64,000 nt of DNA, from NCBI GenBank assembly GCA_030407085.1, contig CM059584.1:7068001-7132000 (forward strand). The letters run 5' to 3'. Shown here in pieces: positions 1 through 64,000 of the stretch. The stretch's first letter is position 1. Each line of letters begins with the position of its first letter. The position numbers were made by a program, and so were the translations under genes. The notes beneath the pieces were generated by a model. The model was given only the letters and a program-made list of their open reading frames with translations, did no database searches and was not told the origin of the DNA. Source of the stretch: Trichopria drosophilae. Its lineage: Eukaryota; Arthropoda; Insecta; Hymenoptera; Diapriidae.

Positions 1-703
1 TAATGCAACGTTTCAAACCTTGATTTTTATGTATAAATGTGTATTATTTTATATATAAGTAATTAAATAAAATGTGACAAAATCAATATTCAGTGAATAA
101 CAAGGCAGTGAATGGTGTTATTACGACTAACTCGGCATTAGTACAATTTAATTACCAACTATATTCGTTAAAAATGTGAAATAATATTGAATTCTAATAC
201 AAAATTCATCTAATTACATGTATCGATCGGACTATTTGCAAATAACAACTAAATGTCAGCATTTTAATTTGTAGGAAATGTCATTATTCTCATCGGTTGG
301 GGACATATCAGATGTGGTGCAAACGTAGTTTCTGGTTATACCGCTAGAGGCGTTAACCAGATAGTAAACTTGCGTTTCGCGCAAGTTCCAGAAATATCTG
401 CCATAACGCACTCGTTAAAGCAAATGTCTACACTTCACTTTTTTAAAAATACTCATTTATAATTGAAAAATATGTTTTCTGCTGTAGTGTCTGAAAAGTG
501 TCACTTTAAACGTACTTTATTTTGAATTATTCTTTTCATACTATACTAATAAACAATATTTTTTAATATTTCTATATTTTTCGTACTGTTTTCCTTCTGC
601 TTTCACATTAGAATGTTTACCATCTTTGGATTCAAATAAATGTTTCTTGTTTAAATAGAAACTTCCAGTTTTCTGGTTTCATAGCAATCTCTAGACACTT
701 TTA
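1..703. other. AT-rich sequence, no gene seen
   Basis: No open frame, splice-consistent exon or repeat boundary that I recognise. The only local structure is a short hairpin near 364-388 (arms AACTTGCG / CGCAAGTT). Confidence 0.5.
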
Positions 704-1307
704 CACTACCGGCCAAAAGTTCGTGAACGCTCTGAATTTTTTAACTGAATTTTCGACTTTTAACACTAACAAAAAGTCTAATAAATTTTTCTGTATATTT
801 CCAGTTTTTTGCTAAATACTATAATTCAAGAGCTTTGACATAGCTCTTGAAAAAAGTCGATACAATTTTTGTTGTCAGAGTTACTATTTTTTTGAGTTAT
901 CAACTTTTTGCCTTTTTTCCACAGAATTCTGACAAAATGAGGTAAACTGGCAATTTTCAAAAAATCATAACTCAGTGACAAAAAATCGTATCGACTTTTC
1001 ACAAAAGCCATTTTAAAGCTCTTGAATTGTAGTATTTAGTCAAAAATTGACTATACGCAGAAACATTTTTTAGACTTTTTGTCAGTGTTTAAAGTCGAAA
1101 AATTGCAAATTTTAACATTTTTAAAATTTGACAACTACGAAACTATAACGCCTGAAGTAAAACTAAATGCACCAATTGAAAGATTTATTTGTGTACTTTA
1201 AAAGACATCCGAGGAGTTTTATCATTATCGTTAACGATTCAGAGATAGAATGCATTATTTGATGAGTTAAAAAATTCAGAGCGTTCACGAACTTTTGGCC
1301 GGTAGTG
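704..1307. mobile_element. Tc1/mariner-like fold-back MITE, TA flanked
   Basis: Terminal inverted repeats begin CACTACCGGCCAAAAGTTCG and end with its complement. A TA dinucleotide lies on both sides (702-703 and 1308-1309), as Tc1/mariner insertions leave. The ends match over about 40 bp. Inside are further inverted pairs, for example a CAAGAGCTTTGACATAGCTCTTG hairpin-like core near 828-850 and matching blocks near 760-1110. There is no transposase frame, so it is non-autonomous. The CACTACCGG...AAAAGTT terminus is a type I associate with mariner/Tc1 families; that assignment is from memory of the family. Confidence 0.8.
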
Positions 1308-1734
1308 TAAATGTCATTTCATAGATATAGAATAAGGGTGTATTATGTACTTTCGTAATATTTATATTTTATCGTACGTTAAATACTTTTTTACTGTTGT
1401 AAACTCTTTTGCTTTTATAATGAATGGTATTTCACTAATTATTAGTAAAGTTGTTTCAATTTTAATTTTATTTTATTTATTCAACTTTAGATAGCACACA
1501 ACCTATCACTAGGAAAATCCTGTTTACTTTGTGGTGGTTAAATGTTTTATATAACTTACGACTATTGAAACTGTGTTTTTTACCATATCGTATATAATCA
1601 CAAATCACATGATTATTTGACTACCAATCACAAAAAACGAGGTATCCGTGATCTATTGGGTTTGCACTACTATATTAAGATTTGAAGGAAAATAATCTCT
1701 ACTTCGAACCGCCTTTGAAATGTGCTACTTGCAT

Positions 1735-2395
1735 CAACAAAAACTAAATTTCTTGAATCAAGGAAATAATTCTTGAAACTAAATAAATATTTATTTCAAT
1801 TCAAGTCTTCAAACGAAATAATAAATGATATTACAAAGTAAATGTTGATTACTTTCAAATAAATATGTACTCGAAAAAAAAAACTTTGATGTAAAAGAAG
1901 AAACACATTTCTGGGATCAAAAAAACATTTACTAGAACGTAGTAAATATTATATTACTCATTTTTAAGAGAACATTTACTTCTTTCAAGTAAATATTTAA
2001 TTGTTCAAAGTAAATCGCGATCTTCTTTTACATTAATATTTTGTTACGGCTGTTTAAGTAAACCATTTACTTGAATAAAGGAAATTTCATTTGATATGAG
2101 TAAATTGCTGTCAGGAATATATTTATTGATATCAAGTCTTAACATTTTCAAAATCTAAGCATATGATTTCTTGGGAGAAGTAAAATATTTCTTTGAAAAT
2201 GGTAAGACTTGATATCAATATATATATTTCAGGCAGCAACTTTCTCATATCAAATGAATTTTTAATATTTCTTTGAAATGGTTTACTTCTTAAACTGCCT
2301 TTAAACAAATTATTTCTTTGTTTCAAGAAAATACTTTCTTGATTCAAGACAATATTTTCTTAATCTAATACGCCAAGGAAATTATTTACTTGAAG
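1735..2395. repeat. Degenerate inverted-repeat region with internal hairpin
   Basis: The block is rich in variants of TTTACTTGAA and its complement, with TTCTTGAATCAAGGAAAT near the left side and TTGATTCAAGACAAT near the right, which suggests an old fold-back element. Inside, a 28-bp inverted repeat with one mismatch (2125-2152 and 2192-2219, starting ATTGATATCAAGTCTTA) forms a clear hairpin. Outer boundaries are uncertain. Confidence 0.4.
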
Positions 2396-3684
2396 GAGAT
2401 GAGTCGTTTTGTAAACCAACAAAAATTTATTGGAATCATAACCATGATTACTCGATACAAGTAAATATATTTCGTTAGAAGAAGTATACATTTTTCCGTG
2501 TGGAGACGATTATTATATTTCTGATCTCCATTCATTACAAAACGTTCTTTTGGACATTTGTTAATAATAATTTTTACACTATATTTAAACAATTCAAACA
2601 TACCAAATGAAAATGAAGTAAAACATTAATCCCTTCACTTTTTCTATTGTAAATGCAGTTTTAAAAATCGACGTACGGTTAGTCGGCTAAAAGTATCTTG
2701 AATTTCTTCTCGTACAGGACATTTTACTGAGAATTATGTACATAATGTGAACATTTTCCGAGTTGCAAATTTAGGATGTATTAACAATAAATTATGAAAA
2801 AACTGAGGGTTTTTATATGTTTATAAGCAACATATCCTGTACGCATTATATAAGAATAACCAAGACATAACATTCACATGTTTTACAACATATAATCGTT
2901 TTGTAACATTATCATTCCGTGTACAAAGGTTATTAATATCGTATTCAGAGGTCATATTATTAATAATCAGCAACCTCGATTATACCTGAGCATAGAGTTC
3001 CGCGTTATTTAAGTAATTATTTTGCTTCCAGCATGCATTTAAAAAAATACACTTTATTTATCATATATACAGATAAATAATTAATATTCCTTATTTATCC
3101 AAACGTTCAAATGTCTTGTCAAAATAACTAAACATACATTTGGAATAAACTTAAATGTTTATCCAAAGGAAAGTTAACTATGCTTGAAAGAATTAATAAA
3201 GTTAATAATAAAGAATTAATGAAATAAATATCGCTCATTTTTTTATATAATTTTAATAATTATACGGATATTTAAAATACATATTAAAAATCTTGAAAAA
3301 AAAGTGATATATTTGTAGACATGATCTGCAGATTTTATATAAAAAATTATTGGATGATAATGAAAATGTTTTGGTACGTTATTATTTATGATAATTAATT
3401 AATACGCTTCAATAAACTGTAATAAAAATAGTTATAATATATACAGAATTAAAATCGATTAACCCTAGGGCAATTTAAAAACAGCGTTTGTGATTAACTT
3501 GCTAAAATATCTCGCAATATTTTTGTTCCCTTCAAAGTTTTCAATAAATTGTTTATAAACTTCTATGATTCTTTATTTACAAACTTATATTTTGACATTC
3601 CCAAGCGATTGAAGTCATAAGATTACAAATATAATGACGAAAAATTGTAAAAATTCACAAATTGTCACAAATATTTTGGTACTT
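2396..3684. other. AT-rich sequence, no gene seen
   Basis: Only short random frames. No repeat ends, RNA genes or exons that I can support. Confidence 0.45.
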
Positions 3685-3897
3685 TACCCAACGGGCACGA
3701 AGAACCCAAATGTTTCTAAAACGTTTTTAAAATGTTCCAGAAACGTTCCTAAAACGTTATATGTCTCCAACATGGATGAAACGTTTATAAAACGTTCCGT
3801 AAAAGTTATATGTCTGCAACTATAACGTTTTAGGAACGTTTCTGGAACATTCTAAAAACGTTTTAGAAACATTTGGGTTCTTCGTGCCCGTTGGGTA
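3685..3897. repeat. 213-bp near-perfect fold-back MITE
   Basis: The element starts TACCCAACGGGCACGAAGAA and ends with the complement. Arms of about 95 bp pair almost perfectly around a short centre near 3780-3800. The arms are built from repeated AACGTTTTA / AAAACGTT words, so the transcript would form one long hairpin. A 63-codon frame crossing it is an accident of the palindrome. Confidence 0.75.
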
Positions 3898-6118
3898 TTT
3901 GGTTGGTTAGAATAACTGTTATGAACCTGACGTAAAAAAGTTGAATAGACTTTGTTCTGTCGTTTATGAGAAATCGAATTTTATTTTTAAAGATGCATTG
4001 CTTTTCAAGGACGAAAATTGAAAAGTTTTTATTTATTTCTTCAAAAACTTGAACTGGACGACATGTGTGTTTTTAGCATTCTCTATATCATAGAATTTTT
4101 TAAAATCAATTTTTGAAAATTTCATTTTTATGACAATCGTACTGGAGTATAATCGATCCAGAATGTGAATTTCTTCAATATGGAATATAAATCGTACTTT
4201 ATCAGTTGCGAGAAGCACACTGCGCACGACGCACGTATTCAACAAGATGCGCCATCAAACGGTAAGAATTCGAAACTACCTACACCTTATTTTCTAAAGT
4301 CTCTTCGTTAGATTATAAAATGACTGTCTACTAATAGTTCAGTTAAAAATGATTTACTACGGCATGCAGATAGTTCCATCGGTTTCTAATCTTATAAATG
4401 TGATAACGTAGTAAGTTTTGCAAACAAAAACTTGAAATTCGAAAAATAAAAAGTTTTGGGACGTAATTTTACAAAAGCGTCTCTAAGAATGATTTCAATT
4501 TTTACCAGAATTTTCTTCATTTTTATTATAGAATCGAATAAATGAAAAAACTTCGACTTGTTATCAACCTTTTTTTACACATTTAGTAAAAATCAAAATT
4601 ATAAACTAAACTTTACCATATGAAGATCAGAAATATGGTTTTCTTTCATATTAAAGAATTTTCTCTAAAGTCGAGTATTTAGTCGTAATCGTAACCTGTA
4701 CTAAATTAAAGACGAAACATGCATTTTATTTTCATGTCTTAAATAACGTAAAAAGTGCCCAGACGACATTTCAATAACTTCATTGCACATTTTAGTTATA
4801 ATTGGAGAAATAATTGATTGAATTTCGAAACAGAGTATCTAAATTCGTTTTCAATGTACTACATTTCTTAATACAGTGAGCAATGAGCATACATCTTGAG
4901 TTGTTAAACAGAGGATAAACATCTACAATTAGAAAACTTAAAATAGAATGTAACATGCAATTTTCATTTGTGTTTAACAACAAATCTTGGAACTACTTGA
5001 TAAGTAATTGAAATAGACGCAATTCATTGTTTCAAAGGATAATGTCGGAAAATGTGGTTGAAAACGTTATTAGATAATAAGAATAGATTGCGACCAAACG
5101 TTTTTCCCGTTTTCATAATTGGCGGACGAACGAGATATGCAAATCTAATTGATAAGAATATTGGAAGAGTAAAATTTTGCAATATTTAGTGGGAAACATC
5201 CAAATTAAAGATTATACAAGTGGTAATAAACTAGAATTTTAAAAACATAAAAATGGACAATATACCTTATCATATTAATCAATTCAGACACCAAACCCTG
5301 TTGAAAAAGCTTTAGAATAATGTTTTTGTTCACGGATTTCTAGTTACTTACATTTTCATGAAGTTCATGAAAACGTTTGTAGTCATATTTATTAAACCTG
5401 ATTGGTGCATGTTCATTTAATTTAATTATTACACTGTACGACACTGATTTTGCCTTTGACAAGAGAAGTATTAATTCCAAACTATTTTTTCATGCTGAAA
5501 ATGATGGCGCTAGCAGAATTTTGCTATCACGTCACACTTTCGAAAAAAACGTGATTAAATTTTACCTCATTTTTTAACGACATTTAATCTCAAATTTTGC
5601 TGAAAATGTTGAATTTTGTAATTTCATAGGTTTATGAATAGTTCGTAAGATAAAATAATTTATTTAGTTTTAATGTTAGTTTGTTGACATATCTGGTAAC
5701 ATTCGGTGTTGTTGAAGATTTTCACGATTATATATATTCACTACAAGTAACAATACGTTCAATTTCATGTTTTATTACAAAATAAGATTCCTATTTTATT
5801 TATTTTTCAACATTCCTGAAAATGATCATAGAAAATCAGTTTTTCAAAATTCAAAATGGACGATCCAAAATGGAGAAGGAGACATTTGAAATATTCTGTT
5901 ATAGGTAGTAGTAGCTACTGGTGCTGTTTCATATGATTACATATTTCAATAAGTAATACAGACTGGGATGAAGCGTCACAAAATGAGATTCTATCTATTT
6001 TCAACAGATAAAATTTCTTTCAATCGTCTGATTATAAATTAATTTTTCTAAATATATAAACTTCTGTGCGAATAAGTTTTGCCGAAGCATAATAATTTCC
6101 TTCTTAACCGCTTGTTAA
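3898..6118. other. No gene seen
   Basis: AT-rich sequence with only short frames. No RNA gene, exon or clear repeat boundary. A 13-nt word (TATAAACTTCTGT) at 6055-6067 recurs directly at 6762-6774, on either side of the ribozyme element. Confidence 0.4.
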
Positions 6119-6763
6119 ATAATTAAAATAAATGAATTTATGTCTTGGTCGTGACGGTATATTTACGAGGGACAATCAAAGTAATAAATAATCCTTTTGG
6201 GTTTGCAATGGAACCACTATTTGTTTATCAAAATATGATTTTATATATATGTACATAAATAGGGGTAAAACGATATCTCGTTTACCATATTAGTCGATAT
6301 GTACTACAATAGCTTTAGTAGGTTTCTCCCCTACTAATGTTATTTAAAATCTCAACTTAGTAATTTTTATAACGAATTTTGTTTCTAATATGTCTAGGGC
6401 AGGGATCCTCGTTCGCCTTACTGATGAGTCCAAACGGGATCCTGGGACGAAACATACTTTTAACAAAAGTTCGTTAATCTTTAAGACATAGGCATTTGAT
6501 TACAATTGTCGTCGCTCGAGGGAAACAGAACCCACATACGATCGTTTCCTATAAATTAAATATATACAGTAAGTAAAATCGGGATTTCTGGTAGCGATGA
6601 TTTCACATCTTTCTGGCTATCTATTTATGTACATATATATAAAATCATATTTTGATAAACAAATAGTGGTTCCATCGCAAACCCAAAAGGATTATTTATT
6701 ACTTTAATTACCCCTCGTAAATATACCCTCACGACCAAGAAATTAATTCATTTATTTTAATTA
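6119..6763 (+). mobile_element. Inverted-repeat element carrying a hammerhead ribozyme
   Basis: Two arms of about 144 bp, at 6119-6262 and roughly 6621-6763, are inverted copies with only scattered mismatches. Both contain ATCCTTTTGGGTTTGC and ACTATTTGTTTATCAAAATA or the complement. The 358-bp centre has no protein frame but holds a complete hammerhead motif at 6389-6456, read on the + strand, followed by a small hairpin (ACTTTTAACAAAAGT, 6457-6471). No transposase or reverse transcriptase is present, so any mobility would depend on another element. TA or TTAA duplications are not obvious at the ends; a 13-nt direct repeat lies 51 bp outside the left arm and at the right arm edge. I do not recognise the family. 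Confidence 0.7.
6389..6456 (+). ncRNA. Hammerhead self-cleaving ribozyme, type III topology
   Basis: All core elements are present in order. Stem III 5' strand TATGT (6389-6393) pairs with ACATA (6452-6456). The cleavable GTC ends at 6394, so cut is predicted between 6394 and 6395. Stem I TAGGGC (6395-6400) pairs with GCCTTA (6415-6420). Core CTGATGA is 6421-6427, stem II GTCC (6428-6431) pairs with GGAC (6445-6448), and core GAAA is 6449-6452. Loop I (6401-6414) and loop II (6432-6444) each contain the self-complementary GGATCC, which could form a six-pair loop-loop contact flanked by G-U pairs; such contacts are known to speed natural hammerheads. Because stem III is the open stem, the topology is type III. 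Activity is inferred, not shown. Confidence 0.85.
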
Positions 6764-7664
6764 TAAACTTCTGTCTATTAATTAAGGTTTAGATCCACAA
6801 CGGGCAGCAAATCCGGTGACAAACGAGAACCATAAAATTAATTAATGAAACCGAACATGTCCAAATAAAAACCATTTCTTGATTTATTTAAAATAGTCAC
6901 GGTTCAATGTAACGGCAAAAAAAACATCTTGCAATTTTAATTCAATTCAATAAGTAATTTAAACAAAAAAGCTCAGTAGTTCACTAAATGACCAACGGTT
7001 TCCGATACAAAATGTCAAAAATTTCATCACTAATAACCGAGGTGTACGAATGATTTTTCGTCTCAGTAATTTTCCATACAATGTTTTCGATGTTTCTTGC
7101 CAGAATAAAGTTATTGACACATATTTATAAAATTAACAATATTTTCTATAAATATCAATGAATAGTATTTACCTTATTTATTGTAAACATAATAACATTA
7201 GGTTTAAAGAACCGATAAATTATCTGGCCGAATTAATAATATCTAGTATAATTTTCTAGAACAAAAGTAATAAAAACCAAAACGATGAGAAACTAGCCTA
7301 AAATCGAATTATTTTAATTTGGAAATGATTCATACGTAAAGTTATTTGGAAAACGTTGAAAAAACAAAATAAATGAAAAATTGGATGAAAAGTTGTATAC
7401 CCGAGAAAAAATGTCCGATCGAATTTGTATCTCGCGACAATTGGCTGTTACCAACAATTGACGTATCCTGTACATAACCCCAAAAAAACAATAAAACGCA
7501 TTTCCCATGCCCTAAAATACATTAAAACCCTGTTGACTTTGCAAATAACCAACTTGTTCCCAACATCCTATATCTGTTTTTTTAAACACATGCATAATGA
7601 ATATAACCTACGTCATGACCATTTTCAGCATCTATTATAAATGTCTAGTCTTTTAGTGAATCAA
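6764..7664. other. No gene seen
   Basis: AT-rich sequence with short overlapping frames on both strands near 7314-7640 that show no domain and no splice support. Confidence 0.4.
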
Positions 7665-8079
7665 CCCTTCAACACCGGGGCAGACAATTTTGTAAATCAT
7701 TTTGATTTTATTCTTATTTATTACGAATGTATGAAAAGGTCCAAGAACTATTGCTTAGCTATTTGTCTCGTTCCTTCAGAATCTGGTAACGAAAGCAAAA
7801 CATTTTCCAAAAGATGGTACTACCTTTTAAAAAAAAAATGTTGGACAATTTTCTTTAAAAAATAATTATTTGTTTTCATATAGTAAGCTTCAAAATAATC
7901 ATGACTTTTTTTTTTAATTTCAAGATGGTGGATGAAAAATGTTATCAATATCTAAAATTTGTTATTTTTTTAACTCCGATGATGTATCTTTTTAATCGAA
8001 CACGAAACTCAACTCAACTTTCAAAAATCAAAATGGCGGATCCAATATAAAAAATAGGAACCAACCCAGCGTTAAAGGG
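7665..8079. mobile_element. TTAA-type (piggyBac-like) MITE
   Basis: The right end reads CCAGCGTTAAAGGG followed by TTAA (8080-8083). The left end reads CCCTTCAACACCGGGGC preceded by TCAA (7661-7664), a one-base variant of TTAA. Ends of the form TTAA-CCCTTT...AAAGGG-TTAA are typical of piggyBac-related elements. The interior includes two short blocks with AAAATGGCGGATCC and TTCAAGATGGTGG wording that recur in other repeats here. No transposase frame is present. Confidence 0.55.
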
Positions 8080-9579
8080 TTAAATCGGTCTTATTGTAAC
8101 AAATAATTTGACATATTTCTAAAAATGAGTCAAAACCAAAGGGGTATTATGTACGATGAAAGTAATGACATGCAAAACTTACACTAGATGCAAATGCTGG
8201 CTTCGAAAAATAATTCCAAAAAACTTCAAACAAATGAAAACTAATTAGGTTGTATTGGTTTAAAGAATTTTTAAACTAATCGTTGACGATTTGCATGCAG
8301 AAGCACGTCATGCAATGAGCACACTGAATAAAGTGCAAAAAGTATTCACGGAGGCTTATTATCTCGAACAGATTTTAAATGGCCATTGTTTATTATTTAT
8401 TACTTCACTTCTTTTAATATGAATAATATACATTATGAAAATTTATACAATGCAAGCGTGTTTTAAATCGTAAACACGAATTGTTTTAATTTTTTGCGGA
8501 TCACCTGCTCACATAAATGTAACTTTTTATATAAATACTTGGAAGCTGATGAAAGTAAATATTATAACTAATAATCTGCAACCTAAAACGTATTTCTTGC
8601 AGAAATCAAAGGTTGAAGACAATTATTTTAACGATGAAATGGTAAGTACCGTCTCAGATGTGATTTGTCCTAATATCCGCAAATTTTATTTAGTAAATAT
8701 TTATGACAAATTTACTTCAACATTTAAATACAATTTTGAATACTACTTTTTTACGTATTATTTAACAGAATCTAATAAAAACACTGAGGGCGATAAAAAG
8801 ATAGAAATACAAAATCTGAAATATGAATCATTACTTAATATATCAATTTTTTGTTCACTTAAATAATAAAAAAACTAATGAATGCGTCAATAATTGCTGA
8901 TATCATATATAAAAAACGTATTTTAGTAAAAACTTTACTGAGAAAAAGGACTAACAGTTGATAAACCAAACTAAAGGATGATTAACTACAAGAAATCCAC
9001 GGTAAGAAATAAAATAAAGAAATTAGTAATTTATTAAAAATGTTCAAATTATCGTATAAGTTTCATTTTCACAAGCGATTCTGTTCTGTTTTTAAAATAA
9101 AATTTAGATAGACGAAATATACAATTAGCCCGACCTACTTTGCACAAGTTAGAAGAATTTATATTATTCATATACCATATTTTTTATTAAAATGGTGATA
9201 GTGCTCTAAGTAGTTAGAGGAAGGTCGTCGAATCTGGATTCTGTGAAGTCATTTACCAACATTCGTTTTTTAACAGTATCTAAAGTGGAACAAGTACACC
9301 CTCTGAGGTTAGAAAAATATCAATTAATAAAAGTTAAATATCATTTTTAAAAACTTAGTTAGGCCACTCGTTTTTTCTTCCAATAGTTAATAATGATGGC
9401 AATAAATAATCTGACTGATTTTCAAATAATTCGGAAGGCACCTCTGGGGGGGGGGGGGTAAATAGTAAAAAATACGAATAACATTCCATAAAAGTTGCAA
9501 GCACAGTTAGATAATTTTCGTAAATAATTTAAATTTTTTAAACACATTTAGTCTAAAAAAGTTTCAAAATATCAAACAA
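8080..9579. other. No supported gene
   Basis: A 105-codon plus frame at 8549-8866 has no recognisable domain and the composition of noncoding DNA. A run of 13 G at 9446-9458 is the only striking simple sequence. Confidence 0.4.
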
Positions 9580-10430
9580 AATATCACTATATTTCTCAAT
9601 GAACTTTAAAAACTTTTCATTTTAGCATTTTTTTAAAGAAGTTCATATTTTTAATTTGAAATTTTACAATGAAATTTTTATTGAGGACATTTTGTGGTCG
9701 ATCGTATCGGGGTATAAAACTTTTTCTTAAAATTAAAATATTTTGACCGCTTTTCTACAGAGATTCAATAGAATCCTAATACACGGAAAAAAATCATGTG
9801 TAGAATTTGCCGAAGTTTGTTAAGTAAAATTTACCGAGTCACATTTAAAATCAAAATTTATTGACAAATAAAAATAAATGGTATTGTAGCCTTTAAGTAA
9901 TAAGTTTTTAAATGATGTTTCATCACAGATTTACGAAAAACTAGGCTAGATATTCTATAATAGCACTCGCAAGAATATTGACACCAGTTATATTAAATAT
10001 AAAAATTATCTGAATTTGTTTATTTGGTAAAGATTTTAATACATCATTAGTGTTAATCAAGCATTTAAAAGATAAGTTACAGATAAACTACAGAAAATTA
10101 GGATTGTTCTTTTAATAATTTTTTTTAACAATGGTTACTGAACTTTTTCGGTAAATTTTACTTAAGTTTTGGTAAAATCTACTAATTATATTTTTCTGTG
10201 TATTCTAATAGTTCCAAAAAAATTGAGAGGAATAAACATTCCTAAATTTGTTGCTTCCCAAGTTTGACGCTATTTCGGAATTCCTGCCTGTTAACTGAAA
10301 CTCAATTTTGACCTCGGAATCTTAAAGAGCAACCTTGAAAATAATAGCATATGTACCCTTCATATTTTGTAAACGATATGAAATACTTGATTGAAATTGA
10401 AGCAAAAAAAATGTAATTTCATACGTTAAT
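9580..10430. repeat. Half copy of the 25.3-26.6 kb palindromic repeat, interrupted by a MITE
   Basis: The order of blocks matches one arm of the palindrome at 25325-26635: a CTTTTCATTTTAGCATTTTTT stretch, then GGTCG...GGGTATAAAA, TTCAATAGAATCC, AATTCCTG...GAAACTCAATTTTGACC, and finally CATACGTTAATGG near 10422. The copy is split by a separate insertion at 9782-10200. Divergence from the intron copies is moderate, so it is an older member of the family. Confidence 0.65.
9782..10200. mobile_element. TA-flanked MITE with CACGGAAAAA ends
   Basis: The ends are CACGGAAAAAAATC and TATTTTTCTGTG, with further complementary blocks about 40-60 bp inside (AAGTAAAATTTACCGA and its complement). TA lies on both sides (9780-9781 and 10201-10202). 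The uninterrupted relative near 26388 reads CCCAATATTCTAATAG, which is what remains here if the 419-bp element and one TA are removed, so the insertion and its target duplication can be read directly. Confidence 0.75.
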
Positions 10431-11158
10431 GGATTAGATGCGAGTATTTGAAGATGGAGTACTAGATATATACACTTTATTATATTCGAAATTTCGACTG
10501 CACTTTTATGACTTGCATAGCAATTTTTAGTCAATTTCATGATTTTCATATCATTACTACTAAACACAACAATAAACTATTCAAATCAATCAAAAGTTCA
10601 TTAATTGATGTAAACATTTATAATCTCAATATGTCACGTAATCTTTAACTTGTAGGACAAAGAACGGTTTCCATCTAAAATATCTGTTTAGGTCAAGACA
10701 ACAGAATTAATTTTATTTTTATTCTGTATTCGTCATTTCTAAATTATTGTTTACTATACTCCTGTAATAATTTCTTATCTTTCAATACAAACAAACAGAA
10801 ACTTTAGCGTTTTTCAAAAGAGCCTTCACTATGTACAATTATACCTTACCTATTAATATAAAAAAATTCAGAAATTCTGCATCAATTTTATTAGTATATA
10901 CACTCTAAAATTACCGGAGTCAATTGCCCAGTTCGACAGAGAGTAATCGTTATATTTAACTCCTATACACTGTTAGTTTCTGTAGCAATTTTCTGAAACG
11001 TGTAACCCAAGCTTTTTACGGTTACCGTTTCAGAATTTTACGAAACATGAAACAGAAATTTCGGAAAAGGTAACCGTAAGAAACTCCGGTTACATGTTTC
11101 ACAAAATTTTGTTACAGTTTCAGAATTTTCAATTACAATAACAGAATAGTATAAGGGG
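10430..11158. repeat. Mostly unique sequence with a GTTTCAGAATTTT-rich patch
   Basis: From about 10985 to 11135 the words GTTTCAGAATTTT, GTTACC/GGTAACC and AAACATG occur several times in both orientations, which suggests an old small inverted-repeat element. No coding capacity is supported in the rest. Confidence 0.35.
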
Positions 11159-11797
11159 ACCGATTCCATTAAAAACTGTTGACTTCTCAAAAATTATTTT
11201 TCATGAAATATGTTGATCTTTAGGGCAAATAAGGTGACCCGTATTTCTTTGTTTCACGAAAAAAAAAATTTTTTAGAGTTGTAAGCAATTTAAAATTCAC
11301 GCGTAAATCTGCAAATTCCAAAAAAAATAGGGAATAAAATTTGTTTTCAATGCTATATTTTCTACGGTTATTAATATTTTACTATTATCCCTGGTTCAGT
11401 ATTATTAGTACTGTATCGATATCCAATAATAAAATTCACAAAAATCGAAAAAAAAACAAAATTGCGGCCATTTTTCGAAAAAAATTAAAAGTTAATTTTC
11501 TCAAAAACATCAGTTTTTTTTTTCTTCAATTTTTTTTTATTGATTACTGGTATTATTAGTCACAAAATCTAAGTAGTTACATGGGCACTAAACGAAGCCA
11601 CTTGCCTGTAGAATTTTTTAAATATTTTTTAATTTGAAGTACGAGTTTCGTCGAGGTGGGACGTATTTTATTTTATCTAAATCATTCAACAGAGGGAATA
11701 TGTCGAAAACCCAACATTCAATGACCTGATACTTTAAAAACCTGACACATAATATGTTGAAAATAGTAACCCCTGCCCGATTTTTAATGGAATCAGT
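11159..11797. mobile_element. Possible TIR element, about 640 bp
   Basis: ACCGATTCCATTAAAAA at the left and TTTTTAATGGAATCAGT at the right form a 17-bp inverted pair with one difference. Short frames inside on both strands show no domain. No target duplication is clear, so this is a tentative call. Confidence 0.35.
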
Positions 11798-11888
11798 CAG
11801 GGGAGTAACATTTGTTTGCTTTATCATATTTTTTTTGTGTTTTCTATGATTTAATGTCCTTCGTTTGACGAAGGCTACCCTGTATAGT

Positions 11889-12806
11889 CCAGTCATTATG
11901 TACATTTAAAAAATGAAAAATAGGAAGCAGCAATTTTATTCTTGAGGGGTCTTCGGGATGTCAAGAAAAGGTTAACTTGAAGTTTTCGACCTCTGTTCCC
12001 TGGTTGCTTTTTTTGCTGCAGTAAAAAATAAAAAAAATGGTTTTTCCGTAGTAACTCGAGTTCTAATGAACTTGAAAGGTCGAAACTGGGCCTATTTGAA
12101 AGGTATTTTTTTGCTCTTCAAGTTTGCCCTACAATATTTTGCCGTGCGATCGATAGTTTTCGATATATCCAACGATTTATCGCGATTTTCGTACTGTAAA
12201 TTAGAATTTTTTTTAGTTTTTTGCTTTTTACTCGTTATGCTTAACAAAAAACATAAAAGTGGCTCTATAGAAAGTTGTAGAGAATTTAAAAACGATCAAT
12301 TCCTTTTTTTATTTGTCTTGATTCAAATAAATGAATAGAAGGCTCAATTTTCATTGAATCAGGACAAATAAAAAAAGGAATTGTTCGTTTTTAAATTCTC
12401 TACAACTTTCTACAGAGTCATTTTTATGGTTTTCGTTAAGCATAACGAGTAAAAAGCAAAAAAACTAAAAAAAAATGCTAATTTGCAGTACGAAAATCGC
12501 GATAAATCGTTCGATATATCGAAAACTATCGATCGCACGGCAAAATATTGTAGGGCAAACTTAAAGAGAGAAAAAAAAATACCTTTCAAATGGGCCCAGT
12601 TTCGACCTTTCAAGTTCATTAGAACTTGAGTTATTACGGAAAAACCATTTTTTTTTATTTTTTACCGTAGCAAAAAAAGCACCCAGGGAACAGAGGTCCA
12701 AAACTTCAAGTTAAGCTTTTTTTGACATCCCGAAGACCCCCCAAGAATAAAATTGCTGCTTCCTATTTTTCCTTTTATAACTCATTATTTTGTACATAAT
12801 GACTGG
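11889..12806. repeat. 0.9-kb fold-back element
   Basis: The sequence starts CCAGTCATTATGTACA and ends TGTACATAATGACTGG. Arms of about 445 bp (11889-12335 and 12350-12806) are inverted copies with few differences, centred near 12347. Both arms contain the same pseudo-frame, reading MNLKGRNWA..., which is simply the mirrored copy and not a gene. Long, high-identity arms suggest a recent element or arm homogenisation. Confidence 0.8.
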
Positions 12807-12924
12807 ATTAGTAATTAAAAATAGAAAATTTAATAAAAACAACACTGTTTTGTAAATGTGCATCAGGGTAGAAAAAATACGATATATATTTATTGCCTTC
12901 CTACTAATAAGAATCAATATGCTT

Positions 12925-13376
12925 GTCTAGTATATGCCGATGCATCTCGGTACTTGAATACTAAACTTCAAAGATTATCTAACTGCGCGGTCCGTTTTGT
13001 TTTTTCACTTAAGCGTGATGCGAGTATAACAGTCTATAGGACCAAGTTAAATTGGATGTCAGTTACGATGCGGCGCACTTATTTCCTGGGCCTTTTAGGT
13101 TATAAGATTTTCACGATGAATAAACCAAGCTATCTGCGGGAACTTTTTGTTGAACTCGGGACTGATGTACGTAGGTCAGCTCGTCTTCAGGCCATCCAAT
13201 TTCATGTGCCGCACTGTCGCACTAATTTCAGACAGAAGTCTTTTATGATGTCCGTTATTAAATTATGGCGCATTCTACCAAATAATGTTAAACTCACTCT
13301 ATCATATGATCAATTTAAAGCTAAACTAGCTAATTTTCTTGCTATAAACAACATTGAGAATATTTGGGTCTAGTGT
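12925..13376 (+). pseudogene. 3' remnant of a non-LTR retrotransposon reverse transcriptase
   Basis: The 150-residue frame ending at 13373 reads like the C-terminal tail that follows the reverse transcriptase of CR1/Jockey-type elements. It has a YADASRYLNTKLQRLSNCAV segment, then LNWMSVTMRR, then KPSYLREL, HVPHCRTNFRQKSFMMS and IKLWRILPNNVK. These are the usual blocks after the polymerase domain. The catalytic domain and endonuclease are absent, so it is 5' truncated, the common fate of LINE insertions. It begins only about 120 bp beyond the fold-back element. Confidence 0.75.
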
Positions 13377-13690
13377 GGTGGGAAGTCATTTTGTCGACTA
13401 CCGCATTAATTCGGATCTTTGTACTTAGCGATTTCTTTTGTAATTTTGTATTGCTTAAAATACTATTTATCTTTAAAATAGTCATATTCTCAGCGCCTAC
13501 CGAATATTCGTCACTATATTGTCACGCGTATCCTACCGATCATTTCTTTATTTTTATTTTTATTACTTATATTGTTATTATTATATTTTTATTTTTTGTC
13601 AACCATTTTGTATTTTTACCATACGGTCTTTGGATCATGGTATAATAAATTATTACATACATACATACATAGATACATACATACATTATA
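13377..13690 (+). mobile_element. Non-LTR retrotransposon 3' UTR and (TACA)n tail
   Basis: After the reading frame comes a T-rich untranslated stretch ending in ATAATAAATTATTACATACA and an approximate TACA tandem repeat at 13653-13688. Simple-repeat tails mark the 3' ends of many CR1/Jockey/I-type insertions. Confidence 0.6.
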
Positions 13691-15272
13691 CAATTCAACA
13701 ATATTCGGATGACACTCGTTATACCTTACTGCTGGTTGACCGAGGAATCCTTTATGACCGAATGAACACATTGTATTTCAATTCGCTATAACATAGTCAA
13801 TTCTCTGGATTTTGAAACGAATAAAAAAGAAAGTATTCGTTAGAGTTTTTTGCATGTAATCAAAAAAGAACAATTTATATATCTGAATAAATAATATAAA
13901 AGTTATTCCGGACTCCGTAGCACATGACGCGTTGTTCATCGTCTGCCACCAACTTTACAAATTCAGTACTTTTTAACTATTGGAGCAATAAAGATAGAAG
14001 TTTCCAAAAAATTTATTCATATCTTTATGAACAACTTTCTCACTGAAAGTTTTCGGATACTCGAAATTCGCTCGAACTATTCGTATTCGGATAAACGAAA
14101 TATTTTTCAGTTGCGAAAAAAATTAATAACTTCATTGTTTATTGAGATATAGAATTTGTCATTTCGCCATTAGATACGGAAATATCTAATGAACAATTTC
14201 TTTTTTTATTTGTTTCAAAACCTTCAAAATTGACTATGTTATAGCGAGTTGAAAAAATGCCGATCTTAAAAATAAAATATATATAAAAATTACTATACAA
14301 GTTCTTGGGATTTTCGCTATTCAAATAGTAATTAGTTCTCTAGTAATTTTTACCAGAAATAACCGCAATTTTTCCGTTCTAAGTTTGAAATTCGAATTCC
14401 ATTCAAAATTGTGAAAATCATTACAAAATGCAAGAAGTGTGGAAAACAATTATTTTCGGGCTTGTTTTTTCGTCATTTTATTAAATTATTTACGTAATTA
14501 ATAATCAAGGTCATTAATGGCATTATTTTTATAACGTACTAATTCAATGTGGCGGATGTAAACTGGATTGCAAAAGAAGTTAAACTTGTAGTCGAAATAC
14601 TCTTGAAATAAAATGTAATTCGTGGTACTAAAGCAACATTAAGAATTCGAATGCAAACATTTCAAAAATTTGTCTCTTATAAAATAATTCTTTTTTGTTA
14701 TACTTACGTTTGCTTATTAATCAACAGCAATAAAATCAAACAATGTTGAATTCGAATAAAGAAAAGTACGTTTTCATCACACTGGGACGAAAGCAGCAAC
14801 TTTCCTCCCGCAAGCAGGAGGAAAGTTACTTCTTTTCCTCCCTGTCATGAAGAAAAATCGTATACTTCCCTCGGGAAGTAAAAAAGAATCACCTCGGGTA
14901 AAAATTACACGCAGTCTGAGGCATTCTTTATTTTACCTCCCTCGTTGAGTAATATACTATCTATTCTTACCTGCACATTAGAGCTTGAGTCGCACCATCG
15001 GATCCAAATGAAGTCACTAATAATGAAACAAAGGAAAGGTTTGGGCAATACAAATCATTAAAAATGTGAAACTTTTCTATATTACATATAGAATCACAAA
15101 ATCTGTAGATAAATACAATTTTCTGCGACTTTTTATACAAAGTACTTTTGAATATCATCGCATAACAATACTGTTGACCTTAGGTAAATAAAACTGTAAT
15201 TTTAGACAAATTACGGTAAAACTTATCTCTAGTAAATCACATTGCACTTATCGCCCATCACGCCTCATAATT
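13691..15272. other. No gene seen; one perfect hairpin
   Basis: Downstream flank of IFT122. A perfect 11-bp hairpin (AACTTTCCTCC, 8-nt loop, GGAGGAAAGTT) lies at 14798-14827, among repeated TTCCTCCC words up to about 14945. The rest is AT-rich with no supported coding or RNA gene. Confidence 0.4.
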
Positions 15273-15876
15273 TTATGCATTCTGAGCAGTAGAGCTACTT
15301 GACGTCCGACAAAATGGGCAATGGTTGTATCTCAGCAATGCCAGTTCGTAATCATCCGTATGAAATAACTGTAATAAAATAAATATTCAATTTAAACCAA
15401 AAAAGTATCTCGATGCTTCTTCTTAAATCCAACGTTTTTAATATCTATACCTTAAAACACGTTTTACACGAAGTCACTTGTAGATCAGGCAATAGATTTC
15501 TATAATACTTCGTTTTAAATGGTTTTGGCCATTTAACAATAAGCACCGTCGACGGGTCCATTGATTTCAAAACTTTCCGGTTCACGAATACCGTTGCGCC
15601 ATCTACCTTATCCTTTGATGAGGCATATCATTAACATACGAAATGTTTACATAGAACAAATTTAAATTACACAACAAACTTAAATTATTATTTTTTTACA
15701 AACCTCAAATCGTTCTAAACGCGCTAGGAAAAGATCTGTTTCGCCAGATGTCACGGTAAATTGGTCTTTCCTACGTGAGGTATCGTTAGACTGTTGCAAG
15801 GGTTCCTCGATTAATTTCTCAGCTTCTTCATCCGAAATTCCCTCTTCTAGTTCGAATTCAACCAAAGGAAGAATCT
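15273..15876 (-). CDS. IFT122: IFT122 coding exons 12-14 and stop
   Basis: Exon 12 (15704-15876) encodes [20 protein letters not shown]. Exon 13 (15451-15612) encodes [30 protein letters not shown] and CKTCFK. Exon 14 (15273-15368) encodes [20 protein letters not shown] and a Ser-rich tail, then TAA. The second zinc site is CKTC plus CPFC, about residues 1138/1141 and 1160/1163. The exon 13 acceptor (CATCAAAG) has a poor pyrimidine tract, so that boundary could shift by a codon or two. Confidence 0.88.
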
Positions 15877-18800
15877 CTAAACATATTCCATATTATGTTT
15901 TTTTTTTATTTGAAAGAATTGGAATAACGTGGGGCGATATCGAGCAATGGCAACATTTTTAATCATTTGTTTTTGTAAAATTTGTTTATATGAGATTAAA
16001 CTATACATTTTGACCGATTATAATAATTTCGTTTCTGTAAGGGTAATTTTATAAATTTTATATGGCAAAATTTTAATGAAATTGGTTCAAAAATTAAGGA
16101 GATACGAAAATAAATTTAAGGGAAAAAAACTTAATATAAGCCTCAGCTTAAAACCCATTAAGTTCCACTTTTCAACTGGAAAAAACCTGTTAACTAAATG
16201 GAAATCGAAAAAAAAAGTATCTTCTATTTGATTTCTTATTTATTTTTTATTTAAAATCTAATATTCACAAAGTAGCTTTCAAATAAATATCTGTAAATTC
16301 TCTTCAAAATGGTAACCAACTCGATAAAATGGTTTGAATTGCTAAATTAAAAAATGGCACAATTTTCGTATTAAGGGTGTAAAATCAAGTTTTTTAAATG
16401 CCCGACAAATGAACATTAATTTTCGTTTTAGCGGGTATAGAAAAATTGAATTTTACGCCCGCTAAAATGACAAACATTACAATGTAATTTGATGTTAATT
16501 AACCAATAAAATCCTAGGAATCAAAATTTTGCCAATATTCTTTTTCAGCATACCAAAACACGAAGGATACGATAAATATAATAAAAGTAAGAGACACCTG
16601 ATTTATTTTTTATCATTATTATACATTGCCTACATTATATCAAATTCAATGTCTTTTTTCCCGGTTTCTTTCATACCTTCTGAAAATTCACTAAACCAAG
16701 CATGCGTATTTTGAGAAAGCTTTCAACTTTAATTTGAAACATTTTTCGAATTTTTGAATAGTTTTTACATAAACGAAAAGCATCCGAATAATCTAAATTT
16801 TTATGAATTCTTCTCTCCAAACAAATGTGAAACGTAGCGTTCTTCATAGAAAATTTGAAACGTAGCATTCTTCGTAGGACGTACTGATAGCAGGATGTAC
16901 AAAAAAAATGTTAGATGTACAATAACATTTGATATTTTTTTTTAAATACATGAACTTTTGGAAAAAATTGCAATGAACCTAAAATGCTTAGAATTCTTCC
17001 ACGAGTATATTATTTTGAATTTATTTAGTAACTTTTTTCAGAATTTTTCGTAAACTTTATTAATTTAAAAAATAAATTATTCCAAATTTCGCAAAATATA
17101 CTATAACGTACAACAAATGTACAATGACAAAATCTGGAATAATTTCTGGATATAACTCCGCTAATTCTAAGCAACTTTCCATTTTTAGCATCTTTTGGAA
17201 AATGCTCACAGTTTTTCCTGTGTCCAGAAATTGTGGACATTGTTATTGAAGACGCCAGTTTGAGCACGTTACAATGGATTGACATGAAAAATTAAAATAT
17301 TATCATTAAAATTGAAGCATTTTATCCATAATTGTCCATATTTTCAACAAAATTTCAATGTCCTAATAATTCGAAAAAAATTGATAAAATTGAACATTTC
17401 TTGGCAATTTCTTGGAAATGTTGTCCTCGGAATATTAAAGAGCGATGTTGAAAATATTAGGGTACGATGTTATATCGAAATTGGCCAAAGCTTTCGTTAC
17501 TAAGTAAGTCATCGTTTAAATAAAAGTAAATCTTATTGTTTAGTGTAATTTATTGATATAGTAAGTCTTTACTTTTAGACGTTCATGGATTAACTAGTTC
17601 CTTTCCTATGTATTTAAAATGTATTTGAAATATTTTAAAAACTTCTTTAAGTATTGAATTATCATGTTTCATTCCACAGTCAAAAATTCTGAGAAAATGA
17701 ATTTAAAAAAAAACAAGTTGCAGTTGTTTTAAAAATTCGGAATGAAAAATTCTACAAATGATTTTAATTAAACGTACAAAAATGTCATAGGAAAGTATAT
17801 TCGTATCTTCGATGATTTCATAATACCATATTTTGTTGACTAGTGTCCCTGGTAGAAAATCTGAACAGTTTTTATGGGCACAACCTAGAAACCAGCCAAT
17901 TTTACTGCCCAAAACTTGCTTCCTAACTGCTATCAAGAAATTGGTTGACAAATTGCTAGTTAATAATGCCCATTTTAAACCAGACTAGCATTAACCTATC
18001 TAGATTTTGCCCAGTTTAACTGCCGGAAAAATATGGTCTTCATTTACCATATTTAAGGCTAGAAACCAGCAATGAAATGGGCATATATTAAAACGATCTT
18101 ACCTCAATAATAACCTACACAGTTTGGATTAAAAATATACCGCGAATATTACAACAAATAGTCCTCTATATATATATATATATAGGCTTGCGGGTCATAG
18201 GCATTCCATGTTAAAGAAGTAACTAGATCAGCCGACTAATCACGCGGTATTTAGAGATGATTTAGAGCTTGTCGGTTTTGCTACAATTCTTAATTCTGTT
18301 TTGTTTTGCATTGTGAGAAATTAAAATCCTGTAGCAAACCTAAATTACCACGGGATTAATCGACTGATGATCTAGTTACTTCTTTAACATGGGATGCCTA
18401 TGACCCGCCAGCCGAGGTCCACCCTGTATATATTAGGGTGGGGTGAATCGGAAAAGTTTTTTTATAACACTTATTTTTTGGTAGTTTTTGATGCGCTAAG
18501 AACGAAAATGACCATAAAAAAATTCTAAAAAAATGTTTCAAATTCGCCCCGACGTCCCAAAGATGCCGTATTTGGGGTGTTTTTTTTCGATTGTCTGTAA
18601 CTCCATAATTTTTTTTTTTTTTTTTTTTTGAAAAGGTGCCCACATTATCCATCTATTAAATCCATATAATAGAAATTTTTATTTTTTTTTATTATGCCTT
18701 TAAAAAATCGATATGTATGTCGATTTTTCAAAAAATTGACTATTTCGATATTTTTCATTTATAACAAGTTAAATATCGGCAAAATCGAAGTGTGGCTACG

Positions 18801-19070
18801 ATTTTTCGACGTATTTTGACCTCCTAAACATGAAAATGATCGTAAAATTTAGCTAAATGTCTTCTCTTAGTCGTTATTTTTTAAAAAGTACTAAAAATGT
18901 AACCTGATTCTATTAAAAGCTATTTTAAGGGCTTACTACGGCCAAAAATTGTCAGAGTTTTAATTTTTTTTCCGAAAGTACAACATTTCAAGAATATTCT
19001 GTAAAAATCTCGCGTCAATCCGAGCAAAACTAACACAGACATGATTTTTTGAACTGTCCGACTGGGAGAC

Positions 19071-19125
<55 letters not shown>

Positions 19126-22100
19126 TAGAACGTCGAGCCGTGAACGTGTTTCACAGACATAAAAACCACGAAAAGCGATTTTTGCACGGAGAAACAATTG
19201 TGCAGTCAAATATAGAAAATATCGCGGAATTCCTCATATGTACGGCTTCGGAATTGACCATCATAAATTAGTGAAATATAAACATAGTCGGATTTTGTAG
19301 TACTTACCTCAGAATAAGTAACAACATAATTCATTTTTTACGCATTATTAACTGAATCAAATCGAAATTATAAGTAGATAAATATAATTAACTTACCAAA
19401 CATGATGAAAGAATGTTGAAACTTGAGACCACATTGAGCGCAACTGCTAGCGTTCGAATTATTCGTCGGTAACAGCGAATTATACGTCGAACACCTGTAA
19501 CAAAGTGGCAGCAATTCTCCTGGATCTCTATAAGGATACGCTCTAATAGCCAGAGTCCAGCTCTCGATTTGGGCTAATAAATTTTTAGGAATCTTCATTC
19601 CGCGTAATCTATCCAACAACTGCATCGCCAATTTATTAGCACCTAATAAACGCGCTTGTTTTACCAACGCATAAGTAATCGTTAACTTTGATACGCCATC
19701 TAGATGTATATTTTGGGTCTTCGTTAAAAGATATTTCGAAATGTTAAACAATGCTTCCGGCATTAACGATGTGAACGGCTCCTCCTAAAAATGTTAATGA
19801 TCACATAGTGGCTAAGTTTCTGAAGATTTTTACGAAAATTCACAATCTTCGACTTAATTGACTTACCAAATACTTATATACTTCATGATATGCGTAATAA
19901 ATATCTGCTTTATCATAATAGGATAAGAACAGTGCTTTAATTTCTTCAGTATTTTTTGGAAGATCGAGAGTCAGCTGAGACAATAACCAAAAGAAGTATG
20001 ATGCATCTCGAAACCTCTTTTCCGAAACTGCATTTTTGGCCAAAGTCATTAATACAACAATCGACTCTTCTGGTTGTCCAGCCATCTGGAAAGCTATGCG
20101 CAAAAATATTAAAAGCTTACATTTTTTCATAATTCACTACGACAGAATCTTTCGTACTCCCACCTTTTTGGGCTTCTGAAAAACGACCAGTTTCCGCCAA
20201 CCACCTAGCATAAGGCCCATAAACCCTAGGCCTTAATTTTGGATTTCGTTCCGCCAACTCGAACGCTTCGTGCCAAGCTTGCGCATCGACCAGAACATCA
20301 GCAACATCAGGATCATCACCTAAACGGCTAAATATTTCAGCAGCCCCATGCGTAGCTCCCAATTGCTTTAGCTTTTTAGCGATCATCGTTAGACTGTCTC
20401 TTTCCGCTTTGTCTAATTGTCGACCTACTTTAATCAACATATCGACCCAACCATGTTCCGAAATGATTTTGATCGCTCTGTGAACATCACCCGCCGAGAG
20501 GAACATTTCAGCCGCGGCTCGGGGCTCACCTAAACTTTTGGCCCATTCGGCTCGTCGCCGTAACAAAATTGTTCGATCCTGAGTATTTCCACTGGCTATA
20601 AATTCTTGGGCAATGTCGAACATCCTCAGATCTGAGTACATGTCTAGGGCCTGCTGTTGCATTCCAGCTTTTTGATACAATTTAGCTGCATCCCTGAGCC
20701 TTCCCATTGCCGCTGCAGCAGTTGCCATGCAAGCCTCTTTTCCCCATTCACCTGATTTTAGTTTTTGCTCAACTTCCGAAACGATTTCAACGTATCGTAA
20801 TTTTTTAATCCTTGCGAAGGCTGAATAAGCTATGCTAAACTCAAGGTGATCGAGTGCAGCGACACCTAAGGCGTACCAATCCGACTCCGCTACGCCCAAA
20901 CAAGCCAATGCGTAGGCTTTTTCAAACATGTTGCTTTCAAGATATTGGTACATTGTTGAAGAGAGTGGCATCTGTTCATAAGTAATTTACCTTTATTTCT
21001 TCTTGTTATATTTTATGATGAGAAATTAGGAATTCAACTGAAATTTCTTGGGGATTTATCATGAATAAACATTTAAATAATAGATCATTTTAGGATGACA
21101 AGTTTTTCTCCAAAATTCAAACTGGGGAAATTACAGATACAACAAAGAATATACTGCAGATCTTCCCTTATTTTAAAGGAAACAAAAGGAAAATTTGATT
21201 GATGGAACACGACGCCATATTCCTTAACAAGAACATTTAAAATAAGAGAAACTGCCTGAAACATTGAAAATCAATTTACCTCCATTGTACCAATCGACGA
21301 GCCTTGTAAATAATACATTTTTGATCCATTAACACCCACCAGACATCCAGAAAACTTTTGCCTGTACTCGGTGAAATTCGCTACTTTGATCGCAAGATAA
21401 TCGGATCCCGAAAAGCAGATCATATCCTCAAAAGCATTGTTGAACGAAACGCTTCGTACATCCGAATATTCCAGTAGCTTTTTGTCGTTTCGAATATCGA
21501 AAACCGACAATATTCCTCTATCGCTGACAACAGCTAACTTCTCTTTCATTAAACTGACATCAGCGACACAAACAGCGCCATCTACTCTGGCCAAGAGGGC
21601 TGGAAACGGATTGTCCAAATACAATTCGATAACCTGACCAGTTTTTAAACCAATTATAAGGCATTCCTGACTGGGCGGTCCTCCGACAACTCGCACGTAA
21701 GAAATCGGCCCGTCCAAAATCCATTCTCTTTCAATGACCCCACTGAAGGATAAACTTTGGACTCGTTTGTCAAGACATAGTATCATGTGGTTCATTGCGA
21801 CAAATAAATAGCTGCAGACTAGCGATTGAGTCAATTTTTCTCTGATCCGATAATGCATCAGATCGTTAGTTCCTGTAGGCTCGTATATGATCACGCGTTC
21901 CGGAAGCTGAACGGCGAGTCGATCTCTATAAACCGCTATTCTACAAACCTGGTATATTTTGTGTTATTAAAATACCGGATAATATATTCTTTGTAAAATT
22001 TTAAATAATTTGATAAAAACCTAACCTAACATCTGGAAATATACTGTGTTAATTATGATAACACATGCCGACAAAATTTGAGAAAATTGCGGAACCAAGA

Positions 22101-25100
22101 ACCAGAACATATTTTGACACGATGAATTCGAATCCGACCTTAGAATAGCCCCTATAGGTCAGGTTTTTGAGATATTTTAACCTAAATGTGCAAAAAGTAC
22201 GTTTTTTTGGCATATTTGAGGTGCACTAACTTCAAGACAGATTTTTTTTCAAAACGATCGTCGCGGTATCTCAAAGTACTGTTGTTGTCCTTCAAATTCG
22301 TTTTTAAACTTAGAAAAATCTTTATTGGTTGCTGAGATATCGTATGTTGAAGTTTCTGTGTTTAGCGAATTCGGCGATATTCAGAAACTGAGCAGAAGCG
22401 GATAAAGCTTCAAAAATAGAAAGAAATTATCCACAAAGAACTAAATTTCGAATGGCTCTTAACATGTTTGGTGTTGCTGAGTAGAAATTTGAAGTAAGAA
22501 TAACAAAATACAAAATGTCGGATTCAATATGGCTGACAGTTTTCGTAAACATCGACCTAATTCGTTTCAAACTTATTACTCGGGGGTTTTCGAGGTTGCT
22601 GAATACGAAACTCGAGTAAAAACTCTGGTGAAAATTTCCGTAAAATCATATGATAAATCATATGAGATTTTTATAATTTCTTTAATATCTTAGACGAATT
22701 CAGATGATTGTAATTCATTTTCTCATATTATTATTATTTCTTATCATTACATGAGAAATCACATGAAAAGTTTCCCGGATCGACTGATATTTTAAAAATC
22801 TCATATGATTTATCATATGATATTACGAACATTTTCGGTAGGGAAGTTTGAAGCGAATTAGGTCGATTTTTACAAAAGATGTCAGCCATATTGAGTCTGA
22901 CATTTTGTATTTTGTTATTTTGACTTCAAATTCCTACTCAGCAACACCGAATATCTTAAGAGCCATTCGAAATTTAGAACTTTGTGGATACATTCTTTCC
23001 ATTTTTGAAGCTTTATCTGATTCTGCTCAGTTTTTGAATATCGCCGAATTTGCCAAACTCGAAAACTTCAACAGTCGATATCTCAGCGACCAATAAAGAT
23101 TTTTCGAAGTTTAAAAACGGATTTTGAAGGGAAAAAACGACTTATGGACATTTGATCATATCCCATTTGATCGTAACCCATTTCATAGTCTTCCACTTGA
23201 TCGTCTGGACACTTGATCGTCTTGGAAACATGATCGTCTGGGACGCTTCATCGTCTAGACACTTCATCGTCTGGACACTTCATCGTCTGAAAACTTCATC
23301 GTCTGGGCACTTCATCGTCTGGACATTTCATCGTCTGGACACTTCATCGTTCACCTAGTTTCATCTTCCCAGACATCTATCCAGAACATTCCCAAGTTTT
23401 TTCGATATTCCTTGATCTTCCTTGATCTTTCTCGATCTTTCTCTATCTCTCTTTCGCTCTTCATCATCGACCTTCTTACTTGATCTTTCTTGGTCTTTGT
23501 CAATCATTCTCGATTTTTCTCGATCTCCAGACGATGAAGTGTCCAGACGATGAAGCGTCCAGACGATGAAGTGTCCAGACAATGAAGTATCCAGACGATG
23601 AAGTGTCCAGACGATGAAGTGTGCAGACAATGAAGTATCCAGACGATGAAGCGTCCAGACGATGAAGTGGAAGACTATGAAACGGGTTACGATCAAATGG
23701 AATACGATGAAATGTCCCACTACCGGAAAAAACAGTACTTTGGATACCGTGACGATCGTTTTGAAAAAAAAATCTGTCTTGAAATTACAGCACCTCAAAT
23801 GTACCCAAAAACCGTACTTTTTGCACTTTTAGGTTAGAATATCTAAAAAACCTGACGTATATGAGCTATTTTGAGGTCGGATTCGAATTCAGCGCGTCAA
23901 ATACCATTGGAAAAGTATATTCTGGTTCTTGGTTCTAAAATTTGTCGGTCTGTGTTATCAATGCACAAGGAAAGAAAGACTACATTTATTTAGTTATGAG
24001 AAAATTAGTTAATATCCATATTTTCATTACATTACTTAATATGAAAGAAAATTTGAATCTTCTCAGATGTTTATATGCTGAAAGGCAAAATTAAAACGCA
24101 GATTCTTTATAATTTTGAAATCATTTTAAAATATGTTGAATAGTGTATTTAAAATACTAAGTAATAGATACTTTTAGAATTTTGAGGTTAGATGGCTAAA
24201 TGCCCTATGTTCTAAACCTAATAGGGGTCCAAACTGGGCCTTCAGCCATGATGTTTCATAAAATGTATTTTCAGTATTTCTCCACGATTTCTGAACTGAT
24301 TTCGCTAAAATTTGAACAGCATTCGTTTAAAACTATTACTTTAACCCTTTGAGTCACGGTAATAACCCACGTTACCTCTATTTCTTTGAATTTTAATTAT
24401 TTACGTTCAAGTTAACGTCTTCCGATCACTCTTTTTGCTATTTTCTGTTACCTTATTACTTAAAGAACATATCCACATGACTAAAAATACATAATAGTTT
24501 ATTATTTACTTTATATAAATAAACAAACACAAAAAAATCATGTTTTTTTCGAAAGAATTCATTTTTGATGCTATTTTGAAAGATAATGACTTGAAGTTAC
24601 GGGTATATAGGTTTTTGGGGTCGCTGATTACGAACCCTGTGTCAGATTTACAAAATTCAAAATGGCGGATTCAATATGGCGGTCAGAAACATGTAAAACA
24701 TCGCCAATTTTTATGAAAATGCGTATTAGGGGGATTTCGGGGTCGCTGATTGCGAATCCGATGTCAGCTTTACGAAATTTAAAATGACCGATCCAATATG
24801 GCTGATTCAAGATGGCGGTGATCGAGATGTTCAGCAACCTTGAAAACCCCCGAGTAGCAAATTTTGTCCCAATCGAATTATATTTTAAATTTTTGTCCCC
24901 CATATTGGATCCGCCATCTTGAATTTAGAAAAACGAACCTCGGATTCGTAATCAGCTACTTTGAAAGCCCCCGAGTAGCAATTTTTTTTCCCAATCGAAT
25001 TATATTTTAAATTTTTGTCCGCCATATTGGATCCGCCATCTTGAATTTCGAAAAACTAACCTCGGATTCGTAATTAGCGACCTCAAAAATCCCCGAGTAA

Positions 25101-28100
25101 CAAATTTCAGCTAAATTCGATAAAAGGAAAAATGTCTGACTCAAAGGGTTAACTTTTATAGACCCAATATTTGGAACAACATAAACATGATTTATTTAAT
25201 TTTATCTACTTAGATTTTACTCTTTCGCTGTTTGTCAAAAAACTTTTGACTAAATACAACAGCTTTAGACTGTTATTGTAAATAATCGCACTGTAAATAT
25301 TATTCCGCGAAGCTAACAAATATAACCCATTAATGCCTGAAATGACAATTTTTATACTTCATTATCAATCAAATATTTCATATCAAAATCGAAGTTGAAA
25401 ACAATTGAAAGGTACATATGCTATTGTTTTCGAGGTCGCTCTTCAAGATTCCGAGGTCAAAATTGAGTTTCAGCCATCAGGAATTCCAATATGGCGCCGA
25501 ACTTTTAAAAAAATTCCAAAAAATTGGGAATTATTTATTCCTATCAATTTTTTTCGAGCTATTAGAATATTGGGATTCTATTGAAACTCTGAGCAAAGGT
25601 GAACAAAATACTACAATTTTAAGGAAAAATTTTCTCTTTATACCCTACATCATTCTAACGACCTCAAAATGGCGTCAACAATGAAAATGTATTTGAGAAA
25701 TTTCTGGACGCTCTAACTCAAAAACTACGAACTTTAAAAAAAAAATTCCCAGAATGAAAAGTTCTTAAAATTCATCAAGCGATATAGTGGAATTTTTTCA
25801 AAATTTTTTGATGACATTTTAAGACATTTTTTTTCAACATTTTTTTCAAAATTGTAATTTATTTACAAAAAATTCTGAAAAAAATTTAGTGTATTCTCTG
25901 ATGAATTCTAAGAGTTATTTGTTCTTTGGAATTTTTTTCCAAAAGTTGATAGTTTTCGAGGAAATGAATTTCAAATATTATAGTTTAGGATTTTTTCCCC
26001 CCAAAAACTATTAACTTTTGGAAAAAATTGCAAAGAACAAAAAACTCGTAGAATTCATAAGTGAATACACCAAATTTTTTTCAGAATTTTTCATAAATAA
26101 ATTATGATTTTGAAAAAAAATTTTGAAAAAAAATTTCTCAAAATGTCATCACAAAAATCTGAAAAAATTCCACTATATTTCTCGATTAATTCTAAGAACT
26201 TTTTATTCTTAGCATTTTTTATAACAGCATGTAGTTTTTGAGTTGGAACGTTCAGAAATTTTTCAAAGAAATTTTCATTGTTGACGCCATTTTGAGGTCG
26301 TTACAATGATGTGGGGTATAAAAGTAAAATTTTTCCTTAAAATTGAAGTATTTTGTTCACCTTTGTTCAGAGTTTCAATAGTATCCCAATATTCTAATAG
26401 CTCGAAAAAAATTGATAGGAATAAATAATTCCCAATTTTTTGGAATTTTTTTAAAAGTTCGGCGCCATATTGGAATTCCTGATGGCTGAAACTCAATTTC
26501 GAACTCGGAATCTTGAAGAGCGACCTCGAAAACAATAGGATATGTACCTTTCAATTGTTTTCAACTTCGATTTTGATATGAAATATTTGATTGATAATGA
26601 AGTATAAAAAATGCCATTTCAGGCGTTAATGGGTTAACAAAGAAATTTGATATAATTTACTTGATTTTGAATAAATTCAACATTTTTATAACTATTTTAA
26701 TTATTTATAATCTTCAAGAATATTTTAGCCATTATAAATTAAAAAAATTCATAAATAACTAAATCTTTTTTAATTATAATTTATATTACAGGTAACAAAA
26801 CATGAAATTTTTCATCAAACTATGAAATAACATGCAGTAAACTATTTTAATAATTAATTCATAACTTACTATATCTTTGCACTTGATCCTGACTTTTTGA
26901 TTTGTACTCAAATCCTGGATCAACACGTCGGTCATATTTTCCCGATAAGCGTATCGATCTCTGTATAACCCATGGACGGTATTTGGCGATAGTTCTAAAT
27001 AATTAATAGTTCCATCTTGACAACCGACTGCCTAAAAAAAATGAAATAAACGATTGTATTAGTAGGGGAAAATTGACTAATTCGGACTGTGGAAAAGCTA
27101 ACCATATCGCTTATTTCAATTTTCAACACTCATGATTGTTGTCATGTTTATAGTATCTGCGAAATTCGTTTAAAATCTTGCAGACAGACCAATGGGTATT
27201 AAAAATTAACTTCATGATGAAATATATTTTGTTAATTTTTTACTACTAACAAGTTGCAAATTATATACCACAAAAAGTCTAAAGTTACTTACAACATGCG
27301 ATGAGTCAGGATGTACAGCACAACTCCATGTCCATGATGAAAATTGGTGACCAACCGTAGCTAGCTGAATTCCGTCATGTGACATCAATAAGCATTGTCT
27401 ATTACTACCAGAAACGAGGATATACTGCCCTTTTGGAAAATAAGTGATTTTCAGTGGAATAAAATTGATCATTCGCTCTTTGCCGACAGGTTTGCCATTC
27501 ATCGTATAAAATGACAAAGTACCACCCCATTCACCGATACACAGGATATCGTTAGAATCTTCCCTAAAATGCGAAGGCGGTACAGTATGAGAGAATAAAA
27601 TTTCTAAATGTACAAACTTCCAAAAAAGTACAATCTGATATTAAATTTTAATTCTTCATTAAAGTTCGAAAGAATTATTAAGAACGATTTATATATAAAC
27701 CTTATCCAATAACATCAAAGTGCAAAAATCTACAAAATGTTACAAAATATAAAATATTATTACAAGTTTATAATTACACTAATAATAAACAAATTAAAAA
27801 ATAACAATTTGATAGTCCGAAAAATAGAACGATTTATGTTTGCGATATAAAATCATGTTTCTATCAAAGAAATGGAACAAATTAGTCAGTATAAAACGAC
27901 AAATTTTAGACATCTGATTAAAATGAAGTCATAAATATTTATAAAAATAACTATACTAGCACAATAATATTTATTCACATAATTAAAATAAATACCTTAA
28001 AGGACTCCATGCCAAACTCCAAATTGGTGATTCGCCTGGTCTATCAATACGTAATTTTTCATCACCGTTCTAAAAATTTATTTTATCGTATTCTTTATTC

Positions 28101-31100
28101 GTACATTTTATCGTATTCTTTATTCGTATATTTTATCGTATTCTTTATTCTTATATTTTATCGTATGATATTCATTAAACATATTCTAAATGCACAGATC
28201 TAGGAACTAAATAAATCCCAAAATTCACAAACAAAAACTGAAATACCTTATTTCTTATTGACACGTAACCAGCTGCCATTCCCAGCGCCATGTATTGGCC
28301 ATCGTTTGACCATGCGCAACAGTTTACTCTCCCACCTGATTTGTGCCGTTGCACAGCTTTTTGTTCCATCGACCATAATGCAATATCTGTCATTGCACAA
28401 CTCAAAAGTTGTCGAGAAACTGGATTAAACTGTAACGACTGAACAGCTTCATTGTGCCTGACAAATTCAAATGAATTTTGAAATTATCTTTTTATAAATT
28501 ATTTTTACACGATACACTACAAAATTTTTACTCACGAATATTTCAAAATTCCTTCGAGTTTATTTGTCCAGATTATAACTGTTTTATCCGCACTCCCAGA
28601 AGCAAACTTTTTGCCATCGTGAGCATAACATACGCAATAAACGACATCCTTATGCCCTTTAAAAATATTATTGATTACAATTGTTTTATAAATAAATTGT
28701 TTGCCTTATAACTAATAGGAATTCAAATCATTGGGTAAAAGGTTCAGTTGTGAACTTGGTTCGGTTGTGAATACCCCTGTGTACATTTTCATTGAAAAGA
28801 AAGGAATCGAATTCGACAAACATCGTGTGTGTGTTATCGCTACATGTAGCTTTTGCTTTTTGCTGCGAACAAATTGACTTTCTGACATGTATATGTCGCC
28901 GTACATCTATTTTTCAGTATTTTCAAAAGCCCTACAAATCAAATTTAATCAAAGGAAAAGATAAATGCAACGCATAGTTACCCAGTAAACGAAAACGAAT
29001 AGAAAGTTAAAAATACGAATTGAAATAAATTCAAGTGAATTAAAATGAAATAAAACGCATGAAAATGATTAATTGAATCAACTTTTTAATTCATTTTAAT
29101 TCACTTGAGTTCATTTCAATTCGTATTTTTGACTTTCTATTCGTTTTCGTTTACTCGTGTGAATATTGTAGCGGCATTAAAACTTCATAAAAAAAATGTT
29201 CTTTTGCACATTGTGGTGGCTGTTGCTATTAAATCACTAAATGTAATAAATTGACTCTATACCGAGCAAACGAAAACGAATAGAAAGTTAAAAATACGAA
29301 TTGAAATGAATTCAAGTAATTAAAATGAATTAAAACGCATGAAAATGATTAATTGAATCCACTTTTTAATTCATTTTAATTTACTTGAATTCATTTCAAT
29401 TCGTATTTTTAACTTTCTATTCGTTTTCGTTTACTGGGTAACTATGCATTGCATTTATCTTTTCCTTTGATTAAATTTGATTTGTAGAGCTTTTGAAAAT
29501 ACTGAAAAATAGATTTATGGCGACGTATACATTTCAGAAAGTCAATTTGTTCGCATGAAAAAGCAAAAGCAACTTTTTGCTTTCATATTCGCACAAAAGC
29601 TACATGTAGCGATAACTCACACTTGAAGTTTTAATGCGGCTACAATATTCAGTTATGAACACCCCAATTGCTTCGTGAACACCCTTGTTTTTTTGAGAAA
29701 TCATAAAATATAGTTGTATGTATTATATAATTCATAATCGATCCTTTGTTTGCCAAGTTTTCTCCGATCGGCTTTCGTTTCTTTCACTTTTCTCCATGCA
29801 ATTGTAGTGTGCTCAAATGGGTAAGAGCTACTGGCAATGTAAACGAAGAGGATGAAGAATAATAAGTATCAATATAGTACTATATTTTGTCGTTAAAAGT
29901 TTTTTAAATCAATATAATGAATTATAATTTCTATATAGTAGGACCTCTCTTATTCTAATTAGTAAAGTTTTTCAAGATGGCGCTGACCTCTCTTATTCTA
30001 ATTTTTGCCTTACCACCACTTACTTTGCTTGCGAGCTTGTGATTCGTGGACAATATTTTTCGTTGTCTTTTCGTGTGATAGTGGGAGAAGACTTGTGGGG
30101 GAACAATTAGAATAAGAGAGGCTGGACAATTAGAATAAGAAAGCCAAGTAGAATAAGAGAGGTTCGAATAAGAGAGGTCCTACTATATGGACATATCTCC
30201 AGAACTTTTAAACTTTAACGTGACATCCATTATGATACCTTAAAAATCATACAAATAAATATGTAACATCATATTTTGGCAGATTATAGTGCCTCTCATG
30301 TGTCCCTAATGAGTGTTCGACATTAGAATCACAAACAAATTAAACCCTGAATTCGCAAGTGTCGAATTTGACAATTTCTTGTGTGCGACAATTATGTTTT
30401 TTTTTTTATCATTCACAATAATTCTATTTTAACAAAGCTTTGTGTGCTTTTATGCTCACAGTAGAAATAGTTGAGATTATTTGGAAGTGAAAAATCATGA
30501 CAACAAGTATGTGTCTTTCGTCAAAATGATAGGAGGAACACTCAAAGTTGCGAGATAGCTTTTTTTAAAATTGCACTTTTTAGTAGTTCAGCTCTGTAAC
30601 TTTTGTAATGACATATTAATATTTGACTATTAATAATTTGTTATTCTGTGAATAATAAGGAGTGGTTTAAGCATTAGCAAAAACGTGTGCCGCATGTACA
30701 GTGATCCTCCCCATATTTTAACCATTCGAGTCAAGGAAGATGGCGGCTTCTTCCCTTATTTTACCGCTTCCCCTTATCCCCACCACTGGCAGTATGAGAG
30801 AATAAAAACAGAGAGAGGAGAAATAGTGACGTCCTTCTTCACCTGTACAGTAGGACCTCTCTTATTCTAATTAGTAAAGTTTTTCAAGATGGCGCCGACC
30901 TCTCTTATTCTAATTTTCCCCTTACCCCCACTTACTTTGCTCACGAGCTTGTGATTCGTGGACAATATTTTTCGTTGACTTTTCGTGTGATAGTGGGAGA
31001 AGACTTGTGGGGGAACGATTAGAATAAGAGAGGCTGGACAATTAGAATAAGAAAGGTAATTAGAATAAGAGAGGTTCGAATAAGAGAGGTCCTACTGTAT

Positions 31101-34100
31101 GTGCAACAACAATCCGCACTCTTTTGAACACTTTCAAATGACGAATGGTGAGGGAACTCATGAGGGGAAGCAGTTAACATAAGGGACGAAAAAAAGTTAA
31201 AATAAAGGACGCAGTTAAAATGAGGGAAGGGCCACTGTAGTTCACAAGTTTAGAGCCCTCAAATATGGAAAATTGAAACGTGATTCCTCAGAAAAATGTA
31301 CATATTTGATTGGCACATGCTGAATTTAAATTTTAAAGGCTTAAAAGTTATTGTGAACTCTTCTTTTATAATAGAAGAGTATAAGGGAAATTTGTTAACT
31401 GCATTCCACAACTGATAATATGACTTGCAAATGTCATGAATTTCAAAATGGACCTCCTATTTCAATATAATGTGCAATAAATATGATATTATTTTGAATT
31501 GTTTAATTTTAAATATGTATAATCATTTACAATATGTAGTTATAATAGATGCCATCGATATTATGGCTATTGTAAATGGTTTTCGACCCATATATGTAAG
31601 TAAATAATTAAATAAATGTAACTTGTAATAAATATTTATTTATTTTCCAATTATTTGTTTTCCAATTTGGACCACCCTTTGAATTAAGTGAATTACAGTA
31701 GTCCTTCTCTTATTCTAATTTGTCCAGTCAGGCAAGATGGCGACCTTCTTCTCTTATTCTAATTTTCTCCTCTCTCCCACTAAACGTTTGCTGTCTCGCT
31801 TTTCCTCTCCCTTTATCTTTCGCAGAGCATGCGCAGTTATATATGTCATATGTGCTTCTAAGGAAAGTAATGGTGGGGAGAACACATGAGAGGAAATATT
31901 AGAATAGGAGAAGAGAAAAAATTAGAGTAAGGGAAGACATTAGAATAAGGTAAGAGCTACTGTAATATGCAATGTATATGAAGTAAGTGTCTTTTGTAAA
32001 GGATAAGTAAGAAATTCGTTTTTGTATAAGACATTAAAAATAAAAATTGAAAAATAAATTGTTTGCCATTTTAATCAAATTCAAAAGTTGAGGTTACTTT
32101 TGTAGTATTTAACAAAGCTTAAAAATTAGTAATGGGGGCTGTTTTATCTTATTTGATCGATACTGAAAAAAACAAAATTTTAAAAATAAAAATCAAAATT
32201 CGTCAAACCTCAAAGTTTAAAAGTTCTAGAGATATGCCCATATCTGGGGTGTATAATATTATGTATACATTTAATTGTAAATAAAATGCAACATTTGAAA
32301 TGTTTAATTCTTAACCGCTTATATTTAACATACTTGGTGTGACGGTCCATATATTAAATGTAGAAAAATAGTAAACAAGTAGAAAAAAACCATTATCTGG
32401 GGTGGTTTTACTTCATTTCTTCCTATTTTTAGTAGATTTTTCATTGGTGTTCACAACCGAACCAACAAATTTTGTTTGCCGAAACTGACGACTGTACTAA
32501 ATGTTGAACTAAAATTTTCTAGTTCGATAAAATCAATTTAGTTTCTTCAATAGTAGTTAACTATAAGACCTCTAGACATATACATATGTCTGTATAATAT
32601 CTAGTCGAGTAAAATTTATGAGCCAAAAATGAAAGGGTGTTCATAACCGAACCTCTTCCCCTATTTATTATGAGCTTTCGAGGATGACATATTGTCACCG
32701 AGACAATAATAAAAACTATATATTGGTACCGAATCATTAAGGAATTAATTTTTGTAAAGTTAATTTAAATAATAATTATTTAATTAAAATTCGTATATAT
32801 ATATCACTATGTAAGTATTTTTGTATGTATGTATTTTATTACTCTCGTTTGAGGTACATCTTGTTGAGAGGTGAGTTCCGGAATAGACCGAAAACTTAAT
32901 TCGCAGATACAAAGATGAAAACCATAAAATAAACGCAAAACGCAGGAAATATAAGATATTAAAGAAGAACAGAAAAAGATAAGAATAAAACAAAACAAAA
33001 CAAAAGCGCAGTACATTTAATAAAACTAGAACTAGTCACCAGACAAGAATTGTCTTCGCACGAGTATTGCTCTCATAAATTTAAATAAAATATATATCAC
33101 TATTACAGTTCGTAAAGATGGTAATGCAGATAACTTCTGGATTATTTAACTTTATATTTACCTTTTAAAGACTGAATCAGGGCACCGTCATTAGACTCGT
33201 ATACCAGAACGTACTGACCAGCAGCAACGATCAACTGAGTCCCATCCGGATTGAAGCACAAATCGTATATACTGCCAAACAAATCAAGTTTTTTCATATA
33301 CGTCGTTTTCAATAAAGATTTTAAAAAGTGCATATTGTATTGTCCCAAGTATACGTTTTCTTAATATAAAGGGGAATTTTAATTAGCGTCTTATACGCGC
33401 ACTGAATTATGTTCACATTACTATTTTATTATCATTTCCGATCATATTTAAGAATTATACACTAATAAAAACACTAATCGCGAATTATCGATAAAAAAAT
33501 TATTATGTTTCTGTTCGACTCGATTTGATTTGATTATTGGAGTCGCGCCATGGGAAAAAGCGTTCCGGATGTTCCGTCGTTCCGGTTGAATACCCGCCTG
33601 ATGGAAAGTAGTTCCTTACTTTGACTTGTGTTGTTACGCACCTTTACGCAGCGCATGCGCAAACATCCTTTTATATTTTTTTACTCTTTTATATATTTTA
33701 TTTCCGTATAAACAACAAATCCATCATTCTATCATCATTTGTTTGAAACTTAAATGAATGTTAGACTTTAAGGTGTTGTTTTAAAGTTATTTTTTGGGAT
33801 TTAATGCTTACTTGTTGTGGGACTATTTTTCGATATCCGGTACCGCGAAAGAATTTTCAAACCTAACCTTTTTGATATCAATAATACACTGGGACTTTCT
33901 ACAATAATTACGTTTGTTTTGGTGGAAATATTGTTTATTTTACTTTTTTATGGTTCGTAATGTTTTTGTTAAGGACATTGTTGAGCAAAGAGGTATCCAA
34001 TGGAATTTTTCCTAGAACGATTTCAAATAGACAATTTTTAACCCAACAAACGAAAAAGAATAAGATCGAATTCAGAAATTACATTTCCAATCGGTTTCTT

Positions 34101-36093
34101 AATATTTCGAATTGAGAAACGCAACACAATCGAAGTTCATCGATTTAATATCCCAACAAACGAAAAAGTATACGAAAAATCTGTGTACGATTTAATACGA
34201 AATAAGTCTGTTTCTTTCCCACTCTTTCAGTTACGAATGCGAGTGTATACGATATTATACGCGATACATAAACGCACATAACCTCAAAGAAACGATTACT
34301 TTGGATTATCGAATGATTTAAACTCAAAACTAGAAAACAGAACATTTCTTCGAAAATTATGAAATACGGAAAACGATATAATCAATTCTTCGATTAAATT
34401 AACAGAATTTAAAGCTATTCTAAGCCGCAACAAATCAATTTTTGTAATGCGTTAAATACGGTATCGTATAAGATCGAATGAATTCAATTCTGGTATTACA
34501 GGTCGTATAAAATAGTATAAATTCGAATAAGAATCTCGAATAATCAATACGCCACTAGAAAGAAACAGAATGCAAAATATCGATTCCGTATACTTTTTGG
34601 TTTATTGGGACATTCACGTGGATTTTCGAATAATTCAATTCCGAAAAATTCATTTTAATGCGTTGGGTTTTCGTATACAATTATTTTATTACAAAAAAAG
34701 AAGAAAAACAAATGTTACGTCTATGGCAGGCATTGTTTACTTTCACATATATTATTATTACTTAGTGCCGGTGAGATTACATTTTAGTTCGTGTTTTTAT
34801 GTAAAAACTGCTAGTCAATGTTTTTTAGATTATGTTTATGTTCTATTCACATATTATAGCGGATTAGAATGCAAAGAAAATGGTCATGAAACCAAAATAA
34901 AATGTATTCAATTCGTTTTAATACTTTTTTTTAAACTGTAAAAGTAATCATTTGATAAGTCAACAAATGATACCATCTAAAAAAACAATTACCATAAAAT
35001 GATTCAAGACGCCATAATTTTGTTGTTTCCATTAGGAAATGAGTAATTATATAAATACGTTTAATTCATAATCTCAATCTGTACAAGTGCTTCGAATAAT
35101 TCCAAAATAAGTTGGAATAGCTTAGAATTATAATTAATTTGAATGAAATGAAAGTCATAAAACTGAATAATTTTCGAGATGATCTCTAAATGTGCTCTAA
35201 AATAAATCAGAATCACTACTTTCTAAGATCATTCTGAACTATTTTTTATGTTCATGGGATATATCTAACTTCATAAATAAAAAAATGTATAACTTAAAAA
35301 ATTAGCCTACCGAATTTTCATATTGTTTTTTAAGAATATAAACAAATAAATATTAATTTTTATGTAATTTTATGAAATTTATATATTGCTTATTATAAAG
35401 TACATTTTTCGTGGTCATCACGTGTGATCAATTATTTATTAAAATCCCACCATTTTTTAAAATTTAGTATTCAATAAACAAAAGAAAAATATAAAGTGTA
35501 AAATATACAAGTTGTTTTCAACGATTCAATTTTTTTCGTTATTGACATTAACAACAATACCAAAAATAATATCTTATTTTATTTTTTATTTTATATCGTT
35601 AAAACTTCTTAAACTTTTATTTCCAAGAGTTTCTGATCATTCTCAATCACGTGACCTGACGGGACCACCGTATTAATCACGTGACTTGGTTCTCCAAAAT
35701 ATAACTAGATTTCAACACTACACATTAAAAACACAAATAAAATGTCTATATTTCAATATGAAATTGTTTAAATATATTTAAGAATTAGTTGTGGGGAACC
35801 GGAACTAAAACCACCGAATTATTTGCAACCAATAAGCACAACAGTAACCATGTTCACGTTGAAAAAATGACGTTTATACTTGACCACTACGAATTTCTTA
35901 GCATGCAACTGTTTCGTACACTTGGCAAAATAAAAAACTTCGCTACGATGTTTATTTTTTTATAACACATTTACATAATTAGGTCACTGGCACATTAATT
36001 ACACGAAAATTGTTGTGGGATTGGAAAAATCAGATTTTACCAGGGTTCAGCCTTGTCTTGAACTTTGTCGACCCATGTCGGATGAGTTCTCAT
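15273..36093 (-). CDS. IFT122: Intraflagellar transport protein 122, 14-exon gene
   Basis: IFT122 is a core subunit of IFT complex A, which drives retrograde transport and membrane-protein entry in cilia. In insects this mainly concerns sensory neurons and, in some, sperm. I joined exons by GT/AG sites with matching phase: 36041-36093, 33162-33271, 28536-28656, 28247-28457, 27996-28069, 27293-27563, 26870-27031, 21280-21948, 20164-20971, 19867-20093, 19397-19784, 15704-15876, 15451-15612 and 15273-15368. The sum is 3525 nt, giving 1174 aa, close to the animal family length. Residues 1 to about 560 are WD40 propellers, about 560-990 a helical TPR-like solenoid, and the tail has two Cys-pair zinc sites. 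No frameshift or missing exon is seen. The start codon lies in [10 protein letters not shown], matching the short conserved N-terminus. Confidence 0.95.
18185..18413. mobile_element. 229-bp fold-back MITE
   Basis: The left end GGCTTGCGGGTCATAGGC and right end complement GGCTGGCGGGTCATAGGC continue for more than 55 bp of inverted identity, including TTAAAGAAGTAACTAGATCA. The centre is short and AT-rich with no frame. A CTGATGA inside the right arm is not a hammerhead because no matching stem II and GAAA follow. Confidence 0.75.
19073..19122. repeat. (GA)25 microsatellite
   Basis: Fifty bases of uninterrupted GA on the + strand, inside IFT122 intron 11. In the transcript it is a CU tract, 275 bp before the end of that part of the intron nearest exon 11. 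Confidence 0.95.
19397..20971 (-). CDS. IFT122: IFT122 coding exons 9-11
   Basis: Exon 9 (20164-20971) starts [12 protein letters not shown] and carries most of the helical solenoid, with [38 protein letters not shown] and [16 protein letters not shown]. Exon 10 (19867-20093) continues [11 protein letters not shown] to [11 protein letters not shown]. Exon 11 (19397-19784) ends the solenoid and carries a probable zinc site, with Cys pairs CYRC and CAQC at about residues 997/1000 and 1017/1020. Confidence 0.93.
21280..21948 (-). CDS. IFT122: IFT122 coding exon 8
   Basis: A 223-codon exon from [19 protein letters not shown] to [12 protein letters not shown]. It completes the second propeller and includes the conserved [19 protein letters not shown] and [12 protein letters not shown] blocks. 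Phase is 0 at both ends. It was placed against the family rather than by an ATG. Confidence 0.93.
22621..22843 (-). mobile_element. CCCTACTGAAAA-end MITE, copy in IFT122 intron 7
   Basis: In reverse orientation this matches the 39573-39769 element over its full length: CTGGTGAAAATTTCCGTAAA at one end and AACATTTTCGGTAGGG at the other, with ATCATATGA and CACATGAAAAGTTTCCC inside. It lies at the centre of the inner palindrome and so inserted after it formed. Confidence 0.65.
23190..23690. repeat. Inverted pair of 16-bp minisatellites
   Basis: The left array (about 23190-23352) repeats GACACTTCATCGTCTG with small changes roughly ten times. The right array (about 23527-23690) repeats the complement, CAGACGATGAAGTGTC, roughly nine times. 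A 175-bp spacer rich in TTGATCTTTCTCGATC separates them. A faint echo of the unit (GAAGTGTC, AATGAAGTGT) occurs alone at 49200-49290. Confidence 0.85.
24345..25148. mobile_element. TTAA-flanked piggyBac-like MITE, 804 bp
   Basis: TTAA at 24341-24344 and 25149-25152 flank ends that begin CCCTTTGAGTCA and finish TGACTCAAAGGG. This is the expected arrangement for a piggyBac-type insertion. The interior has several AAAATGGCGGATTCAATATG and complement blocks and repeated GGGTCGCTGATTACGAA words. No transposase is present. Confidence 0.75.
25325..26635. mobile_element. 1.3-kb palindromic TTAA-type element
   Basis: The ends are AACCCATTAATGCCTGAAAT and the complement GGCGTTAATGGGTT, followed by AAC. 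Arms of about 640 bp are inverted copies meeting near 25980. Each arm carries the same 86-88 codon frame in mirror orientation, starting near [10 protein letters not shown] treat it as non-coding because its reading follows from the palindrome and no family is recognised. Half copies occur at 9580-10430 and 16940-17480. Confidence 0.75.
26870..27563 (-). CDS. IFT122: IFT122 coding exons 6-7
   Basis: Exon 6 (27293-27563) runs from [20 protein letters not shown] to [10 protein letters not shown]. Exon 7 (26870-27031) runs from [14 protein letters not shown] through [20 protein letters not shown] to VRIKCKDI. Both follow the family without gaps and continue the propeller region. The donor of exon 7 is a strong GTAAGT, followed by the 4.9-kb intron 7, the most repeat-loaded in the gene. 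Confidence 0.93.
27996..28656 (-). CDS. IFT122: IFT122 coding exons 3-5
   Basis: Exon 3 (28536-28656) encodes [20 protein letters not shown] and the WD-type SADKTVIIW. Exon 4 (28247-28457) encodes [22 protein letters not shown] and [20 protein letters not shown]. Exon 5 (27996-28069) encodes [20 protein letters not shown]. The long acidic insertion found in one human isoform after this point is absent, so the protein resembles the shorter isoform. Confidence 0.93.
28981..29155. repeat. Fold-back MITE, copy 1
   Basis: Starts CCCAGTAAACGAAAACGAAT and folds back on itself; arms of about 80 bp end CGTTTTCGTTTACT. It has a close relative 110 bp downstream. Confidence 0.75.
29262..29438. repeat. 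Fold-back MITE, copy 2
   Basis: Same family as 28981-29155 and over 90% alike by eye. It ends GTTTACTGGG, while its left end has decayed to ACCGAGCAAACG. The two copies sit at the inner edges of the flanking inverted arms. Confidence 0.75.
29936..30185. mobile_element. pogo-like MITE, family A, copy 1
   Basis: TA-flanked, 250 bp, ends TAGTAGGACCTCTCTTATTC and complement (first base changed from C). AAGATGGCG lies at 29974-29982. Short CAGT-starting ends with TA duplications are characteristic of pogo/Tigger elements. Confidence 0.8.
30699..31237. mobile_element. pogo-like MITE, family B, hosting a nested family A copy
   Basis: Ends CAGTGATCCTCCCCATATTT and GAGGGAAGGGCCACTG, flanked by TA at 30697-30698 and 31238-31239. 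Without the nested 251-bp insertion and one TA it is 286 bp. AAGATGGCGGC occurs at 30737-30747. Confidence 0.75.
30847..31097. mobile_element. pogo-like MITE, family A, copy 2 (nested)
   Basis: CAGTAGGACCTCTCTTATTC ends, TA at 30845-30846 and 31098-31099, AAGATGGCG at 30886-30894. Nearly identical to the copies at 29936 and 37381, so the family has been active recently. Confidence 0.85.
31696..31962. mobile_element. pogo-like MITE, family C
   Basis: CAGTAGTCCTTCTCTTATTC left end and GGTAAGAGCTACTG right end, TA at 31694-31695 and 31963-31964. AAGATGGCG at 31734-31742. It is related to the larger copy at 45176-45841, sharing TTTGTCCAGTCAGGCAAGAT. Confidence 0.8.
33162..33271 (-). CDS. IFT122: IFT122 coding exon 2
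   Basis: Encodes [19 protein letters not shown] and continues through [16 protein letters not shown], the first WD repeat. It has acceptor TTTGGCAG and donor GTAAAT. An upstream in-frame ATG in the same open frame belongs to intron 1 and should not be taken as the start. Confidence 0.92.
33272..36040 (-). other. IFT122 intron 1
   Basis: A 2.8-kb intron. It shows a direct repeat of CCCAACAAACGAAAAAG at about 34042 and 34153, within a patch of ATACGA-rich words up to about 34560, and three CACGTG boxes near its 5' end. A 123-codon plus frame at 34570-34941 has no family. Confidence 0.5.
35645..35685 (+). promoter_or_regulatory. Pair of ATCACGTGAC boxes
   Basis: CACGTG occurs at 35648-35653 and 35678-35683, both inside AATCACGTGAC, spaced 30 bp; a third CACGTG lies at 35419-35424. 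This is the palindromic E-box bound by bHLH-zip factors such as Max, USF or the TFE group. They lie in intron 1, about 410-450 bp after the IFT122 start codon. Function is inferred from spacing only. Confidence 0.35.
36041..36093 (-). CDS. IFT122: IFT122 coding exon 1
   Basis: The exon encodes [17 protein letters not shown] plus two bases of a Cys codon, and ends CCCTG before donor GTAAAA. It is only 53 nt. I found it by looking for the W-x-D-K...C-I-Y-D start of the family. The join to the exon at 33271 restores [11 protein letters not shown] exactly. No other ATG in frame upstream gives the conserved start. Confidence 0.9.
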
Positions 36094-36226
36094 TTCGGAT
36101 CACAAGAACAAGCACGCTGCAAACTCCGACCGATGGGTTGCAAAATCGAGATCGAGAGATTTCTCGAGGAATCGCGTGCGTGATGTTCAACCAAAACGCG
36201 CGTTTGTTTTGACGTGCGTGACCGAC

Positions 36227-36240
36227 GTTACCAGGGTAAC
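36227..36240 (-). promoter_or_regulatory. RFX X-box of IFT122
   Basis: GTTACC-AG-GGTAAC is a perfect palindromic X-box, with two six-base half sites and a 2-bp spacer. It lies 134 bp upstream of the IFT122 ATG (36093), inside the 60-200 bp range where RFX sites occur in ciliary genes of flies and nematodes. The gene it precedes encodes an IFT component, a standard RFX target class. The motif is directly visible; binding is inference. Confidence 0.85.
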
Positions 36241-36246
36241 GCGTCC

Positions 36247-36257
36247 AAGATGGCGGC
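36247..36257 (+). promoter_or_regulatory. YY1/Pho-like AAGATGGCGGC motif
   Basis: An exact AAGATGGCGGC, the consensus for YY1 (Pho in flies), 6 bp beyond the X-box. YY1 sites of this form often mark promoters near transcription starts. Transcript start is not known here. Confidence 0.5.
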
Positions 36258-36594
36258 GATGTCGATGGTAGCGACAACGCCATTTTTGTGCACACAATAG
36301 GCTCCATTTTCAAAAACACCTGACGGTAAATAATTTGTGTGCGTCGTCTGTTTATTTTTCACTATATATTTTCTTATTTTGTGATGTTGTAATGAGGAAT
36401 TCTTTTTGTTTGTTTTAAGGTTAACTTTCAATATTTTACGTATTTTTGTACAATTCGACAAAAACTAAATATTTTTAAACTACTTTTTGTGTTATTTGTA
36501 ACTAAACGTTATCATTGCAGTGTTTCCCAGTAAACAACAACAAAAAATTGTTGTGAATTCACCATTTCCATACGTACAAGCAACGAATGTGCAT

Positions 36595-37761
36595 CACAGT
36601 AAAAAATCGCGTTGTAAAATTACTACCAGAGATTATCTGTTACTACTCTGAGAGTAGGTAATTTTTCCGACCCACTCTGAGTGTAGTAAAATCCCTAGGA
36701 AATTTGTGAAATTACTACCGTACTTGTAAATTTACATAGGCGGATAGTAATTTTACATAGCTTGAAATACCAGGTTAAAATTTACAACAGCGTTGTAAAA
36801 TTACAGTTTTCTGGTTGAAATTAACAAGCGCTTGAGTAAAATTACAATTTGCCTTGTAATTTTACACATTTTATATTTTCGGGCATTTCAGGTGAGGTTA
36901 GGTTATCTAATCTTTTGTATATTTCAGTATTTTCACGGTTAACCTGTAAATTTTGACAAATATTATTGAGAAAAGGATATCATGGAAAATAAAATTATAT
37001 AGTGCATATGTGTAAGGATTGAATTAAATACTTTATTCTATTTCTCTTTCATGGCATGTTTTTCTTTTACTTTTTTGTATAAAAGCCGTTAAGCCGTTTA
37101 TTAATAATAAGTAAATAAATAAATACATTACCATCAGTTTCAAATCTTGCAATTAAACTTTGCAACTTTAATTTTGTACAACTCTTTTCTTATTTGATTC
37201 AATCTCGTTGCGCTTTGAGTCTCTACAGCACTTACTGTGAGCGTAAATTTACAATCTCAAGTTGAATTTTACTTTATAAAATACAATTCTGAAAATAGTA
37301 AAATTACTGCACTCAGAATAGGTAATTTTTAAGACCCAGTCTGGGAATAGCAATTTTACAACTTTTGTGTAATGTTACTACAGTAGGACCTCTCTTATTC
37401 GAACCTCTCTTATTTGAACCTCTCTTATTCTAATTGTCCAGCCTCTCTTATTCTAATCGTTCCCCCACAAGTCTTCTCCCACTATCACACGAAAAGTCAA
37501 CGAAAAATATTGTCCACGAATCACAAGCTCGCAAGCAAAGTAAGTGGGGGTAAGGGGGAAATTAGAATAAGAGAGGTCGGCACCATCTTGAAAAACTTTA
37601 CTAATTAGAATAAGAGAGGTCCTACTGTATTGCACTGTTAAAATACTTAGCCAAATAGGGATATTACATTTTTCAGAGTTGTGATTTTACACTGCTGCTA
37701 GTAAAACCGTGGTTTAATTTTACAAATCCCTAGTGATTTTACAAAGGGATTTTTTACAGTG
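36595..37761. mobile_element. CACWGTAAAAAAT-end element rich in TTGTAAAATTAC words
   Basis: Left end CACAGTAAAAAATC and right end GATTTTTTACAGTG. The interior repeats GTAAAATTAC / GTAATTTTAC many times in both orientations, which could be sub-terminal protein-binding repeats. A pogo-like MITE is nested at 37381-37627. It begins about 350 bp upstream of the IFT122 X-box. Confidence 0.6.
37381..37627. mobile_element. pogo-like MITE, family A, copy 3 (nested)
   Basis: CAGTAGGACCTCTCTTATTC ends and TA on both sides (37379-37380, 37628-37629). It is in the opposite orientation to the intron 2 copies. The ATGGCG motif has one change here (CACCATCTT near 37581). Confidence 0.85.
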
Positions 37762-38251
37762 ATCTACACCCTACAAACACAAAAGTAACAGTTATGTAAC
37801 ATTTATGTAACAGTGTAACCGTTACGTAAATATTACATAACCTTTACTTTCCGTGTTTGCAGAGTATTCGTTGGTAAGAGAAAAAATTTCAAATGAGAAA
37901 TTTATTTCGAATCCCCTTCAATTAAAAGAATACTTTTGTGTATTACAATTAAAAGTGTATTTTAGCCCAATAAATGCGAAAAAACTCTAATAAATATATT
38001 AATTTGAAAATAATTTTCCTCGTAAATCAAACATAACCTAGAATACAGGATATTTGTTGGTTAAATTAAATTCGTTATGGAAAAATTGATACTGTAACTT
38101 GAAATTTTGTTATCGTCGTTTAACATCTCGAGTTTATGTAAAGGAATTACATAAAATGTTATCAGCCGCCAAACAAAATTTGAATTTTGTCCGCAGTTGA
38201 AATGAAAACAAAATCGAGTCAGGATTTTCAATTATCAGTTTTAACCAATTA

Positions 38252-38648
38252 CATTAGTCCCCATCCTAAGTTATGCGGTCGGGTTTTCCAATATGGCGGT
38301 CGACTGTCCAAAGTTATATCCCCTCACTACCCCCACTGCCGTATTTTTGTTGCGACTTGCGAATGTGTGGGACTAACTTAACCAAACCCAAAAAACAACC
38401 GATTACCGAAGTGTCAAATCAAATTCTACCGACAGTTGACAGAATCAAATATTGAAAAAGTGAACATTTTTATTACCCGAATATTTAACCCTGAACTGAA
38501 CATACATGCTTATGTGTGCTTGTGTTTGAGTGCCGCCATGAAGCAACATCGACACGTCATGGTGGGGGAAGAGGGGAAATTAATAGTATAACTTTAGAAG
38601 GGGAAAATGTGTAACTTTGGATAGGATAACTTAGGATAGGAACCACTG
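38252..38648. mobile_element. pogo-like MITE, family D, copy 1
   Basis: TA-flanked, 397 bp. The left end CATTAGTCCCCATCCTAAGT and right end CTTAGGATAGGAACCACTG are imperfect complements. It contains AATATGGCGG at 38290-38299. The 396-bp relative at 42640-43035 is the same sequence in reverse. Confidence 0.8.
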
Positions 38649-38705
38649 TACAGCTAAAATTCACACTACTAAAAATAAGGATTCAACTAGATTGTAGATA
38701 AAATA

Positions 38706-38725
38706 TTTATTATAAATTCTTTATT
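38706..38725 (-). terminator. PEBP polyadenylation signals
   Basis: Two AATAAA hexamers on the minus strand, at 38706-38711 and 38720-38725, 154-175 nt beyond the PEBP stop. They lie at a plausible distance for the mRNA 3' end. Confidence 0.5.
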
Positions 38726-38878
38726 TCGACAATAAAGTCATACATTTTTATAACCGTTCAAATATCGCTTACAGACTATTTTCCCAATGTCCATTTGGAA
38801 TCTCGATAATGAACTTTTTAACGTAATGATATTTTTCTCGCTGGAAGTATAAAAATATAAATGCCACGTTTTAAAGAA

Positions 38879-39481
38879 TTAACCGCCAAGTTGCTTATAA
38901 AGAATCGGTACATAGTCGTCGTATTCGGCTTGGAACATGTTTCCGGCAATCGGGTCTCCTAATTTGTACTTTTCAGCAAACTTTTTAATTGAAAATTTTG
39001 CTCGATCTGCATCGCTACGGTTTGTCAATCTTGGTTCATCGAAAGTCAATTTTCCGGGTTGTTTGTACGTTAGGAAGACGTATCGATGCAAGCCAGTTTT
39101 CTCAGGTGGACCAGCACCGATATAATCGGACAATACTTCTCCTTTAGAGACGTCATTTCCAGGAATGTTTGTGATCAGCCAATGGTGCCATTCGCGAAAT
39201 TGAGGTTTCGCACGACTAGGAGCATCAGGATCTTGAAAAGAATTTGTATTACAAATGTATTAATTAAAAATACTATAGAAATACTTACCAGTCATACAGA
39301 GAGTATAAAAGCTGGAAGCGTCAGCATCCCATGTAACTTTTGGAGCATCTTTTACTTGCGTTGGAGTTAAAACCTTTCCGATTTCAACATCTCCGTGGGG
39401 ATAAGTTACTTTGGAAACAGCTTTGGGGACAGTGTTGATAACGTCTGGAATAACTTCGTGAGTTTTCAATGCATCAGCCAT
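38879..39481 (-). CDS. Phosphatidylethanolamine-binding protein (PEBP)
   Basis: Two exons, 39289-39481 and 38879-39231, joined with phase 1 across a 57-bp intron, give 181 aa, the usual PEBP length. PEBPs are small, mostly cytosolic proteins that bind phospholipid head groups and can modulate kinases. Both signature motifs are present: DPDAPSR at residues 65-71 (the split Asp restored by the splice) and GLHRYVFL at 111-118, with REWHHWL between. The C-terminus is [14 protein letters not shown]. The start ATG at 39481 ([10 protein letters not shown]) is where most family members begin, but the frame stays open upstream to an acceptor at 39532, so a longer form is likely. Confidence 0.94.
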
Positions 39482-40331
39482 GGTTGCAAAGAGTCGAGAA
39501 CAAAGAAACGGTTTGTTCACAAACGCAGAAGCTGAAAGAAAAATTTAGATATACAAGGTACAAAATTGTCTACCCTACTGAAAATGTTCGTAACATCATA
39601 TGAGATTTTTAAAATATCAGTCGATACGGGAAACTTTTCATGTGATTTCTCATGTAATTATAAGATGTAATAATAATATGAAAAAATGAATTACAATCAT
39701 CTGGATTCCTCTAAGATATTAAAGAAATTATAAAAATTTCATATGATTTTATGGAAATTTTCACCAGGGTAAACTAAAATAACATTTTTTTCTATAATAT
39801 GTCTTATGGTGATATTAGTCGAAGCACACACAATTGCAGATAATAAAAGTAGCGAAAACATTACTATATACTTAGATATAATACAATACGAAATGTCTTA
39901 ATTAAAACTAACTCAGTTCGGATTTAAGATACCAATTTGGAAGCATTGTTGTTCTATAAATATATTAAATTATTCTAAATGTAGAAATGGGAAGGACAAT
40001 TAGTCAACAGTCATAACATTGCAAAATGTTATTTTAAGGTTAGGGTATGCAAGCCGGCTCAATAAACCGGGAAAATGAATTCGGTTACAAATTACAATGT
40101 AAGTATAATAAAAGTAAAAGTAAATAAAAATATAATGTAAAATAATGAACGAATTTGATTAGAAAAAGAGGTTAATAATGTTAATTCTTGGAAGTTACGT
40201 AACATATTTTTGTAAAAATGAGGAAATTGAAATAAATTACGATGTGTAACCTCTTATTAATCTGCAGGGAATATGGATTCTTGTAAACTGCTAATTATTT
40301 ATGTACTTGCGTTACGGGAAAACGCGAGCAT
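39482..40331 (-). CDS. PEBP N-terminal extension, candidate upstream exon
   Basis: The PEBP frame continues upstream to acceptor TTCTTTCAG (exon begins 39531), which means a further 5' exon exists. A candidate is 40316-40331, reading MLAFS plus one base, then donor GTAACG. Joined, the phase is right and the product is 203 aa with leader MLAFSPSAFVNKPFLCSRLF, which has hydrophobic and basic residues and no acids, like a mitochondrial presequence. The donor is weak, and the upstream exon could instead be pure 5' UTR. Confidence 0.4.
39573..39769 (+). mobile_element. CCCTACTGAAAA-end MITE in PEBP 5' intron
   Basis: 197 bp, flanked by TA (39571-39572 and 39770-39771), ends CCCTACTGAAAATGTTCG and TTTTCACCAGGG. 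It is the same family as 22621-22843, there in reverse. Similar termini occur at 45049 and 45844. Confidence 0.8.
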
Positions 40332-40464
40332 CACCAAATTCGTTCTTCAGATTTTTATGGAAGCTGTAATGGATGAAGCGCAGATCGGCGAATTTTACTG
40401 CAATCTACGGTGCGTACTGCGCAGTTCATAGAAATGGATTCAAGCTTACGCAAACGCATAACTA

Positions 40465-41437
40465 CACTGTAAAAAATGTTCAAATTTACAATTTTGTTGC
40501 AATTTTCATGTCTAAAAATATGGTGATATTACCACATTAAACGTTATAAATTTCCTACGAGAGGTTAGGAATTTCAGATCGATTTGTAAATTCCACACTG
40601 TAAAAAATGTAAATGAAATTTACAATTTTGTTGTGATTTCCATGCCTAAAAATATGGTGATATTCCCACGTTAAAAGTTGTAAATTTCCGGCGGGAGGTT
40701 AGGAATTTCAGAACGATTTGTAAATTCCCTACACTGAAGGTGGTAAATTTACAACGCGACGCGTTTTTCCGACGCTATAAGTGGGTAAAAATCAAGCCCA
40801 TTCTGTACATAGTAAATTTACAATATGAGGGGGAAAACCATTGGTGCAGTAAAATTAATTTTTACATTAAAATTCCACATATTTTAGTTTTATTTTGTTT
40901 TTAAATTTAAAGCAGAGGAATATATTGTAAAATTCATTATGAGATGTATTTTAATATTTTAGAGGGTTTTAGAGCTATAATCTTTTGTCGATAAAACTTT
41001 TGTTGAAAGAAAACATTAAATCATAAAATCTAAATTCATAAATTATTGAAATAACAAATTATTATTACAAGCCACTACAATTGGTTCAGAATTACGTGCA
41101 TAAATTTTACCACATAATGTAGAGTTCAAATCACCTGCCCGCATAAGGCTATTGCGCTATAGTTCATAACCTAAAATTTTTCCTATATTTTGTTGTAAAT
41201 TTACTATTCTCTTGCAGAATTTAAACTTCTCTACCGTGTAATATTACTGTAACCTGTAAAATCCATTTTCAATTGTAAATTTACAATTACAAGTTGACAT
41301 TTACAAAGGTAAAAAAGTAATATTCATAGTGCCTATGTAAATTTACAATAATATTGCGTAAAAGTCCTACTTGAAGCATGGGCAATATTGTGTCCAACTC
41401 TGCAAGTTGTAAATTTACATTTCCATTTTTTACAGTG
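40465..41437. mobile_element. CACTGTAAAAAATG-end element
   Basis: Ends CACTGTAAAAAATG and CATTTTTTACAGTG, about 970 bp, with TA before the left end. The interior is rich in TGTAAATTTACA-type palindromes and has two successive versions of its own left end (40465 and 40597). It lies just upstream of the candidate PEBP first exon. Confidence 0.65.
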
Positions 41438-42312
41438 CATACACTGAAGGTGGTAAATTTACAATATGAGGGGGAAAACCATTGGTGTAGTAGTAAAATT
41501 AATTTTTACATTTAAATTCCACATATTTTAGTTTTATTTTGTTTTTAAATGTAAAACAGCGGAATACATTGTAAAATTCATTATAAGGTGTATTTTAATA
41601 TTTTGGAGGTTTTTAGAGCTACAATCTTTTGTCGAAAGAACACATTAAATCTAAATTCTTTTGTTGATAGAAAAACTTTGATCGAAAGCATGTTTTAGAA
41701 CTATACTTTTTTGTCGATAAAACTTTTGTTGAAAGAAAACATTAAATCATAAAATTTAAATTCATAAATTATTAAAATAACAAATTATTATTACAAGCCA
41801 CTACAATTGGTTCAGAATTACGTGCATAAATTTTACCACATAATGTAGAGTTCAAATCACCTGCCCGCATAAGGCTATTGCGCTTTAATACATAACCTAA
41901 AATTTTCCCTGTACGTTCACTGTAAAAAATGAAAATGAAATTTACAATACAATGGTAATTTTCAATCATGAAAATTTGGTAATAACACTGCGTTGAGCGT
42001 TGAAATTTTACCGAAGTGAGGTTAGAGATTTACCGCCGCATTGTAAATTTACGACGTCGAGCATAGGGAAAATACTAGACTGTTGTACTTTTACTACGTC
42101 AAACGTAGGTAATTTTTCGAGCCTACGTTGGACGTGGTAATTTTACAAACGAGTAATATATTACAAGATTTAGGGAAAGTTACTGTGTTCCACATAGTAA
42201 ATTCACTGCGTTGAAAGTGGGTAATTTTCGAGCCCATTCTCAACTGTAATTTTACACGATTTTTTTTACAGTGTTGATGTAAATTTACATTTCCATTTTT
42301 TACCGTGTATTG
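41438..42312. repeat. Partial duplicate of the preceding element plus a short relative
   Basis: 41447-41910 repeats 40727-41195 in direct orientation, including ATATGAGGGGGAAAACCATT and TTCAAATCACCTGCCCGCAT, with small indels. At 41930 a new CACTGTAAAAAATG end begins, and the block ends CCATTTTTTACCGTG near 42305. The result is a cluster of three related elements or one tandem duplication. Confidence 0.6.
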
Positions 42313-42496
42313 TTGTTTTCTATTCACGCAAGACCAACAAATCACTGACATCTCTTTTTATTAGCTTCACCACGACTATTTTGCTTTTGTGGTAATATAT
42401 CTAGCAACTTATGCATCAGTCTCATCAAAGTATGAAAGGAGCTAAAGTGACTCGACATTACACATACGTGCACATAATGTAAAATAAAACAATGCG

Positions 42497-43228
42497 GTAT
42501 CCCGGTAAACATGTTGTCACAGCGACGTTTATGTAACGTTACATTTAGAGTGAATGTCCTACATCAAAAATGTTTCAGATGTGACGTTATTTTTTTAAAT
42601 TATCAATTTAGAGGTTATAAATAAGAAAAAATGAAATTACAGTGGTCCCCGTCTTAAGTTATCCCATCCAAAGTTATACTATTCATTTCCCCTCTTCCCC
42701 CACCATAACGTGTCGATGTTGCTTCACGGCGGCACTCAAACACAAGCACACAGTAGCTGCTGGTTGCTCATTTTCGATATTATCCATTTTTTTCTGGCTA
42801 ATAAAAATGTTCACTTTTTCAATATTTGATTCTGTCAACTGTCGGTAGAATTTGATTTGACACTTCGGTAATCGGTTGTTTTATGGGTTTGTTTAAGTTA
42901 GTCCCACACATTCGCAAGTCGTCGCAACAAACATAAACGAAAATACGGCAGTGGGGGTAGTGAGGGGATATAACTTTGGACAGTCGACCGCCATATTGGA
43001 AAACCCGACCGCATAACTTAGGATGGGGACTAATGTACTCTACGTCCACTTTCCAGTATATATAATTGTCTAAAATGTAAGATTACAATAATTTACTTGT
43101 TTCATATTTCTCTGCTCTAAATTGAAAATTTAAAAAATAATGTCGCATCCGACACGTTTTTGAAGTAGGACATTCAACCTAAATATAACGTTACATAAAC
43201 GTCGCTGTGACGACATGTTTACCGGGAT
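42497..43228. mobile_element. TIR element with TCCCGGTAAACATGT ends
   Basis: The left arm TCCCGGTAAACATGTTGTCA...CGACGTTTATGTAACG and right arm complement pair over about 60 bp. A pogo-like MITE is nested at 42640-43035, so the original element was only about 335 bp. Confidence 0.65.
42640..43035. mobile_element. pogo-like MITE, family D, copy 2
   Basis: TA-flanked, 396 bp, ends CAGTGGTCCCCGTCTTAAGT and TTAGGATGGGGACTAATG. It is the reverse of the copy at 38252-38648. Mirrored short frames seen in both copies are not genes. Confidence 0.8.
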
Positions 43229-43417
43229 GTAGAATGTTTCTTCCAGTAACAAATAAGTTGCATTGATTTCCCAATAAGAGAGTTCGTGTGCAAAAATTTG
43301 TAATACGATTTCATACGTTTCCATTACATTTCTTTCCTCGTTATTTCCTGATAAATCGCATGAAAACGCATGGCAAAATCATGCAAAGAATTAAAACGTA
43401 TCGAAGTATCGAATCGA

Positions 43418-44906
43418 ACGTCCGTGAAGTTAGCCCGCCATTGTAAAGAAATGGATTAAAAATAGCGCGAATCGTTTGCGATTGATTGCGATTACCGATT
43501 TTTCGTTTGCGACTTTGTCGTTTAAAAGTTATTTGTGAAAAACGCAATGGCCGGCCAACTTCACGTTCGCATTTGTGAAAACGCGTTTACTCAGCAACCA
43601 ATCGAACAATTTCAACCAAATTAGGCTCAATCGTTTGTAATTCGTTTGCGAATTATGAATTAAAGGTGCTTTTTCCGATAAATTGTAAAATAAAAAAAAA
43701 ATAAATTATCCATTATATACAAAATCCTTTAAAAGGATTGCGATTTTTTTGCAATCGGTCTCAAACGCTTGCGATTCGTTTGCGAATTGACATAATTTGC
43801 GAATTTTTCGAATATAATCAGAAATGATGCGAAAATAAACGAATTATCGAAAGTTACTAGATCCAGCCCGCCTCCATATACAAAATCCTTTAAAAGGTTT
43901 GCTATTTTTTTGCAATCTGTCTGAAACGTTTGCGATTCGTTTGCGAATTGAGATAATATGCGAATTTTCCGAATATAATAAAAAATAATGTAAAAATAAA
44001 CGAATTATCGAAAGTTACTAGATCCATTTCCACTAGTAACTTTCGATAATTCGTATATTTTCGCGTTATTTATGATTATATTCGGAAAATACCGAATATT
44101 ATATATAATATGTAGGATAATTTATTTTTTTTATTTTACAATTTATCGGAAAAAGCACCTTTAATTCATAATTCGCAAACGAATCGCAAACGATTGAGCC
44201 TAATTTGGTTGAAACTGATCGATTGGTTGCTGAGTAAACGCGTTTTCAAAAATGCGAACGTGAAGTTGGCCGGCCATTTCGGTTTTCGTAAATAACTTTT
44301 AAACGACCAAGTCGCAAACGAAAAATCGGTAATTCGTTTATTTTCGCATTATTTCTGATTATATTCGGAAAATTCGCAAACGAATCGCAAACGTTTGAGA
44401 TCGGTTGCAAAAAAATCGCAAACCTTTTAAAGGATTTTGTATATGCAGGTAGGTAGGATCTAGTAACTTTCGATAATTCGTTTATTTTCGCATTATTTTT
44501 TATTATATTCGGGAAATTCGCATATTTTCTCTATTCGCAAACGAATCACAAACGTTTGAAACCGATTGCAAAAAAATCGCTATCCTTTTAAAAGATTTTG
44601 TATATAAAGGATACCTATATAGGATAATTTATTTTTTTTATTTTACAATTTATAGGAAAACGCAACTTTAATTCATAATTCGCAAACGAATCGCAAAGGA
44701 TTGAGCCCAATTTGGTTGAAATTGATCGATTGGTTGCTGAGTAAACGCGTTTTCAAAAATGCGAACGTGAAGTTGGCCGGCCATTTCACGCAAATAACTT
44801 TTAAATGACTCGCAAACGAAAAATCGGTAATCGCAATCAATCGCAAACGATTCGCGCTATTTTTTATCCATTTCGTTACAATGTCGGGCTAACTTCACGG
44901 AGGTAT
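43418..44906. mobile_element. 1.5-kb fold-back element rich in TTCGTTTGCGATT
   Basis: The left end CGTCCGTGAAGTTAGCCCGCC and right end GGGCTAACTTCACGGA pair, and the inverted identity continues for some 250 bp. Between lie many copies of TTTGCGATTCG / CGAATCGCAAACG and of TCGAAAGTTACTAGATCC in both orientations, giving a multi-hairpin structure. No coding frame is present. Confidence 0.7.
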
Positions 44907-45175
44907 CGAATCGAATGAAATTAGTGCATGGAAGTATTTAGGAATAAAAATTGAGGTTAGGTTTGCACAGAATGACTTTTCATTTTTATTTTTCGAGAAA
45001 AGATGAAATAAATATATAAAAGAATTACATTTACTCTTTTTGGATGATACCCTACTGAAAAAATCCAGGTGGGGTTTTCCACGTGGTCTCGACCTGGTAG
45101 TTTTGTACCATTTGACCCGGTCGATACTATGTTTGATTTTGCCACCAGATCATGACCACCTGGTCAAAACTATGT

Positions 45176-45841
45176 ACAGTATTCCTTCCCTTATTCTAAT
45201 TTTTTCTCTTCTCCTATTCTAATATTTCCCCTCACGCGTTCTCCCCACTGACGTGTGTTGCCAATAAACATTTTGTCGAAGGTATGTCTAAAAGATCTCT
45301 TTTGGACATATCTTTTAAGGTACTTTACAAAAGATATCTAAAAGATATCTTTTTGAAAGACGTCTTGAACCAAGACATTTAAAAGACATCTGTTTTGAAG
45401 ACATCTGAAGGATATCTATTCGAAAGATGTCTTGCAAAAAGACATCTAAAAGACGTCTTTCGCAAAGATATCTTCGATAAAGATATCTACAAGATGTCTT
45501 TACTTAACGCCGACAAATGCGCATGCGCGCAAATTTCTTCCCGCGTTCCCCGTTTTGCGATCGCCGCTATTTTTGCAGTGTTTTCATACATCGCGTCCCG
45601 CAGTGATTCGTAAATTTGTTTTATTTATTTATGTGTACATTTGCGATTAAAGACATTTGTCAAAGCACTATTTGATGTGTGGATTTTCTAAATACAAATA
45701 ACGGCGCATGCGCAACAAAAGAAAAAGAGACAAAAGTGAGACTATAAATCTAAGTAGTGGGGGACGGGGGAAAATTAGAATAAGGGAAGAAGGTCGCCAT
45801 CTTGCCTGACTGGACAAATTAGAATAAGGGAAGGACTACTG
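45176..45841. mobile_element. pogo-like MITE, family C, large copy
   Basis: Ends CAGTATTCCTTCCCTTATTC and GAATAAGGGAAGGACTACTG, TA at 45174-45175 and 45842-45843. CGCCATCTT (AAGATGGCG on the minus strand) is at 45795-45803. It contains a 230-bp block of AAGACATCTTT-type words. Confidence 0.75.
45275..45505. repeat. AAGATATCT / AAGACATCT palindromic word cluster
   Basis: At least a dozen copies of AAGAYRTCTTT variants, each itself a near palindrome, arranged in both orientations. No fixed period. The 72-codon frame across it is a by-product. Confidence 0.65.
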
Positions 45842-46010
45842 TACCCTACTGAAAATTGTTACATGACATATCATGTGATTTATCATGTGATACAGCCACA
45901 AAAATCTAAAATAACAATACGAATTATTATAGATATTTTATTTGGTTTTTATTAATATTTATGTGATTTTTATAATATTTGTTAAATCTATGAACTTGAA
46001 AATAATTTAC

Positions 46011-46081
46011 CCCGACCGAGGATCGAATCCGGGTCTTCCGTTTAATACGCTGACGCCTTAACCACTAGGCTACGCTCGCAA
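46011..46081 (-). other. tRNA-like SINE head
   Basis: The minus strand holds a pol III A box (TAGCCTAGTGG) and B box (GGATTCGATCC) at tRNA spacing. The 5' GCGAGCG does not pair with the 3' GGTCGGGG, so it is not a working tRNA; it looks like the tRNA-derived head of a SINE or a tRNA pseudogene. The following bases on the minus strand are AT-rich, with no clear tail boundary. Confidence 0.6.
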
Positions 46082-46363
46082 ATATACTGTTACGTGAACA
46101 AAAGTAACTTATACTCAAGTGCAGAAGGTATATTGATAAATGCGGGTTTAGTTCAAACAAATACTTAAGCAATTCTTTGCAGACGTTAATAATTACTAAC
46201 AAAATAGTAAACACAAACATTTTATGCAGTTATTTTTGTTGAAAAAATATTTCACTATGGCAGAAACGCGAGAATCCCACATGGTCTCGACCTGGTCAAA
46301 TGGGCCAAAACTACCAGGTCCAGACCGCGTGGAAAATCCCACCTGGATTTTTTCAGTAGGGTA

Positions 46364-49300
46364 TAGTTTATCACATAAAGTGTATTGTAACGAACATTGA
46401 AATATTATTTTACGATTCTCATCTTTTCGATGCTTTTTGCTTTTGACTTACGATGTTGTTTACCTTCTCCACTTTACGAAGTACACATTCTGATTTCATT
46501 TTCTTCATATCTTCACCTTCTGTATTAAAGAGGTTCCCTGTTCCCTCGGTTAAGGAAATGACATTCGGAATTTAACGACAAAATTACAACACATTAAACA
46601 ATAAATGAAGTTTTTTTTAAAATATTATTTTACGTCGACTTTTGTGAACCCAAATGGGACTCAATCGCGACGGGACCTACAGTTTAGGAAGGTGGAATCA
46701 CATTAATGTAAATTACATTAATATAAAGAGCATAGAATCACCCTAAATTAGATTTGAGCTTCAAAATGTACATACATATTTACTTTCGGTTCAATTTCAA
46801 TATTCTAGGTTAGGAACTGATGGTATCGTGGTGGGTCAGATCGTCGTTTTTGGGCGCAGGCGTCACCAGCGTTCTAATATGTCGAATAGCCTTCGTATTA
46901 AAACGAATGAATACTTCGTATTAGGTAAACACGTATTCCTTCGAATGATTCAAATTTAAAATTTGCATTCGACAATTAGCCATTTCCGCATGCGAACGGA
47001 TGTACATAACCTCAATTTTAAAGACCATTAATACTGCGCACATTTTCGAATGGTTTCCATTGTAGAGCGAATTGAAATTGTATGAAATATCATTCACGTT
47101 AAGCAACCTAACAAAGAACGTATCATTTCGAATGAAAAATTATTATCCGTGTTTCGGAAGTATCGCATAGTGACGCATATAACGTATGATATCGGATGCA
47201 TTGGAAAGACGAAAAATATTCGAAATATATTGTACGTATGAAAACATTTCAAAACAACTAATTTCGTAATAAAATTTGATGAATTTCATTCGAAAGTGGA
47301 CACAAATCAAAAGGAAGTCGACATTTTTGCACACGAACTCGTTTATTGAGCAGTCAGTCGCCAACAGTGGAGGTTTAAAGCGCCCACCACGTAGTGGTGT
47401 ACAGTGGTGTATCATGTTTAATACAAGTACTCTGTATATTATCATACACAATCATTCTCGTAAGTGATGAAGATATTAGGTGTTCCGTATAAAATCACCT
47501 TCCTCTGCATGGTGTGCATGTTATAAATATTGTGTAGGAAATTGCATTTTTTCAATGGTTGTGTGTTTACGTACATTTTATCATAAACGTTTACAAGTAG
47601 TTGTATAAACAAAAGAATTATTTACAAAAAAGCGTTCTAAAAGAATTCTTTAGGAATTCGTAGATGTTTCGATGCTATACATAATTTCATGCTATTACGT
47701 AAAAGAATTCTTTATCAAAATGTGAAATCAATAACAATGAAAACCTGAAATCAATATAATCATACCATAACGAATTTAAGTGTATTATTTTCTAAGTAAA
47801 TGGGAAATAATTAAATTTAATTGTAGTTATTTGAACAATGTGAATGTTAATCGACTTCTGTTCATGCGGATAGATAAATATTCATATTTAATTAATTGAA
47901 GTAAATTAAAATTGATTAATTATTACAATCTATTAATTATTTCAAGTTTTTGACGATATTCTTATTTAATTACAGTTTAAGAGTTAAAATTCCCCATGGA
48001 ATTTCGATAAAATGTTTGTTGACCCTTTAACGCCTAAATGTATAAAATTTCTCCATGAAGTTTAATATTTTTGCACTAAGGGGGTTGTAAAGTGGCCCAA
48101 CGGTAGGGTAAGAAATTTTACTAAAAAACCTAAATTAAAGATGACTGAATAACATTTTCAAAGTTCAGGCTCTAATAGCAATTCTCGAATTTGGAAAAAT
48201 CGATTTTCTTCTTTTATTTCCCATATTTGGTGAAACTTCCTACCTTATCTGCAGACCACATTAATCATTTTTCATTGACCAAGTACCATTTTTCGGGTTT
48301 ATTTTTAATTTATCGCATTTTATTATGCTATTTTCCACACTTTTGATATTTTTCGTTCGGCACATGTGCAAAAATGTTTTTTCAACGAATGTGAATGCGG
48401 ACCTCGCCTTCGGCTTGGCCTGCAACCCTTACATTCGTAGAAAAAACTTTTACCCACTTGTACCGAAATATACTATTGTTCATAGTATGTGTGAAATTCG
48501 ACTTTATGCATTTGTGCTGATCGGCAGCGGCTCCCACGGGCTTAAAAGGTCAATCGGGTCCAACGGCCAGCACTCGAGCGTAAAGTCATAATTTTTTTTA
48601 TTAAGAAAAACAGTGTTTGATACTCGAGTGTAAACATTCAGCTTTAAGCCCGGGTCCTATCTTTGCATGTTTAAATACGGTGCGCAAAATCAAACTTTAC
48701 ACCCTTATATCGAAAACTACTACTTATTAAAGTATTAATTTTGTGTGTTGGACTTTAATGACTTTGAACTCTTTGTTGTGTGATATTTTGGTTAGGATTT
48801 TTTGCTCGTATAATAAGTTCGGTACATTTTTCCAATAACCTTGAGAGTAACGAAGAAAATTGGCAATTCATTGTTTGACGTCCGGATACTTCACTTAATG
48901 TACCTTTCTATGATCATAGCATTACTGTTAATATTAATTTTAAAAATGTCAGAACAAAATAGTAAAATACCGACTGCTGAAAACAAGAACTGAAGGTGCT
49001 GTTGCGTCTTTATATGAAAATGCCACCATTTACCTATTGTCTAAGACAGCATCCACTTCTTGCTTATGCACATAAAATCCTTGCAGAAACCACCTACCTA
49101 CTAAATGTGTATTAAATTAATTAAACTCAACAATAAGAGTATATCCAAGAACCCCCGAACCTCATCCCATCTTCCTCCTTGAATCGAATCACAGGCGAAG
49201 TGTCCTGACAATGAAGTGTCGTAGATAACTAAGTGCTCTGGAGAATGAAGTGTTTTGAAGTGTCCCAGACAATTAAAATGAAGATGAAGAAGGGTACATT

Positions 49301-52300
49301 GAACTAAATTACGATGAAATATACCTCGCTTATATTATAAATATATCGTAGGGTAGATACTTGCAAGTGAAGGGGAGGCGTTGCCAATTCTGATAGACTG
49401 ACACTCTCAATTATATATTGGCATTCAATCATTCTTAATATAGTCTCAACTATCTCTAACAAAGATGTCAGGGACAAAATGGGTACTATTTACAAACTTT
49501 AAATCACCCGTGTCATAATAATAACAAACTAATTAGTGAATACAGAATAGAAATTGATTTCTAAGTAAAACAAATAATTAGGGTTGTGTTTCTTTCCGAG
49601 CTCACAATCTTTACTTGCTCTTCCTTGCTTTTCTATTCCACTTTCTTAATCCAAATAGTATTTTAAACTTCTCAAGAATGTTTAAATTAAAGCTTTGAAA
49701 TTAGCTTACATTAACTATTAGTAAATAATTTCTCTCAGTAGGTTAAATGTGTTTTATTAATGTCGGACCATATTTTTTGAAATTTCTGTTTACACATTTA
49801 AAATTATTCGAAATTGTCTATCACGATCGATGATACTTGATACGAATTCTACAATTATAGTTAGAATGGACCTTCAATGTGAAGGGGGAGGACGGCTCCA
49901 GCTGTAACATTTCGAAGGGGCGATCTGTAACCGGACAAACCAGCAGCTGCGCTTCATTGGGGATTTAAATAACGAGATAGAAATTTCGAACTATAAAAAT
50001 AGTCTTCAAAGGTAAATACATGAACAATCGGTTCTTCTATAAAAATATAAAAAAATTAATCTATAAACCTTATTTATGGAACAGTTGAAATCTCAACAAA
50101 CTCACAAATCAACTGAATTACAAATGAAATACACCAAATTGTTTTAATAGTATTACTTTCGGATGGTAATGTAAAAACCCCTGCGATCTTTTATAGCAAA
50201 ATACCCGTAAATTAAAAAAAAAAATGCATAATTGAACATTCTGTTAAAATGTAGAGTTTATCTCGTTTCTTAATTAAAATAAAAGAATCATTTGCATTCT
50301 TCGGGCATCTTGTATTTAAAGCTAAATCAGAATTTCAATGAAGATATTTATATTTTTCTCAATTTTTATCCTTAGAAAGATACAACACCGTCCTATGTTT
50401 TCGAAAAACACATTGTGGATCGATAGCATGGTGCATCATCTGTATGCTTGCTTGTATATTGTTTTTGGATTAAACTAATGACTGAAAACTGCATTTATTG
50501 ACATAATCCATTGAACTATGTAATTTTGTTATGTTCAACTATGCTCATTATGGAATAAATGTAATTATGCATCGAAGAAATAATCAGAAAGATATTATAC
50601 GGACTTTGCTAATAACTCCTAAAAATTATTGATTTTCAGCTCGAGATTGACATGATATAATGAAATAAACAAAGCGTCAGACAAGTCGACGTAAAATAAT
50701 ATAAAAGAAAATAAATTTCTTTATTTATGAGATTAATATCTGCCATTATGATAGATTGGGTGTGTTTTTTTTTTACAACAGGCAATTCTATATGAAATGT
50801 TATTTCGACCTTTATTTACGAGAGTTCCAAGACTGTACTTTAAAGTTTTGTGTAATTCCTCATACGACACAAATTTTGTCACGAGAATAAAATTAATCCA
50901 AGCTGTAATTTTGTAATGTTGTAATTTTTTATGTTTCAAATATCAACTGCGATGCAGGGGATATTATAGAACTATTTAAAAATATTCATTTAAAGAGACA
51001 TTTATTCGGAAGTAACTTTCACTCTATTGCATTGCAGGAGACATTACTTAATCTTTTATATTCAATATTGTATGCTTTTTCGTATTGTCTTGATTAACTA
51101 TTCTTTTTATTTTTCGATTACAATTATCTCAAAATATAGAATATAGAATAATAAATGTAACATTTTTATCATAATAAAGTTGTACTGTTTCTATTTTTAG
51201 TTTTACTTATTCGTCTTTATTTTGTCCATCTGTTTAATAACTTATACAGTCATAACCATAAACAGTGCGAAAAATGCGAGTTTCCTGCATAGTATTAGAA
51301 AAAACATCGCTCGTTATTATTGAGGGATATATGTGATTTCTCACACTAGTAACGAAATGTACTATTTCCAGATATGGAGTTTTTCTTACAAATGATTGTA
51401 TTTCATTATTTACAAGCATTACTTGCAGTTAGACGGAGCTATAAACAGTCTTGCAGTATCAAAATACGGCAGCATTTCATACACACTGAAAACTCTACTT
51501 TATTTTCCAAACTAAATAAAAATAGTCGTTTAAAGTTACAAAAACACGAGGTGTTTAATTACAATTCTAAATCAATTGCTGAAATTGTAAATATATATGG
51601 ATTATTGTCTCAAAGATCAGGGAAATTTCATTCAGGACATTTTTCCTTCAGATGTTGTATATTGCTGATTTTTACTATTCGGAACATTTTCTCTCTGGAC
51701 TTTAACCGTTCGGATAATTTCCTTTCTGAAATTTTAATATTCGGGACAATAATGGAATATTTAAAGTTAACAGACGAATTTATTGCATACAATAACGAAC
51801 AAATAACATTTAAGCATTAAAAAATTCAATTTTAAGAAATTATCAAAATTGAGAGTGCTCCGTTAAAACAATGAATTTTTCAAAATTAACAGTGAAAGCG
51901 CAGCAAGCCTTGTTATTTATTGTAATAAAAGAATATTGGTCGTGGAAGTTATCATAAGATAAAACGTGAGCAAAAACTCTAAAAATTATTTTTTACATAT
52001 TAAAAATGTGTTTTTCCAATGTATAAAAAACAACAGTAGTTATGTAAGTGAAGCAGACGGTTATCGGTCACTTTTCAAAATATTATAAAACGTTAAAAAT
52101 CAATATTGCTTCATTACCTACAGAATAAAGCAGACCTGCGCCTGTAACTTCTGCTAACATATAAAAACAATCCCCGTTGAACAGAATTTTTTTAGAAAAG
52201 TGTATCTCATTCTCAGACAGCTGAGATAACGCCGAAAAAAAGTATCAATATAGATCATGATCTTGCAAGTGGATTAGTAATATAAATATAGAATTCATTA

Positions 52301-53039
52301 ATTTTTAATAGATATGTATATAACGGAAAGAAATTATTTATTTTTTATCATCAAATTACAATCAAATTCCTATAACAAATCGTTATGTGACTTGATCACT
52401 ATAAAACCCTATGCTGGTATTGTTATTGTTACAAAAGTATAACACATGACAAAATATTTAGCCAAGTTTGGCTTCTCTTTACTCACTACAGTCTTTATTA
52501 AGTCCTTAACAAACTTTACAAAATGAAATTGATTTATTAAGATTTTAAAGTAGTTTAAATGACATGAAAATACATGCAAAGAAATGTCAAACTATTTTGG
52601 TTAAGTTCTTGTAAACTGTAATTAACAGAAACATATTTTTCTAAAAAAATTATAGTTACAGTTTATTCTTTTCTACTATACCACGATAAAAGCTGGGATG
52701 AACCCTTTAAGTAGTAAAAAAATTATGTTCATAACTTTTGAAAGTTATTTACCGAACATAACGTGTTCCGTTAGTAAAATATTTAATTAAATAAATTAAC
52801 TTTAATAAGTTGTTTATAATGTTCAACATTATTCATGGATTATTTTTTCAAATAATAACAATTAATTTAAATAATGATGTTAAATATGTTTATTTTAATT
52901 AAACGATTTAAAAAAAAATTAATTCCATACGTTTTTTACCAATAAAAATTAAAGAGGGGCAATTTTTATTTTCTGCCTACGATTCTTTAACAAGAGGAAA
53001 AACTACTCAATTCTAGTTTTAATCGTCATTTTAGACGAG
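46364..53039. other. Long stretch with no supported gene
   Basis: I see no exon, RNA gene or repeat end that I trust. Notable patches are: GC-richer bases at 48380-48560 including GACCTCGCCTTCGGCTTGGC between AACGAATGT and ACATTCGT; an isolated echo of the 16-bp minisatellite at 49200-49290; and a 148-codon plus frame at 51374-51820 without a recognisable domain. Confidence 0.4.
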
Positions 53040-53229
53040 CCTCATTTCGCTTCCTGATCACCGTGACTATGGGGTGTTGTTTACCACTAATCAACTGTAA
53101 GATAATAAAGTATTTTTTGATATAGTGTGTGTAAAGTGCAGCTCAACGCATTCTTGACATTTTTTAAATGCACTTTACGCACACTTGCATCAAAAAGTAC
53201 TGTTCGTCGCGTGTGCGAATTTTCGCACT

Positions 53230-53442
53230 GTCTTTTAAATTTGGCAAAAAGAAAGCAAATTAAAATACTTTGGACTCATGCAATATCGAAATTTTAGCCT
53301 TTCGGGGTTTTGATTTTCGGAACGTTGTTCTCCGGCCTTTTGTACGTTTTCCTACGCTTTCGTACCTTTCTTATTTCCGATGGGGTTGGTACAAAAAACA
53401 AATGTTTTTTAATTTGCTTTCTTTTTGCCAAATTTAAAAGAC
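53230..53442. repeat. Perfect 36-bp inverted repeat inside a direct duplication
   Basis: GTCTTTTAAATTTGGC... at 53230-53265 is repeated as an exact 36-bp complement at 53407-53442. Overlapping it, a 50-bp block (TTTCGGGGTTTTGATTTTCG ... CCGGCC) near 53290-53335 recurs directly at about 53485-53527. Confidence 0.75.
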
Positions 53443-53559
53443 AAAGTGAAGACAATCATGCTGGAGACATGCTGTATCGAAATTGTGGCCTTTCGGTGTG
53501 TTGATTTTCGGAACTTTGTTCCCCGGCCGTACAAAAATGTTTTTTTTTTGGCAAATTCG

Positions 53560-53835
53560 GATATTTAGTACAGTTTTGTACGTTTCCGTATGATTTGGTA
53601 CGTTTATGTACATTTATGTGCCGTTTATTACGTTTCTGTATATTTTCGTACTTTTTCTATCTCGCATTTTATTTTATTTAATTTTTTTTTATTACGTTCT
53701 CACATTTTTGTACGTATTCACACATTTCTGTACATTTTCAGACATTCCTGTACGTTTAAACGTTTTTGTACGTTTTCATACATTTCTGTACGTTTATATA
53801 CGTTTACAGATATTTTTGTACTTTTTCATATGCCT
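53560..53835. repeat. Degenerate TTTCTGTACG minisatellite, main block
   Basis: Irregular repeats of TTTCTGTACGTT variants, period roughly 11-12. The same pattern resumes at 55738-55776 (TTTCTGTACTTTTCTGTACA), so the array seems split by later insertions. Open frames here are caused by the low-complexity repeat. Confidence 0.65.
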
Positions 53836-55735
53836 TAGCGTATCGCGGCTACTCGCGGCTCAGATTCCATCAGAATAATTCGTGTTAAAAGTCAAGTCAA
53901 GTATACAGCGCCCAGATTGTACATAAAAGTACCAAATCCTACAGAAACCTATAAATGTGTAAAAAATGTCCGAATTTGCCCCAAAAAAAAGTCTTTATAC
54001 GATATCTTTTGTACCTTTTGTAAAACGGAAGCCTATGTACGGTCTGTTAGAAATTACGCAATCAAATTATGGGATTCTATCCTCACTGAAACAAAACAAT
54101 TCCCAAATGTTGTTCTTTCAAGGCCGCACTATTCATATACTTATTTAATAAGCTATCCGTGGATTAATCCGAATTATTTCTGATCTGGATATCATGAGTT
54201 GTTGGTCATTGCCAATAAACTTATACTTTTTGTTATTTACCCTCCATTTGAATTATTTGCACTATTCCTTACTCCTAGGCTAGTTTATGTTGTTAAAATT
54301 GAATCGGTTTCTTATCAGTCCAATATTAGTGTCACTATGATATCAACATGTACTCCACTATATTATTACTGCACCAAATTATTACTTCGACCCAGACTAT
54401 AGGTCTGGCGAAGTATTGAATTTGGTCAGTTCCCGCCAAAAAATGACCCTATAGTTTTTCATCAAATGTCGACGTTTCCGGCCCTAAGGCACCCAAAGCA
54501 ACAATAAAAAAATTGGTGTCCGTTAGGTTGTACGTCCGTCCGTCCGTCCGTCCGTGGGCAAAATTTTGTATACGCGATATCTCGCGACTGGCAGGACAAA
54601 TTTAAAAAGTACAAATGGATTTGGGTTTCTCTTGGCCAAACTTAGATCTGATTAGTTTTTGGAGACAATGCATACTAGATTATTGGGAGGTTTAACAAAA
54701 AAACGCTCAAAAAACACGTTTTTTCCATTTTTTAACAAAAAATACAAATCGTACAAAAAAATATTTCAAACAAAAAATATAGAACATCGAATTCTCTACA
54801 AAAAAGGTTGTATTCATTTCTTCGTAAAATCAACGATAATGCCGTAAAAAACGGAAACCGAAGTATCCCACATATCCGACCTGTCAAAAACTCGACTAAA
54901 CCGCGTTTTTTTAAGCATCAGTGTGAACAAGACGTGCACATTTATCAGTGCTTCGGCTGACCTGCGGTCGGGGTCGAAGTTTTGAAAATGCTCATTTTCA
55001 ATTTTAATATAGGGTGAATATGCCAATGAATGGACGACTACCAATGAATGGACGATTTTCTACATATTTCTATTTCTTATGAATGTATGATGCACAACAT
55101 GCAACAAAATACATATTTTTATGTTCTTTGAACATTCAAAACAATATTTACAGTACTATTGATCTTCCAGTGTTTATTATTTTGTAAAATCAAAGCAAAG
55201 TTTTAAAGCCATCCAATACTGGTACTGAAAACGTCCCATTTGATTTAACCCGTCTATTCATTGGGGTTTAGCGGATTTTTTTACAAACGTATGAAGACGA
55301 GGTTAATAATTAAATAAAATCAAAGGTTGAACTACACGGTCATAAAGAGCAGAGTCTAACGATTCTAATGGTGGTGTCATCATTATATTTTCATAAAAGA
55401 ATTCAAAAGTTACAATCGATCAAAGTGTGAAAAATGCTTAACCGTCCATTCATTGACATATTCACCCTATTTAAGGAACAAGATATTGTTACAATATATG
55501 TATAGAAACTACTCGAACCTAACGATGCTAGAACTACCCTCTGCCGCCTTCTTTCCTGGCAGTTTTAAAATGGGAATATTCCCGGAAGCATCAGCTTTTC
55601 GTCAGGGAACTGCAGTACGAATTTAGCCAAAATTGTAGGCACCCGGGTCGAAGGCATCTAGTTTTTACTATTGTATCTTGTTATGTAATTTGCCATAAGG
55701 GATAAACCCATGGCATAATAAACTCTAATCTAATC
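53836..55735 (+). mobile_element. Retroelement and repeat debris inside the minisatellite
   Basis: The 3' end at about 55560-55735 closes with GGCATAATAAACTCTAATCT, the style of 3' terminus seen in many insect non-LTR retrotransposons. A frame at 53917-54183 with RNYAIKLWDS might be a worn C-terminal piece of such an element. Between them are an ACTTCGACCCAGAC hairpin (about 54383-54416), a (CCGT)n tract at 54532-54556 and the MITE at 55014. Confidence 0.5.
55014..55467. mobile_element. TA-flanked MITE with GGGTGAATATG ends
   Basis: 454 bp, left end GGGTGAATATGCCAATGAAT, right end complement ATTCATTGACATATTCACCC, TA at 55012-55013 and 55468-55469. The left side repeats CCAATGAATGGACG twice in tandem. 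Confidence 0.75.
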
Positions 55736-56124
55736 TTACATTTCTGTACTTTTCTGTACATTTTTGTACGAATTTCATTTCCACTAGGGAACCCGCAAGG
55801 AAATAGAAAAGAATTCAGAATGATTTCGAAATGTGCTCTAAAAGAAGCCAGTTGACCCACTTTCTGAGGGTTGTCTGAACATGAGTTCATAAAGATCTCG
55901 TAATGACGCTGGAATGGACTTGTGTCTTTTTCCATATCACCACAGACATTTTATTGCACAAAAAATGTCCAACATGTGCAAAGATTCATTCACATTCGAC
56001 GTTATTTTCCACACAAAATGGCAGTTTTTCTGGAAATGCCCATACTTAGACACGTATCACTCACTGAGAAATGTCGAAACTCTTCTGTATCCAAAAAGTG
56101 TACTAATATAACAGGACAATTTTG

Positions 56125-56650
56125 TTTTTATCGCGGCAGATTTCGAACTCGCGAATCTCGTGGTTGCCGGCGCGAATGGCGAGAGTCGATTGTTGCGCGC
56201 TCGCGTGGGGGGAAAGCGCGACGGCGGCGCCCATCGTTGCCGGTGCTGCCGCCACTGTCTCTCGCGCCTCCCGTCAATCGGCAACGTTGCCTCGCCAGAG
56301 CCGCCTGGCACTTGTACGGAAACACACCCAAATGTTTGTGTTTTCGAATTTCGCGTGATCGCGCATATAGTGAAAAGCCACCGGGGAGCGCCGCGGCATG
56401 CTGCATCGCGATGATGTGGACCACCACCAAGTCGACGAAATACGCCGTCGGTGAGTTTTTTCCACGATTTTAAGCTCCAAAAAGTGCCGCTTTTATAAGA
56501 AAACATAGAGAAACCGAGGGCTAGAGGACGAAGAGAGAGGGCGCGAGGGAGGAACTGTCAAAGCCCGGCGAAAATACATATATGTTTACGCACGCGTTGT
56601 TTACGTCGATCGACGACAATTGCGATGGCAGAACACGTCCCGTTTTATTT
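56125..56650 (+). promoter_or_regulatory. GC/CpG-rich island, likely promoter
   Basis: Base composition switches from AT-rich to GC-rich with many CG pairs (GCGCGACGGCGGCGCCC, CTCGCGTGGGG). CpG-dense islands in AT-rich insect DNA usually mark a promoter with 5' UTR. The island contains a candidate first exon ending at 56450. Long frames on both strands reflect the low stop content of GC-rich DNA. Confidence 0.55.
56398..56450 (+). CDS. Candidate first coding exon of an unknown + strand gene
   Basis: Two ATG frames run into the same strong donor CGTCG|GTGAGT at 56451. One begins at 56398 (MLHRDDVDHHQVDEIRR), the other at 56411 (MMWTTTKSTKYAV). I cannot tell which is used and recognise neither. 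No matching downstream exon is identified in the remaining 7.5 kb, so the rest would lie in or beyond it. A CATATAG at 56364 could be a weak TATA-like box. Confidence 0.35.
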
Positions 56651-57379
56651 CTTCCCGCAATTCCCAATGCTCCAAGATTCATGCCGGTGACGTTAGTTTC
56701 TTTGGGGGTGGCTCCAATCGAACGACCCAGGATGAAGCCGATTGTTGTGACGGGATGTTACAGTGACGTATCTGTGAAAACGACGTTTGGAGGTTCCAAA
56801 AGTTACCATTGGAATAATTGTGCTTTTTTTCATGTGTTTTCTAGATGGATTGTGTTTAAACCGGTGAAGTTTTTGTGATGAGAAATTTTATTTGCGTCCG
56901 AAAAGTGGTTTGACAGTTCGCATTTTGGAGCAAATTAGAGTTTGATAGGAAGTTAGTGAATTGTACGTGATTAATGATTTATTCGGAATCATCAATTGAT
57001 TTGGAATATAATTTAAAAAAGTTATTAATCAAGTGTACTCCATTATCGGCATTATTTTGAATTTCAACGAAAATCATTCAATTTCTTTGGATTCGTTCAG
57101 AAATATGAAATTTTACTCCGATTTGGAGTTAAATTAAATAAAACAAATAAAATAGTTTGAAATCAATTTTATTCCGTTTTCTTTTTACTAAAGTTGAATT
57201 TGAGTTTATTGAAATCGTTTGGGACTATAGATTTCAACTTCCGTAAATTTTTTGACAGATTCTGAATCGGATTTAACCTAAAATTTTCGATTGAAATCCG
57301 TATAAAATGAATCGAAAAATTCTGATTCAATTTCCCTCCATTTTTAAATTACTTTTTTTACATATAAATGATTCCACAC
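56651..57379. other. No gene seen
   Basis: AT-rich sequence following the island, perhaps the first intron of the candidate gene. The word GATTCTGAATC near 57260 recurs at about 60050, 60860 and 62665, with similar neighbours. Confidence 0.35.
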
Positions 57380-57830
57380 AATTTTTTTTTCACTCCAAAG
57401 ATTTTTTTTTAAACGAAAGTTCACTCTTTGTGGAGTGAAAATTTACCCACTTTAAAAAAGAGTGAGTTGTCGGCGTTTAATAATGTAATTTCATCTTTAT
57501 TCTTAAAGAGAGAGAACTCACTCTTTCATACACGGTCAAAATTTGCTCTCAATGAAGAGTGAATTCTCACTCCAAGAAGTTTAGAAGGTAAATTCACTAA
57601 TTAATGATTAAAGTAATTTTAACGTGGATGATTCTAAGTTGTTTGGAATGAACATTTATTCTTTACAGAGTGAAAATTCAGTAAGTGTAGTAAATGAGGG
57701 ATCTGTCACTTTTTAAGTGAATTTTTAGTTGCAGCTCCATAAAGAATGAGTTTTCACAATTCACTGTTTTGTTAAATCGAATCAATTTACAAAAAAAAAA
57801 GAATGGATTCTCATTCCAGGAAGTTTAAAT
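57380..57830. repeat. CACTCTTT/AAAGAGTG-rich region
   Basis: GTTCACTCTTTGTGGAGTGA, AAAGAGTGAG, GAGTGAATTCTCACTCC and related words appear many times in both orientations. It looks like one or two old fold-back elements with uncertain limits. Confidence 0.4.
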
Positions 57831-57981
57831 AGAAGATTTCATTATTTGCAGATTATTTCAAATTCATTCTTAAATTTTGAATGTGAATAAAATTTCAATG
57901 GGTCTTTTCAAGTTTTAAGCCTCGTATTTTGGATGGAAATGTTAAAATTTACCTTTGGAGAGATATAAAAAAGTTACAGTA

Positions 57982-58211
57982 CAGTAGTCCCCATCCTAAG
58001 TTATACCGTCGGTTATAGCCCCTCACTATCCCCACTTCTGCAACTCTGTTTATATCCGTGCAAGGAATGCTTCTGTGTGTGACGGTCGCGAAGCGAGTGT
58101 GGCTCAGTGAAACAATGTAGTGGGGGAAGGAGAGGAAGAGAGTGGTATACCTTTGGACAATCCAAATGTATAACTTTGGATAGACCGTATAACTTAGGGC
58201 GGGGAGTACTG
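57982..58211. mobile_element. pogo-like MITE, family D, short relative
   Basis: TA-flanked, 230 bp, ends CAGTAGTCCCCATCCTAAGT and TTAGGGCGGGGAGTACTG. It shares its termini with the 38252 and 42640 copies but has a shorter, different interior. Confidence 0.75.
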
Positions 58212-61200
58212 TACATTCTTCTAAAATATTGCCGGAATCTTTGCGCCTTTTTTTAAAGAACTTACATTTTGAAATTCAAAAAACTTTGCTAAAATATCGT
58301 AACCACGAAAAAAGATGGCATAGACATTACGTTGCGTGTTTATAAAATTCAATATGGCGTTTTCAAAATGGAGGTCTGAATTAATAAAACCGATATTTTT
58401 GTTTACTTTTGTCATTCGAATCTCAACCAATATTTTTCAAATATTCAACCCTTTAACCCCTTTCTACCCTCGTGGTCAGGAATTTTACTTAATTTTAAAA
58501 GACATAAATTTTGTAGAAAACGAACAAATATGTTATCGGCATTGGGTATTCTACTATTTTCGGGTATGCTCTTTTCACATCTGGCCATACTTTTTTACTT
58601 ATATGTTCGTTTGTAACTGAGAATTGTAAAAAAAATAAAAAATGTCTTTACAAATTTTTTTCTTCTTCGATAATCAAGTAAGCTCCTTTGGATATGCGGG
58701 ATTAATTAGGCGTATAAATAAGGCATTTTTTACATTTGTCGAATTCAATATGGCGGATGCATAACGGTGAAAAGTTAACTTTTGGGATGTTGTGATGGAT
58801 TCATTTGCGTAAAAAATGTAATTTAGTGACCAACAATCATGAAAATGAAAGCAAAAGAAATATTTTTTAATATATTCTAATATGGCGGCATAAAATGAGA
58901 TATCATTAAAAAATATCCACTTTAACGTTTCTTTTTCATAATGACAAATATGTCACATTATTCATAGATTTCTTAGACCGTTGAATACGAATCCGATATA
59001 TAAATTTTAAAATTCAAAATGGCGCATTCATTATGACAATTGGTTACATTTTTCACACCAATGAAGCTCTTTCATGAAGAATTTTGAACGAATATAAATA
59101 AAAATGTCAACTTTTCGATGTCATGCGTCCGCCATATTGGATTTGACAAATGTCATAATTTTACTTATTTATACGTTTAATTAGTCCACCAGATTCTAAG
59201 AGGCTGCTTAATCGGGGTCGGTTATCTAAAGAGAAATAGATTTGTAAAAAAGTTTTTTTTTTTTTGTTATTTTTGTTATATTGTGAATATGTACATTTAG
59301 ATACAAGAAAATAGTTATATTATATACTGTACTATTGAATTCGGAGTTTTACCATGAGAAAACAAGTGAATTTCACGTTTTCTAGAAAAAGACATTTTTT
59401 GTATGTATAAATCTGTTATTTTGGATCTCCACATATATTAGATATTGAATTTATGTATTTAAACTGCTATCGCAGAATACTTAACAAGAATAGATTTTAA
59501 AAATTGGAAACATTTTTTTTTTATTTAACCTACCATTTTGAAGCCACCATATTGAAATTTCGTAAAAGCTCGACGAGACTTGTTAGATATACTGCTACAT
59601 TCTATCATGGCTACGATAACCTAGGAAGAAGTTTTCAATTTCAAAATGTGAGCTTTTAAGAAAAAAGAGGACTGTAACATTCGAATATCGCAATGTTATT
59701 AAAATTAATCATAAAAATTAAAGATTTGGATTCTGTATAAAGTTTTTAATATTCAATATTTCGATTATATTGATACATCAGTACCCTACATGGGCTCCAT
59801 TTTCACTCATTAACTTAGAAGAAATTTGACAGTTCTTAATCAAAATTGATGTAGAATCTTCGACTGAAATTCATACGAAACGGTTCGAAAACTATTTTGA
59901 ATTTAATTTAATTTATATTTCGAATTGATTGTAGATTTTTAATTACGTTTTCATTTTGTTTTGTTTTAACTAATGTTTAATTCGGGCTTATGAAAATCCT
60001 TCAAGGTTACAGGTTTTAATCCAAAACTTACTTAATTTCTTTGTCAGATTTTGATTCTGAATCAAATCAAATTTAAAACTGAGCTTTAGAATTAATTGGG
60101 CATGAAATGAATCGAAAAGCTTTTCATCAATTTCCCATCTTGTTTCAAACATTCCAGTTACTTTTATACATATCATAAATGCCTCAAATCTCTACATCTT
60201 TGGGATGAAAATCACAGTTTATATATAATAAGCACTCATTTCAGAAAATTCTCGGTCAGTTATAAGTTAATTTCTTTAGTATTTTCTGAGATACAGTCTA
60301 TGACAATGAGAATCACTCTTACAGAGCCCGAATTTGGTAAAATCGATTCAGTAATTTGTTATTTGCGGTTTTTATTAAAAATTCCTGCATTATCGGTGGA
60401 TCATTTTAGAAGCCCTTTAAGAGGATTCGAAAGTCGTTGGAAAAATCATATTCGCTGTTCCTACATTCCGTTATTACCAATCAAGCGCCGATGTGTGAAT
60501 TTATGAAATACAACATTTTCTTGCATTAAACGCGAATTAAATACTTGTGTTAAAAAAGTTATTAAACATATAAAGACACGTGGTATGTGTGCGGAATTAA
60601 TTCAATGTTTTGAATTATTTGTTTTCTTGAACTATTTCAGCAGCACTTTTTGTGTTATAAATATTGCAGCAAGAAATACAGCGAAATTTATTTCCAAGAG
60701 TTTGTTGAGATCACTGCACGAAGAAGGATTTGGCAAAGTTCGGCATGTTTGTAATTTCAGTGGAATTGCAATTGCAAAGCTTTTTTTTGTAATAATTGCT
60801 GGCAATTCCTATATTTCAGCAGATGTTTTTGCTGACTTATTCAAATTGATAAACAGATTTTGATTCTGAATGAAATCAAATTCAATGCAGAATTTTTTTT
60901 TAAATTTCAATGTTTTCAAAATTCATCTATCATAATCAGAAAATTAAATACGGCGATGTCAAAAAAGAAACCCAAAATTTGGTGCACTTTTGTATAAAAC
61001 ATTTTGTGCTCATTGAAAGAGTATTTACCGCCCGAAAATTCCTTCACTGAAGGTGAATAAAATAGTAGTTAGTATTAACATAAATTTTTAAATATTTAAA
61101 AACTAAAACGGTGATCATGGCGACCGCAATGACAAATTTCTTTTTAAAACTTAATTTCTATTTTTCTTGTAAACCACAGAGAAATTTTTCTAATAATTAT

Positions 61201-63082
61201 GTTTGAGAATGAGTCAGTGAATTTTCTTAAATTTTTTTCAGATTATATTGATAGAATTTTATTCTATCGACGTTTTAAAAAATTCATTTATCCGAAAAAA
61301 TTTTAAAGTATTTTTTAAACAATTCTAAGATATTTTCCTTCTACGGAAATTTTCTCTAAATTCTATAGTTTTGAAGAAAAAAAATGAATAAACTTTTCTA
61401 GGTTTCAACACTACTAATTTATTCTCTTGAAAACTATACACTTTATATAAAAGTTGTGATTGCTATTTTGTGATCACCGTGTAAGTTTTTAAGTATTTAA
61501 ACAGTTATCTTAGTACTACATATATCATGTACACCTGTAGTCAAGGGATTTTGTGAGGGTAAATACTTTTTCGACGGGAAAAAATTGTAACCGATTTTTG
61601 GCGTTTTTTTTTTTACATTGAAATCGCCATATTTAATTTTCTAATGAAGATAGCTCAATTTTGAAAAATAAAATAGTGTCCTTCCCAGCGTTAACAAATT
61701 AAATGTTTTGAGTCAAATAATCATACAGAAATTTTTAATCTGAATCAATTGTTCACACGCTATATTACAAAAGGTACAAAATTGGCCGCTAATCCTATAT
61801 GGTACGTTGCGAATAATTGAAGGAATCAAGTTCTCCTATTAATAAAACCATGAGTGCGAAGCTCGAGTGATTTTATTGGAAACTTGACTTGACTTTTATT
61901 TGCAGGGAATTATGAGGGATTTACTGGATCAATTTTGGAGCACGAGTGGTATTCGTGGGATTATTTTTCCATTAGAATTTCGGACAAGAGAAATGTAGAC
62001 GTACACTTTAAATTGCACTTGTCAAACTCTAGATGTTCACAAACCTGAAAGAAATGGTATTGGATTTTTTTTATTGTTCTGGCTAGAACTTCGTGGGCAG
62101 ACTCTTATTTCTGTTTAAATATTCTTTAAAGATGATTTATTATACAAAATAGAAAAAATCCTATTCAAGTACTAAAATGTACTTTAAAGTAATAGTATTC
62201 ACATAATTTTGCTCCAGTACGAGAAATTCTATGGAATAGTAAAATTTCCTATAAAATTTTTCTCATTGTGGATTGTCAAACATACAAAATTACCATGGAA
62301 TTATAAAAAGTTATATTTTTGTCGTTATAACTATAGGAATGAATGCCCTCAAGCTTCCGAACCCAAGGGACAAAAATGCTATTTCATATAGACTTTATAA
62401 CATATGGTCAAATGTGCAATTCTATTCGTTAAATTTGGATATTAATTTTCTTAATGCATATTTCGCTGGTGAAGATAAAATGTGATGACCACTTTCAATG
62501 AGATTGTTATTACCTGATTCAGTGATGGAATTTGGAATCGAAAACATGGTGTTTTAATTTGACTGAATCAAGCGTATCAAAAAGTTGTGATTTACTCCAT
62601 TTTCGTAATAAAAGTTTGAATTTAGTGTAACGGTAGATAATTGTCGATTATTATCATTTGATTTAGAATCTGAATCAAACTGAAAATCTCATAAAAATTT
62701 GTCAAATTCAAAATCTGTATTTTACCGTTTTACACTAAATTTGACTGTTTTACGGTCTTAATGATATTTTAGATGTAATATATGAGTAGTCGTTAATTAG
62801 GACACCTTAAAAATGAAAATGTAGAAATCGCAGTTTTATCCTGGGTATACCGATGATCATTTAGATATGTAGCAGTATGACAAACATATTTTTCGCAAAT
62901 CAGAGACTAAATAAATCTTCATAACTATGGCCAACAAATAATATAGTACAAGTTCATAAATTACGTCCTTATTGCTCGACATTTTAAGTTCTTCTTCACT
63001 ATGTTATATTCCTCCTGGGTAACATCAGATGATCCTGTGAAGGTGTTGAAATATTAATCGCGAAAAGGAAAAGGTCTTGTAC

Positions 63083-63084
<2 letters not shown>
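58212..63084. other. No supported gene; scattered AAAATGGCG repeats
   Basis: 58300-59170 holds several AATATGGCGG and AAAATGGCGCATTC blocks like those in intron 7 of IFT122. Frames at 60300-60506 and 60585-60863 have no known domain and no flanking support. Confidence 0.4.

Positions 63085-63168
<84 letters not shown>
63085..63168. repeat. (GA)42 microsatellite
   Basis: Eighty-four bases of pure GA dinucleotide. The Arg-Glu or Leu-Ser frames across it are artefacts. Confidence 0.95.
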
Positions 63169-63171
<3 letters not shown>

Positions 63172-64000
63172 TATATTTAGCTCATTTTGGCACAAGGTGA
63201 CGTTCGAATCCAAAAATGAACTCGCACGAAATTTACATAAGCCGACCAGTTTTATTTGTAATGAAAAAATGCCCCTCACAGAACACATTATGACAAGAAA
63301 GGCTATATCTTAATATTTATAGGAAACGTTGTTATAATATTAAAATAAGGTTTCTTGTTACATACCGTACAGTGTAATCTTCATAGTCAAACGTGACAGC
63401 AGTAGAAACATTACCATTATAACAACCTTAATATAAGGTTGGAATTCGTATAAAGTAACCGACTTAGTTATTTTTACGGCCGCTAGGTGTGTTTGCAACT
63501 CTTACAGCTCTATTTGGCCCACGGTATAGAAATGGGTTTAGAATCAGTATAAATTATGTCACGTGGATGTAAACAAATAAGATATATTTTTCTATATATA
63601 ATATTCTGTATAAAAAGATAAGGCACACTAAATAACAAAATTGTATTTCTAAATATATAACAATCAATTTTGCACACAATGAGGATGGATTAAAAGCAAC
63701 AAATTTTTTGAGTCTCTGACTCAGCATCAACATTTATGTCTTATGCTCGATATTCTTCATTTTGGATTCATGAAACTTTAGAACAAACTGTCAAATTAAA
63801 ATAGCATAATTAAGACTAAGGAATTGATTACAACTTCCTGCACGTGATTCATTTTCATGAAAATGTACAACTCGACGAATTGTCCCTATGTACGATTTTG
63901 GCATGCTGTAACTGCAAGAAATGGCACGGCATATTGCTCGAGGATTCTGAATTCAAATTCCGGGCATTTCCAATTAGGAACGTCTTAAAATGGAATTTAT
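63169..64000. other. No supported gene at window end
   Basis: A plus-strand frame stays open from about 63822 to the end (LHVIHFHENVQLDELSLC near its start, with CCNCKKWHG). It is under 60 codons, cut by the window edge, and I cannot assign it. Confidence 0.3.

Follow-up and report, generated by a model that had tools for sequence, protein, structure and literature searches.

A complete type III hammerhead motif in a foldback element, possibly retroposed, of a hymenopteran genome

A structurally complete type III hammerhead ribozyme, probably active to judge from its sequence, lies at 6389-6456 on the + strand of the 64-kb window (the whole stretch of DNA that was analysed, positions 1-64000), within the spacer that separates the two 144-nt arms of a foldback. 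The best explanation overall appears to be that of a retroposed foldback in a hymenopteran genome, the own RNA of which would be cut by the hammerhead, a reading that we give about an even chance of being right.

The motif combines an exact core with three stems. Stem III, the open end of the motif, comprises 5 bp (TATGT, 6389-6393, with ACATA, 6452-6456), and is followed by C6394, i.e. nucleotide 17, directly 3' of which (6394/6395) cleavage is predicted. Stem I (TAGGGC, 6395-6400, with GCCTTA, 6415-6420) has 6 bp, including one G-U pair, and encloses a 14-nt loop 1 (6401-6414); stem II (GTCC, 6428-6431, with GGAC, 6445-6448) has 4 bp and encloses a 13-nt loop 2 (6432-6444), with GGGATCCT being present in both loops. 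The core boxes are CTGATGA (6421-6427), which is unchanged compared with the consensus, and GAA (6449-6451), the subsequent A6452 already being part of stem III. All of these elements are on the + strand. The features by which type III hammerheads are recognized, i.e. a CUGANGA and GAA core, an NUH triplet and three helices (5, 6 and 4 bp for stems III, I and II, respectively), with stem III open, are all present.

In a motif scan of both strands, which required the core, stems I, II and III of at least 4, 3 and 4 bp, respectively, and set loop lengths, 6389-6456 was the sole fit in the 64-kb window, and the claim of a complete type III hammerhead without core changes, made in the preliminary description, is thus borne out. 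No second hammerhead was found by this rule on either strand of the window, and none of 100 first-order Markov windows gave a fit. In the covariance search that the same description had proposed as a check, RF00008, the Rfam type III model, matches the motif at 36.6 bits, with E-values of 4.5e-6 for a 901-nt segment and 3.2e-4 for the entire window, but this score is under the gathering score of 48.5 bits, which is a database cut-off and not a biological feature, so that a default Rfam search lists no match. The long loops are the likely cause of the sub-threshold score. A permissive Rfam search gave 18 further matches, sub-threshold or weak, nine of which have lower E-values than the hammerhead, all nine being matches of microRNA models to hairpins of the window, and the RF00008 E-value alone is therefore no proof; the exact core and its three stems weigh more heavily as evidence.

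The region around stem III offers further pairings. A possible extended stem III on the + strand (6371-6383 with 6462-6475), a 13-bp helix with one bulge, is not clearly over background, since helices of equal stability were obtained in 48 of 2000 shuffles and in 415 of 2959 flank pairs from the window. An 8-nt stretch (6286-6293) could also pair with 6385-6392, across stem III.

Loops 1 and 2 have GGGAUCCU in common, with GGATCC present in each, within the shared GGGATCCT. The mutual complementarity of the loops that the preliminary description had pointed out is confirmed, with six contiguous Watson-Crick pairs and two G-U pairs being available, and the two loops could make a tertiary contact via the six Watson-Crick pairs. 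On shuffling both loops, at least six contiguous pairs were found in 2.2% of the shuffles; the loop complementarity, by itself, is modest evidence. The stems I and II at 6389-6456 (6 and 4 bp) agree with the 2-bp stem I/II length difference that, in PMC3088659, is tied to pseudoknotted type III hammerheads.

For comparison, hammerheads sharing the stem II boxes of 6389-6456 were collected from the matches listed in viral and prokaryote contigs. The 239 sequences so assembled, consisting of 238 loci from these listed matches together with a slice of the present window, contained 257 motifs; 152 had no type III fit by the motif-scan rule and were dropped, leaving 105 fits, or 69 after removal of 36 duplicate loop pairs. 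The longest contiguous loop-loop match, among the matches listed, was 0-3 in 68 distinct type III fits and 6 in that at 6389-6456, the set being biased towards a single stem II sequence, with loops shortened by greedy stem extension. Taken as a whole, the set of listed matches has loop-loop matches no longer than those in shuffled loops, so that 6389-6456 is an outlier, but one from which loop pairing gains no general support. Ribozyme patterns with GGATCC loops, or with the same stem I/II junction, were absent from viral contigs; with a viral collection, such absence carries little weight.

The predicted energetics count against ready formation of the hammerhead. The minimum-energy fold of a 76-nt region (-19.9 kcal/mol) has the loops paired together, with the core lost and the hammerhead absent; this fold is no better than those of shuffles (z -0.9). 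The hammerhead fold without the loop contact is calculated at -9.8 kcal/mol, and the GGGAUCCU duplex by itself at -11.6 kcal/mol. As modelled, these figures do not settle the balance between the hammerhead and the alternative fold.

The foldback that holds the ribozyme has a left arm at 6119-6262 (+ strand) and a right arm at 6621-6764 (- strand), each of 144 nt, that are 95% complementary, differing at 7 of 144 positions; between them is a 358-nt spacer (6263-6620). The arms constitute terminal inverted repeats with abrupt ends. The 13-nt direct repeat TATAAACTTCTGT was found at just two places in the 64-kb window, one at either end of the element, with the left copy (6055-6067) being 51 nt outside the left arm and the right copy (6762-6774) overlapping the right arm over the final 3 nt of the latter. 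The intervening 51-nt left tail (6068-6118) is without a long match elsewhere in the window. The element so delimited would span 6068-6761 (694 bp), boundaries that we infer. It is non-coding, with the longest stop-to-stop frame overlapping it comprising 51 codons. Further copies of the element, or of its arms, were not found in the 64-kb window; the arm pattern was likewise absent from viral contigs and prokaryotic genome contigs, a result that thus has little weight.

The 13-nt direct repeat is likely a target-site duplication. Random flank pairs of the window shared at least 13 nt in 187 of 19,696 cases (in 104 of 19,696 near the arm end), making a chance origin unlikely; at 11 further inverted-repeat pairs, some of them overlapping, the longest repeat in the flanks was 10 nt. 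A long target-site duplication in combination with one asymmetric end is more in keeping with target-primed reverse transcription than with cut-and-paste transposition. Duplications that are 15 bp in length and LINE-like are described as flanking Nematostella hammerhead repeats in PMC4918200.

None of the seven arm differences keeps a pair in the + strand RNA, and the long hairpin is therefore without sign of selection; four A-C mismatches (6172, 6173, 6177 and 6207) become G-U pairs in the - strand RNA, too few to read. Since the arms are only approximately 5% apart, and the copy may be young, the intact ribozyme core is also not evidence of selection. For the + strand of 6050-6800 the predicted fold is far more stable than the folds of 20 shuffles (z -19), a point in favour of a DNA copy of an HDV-like agent; however, the strong fold stems from the arms, which are 95% paired without a gap, and the rod of HDV-like agents is unlike such gapless pairing.

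The genes in the window enable a placement of the host. Exons of IFT122 are present at 19368-27640 on the - strand; with the joined ORF pieces as the query, and with scoring of the 7998 candidates sharing most words, the top-scoring named relative is from Nasonia vitripennis (identity of 71%, with 82% of the query covered). Next come those from Leptopilina, Phymastichus and Venturia (68-69%), with an ant at 77% over a shorter stretch (70%), and all the named matches above a termite (47%) are hymenopteran, some other matches being without a name. For a phosphatidylethanolamine-binding protein (PEBP) exon (38879-39259, - strand), the only Pfam match from four ORFs of the window, relatives from bees and ants come first, a beetle being at rank 7. 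Placement in the Hymenoptera is well supported by the sequences of these two genes; that of a parasitoid wasp is likely, and closeness to the chalcids is a guess. The preliminary description's phrase 'insect repeat' therefore stands with respect to the insect host, given the hymenopteran IFT122 relatives, but with respect to the repeat only in the sense of an inverted repeat, no second copy being present in the window.

The window is rich in foldbacks. There are 94 inverted-repeat pairs of at least 40 nt in 1-64000, the longest 25 of the 94 including those at 25323-26636, 22294-23124, 28839-29580 and 43491-44785. A 178-codon open frame on the + strand (12837-13373), without a Pfam match, is reminiscent of the terminal part of a non-LTR reverse transcriptase. 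At 23194-23350 and 23526-23669 there are 16-nt tandem arrays with one common unit in opposite orientations, and at 45331-45501 there is a nested tandem array of AAGACATCT-like words; perfect GA microsatellites occur at 19073-19122 (25 units) and 63085-63168 (42 units). A TwoAYGGAY match on the + strand (3715-3867; 45 bits compared with a gathering score of 43), which overlaps a match to a microRNA model, was observed in the permissive Rfam search and is absent from the default search; it is probably a chance match on a hairpin. No tRNA genes were found in the 64-kb window.

The element probably entered the genome by reverse transcription, with formation of the 13-nt target-site duplication, employing enzymes lent by another element. 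Once the + strand is transcribed, the GGGAUCCU sequences in both loops would kiss via 6 to 8 bp and align stems I and II, and the RNA would then cleave itself between 6394 and 6395. The predicted products are a 327-nt 5' fragment with a 2',3'-cyclic phosphate end and a 367-nt 3' fragment with a 5'-OH end, which may remain joined via the arms. The most likely role of such cleavage would be processing of the element's own RNA, in a retrozyme-like manner, although a lone ribozyme cannot release the unit-length circle that retrozymes need. The present copy is a single unit and may no longer move.

A possible but doubtful reading, which is compatible with the retroposed origin as far as the element's history is concerned, is that the copy is a dead relic of a once-processed element, now neither transcribed nor cutting, with its intact core reflecting recent age. 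With arms that differ at 7 of 144 positions, many copies of such an age would be expected to keep intact cores, and the predicted ground state is misfolded. By contrast, every core base and stem is intact and the loops are complementary, and a blocked predicted conformation is also described for plant retrozymes in PMC4918200.

We regard as unlikely the proposal that the element is a MITE-like DNA transposon of the foldback kind, mobilized by a transposase, with the hammerhead as a passenger that does not contribute to mobility and the 13-nt repeat arising by chance or from an older duplication. Foldbacks abound in the window, as the number of inverted-repeat pairs shows, the arm ends are abrupt, and a common stretch of at least 13 nt is seen in approximately 1% of random flank pairs. 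However, the left 13-nt copy does not adjoin its arm, from which it is separated by the 51-nt tail, and a length of 13 nt exceeds the target-site duplications known for TIR superfamilies. By reading, there is no convincing short duplication directly beside both arms, although one of 2-3 nt (e.g. TA, TAA) may be present.

That the locus is a DNA copy of an infectious, viroid-like circular RNA (an HDV-like agent), which entered the genome through a chance event of reverse transcription, is very improbable, because, although type III hammerheads occur in termite and toad HDV-like RNAs and related motifs occur in isolation in termite and dipteran genomes (PMC7936874), the other strand lacks a hammerhead by the motif scan, there is no ORF of the size of the delta antigen, and the GCCR/YGGC loop pair and extended helix I described in that source are both absent.

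The preliminary description had contrasted type I hammerheads in animals with type III hammerheads in plants; this holds in so far as two reviews (PMC7761336, PMC6155905) give type I as predominant among animal hammerheads, with type III predominating among plants and the circular RNAs of plants. It does not hold as a strict division, because termite and dipteran genomes contain type III hammerheads according to PMC7936874, as do the HDV-like RNAs of termite and toad, and PMC7761336 mentions insects among the holders of type III hammerheads; type III is thus not new to insects. Searches with an extended architecture found none in some hymenopterans, and the same study leaves open whether infectious circular RNAs arose from the insect type III motifs or instead donated these motifs to insects (PMC7936874). 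The hammerhead at 6389-6456 is like the motifs of that study in its type III topology, its location in an insect genome, its isolation and its potential Watson-Crick contact between loops 1 and 2. By contrast, in the HDV-like RNA hammerheads described there, stem I has 5 bp with an internal loop and an extra hairpin, stem II has 6 bp and the loop contact is GCCR/YGGC, whereas 6389-6456 has 6- and 4-bp stems, open 14- and 13-nt loops and a potential GGATCC/GGATCC contact. The potential loop-loop base pairing is like that of the pseudoknotted type III hammerheads in PMC3088659, with the genetic context being different.

The foldback also shares features with several classes of retroelement. Like the plant LTR retrozymes, it has a ribozyme with a 6-bp stem I and a 4-bp stem II (PMC7936874), is non-coding and is some 700 bp in length. 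The metazoan non-LTR retrozymes, as described in PMC7229834, are similarly of low GC content and non-coding, with long target-site duplications where these are present; however, they are type I and arranged as short tandem repeats, whereas the present hammerhead is type III and in a single copy in a foldback. Plant LTR retrozymes have two hammerheads in direct LTRs and a 4-bp duplication, whereas the present element has one ribozyme, inverted repeats and a 13-nt repeat, together with low GC content and larger loops. Penelope-like elements have inverted terminal arrangements, resembling that observed here. Those that carry hammerheads are also alike in having a ribozyme in a retroelement with repeats, but their motifs are minimal type I ones in tandem (PMC7761336) and the present element is without a reverse transcriptase. 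Given that its ribozyme is placed neither in tandem nor in LTRs, the element is not classed as a plant or metazoan retrozyme, though it may still work alike.

The combination of this hammerhead architecture with a foldback setting was not found in the open-licence literature searched, and, within that limited search, the proposed GGATCC loop contact and the foldback setting look new. A complete type III motif in an element with likely boundaries provides a concrete hymenopteran sequence with which to trace copies, insertion sites and RNA ends. A more speculative proposal, to which we attach rather little credence, is that the element represents a new kind of animal retrozyme, i.e. a wasp family of hairpin-shaped non-autonomous retroelements that would employ LINE or Penelope-type enzymes for their mobility and process their RNA with a type III hammerhead having a palindromic GGATCC kissing lock. 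If so, animals would have type III retrozymes of their own, and it might be from this cellular source that insect HDV-like RNAs obtained their hammerheads.
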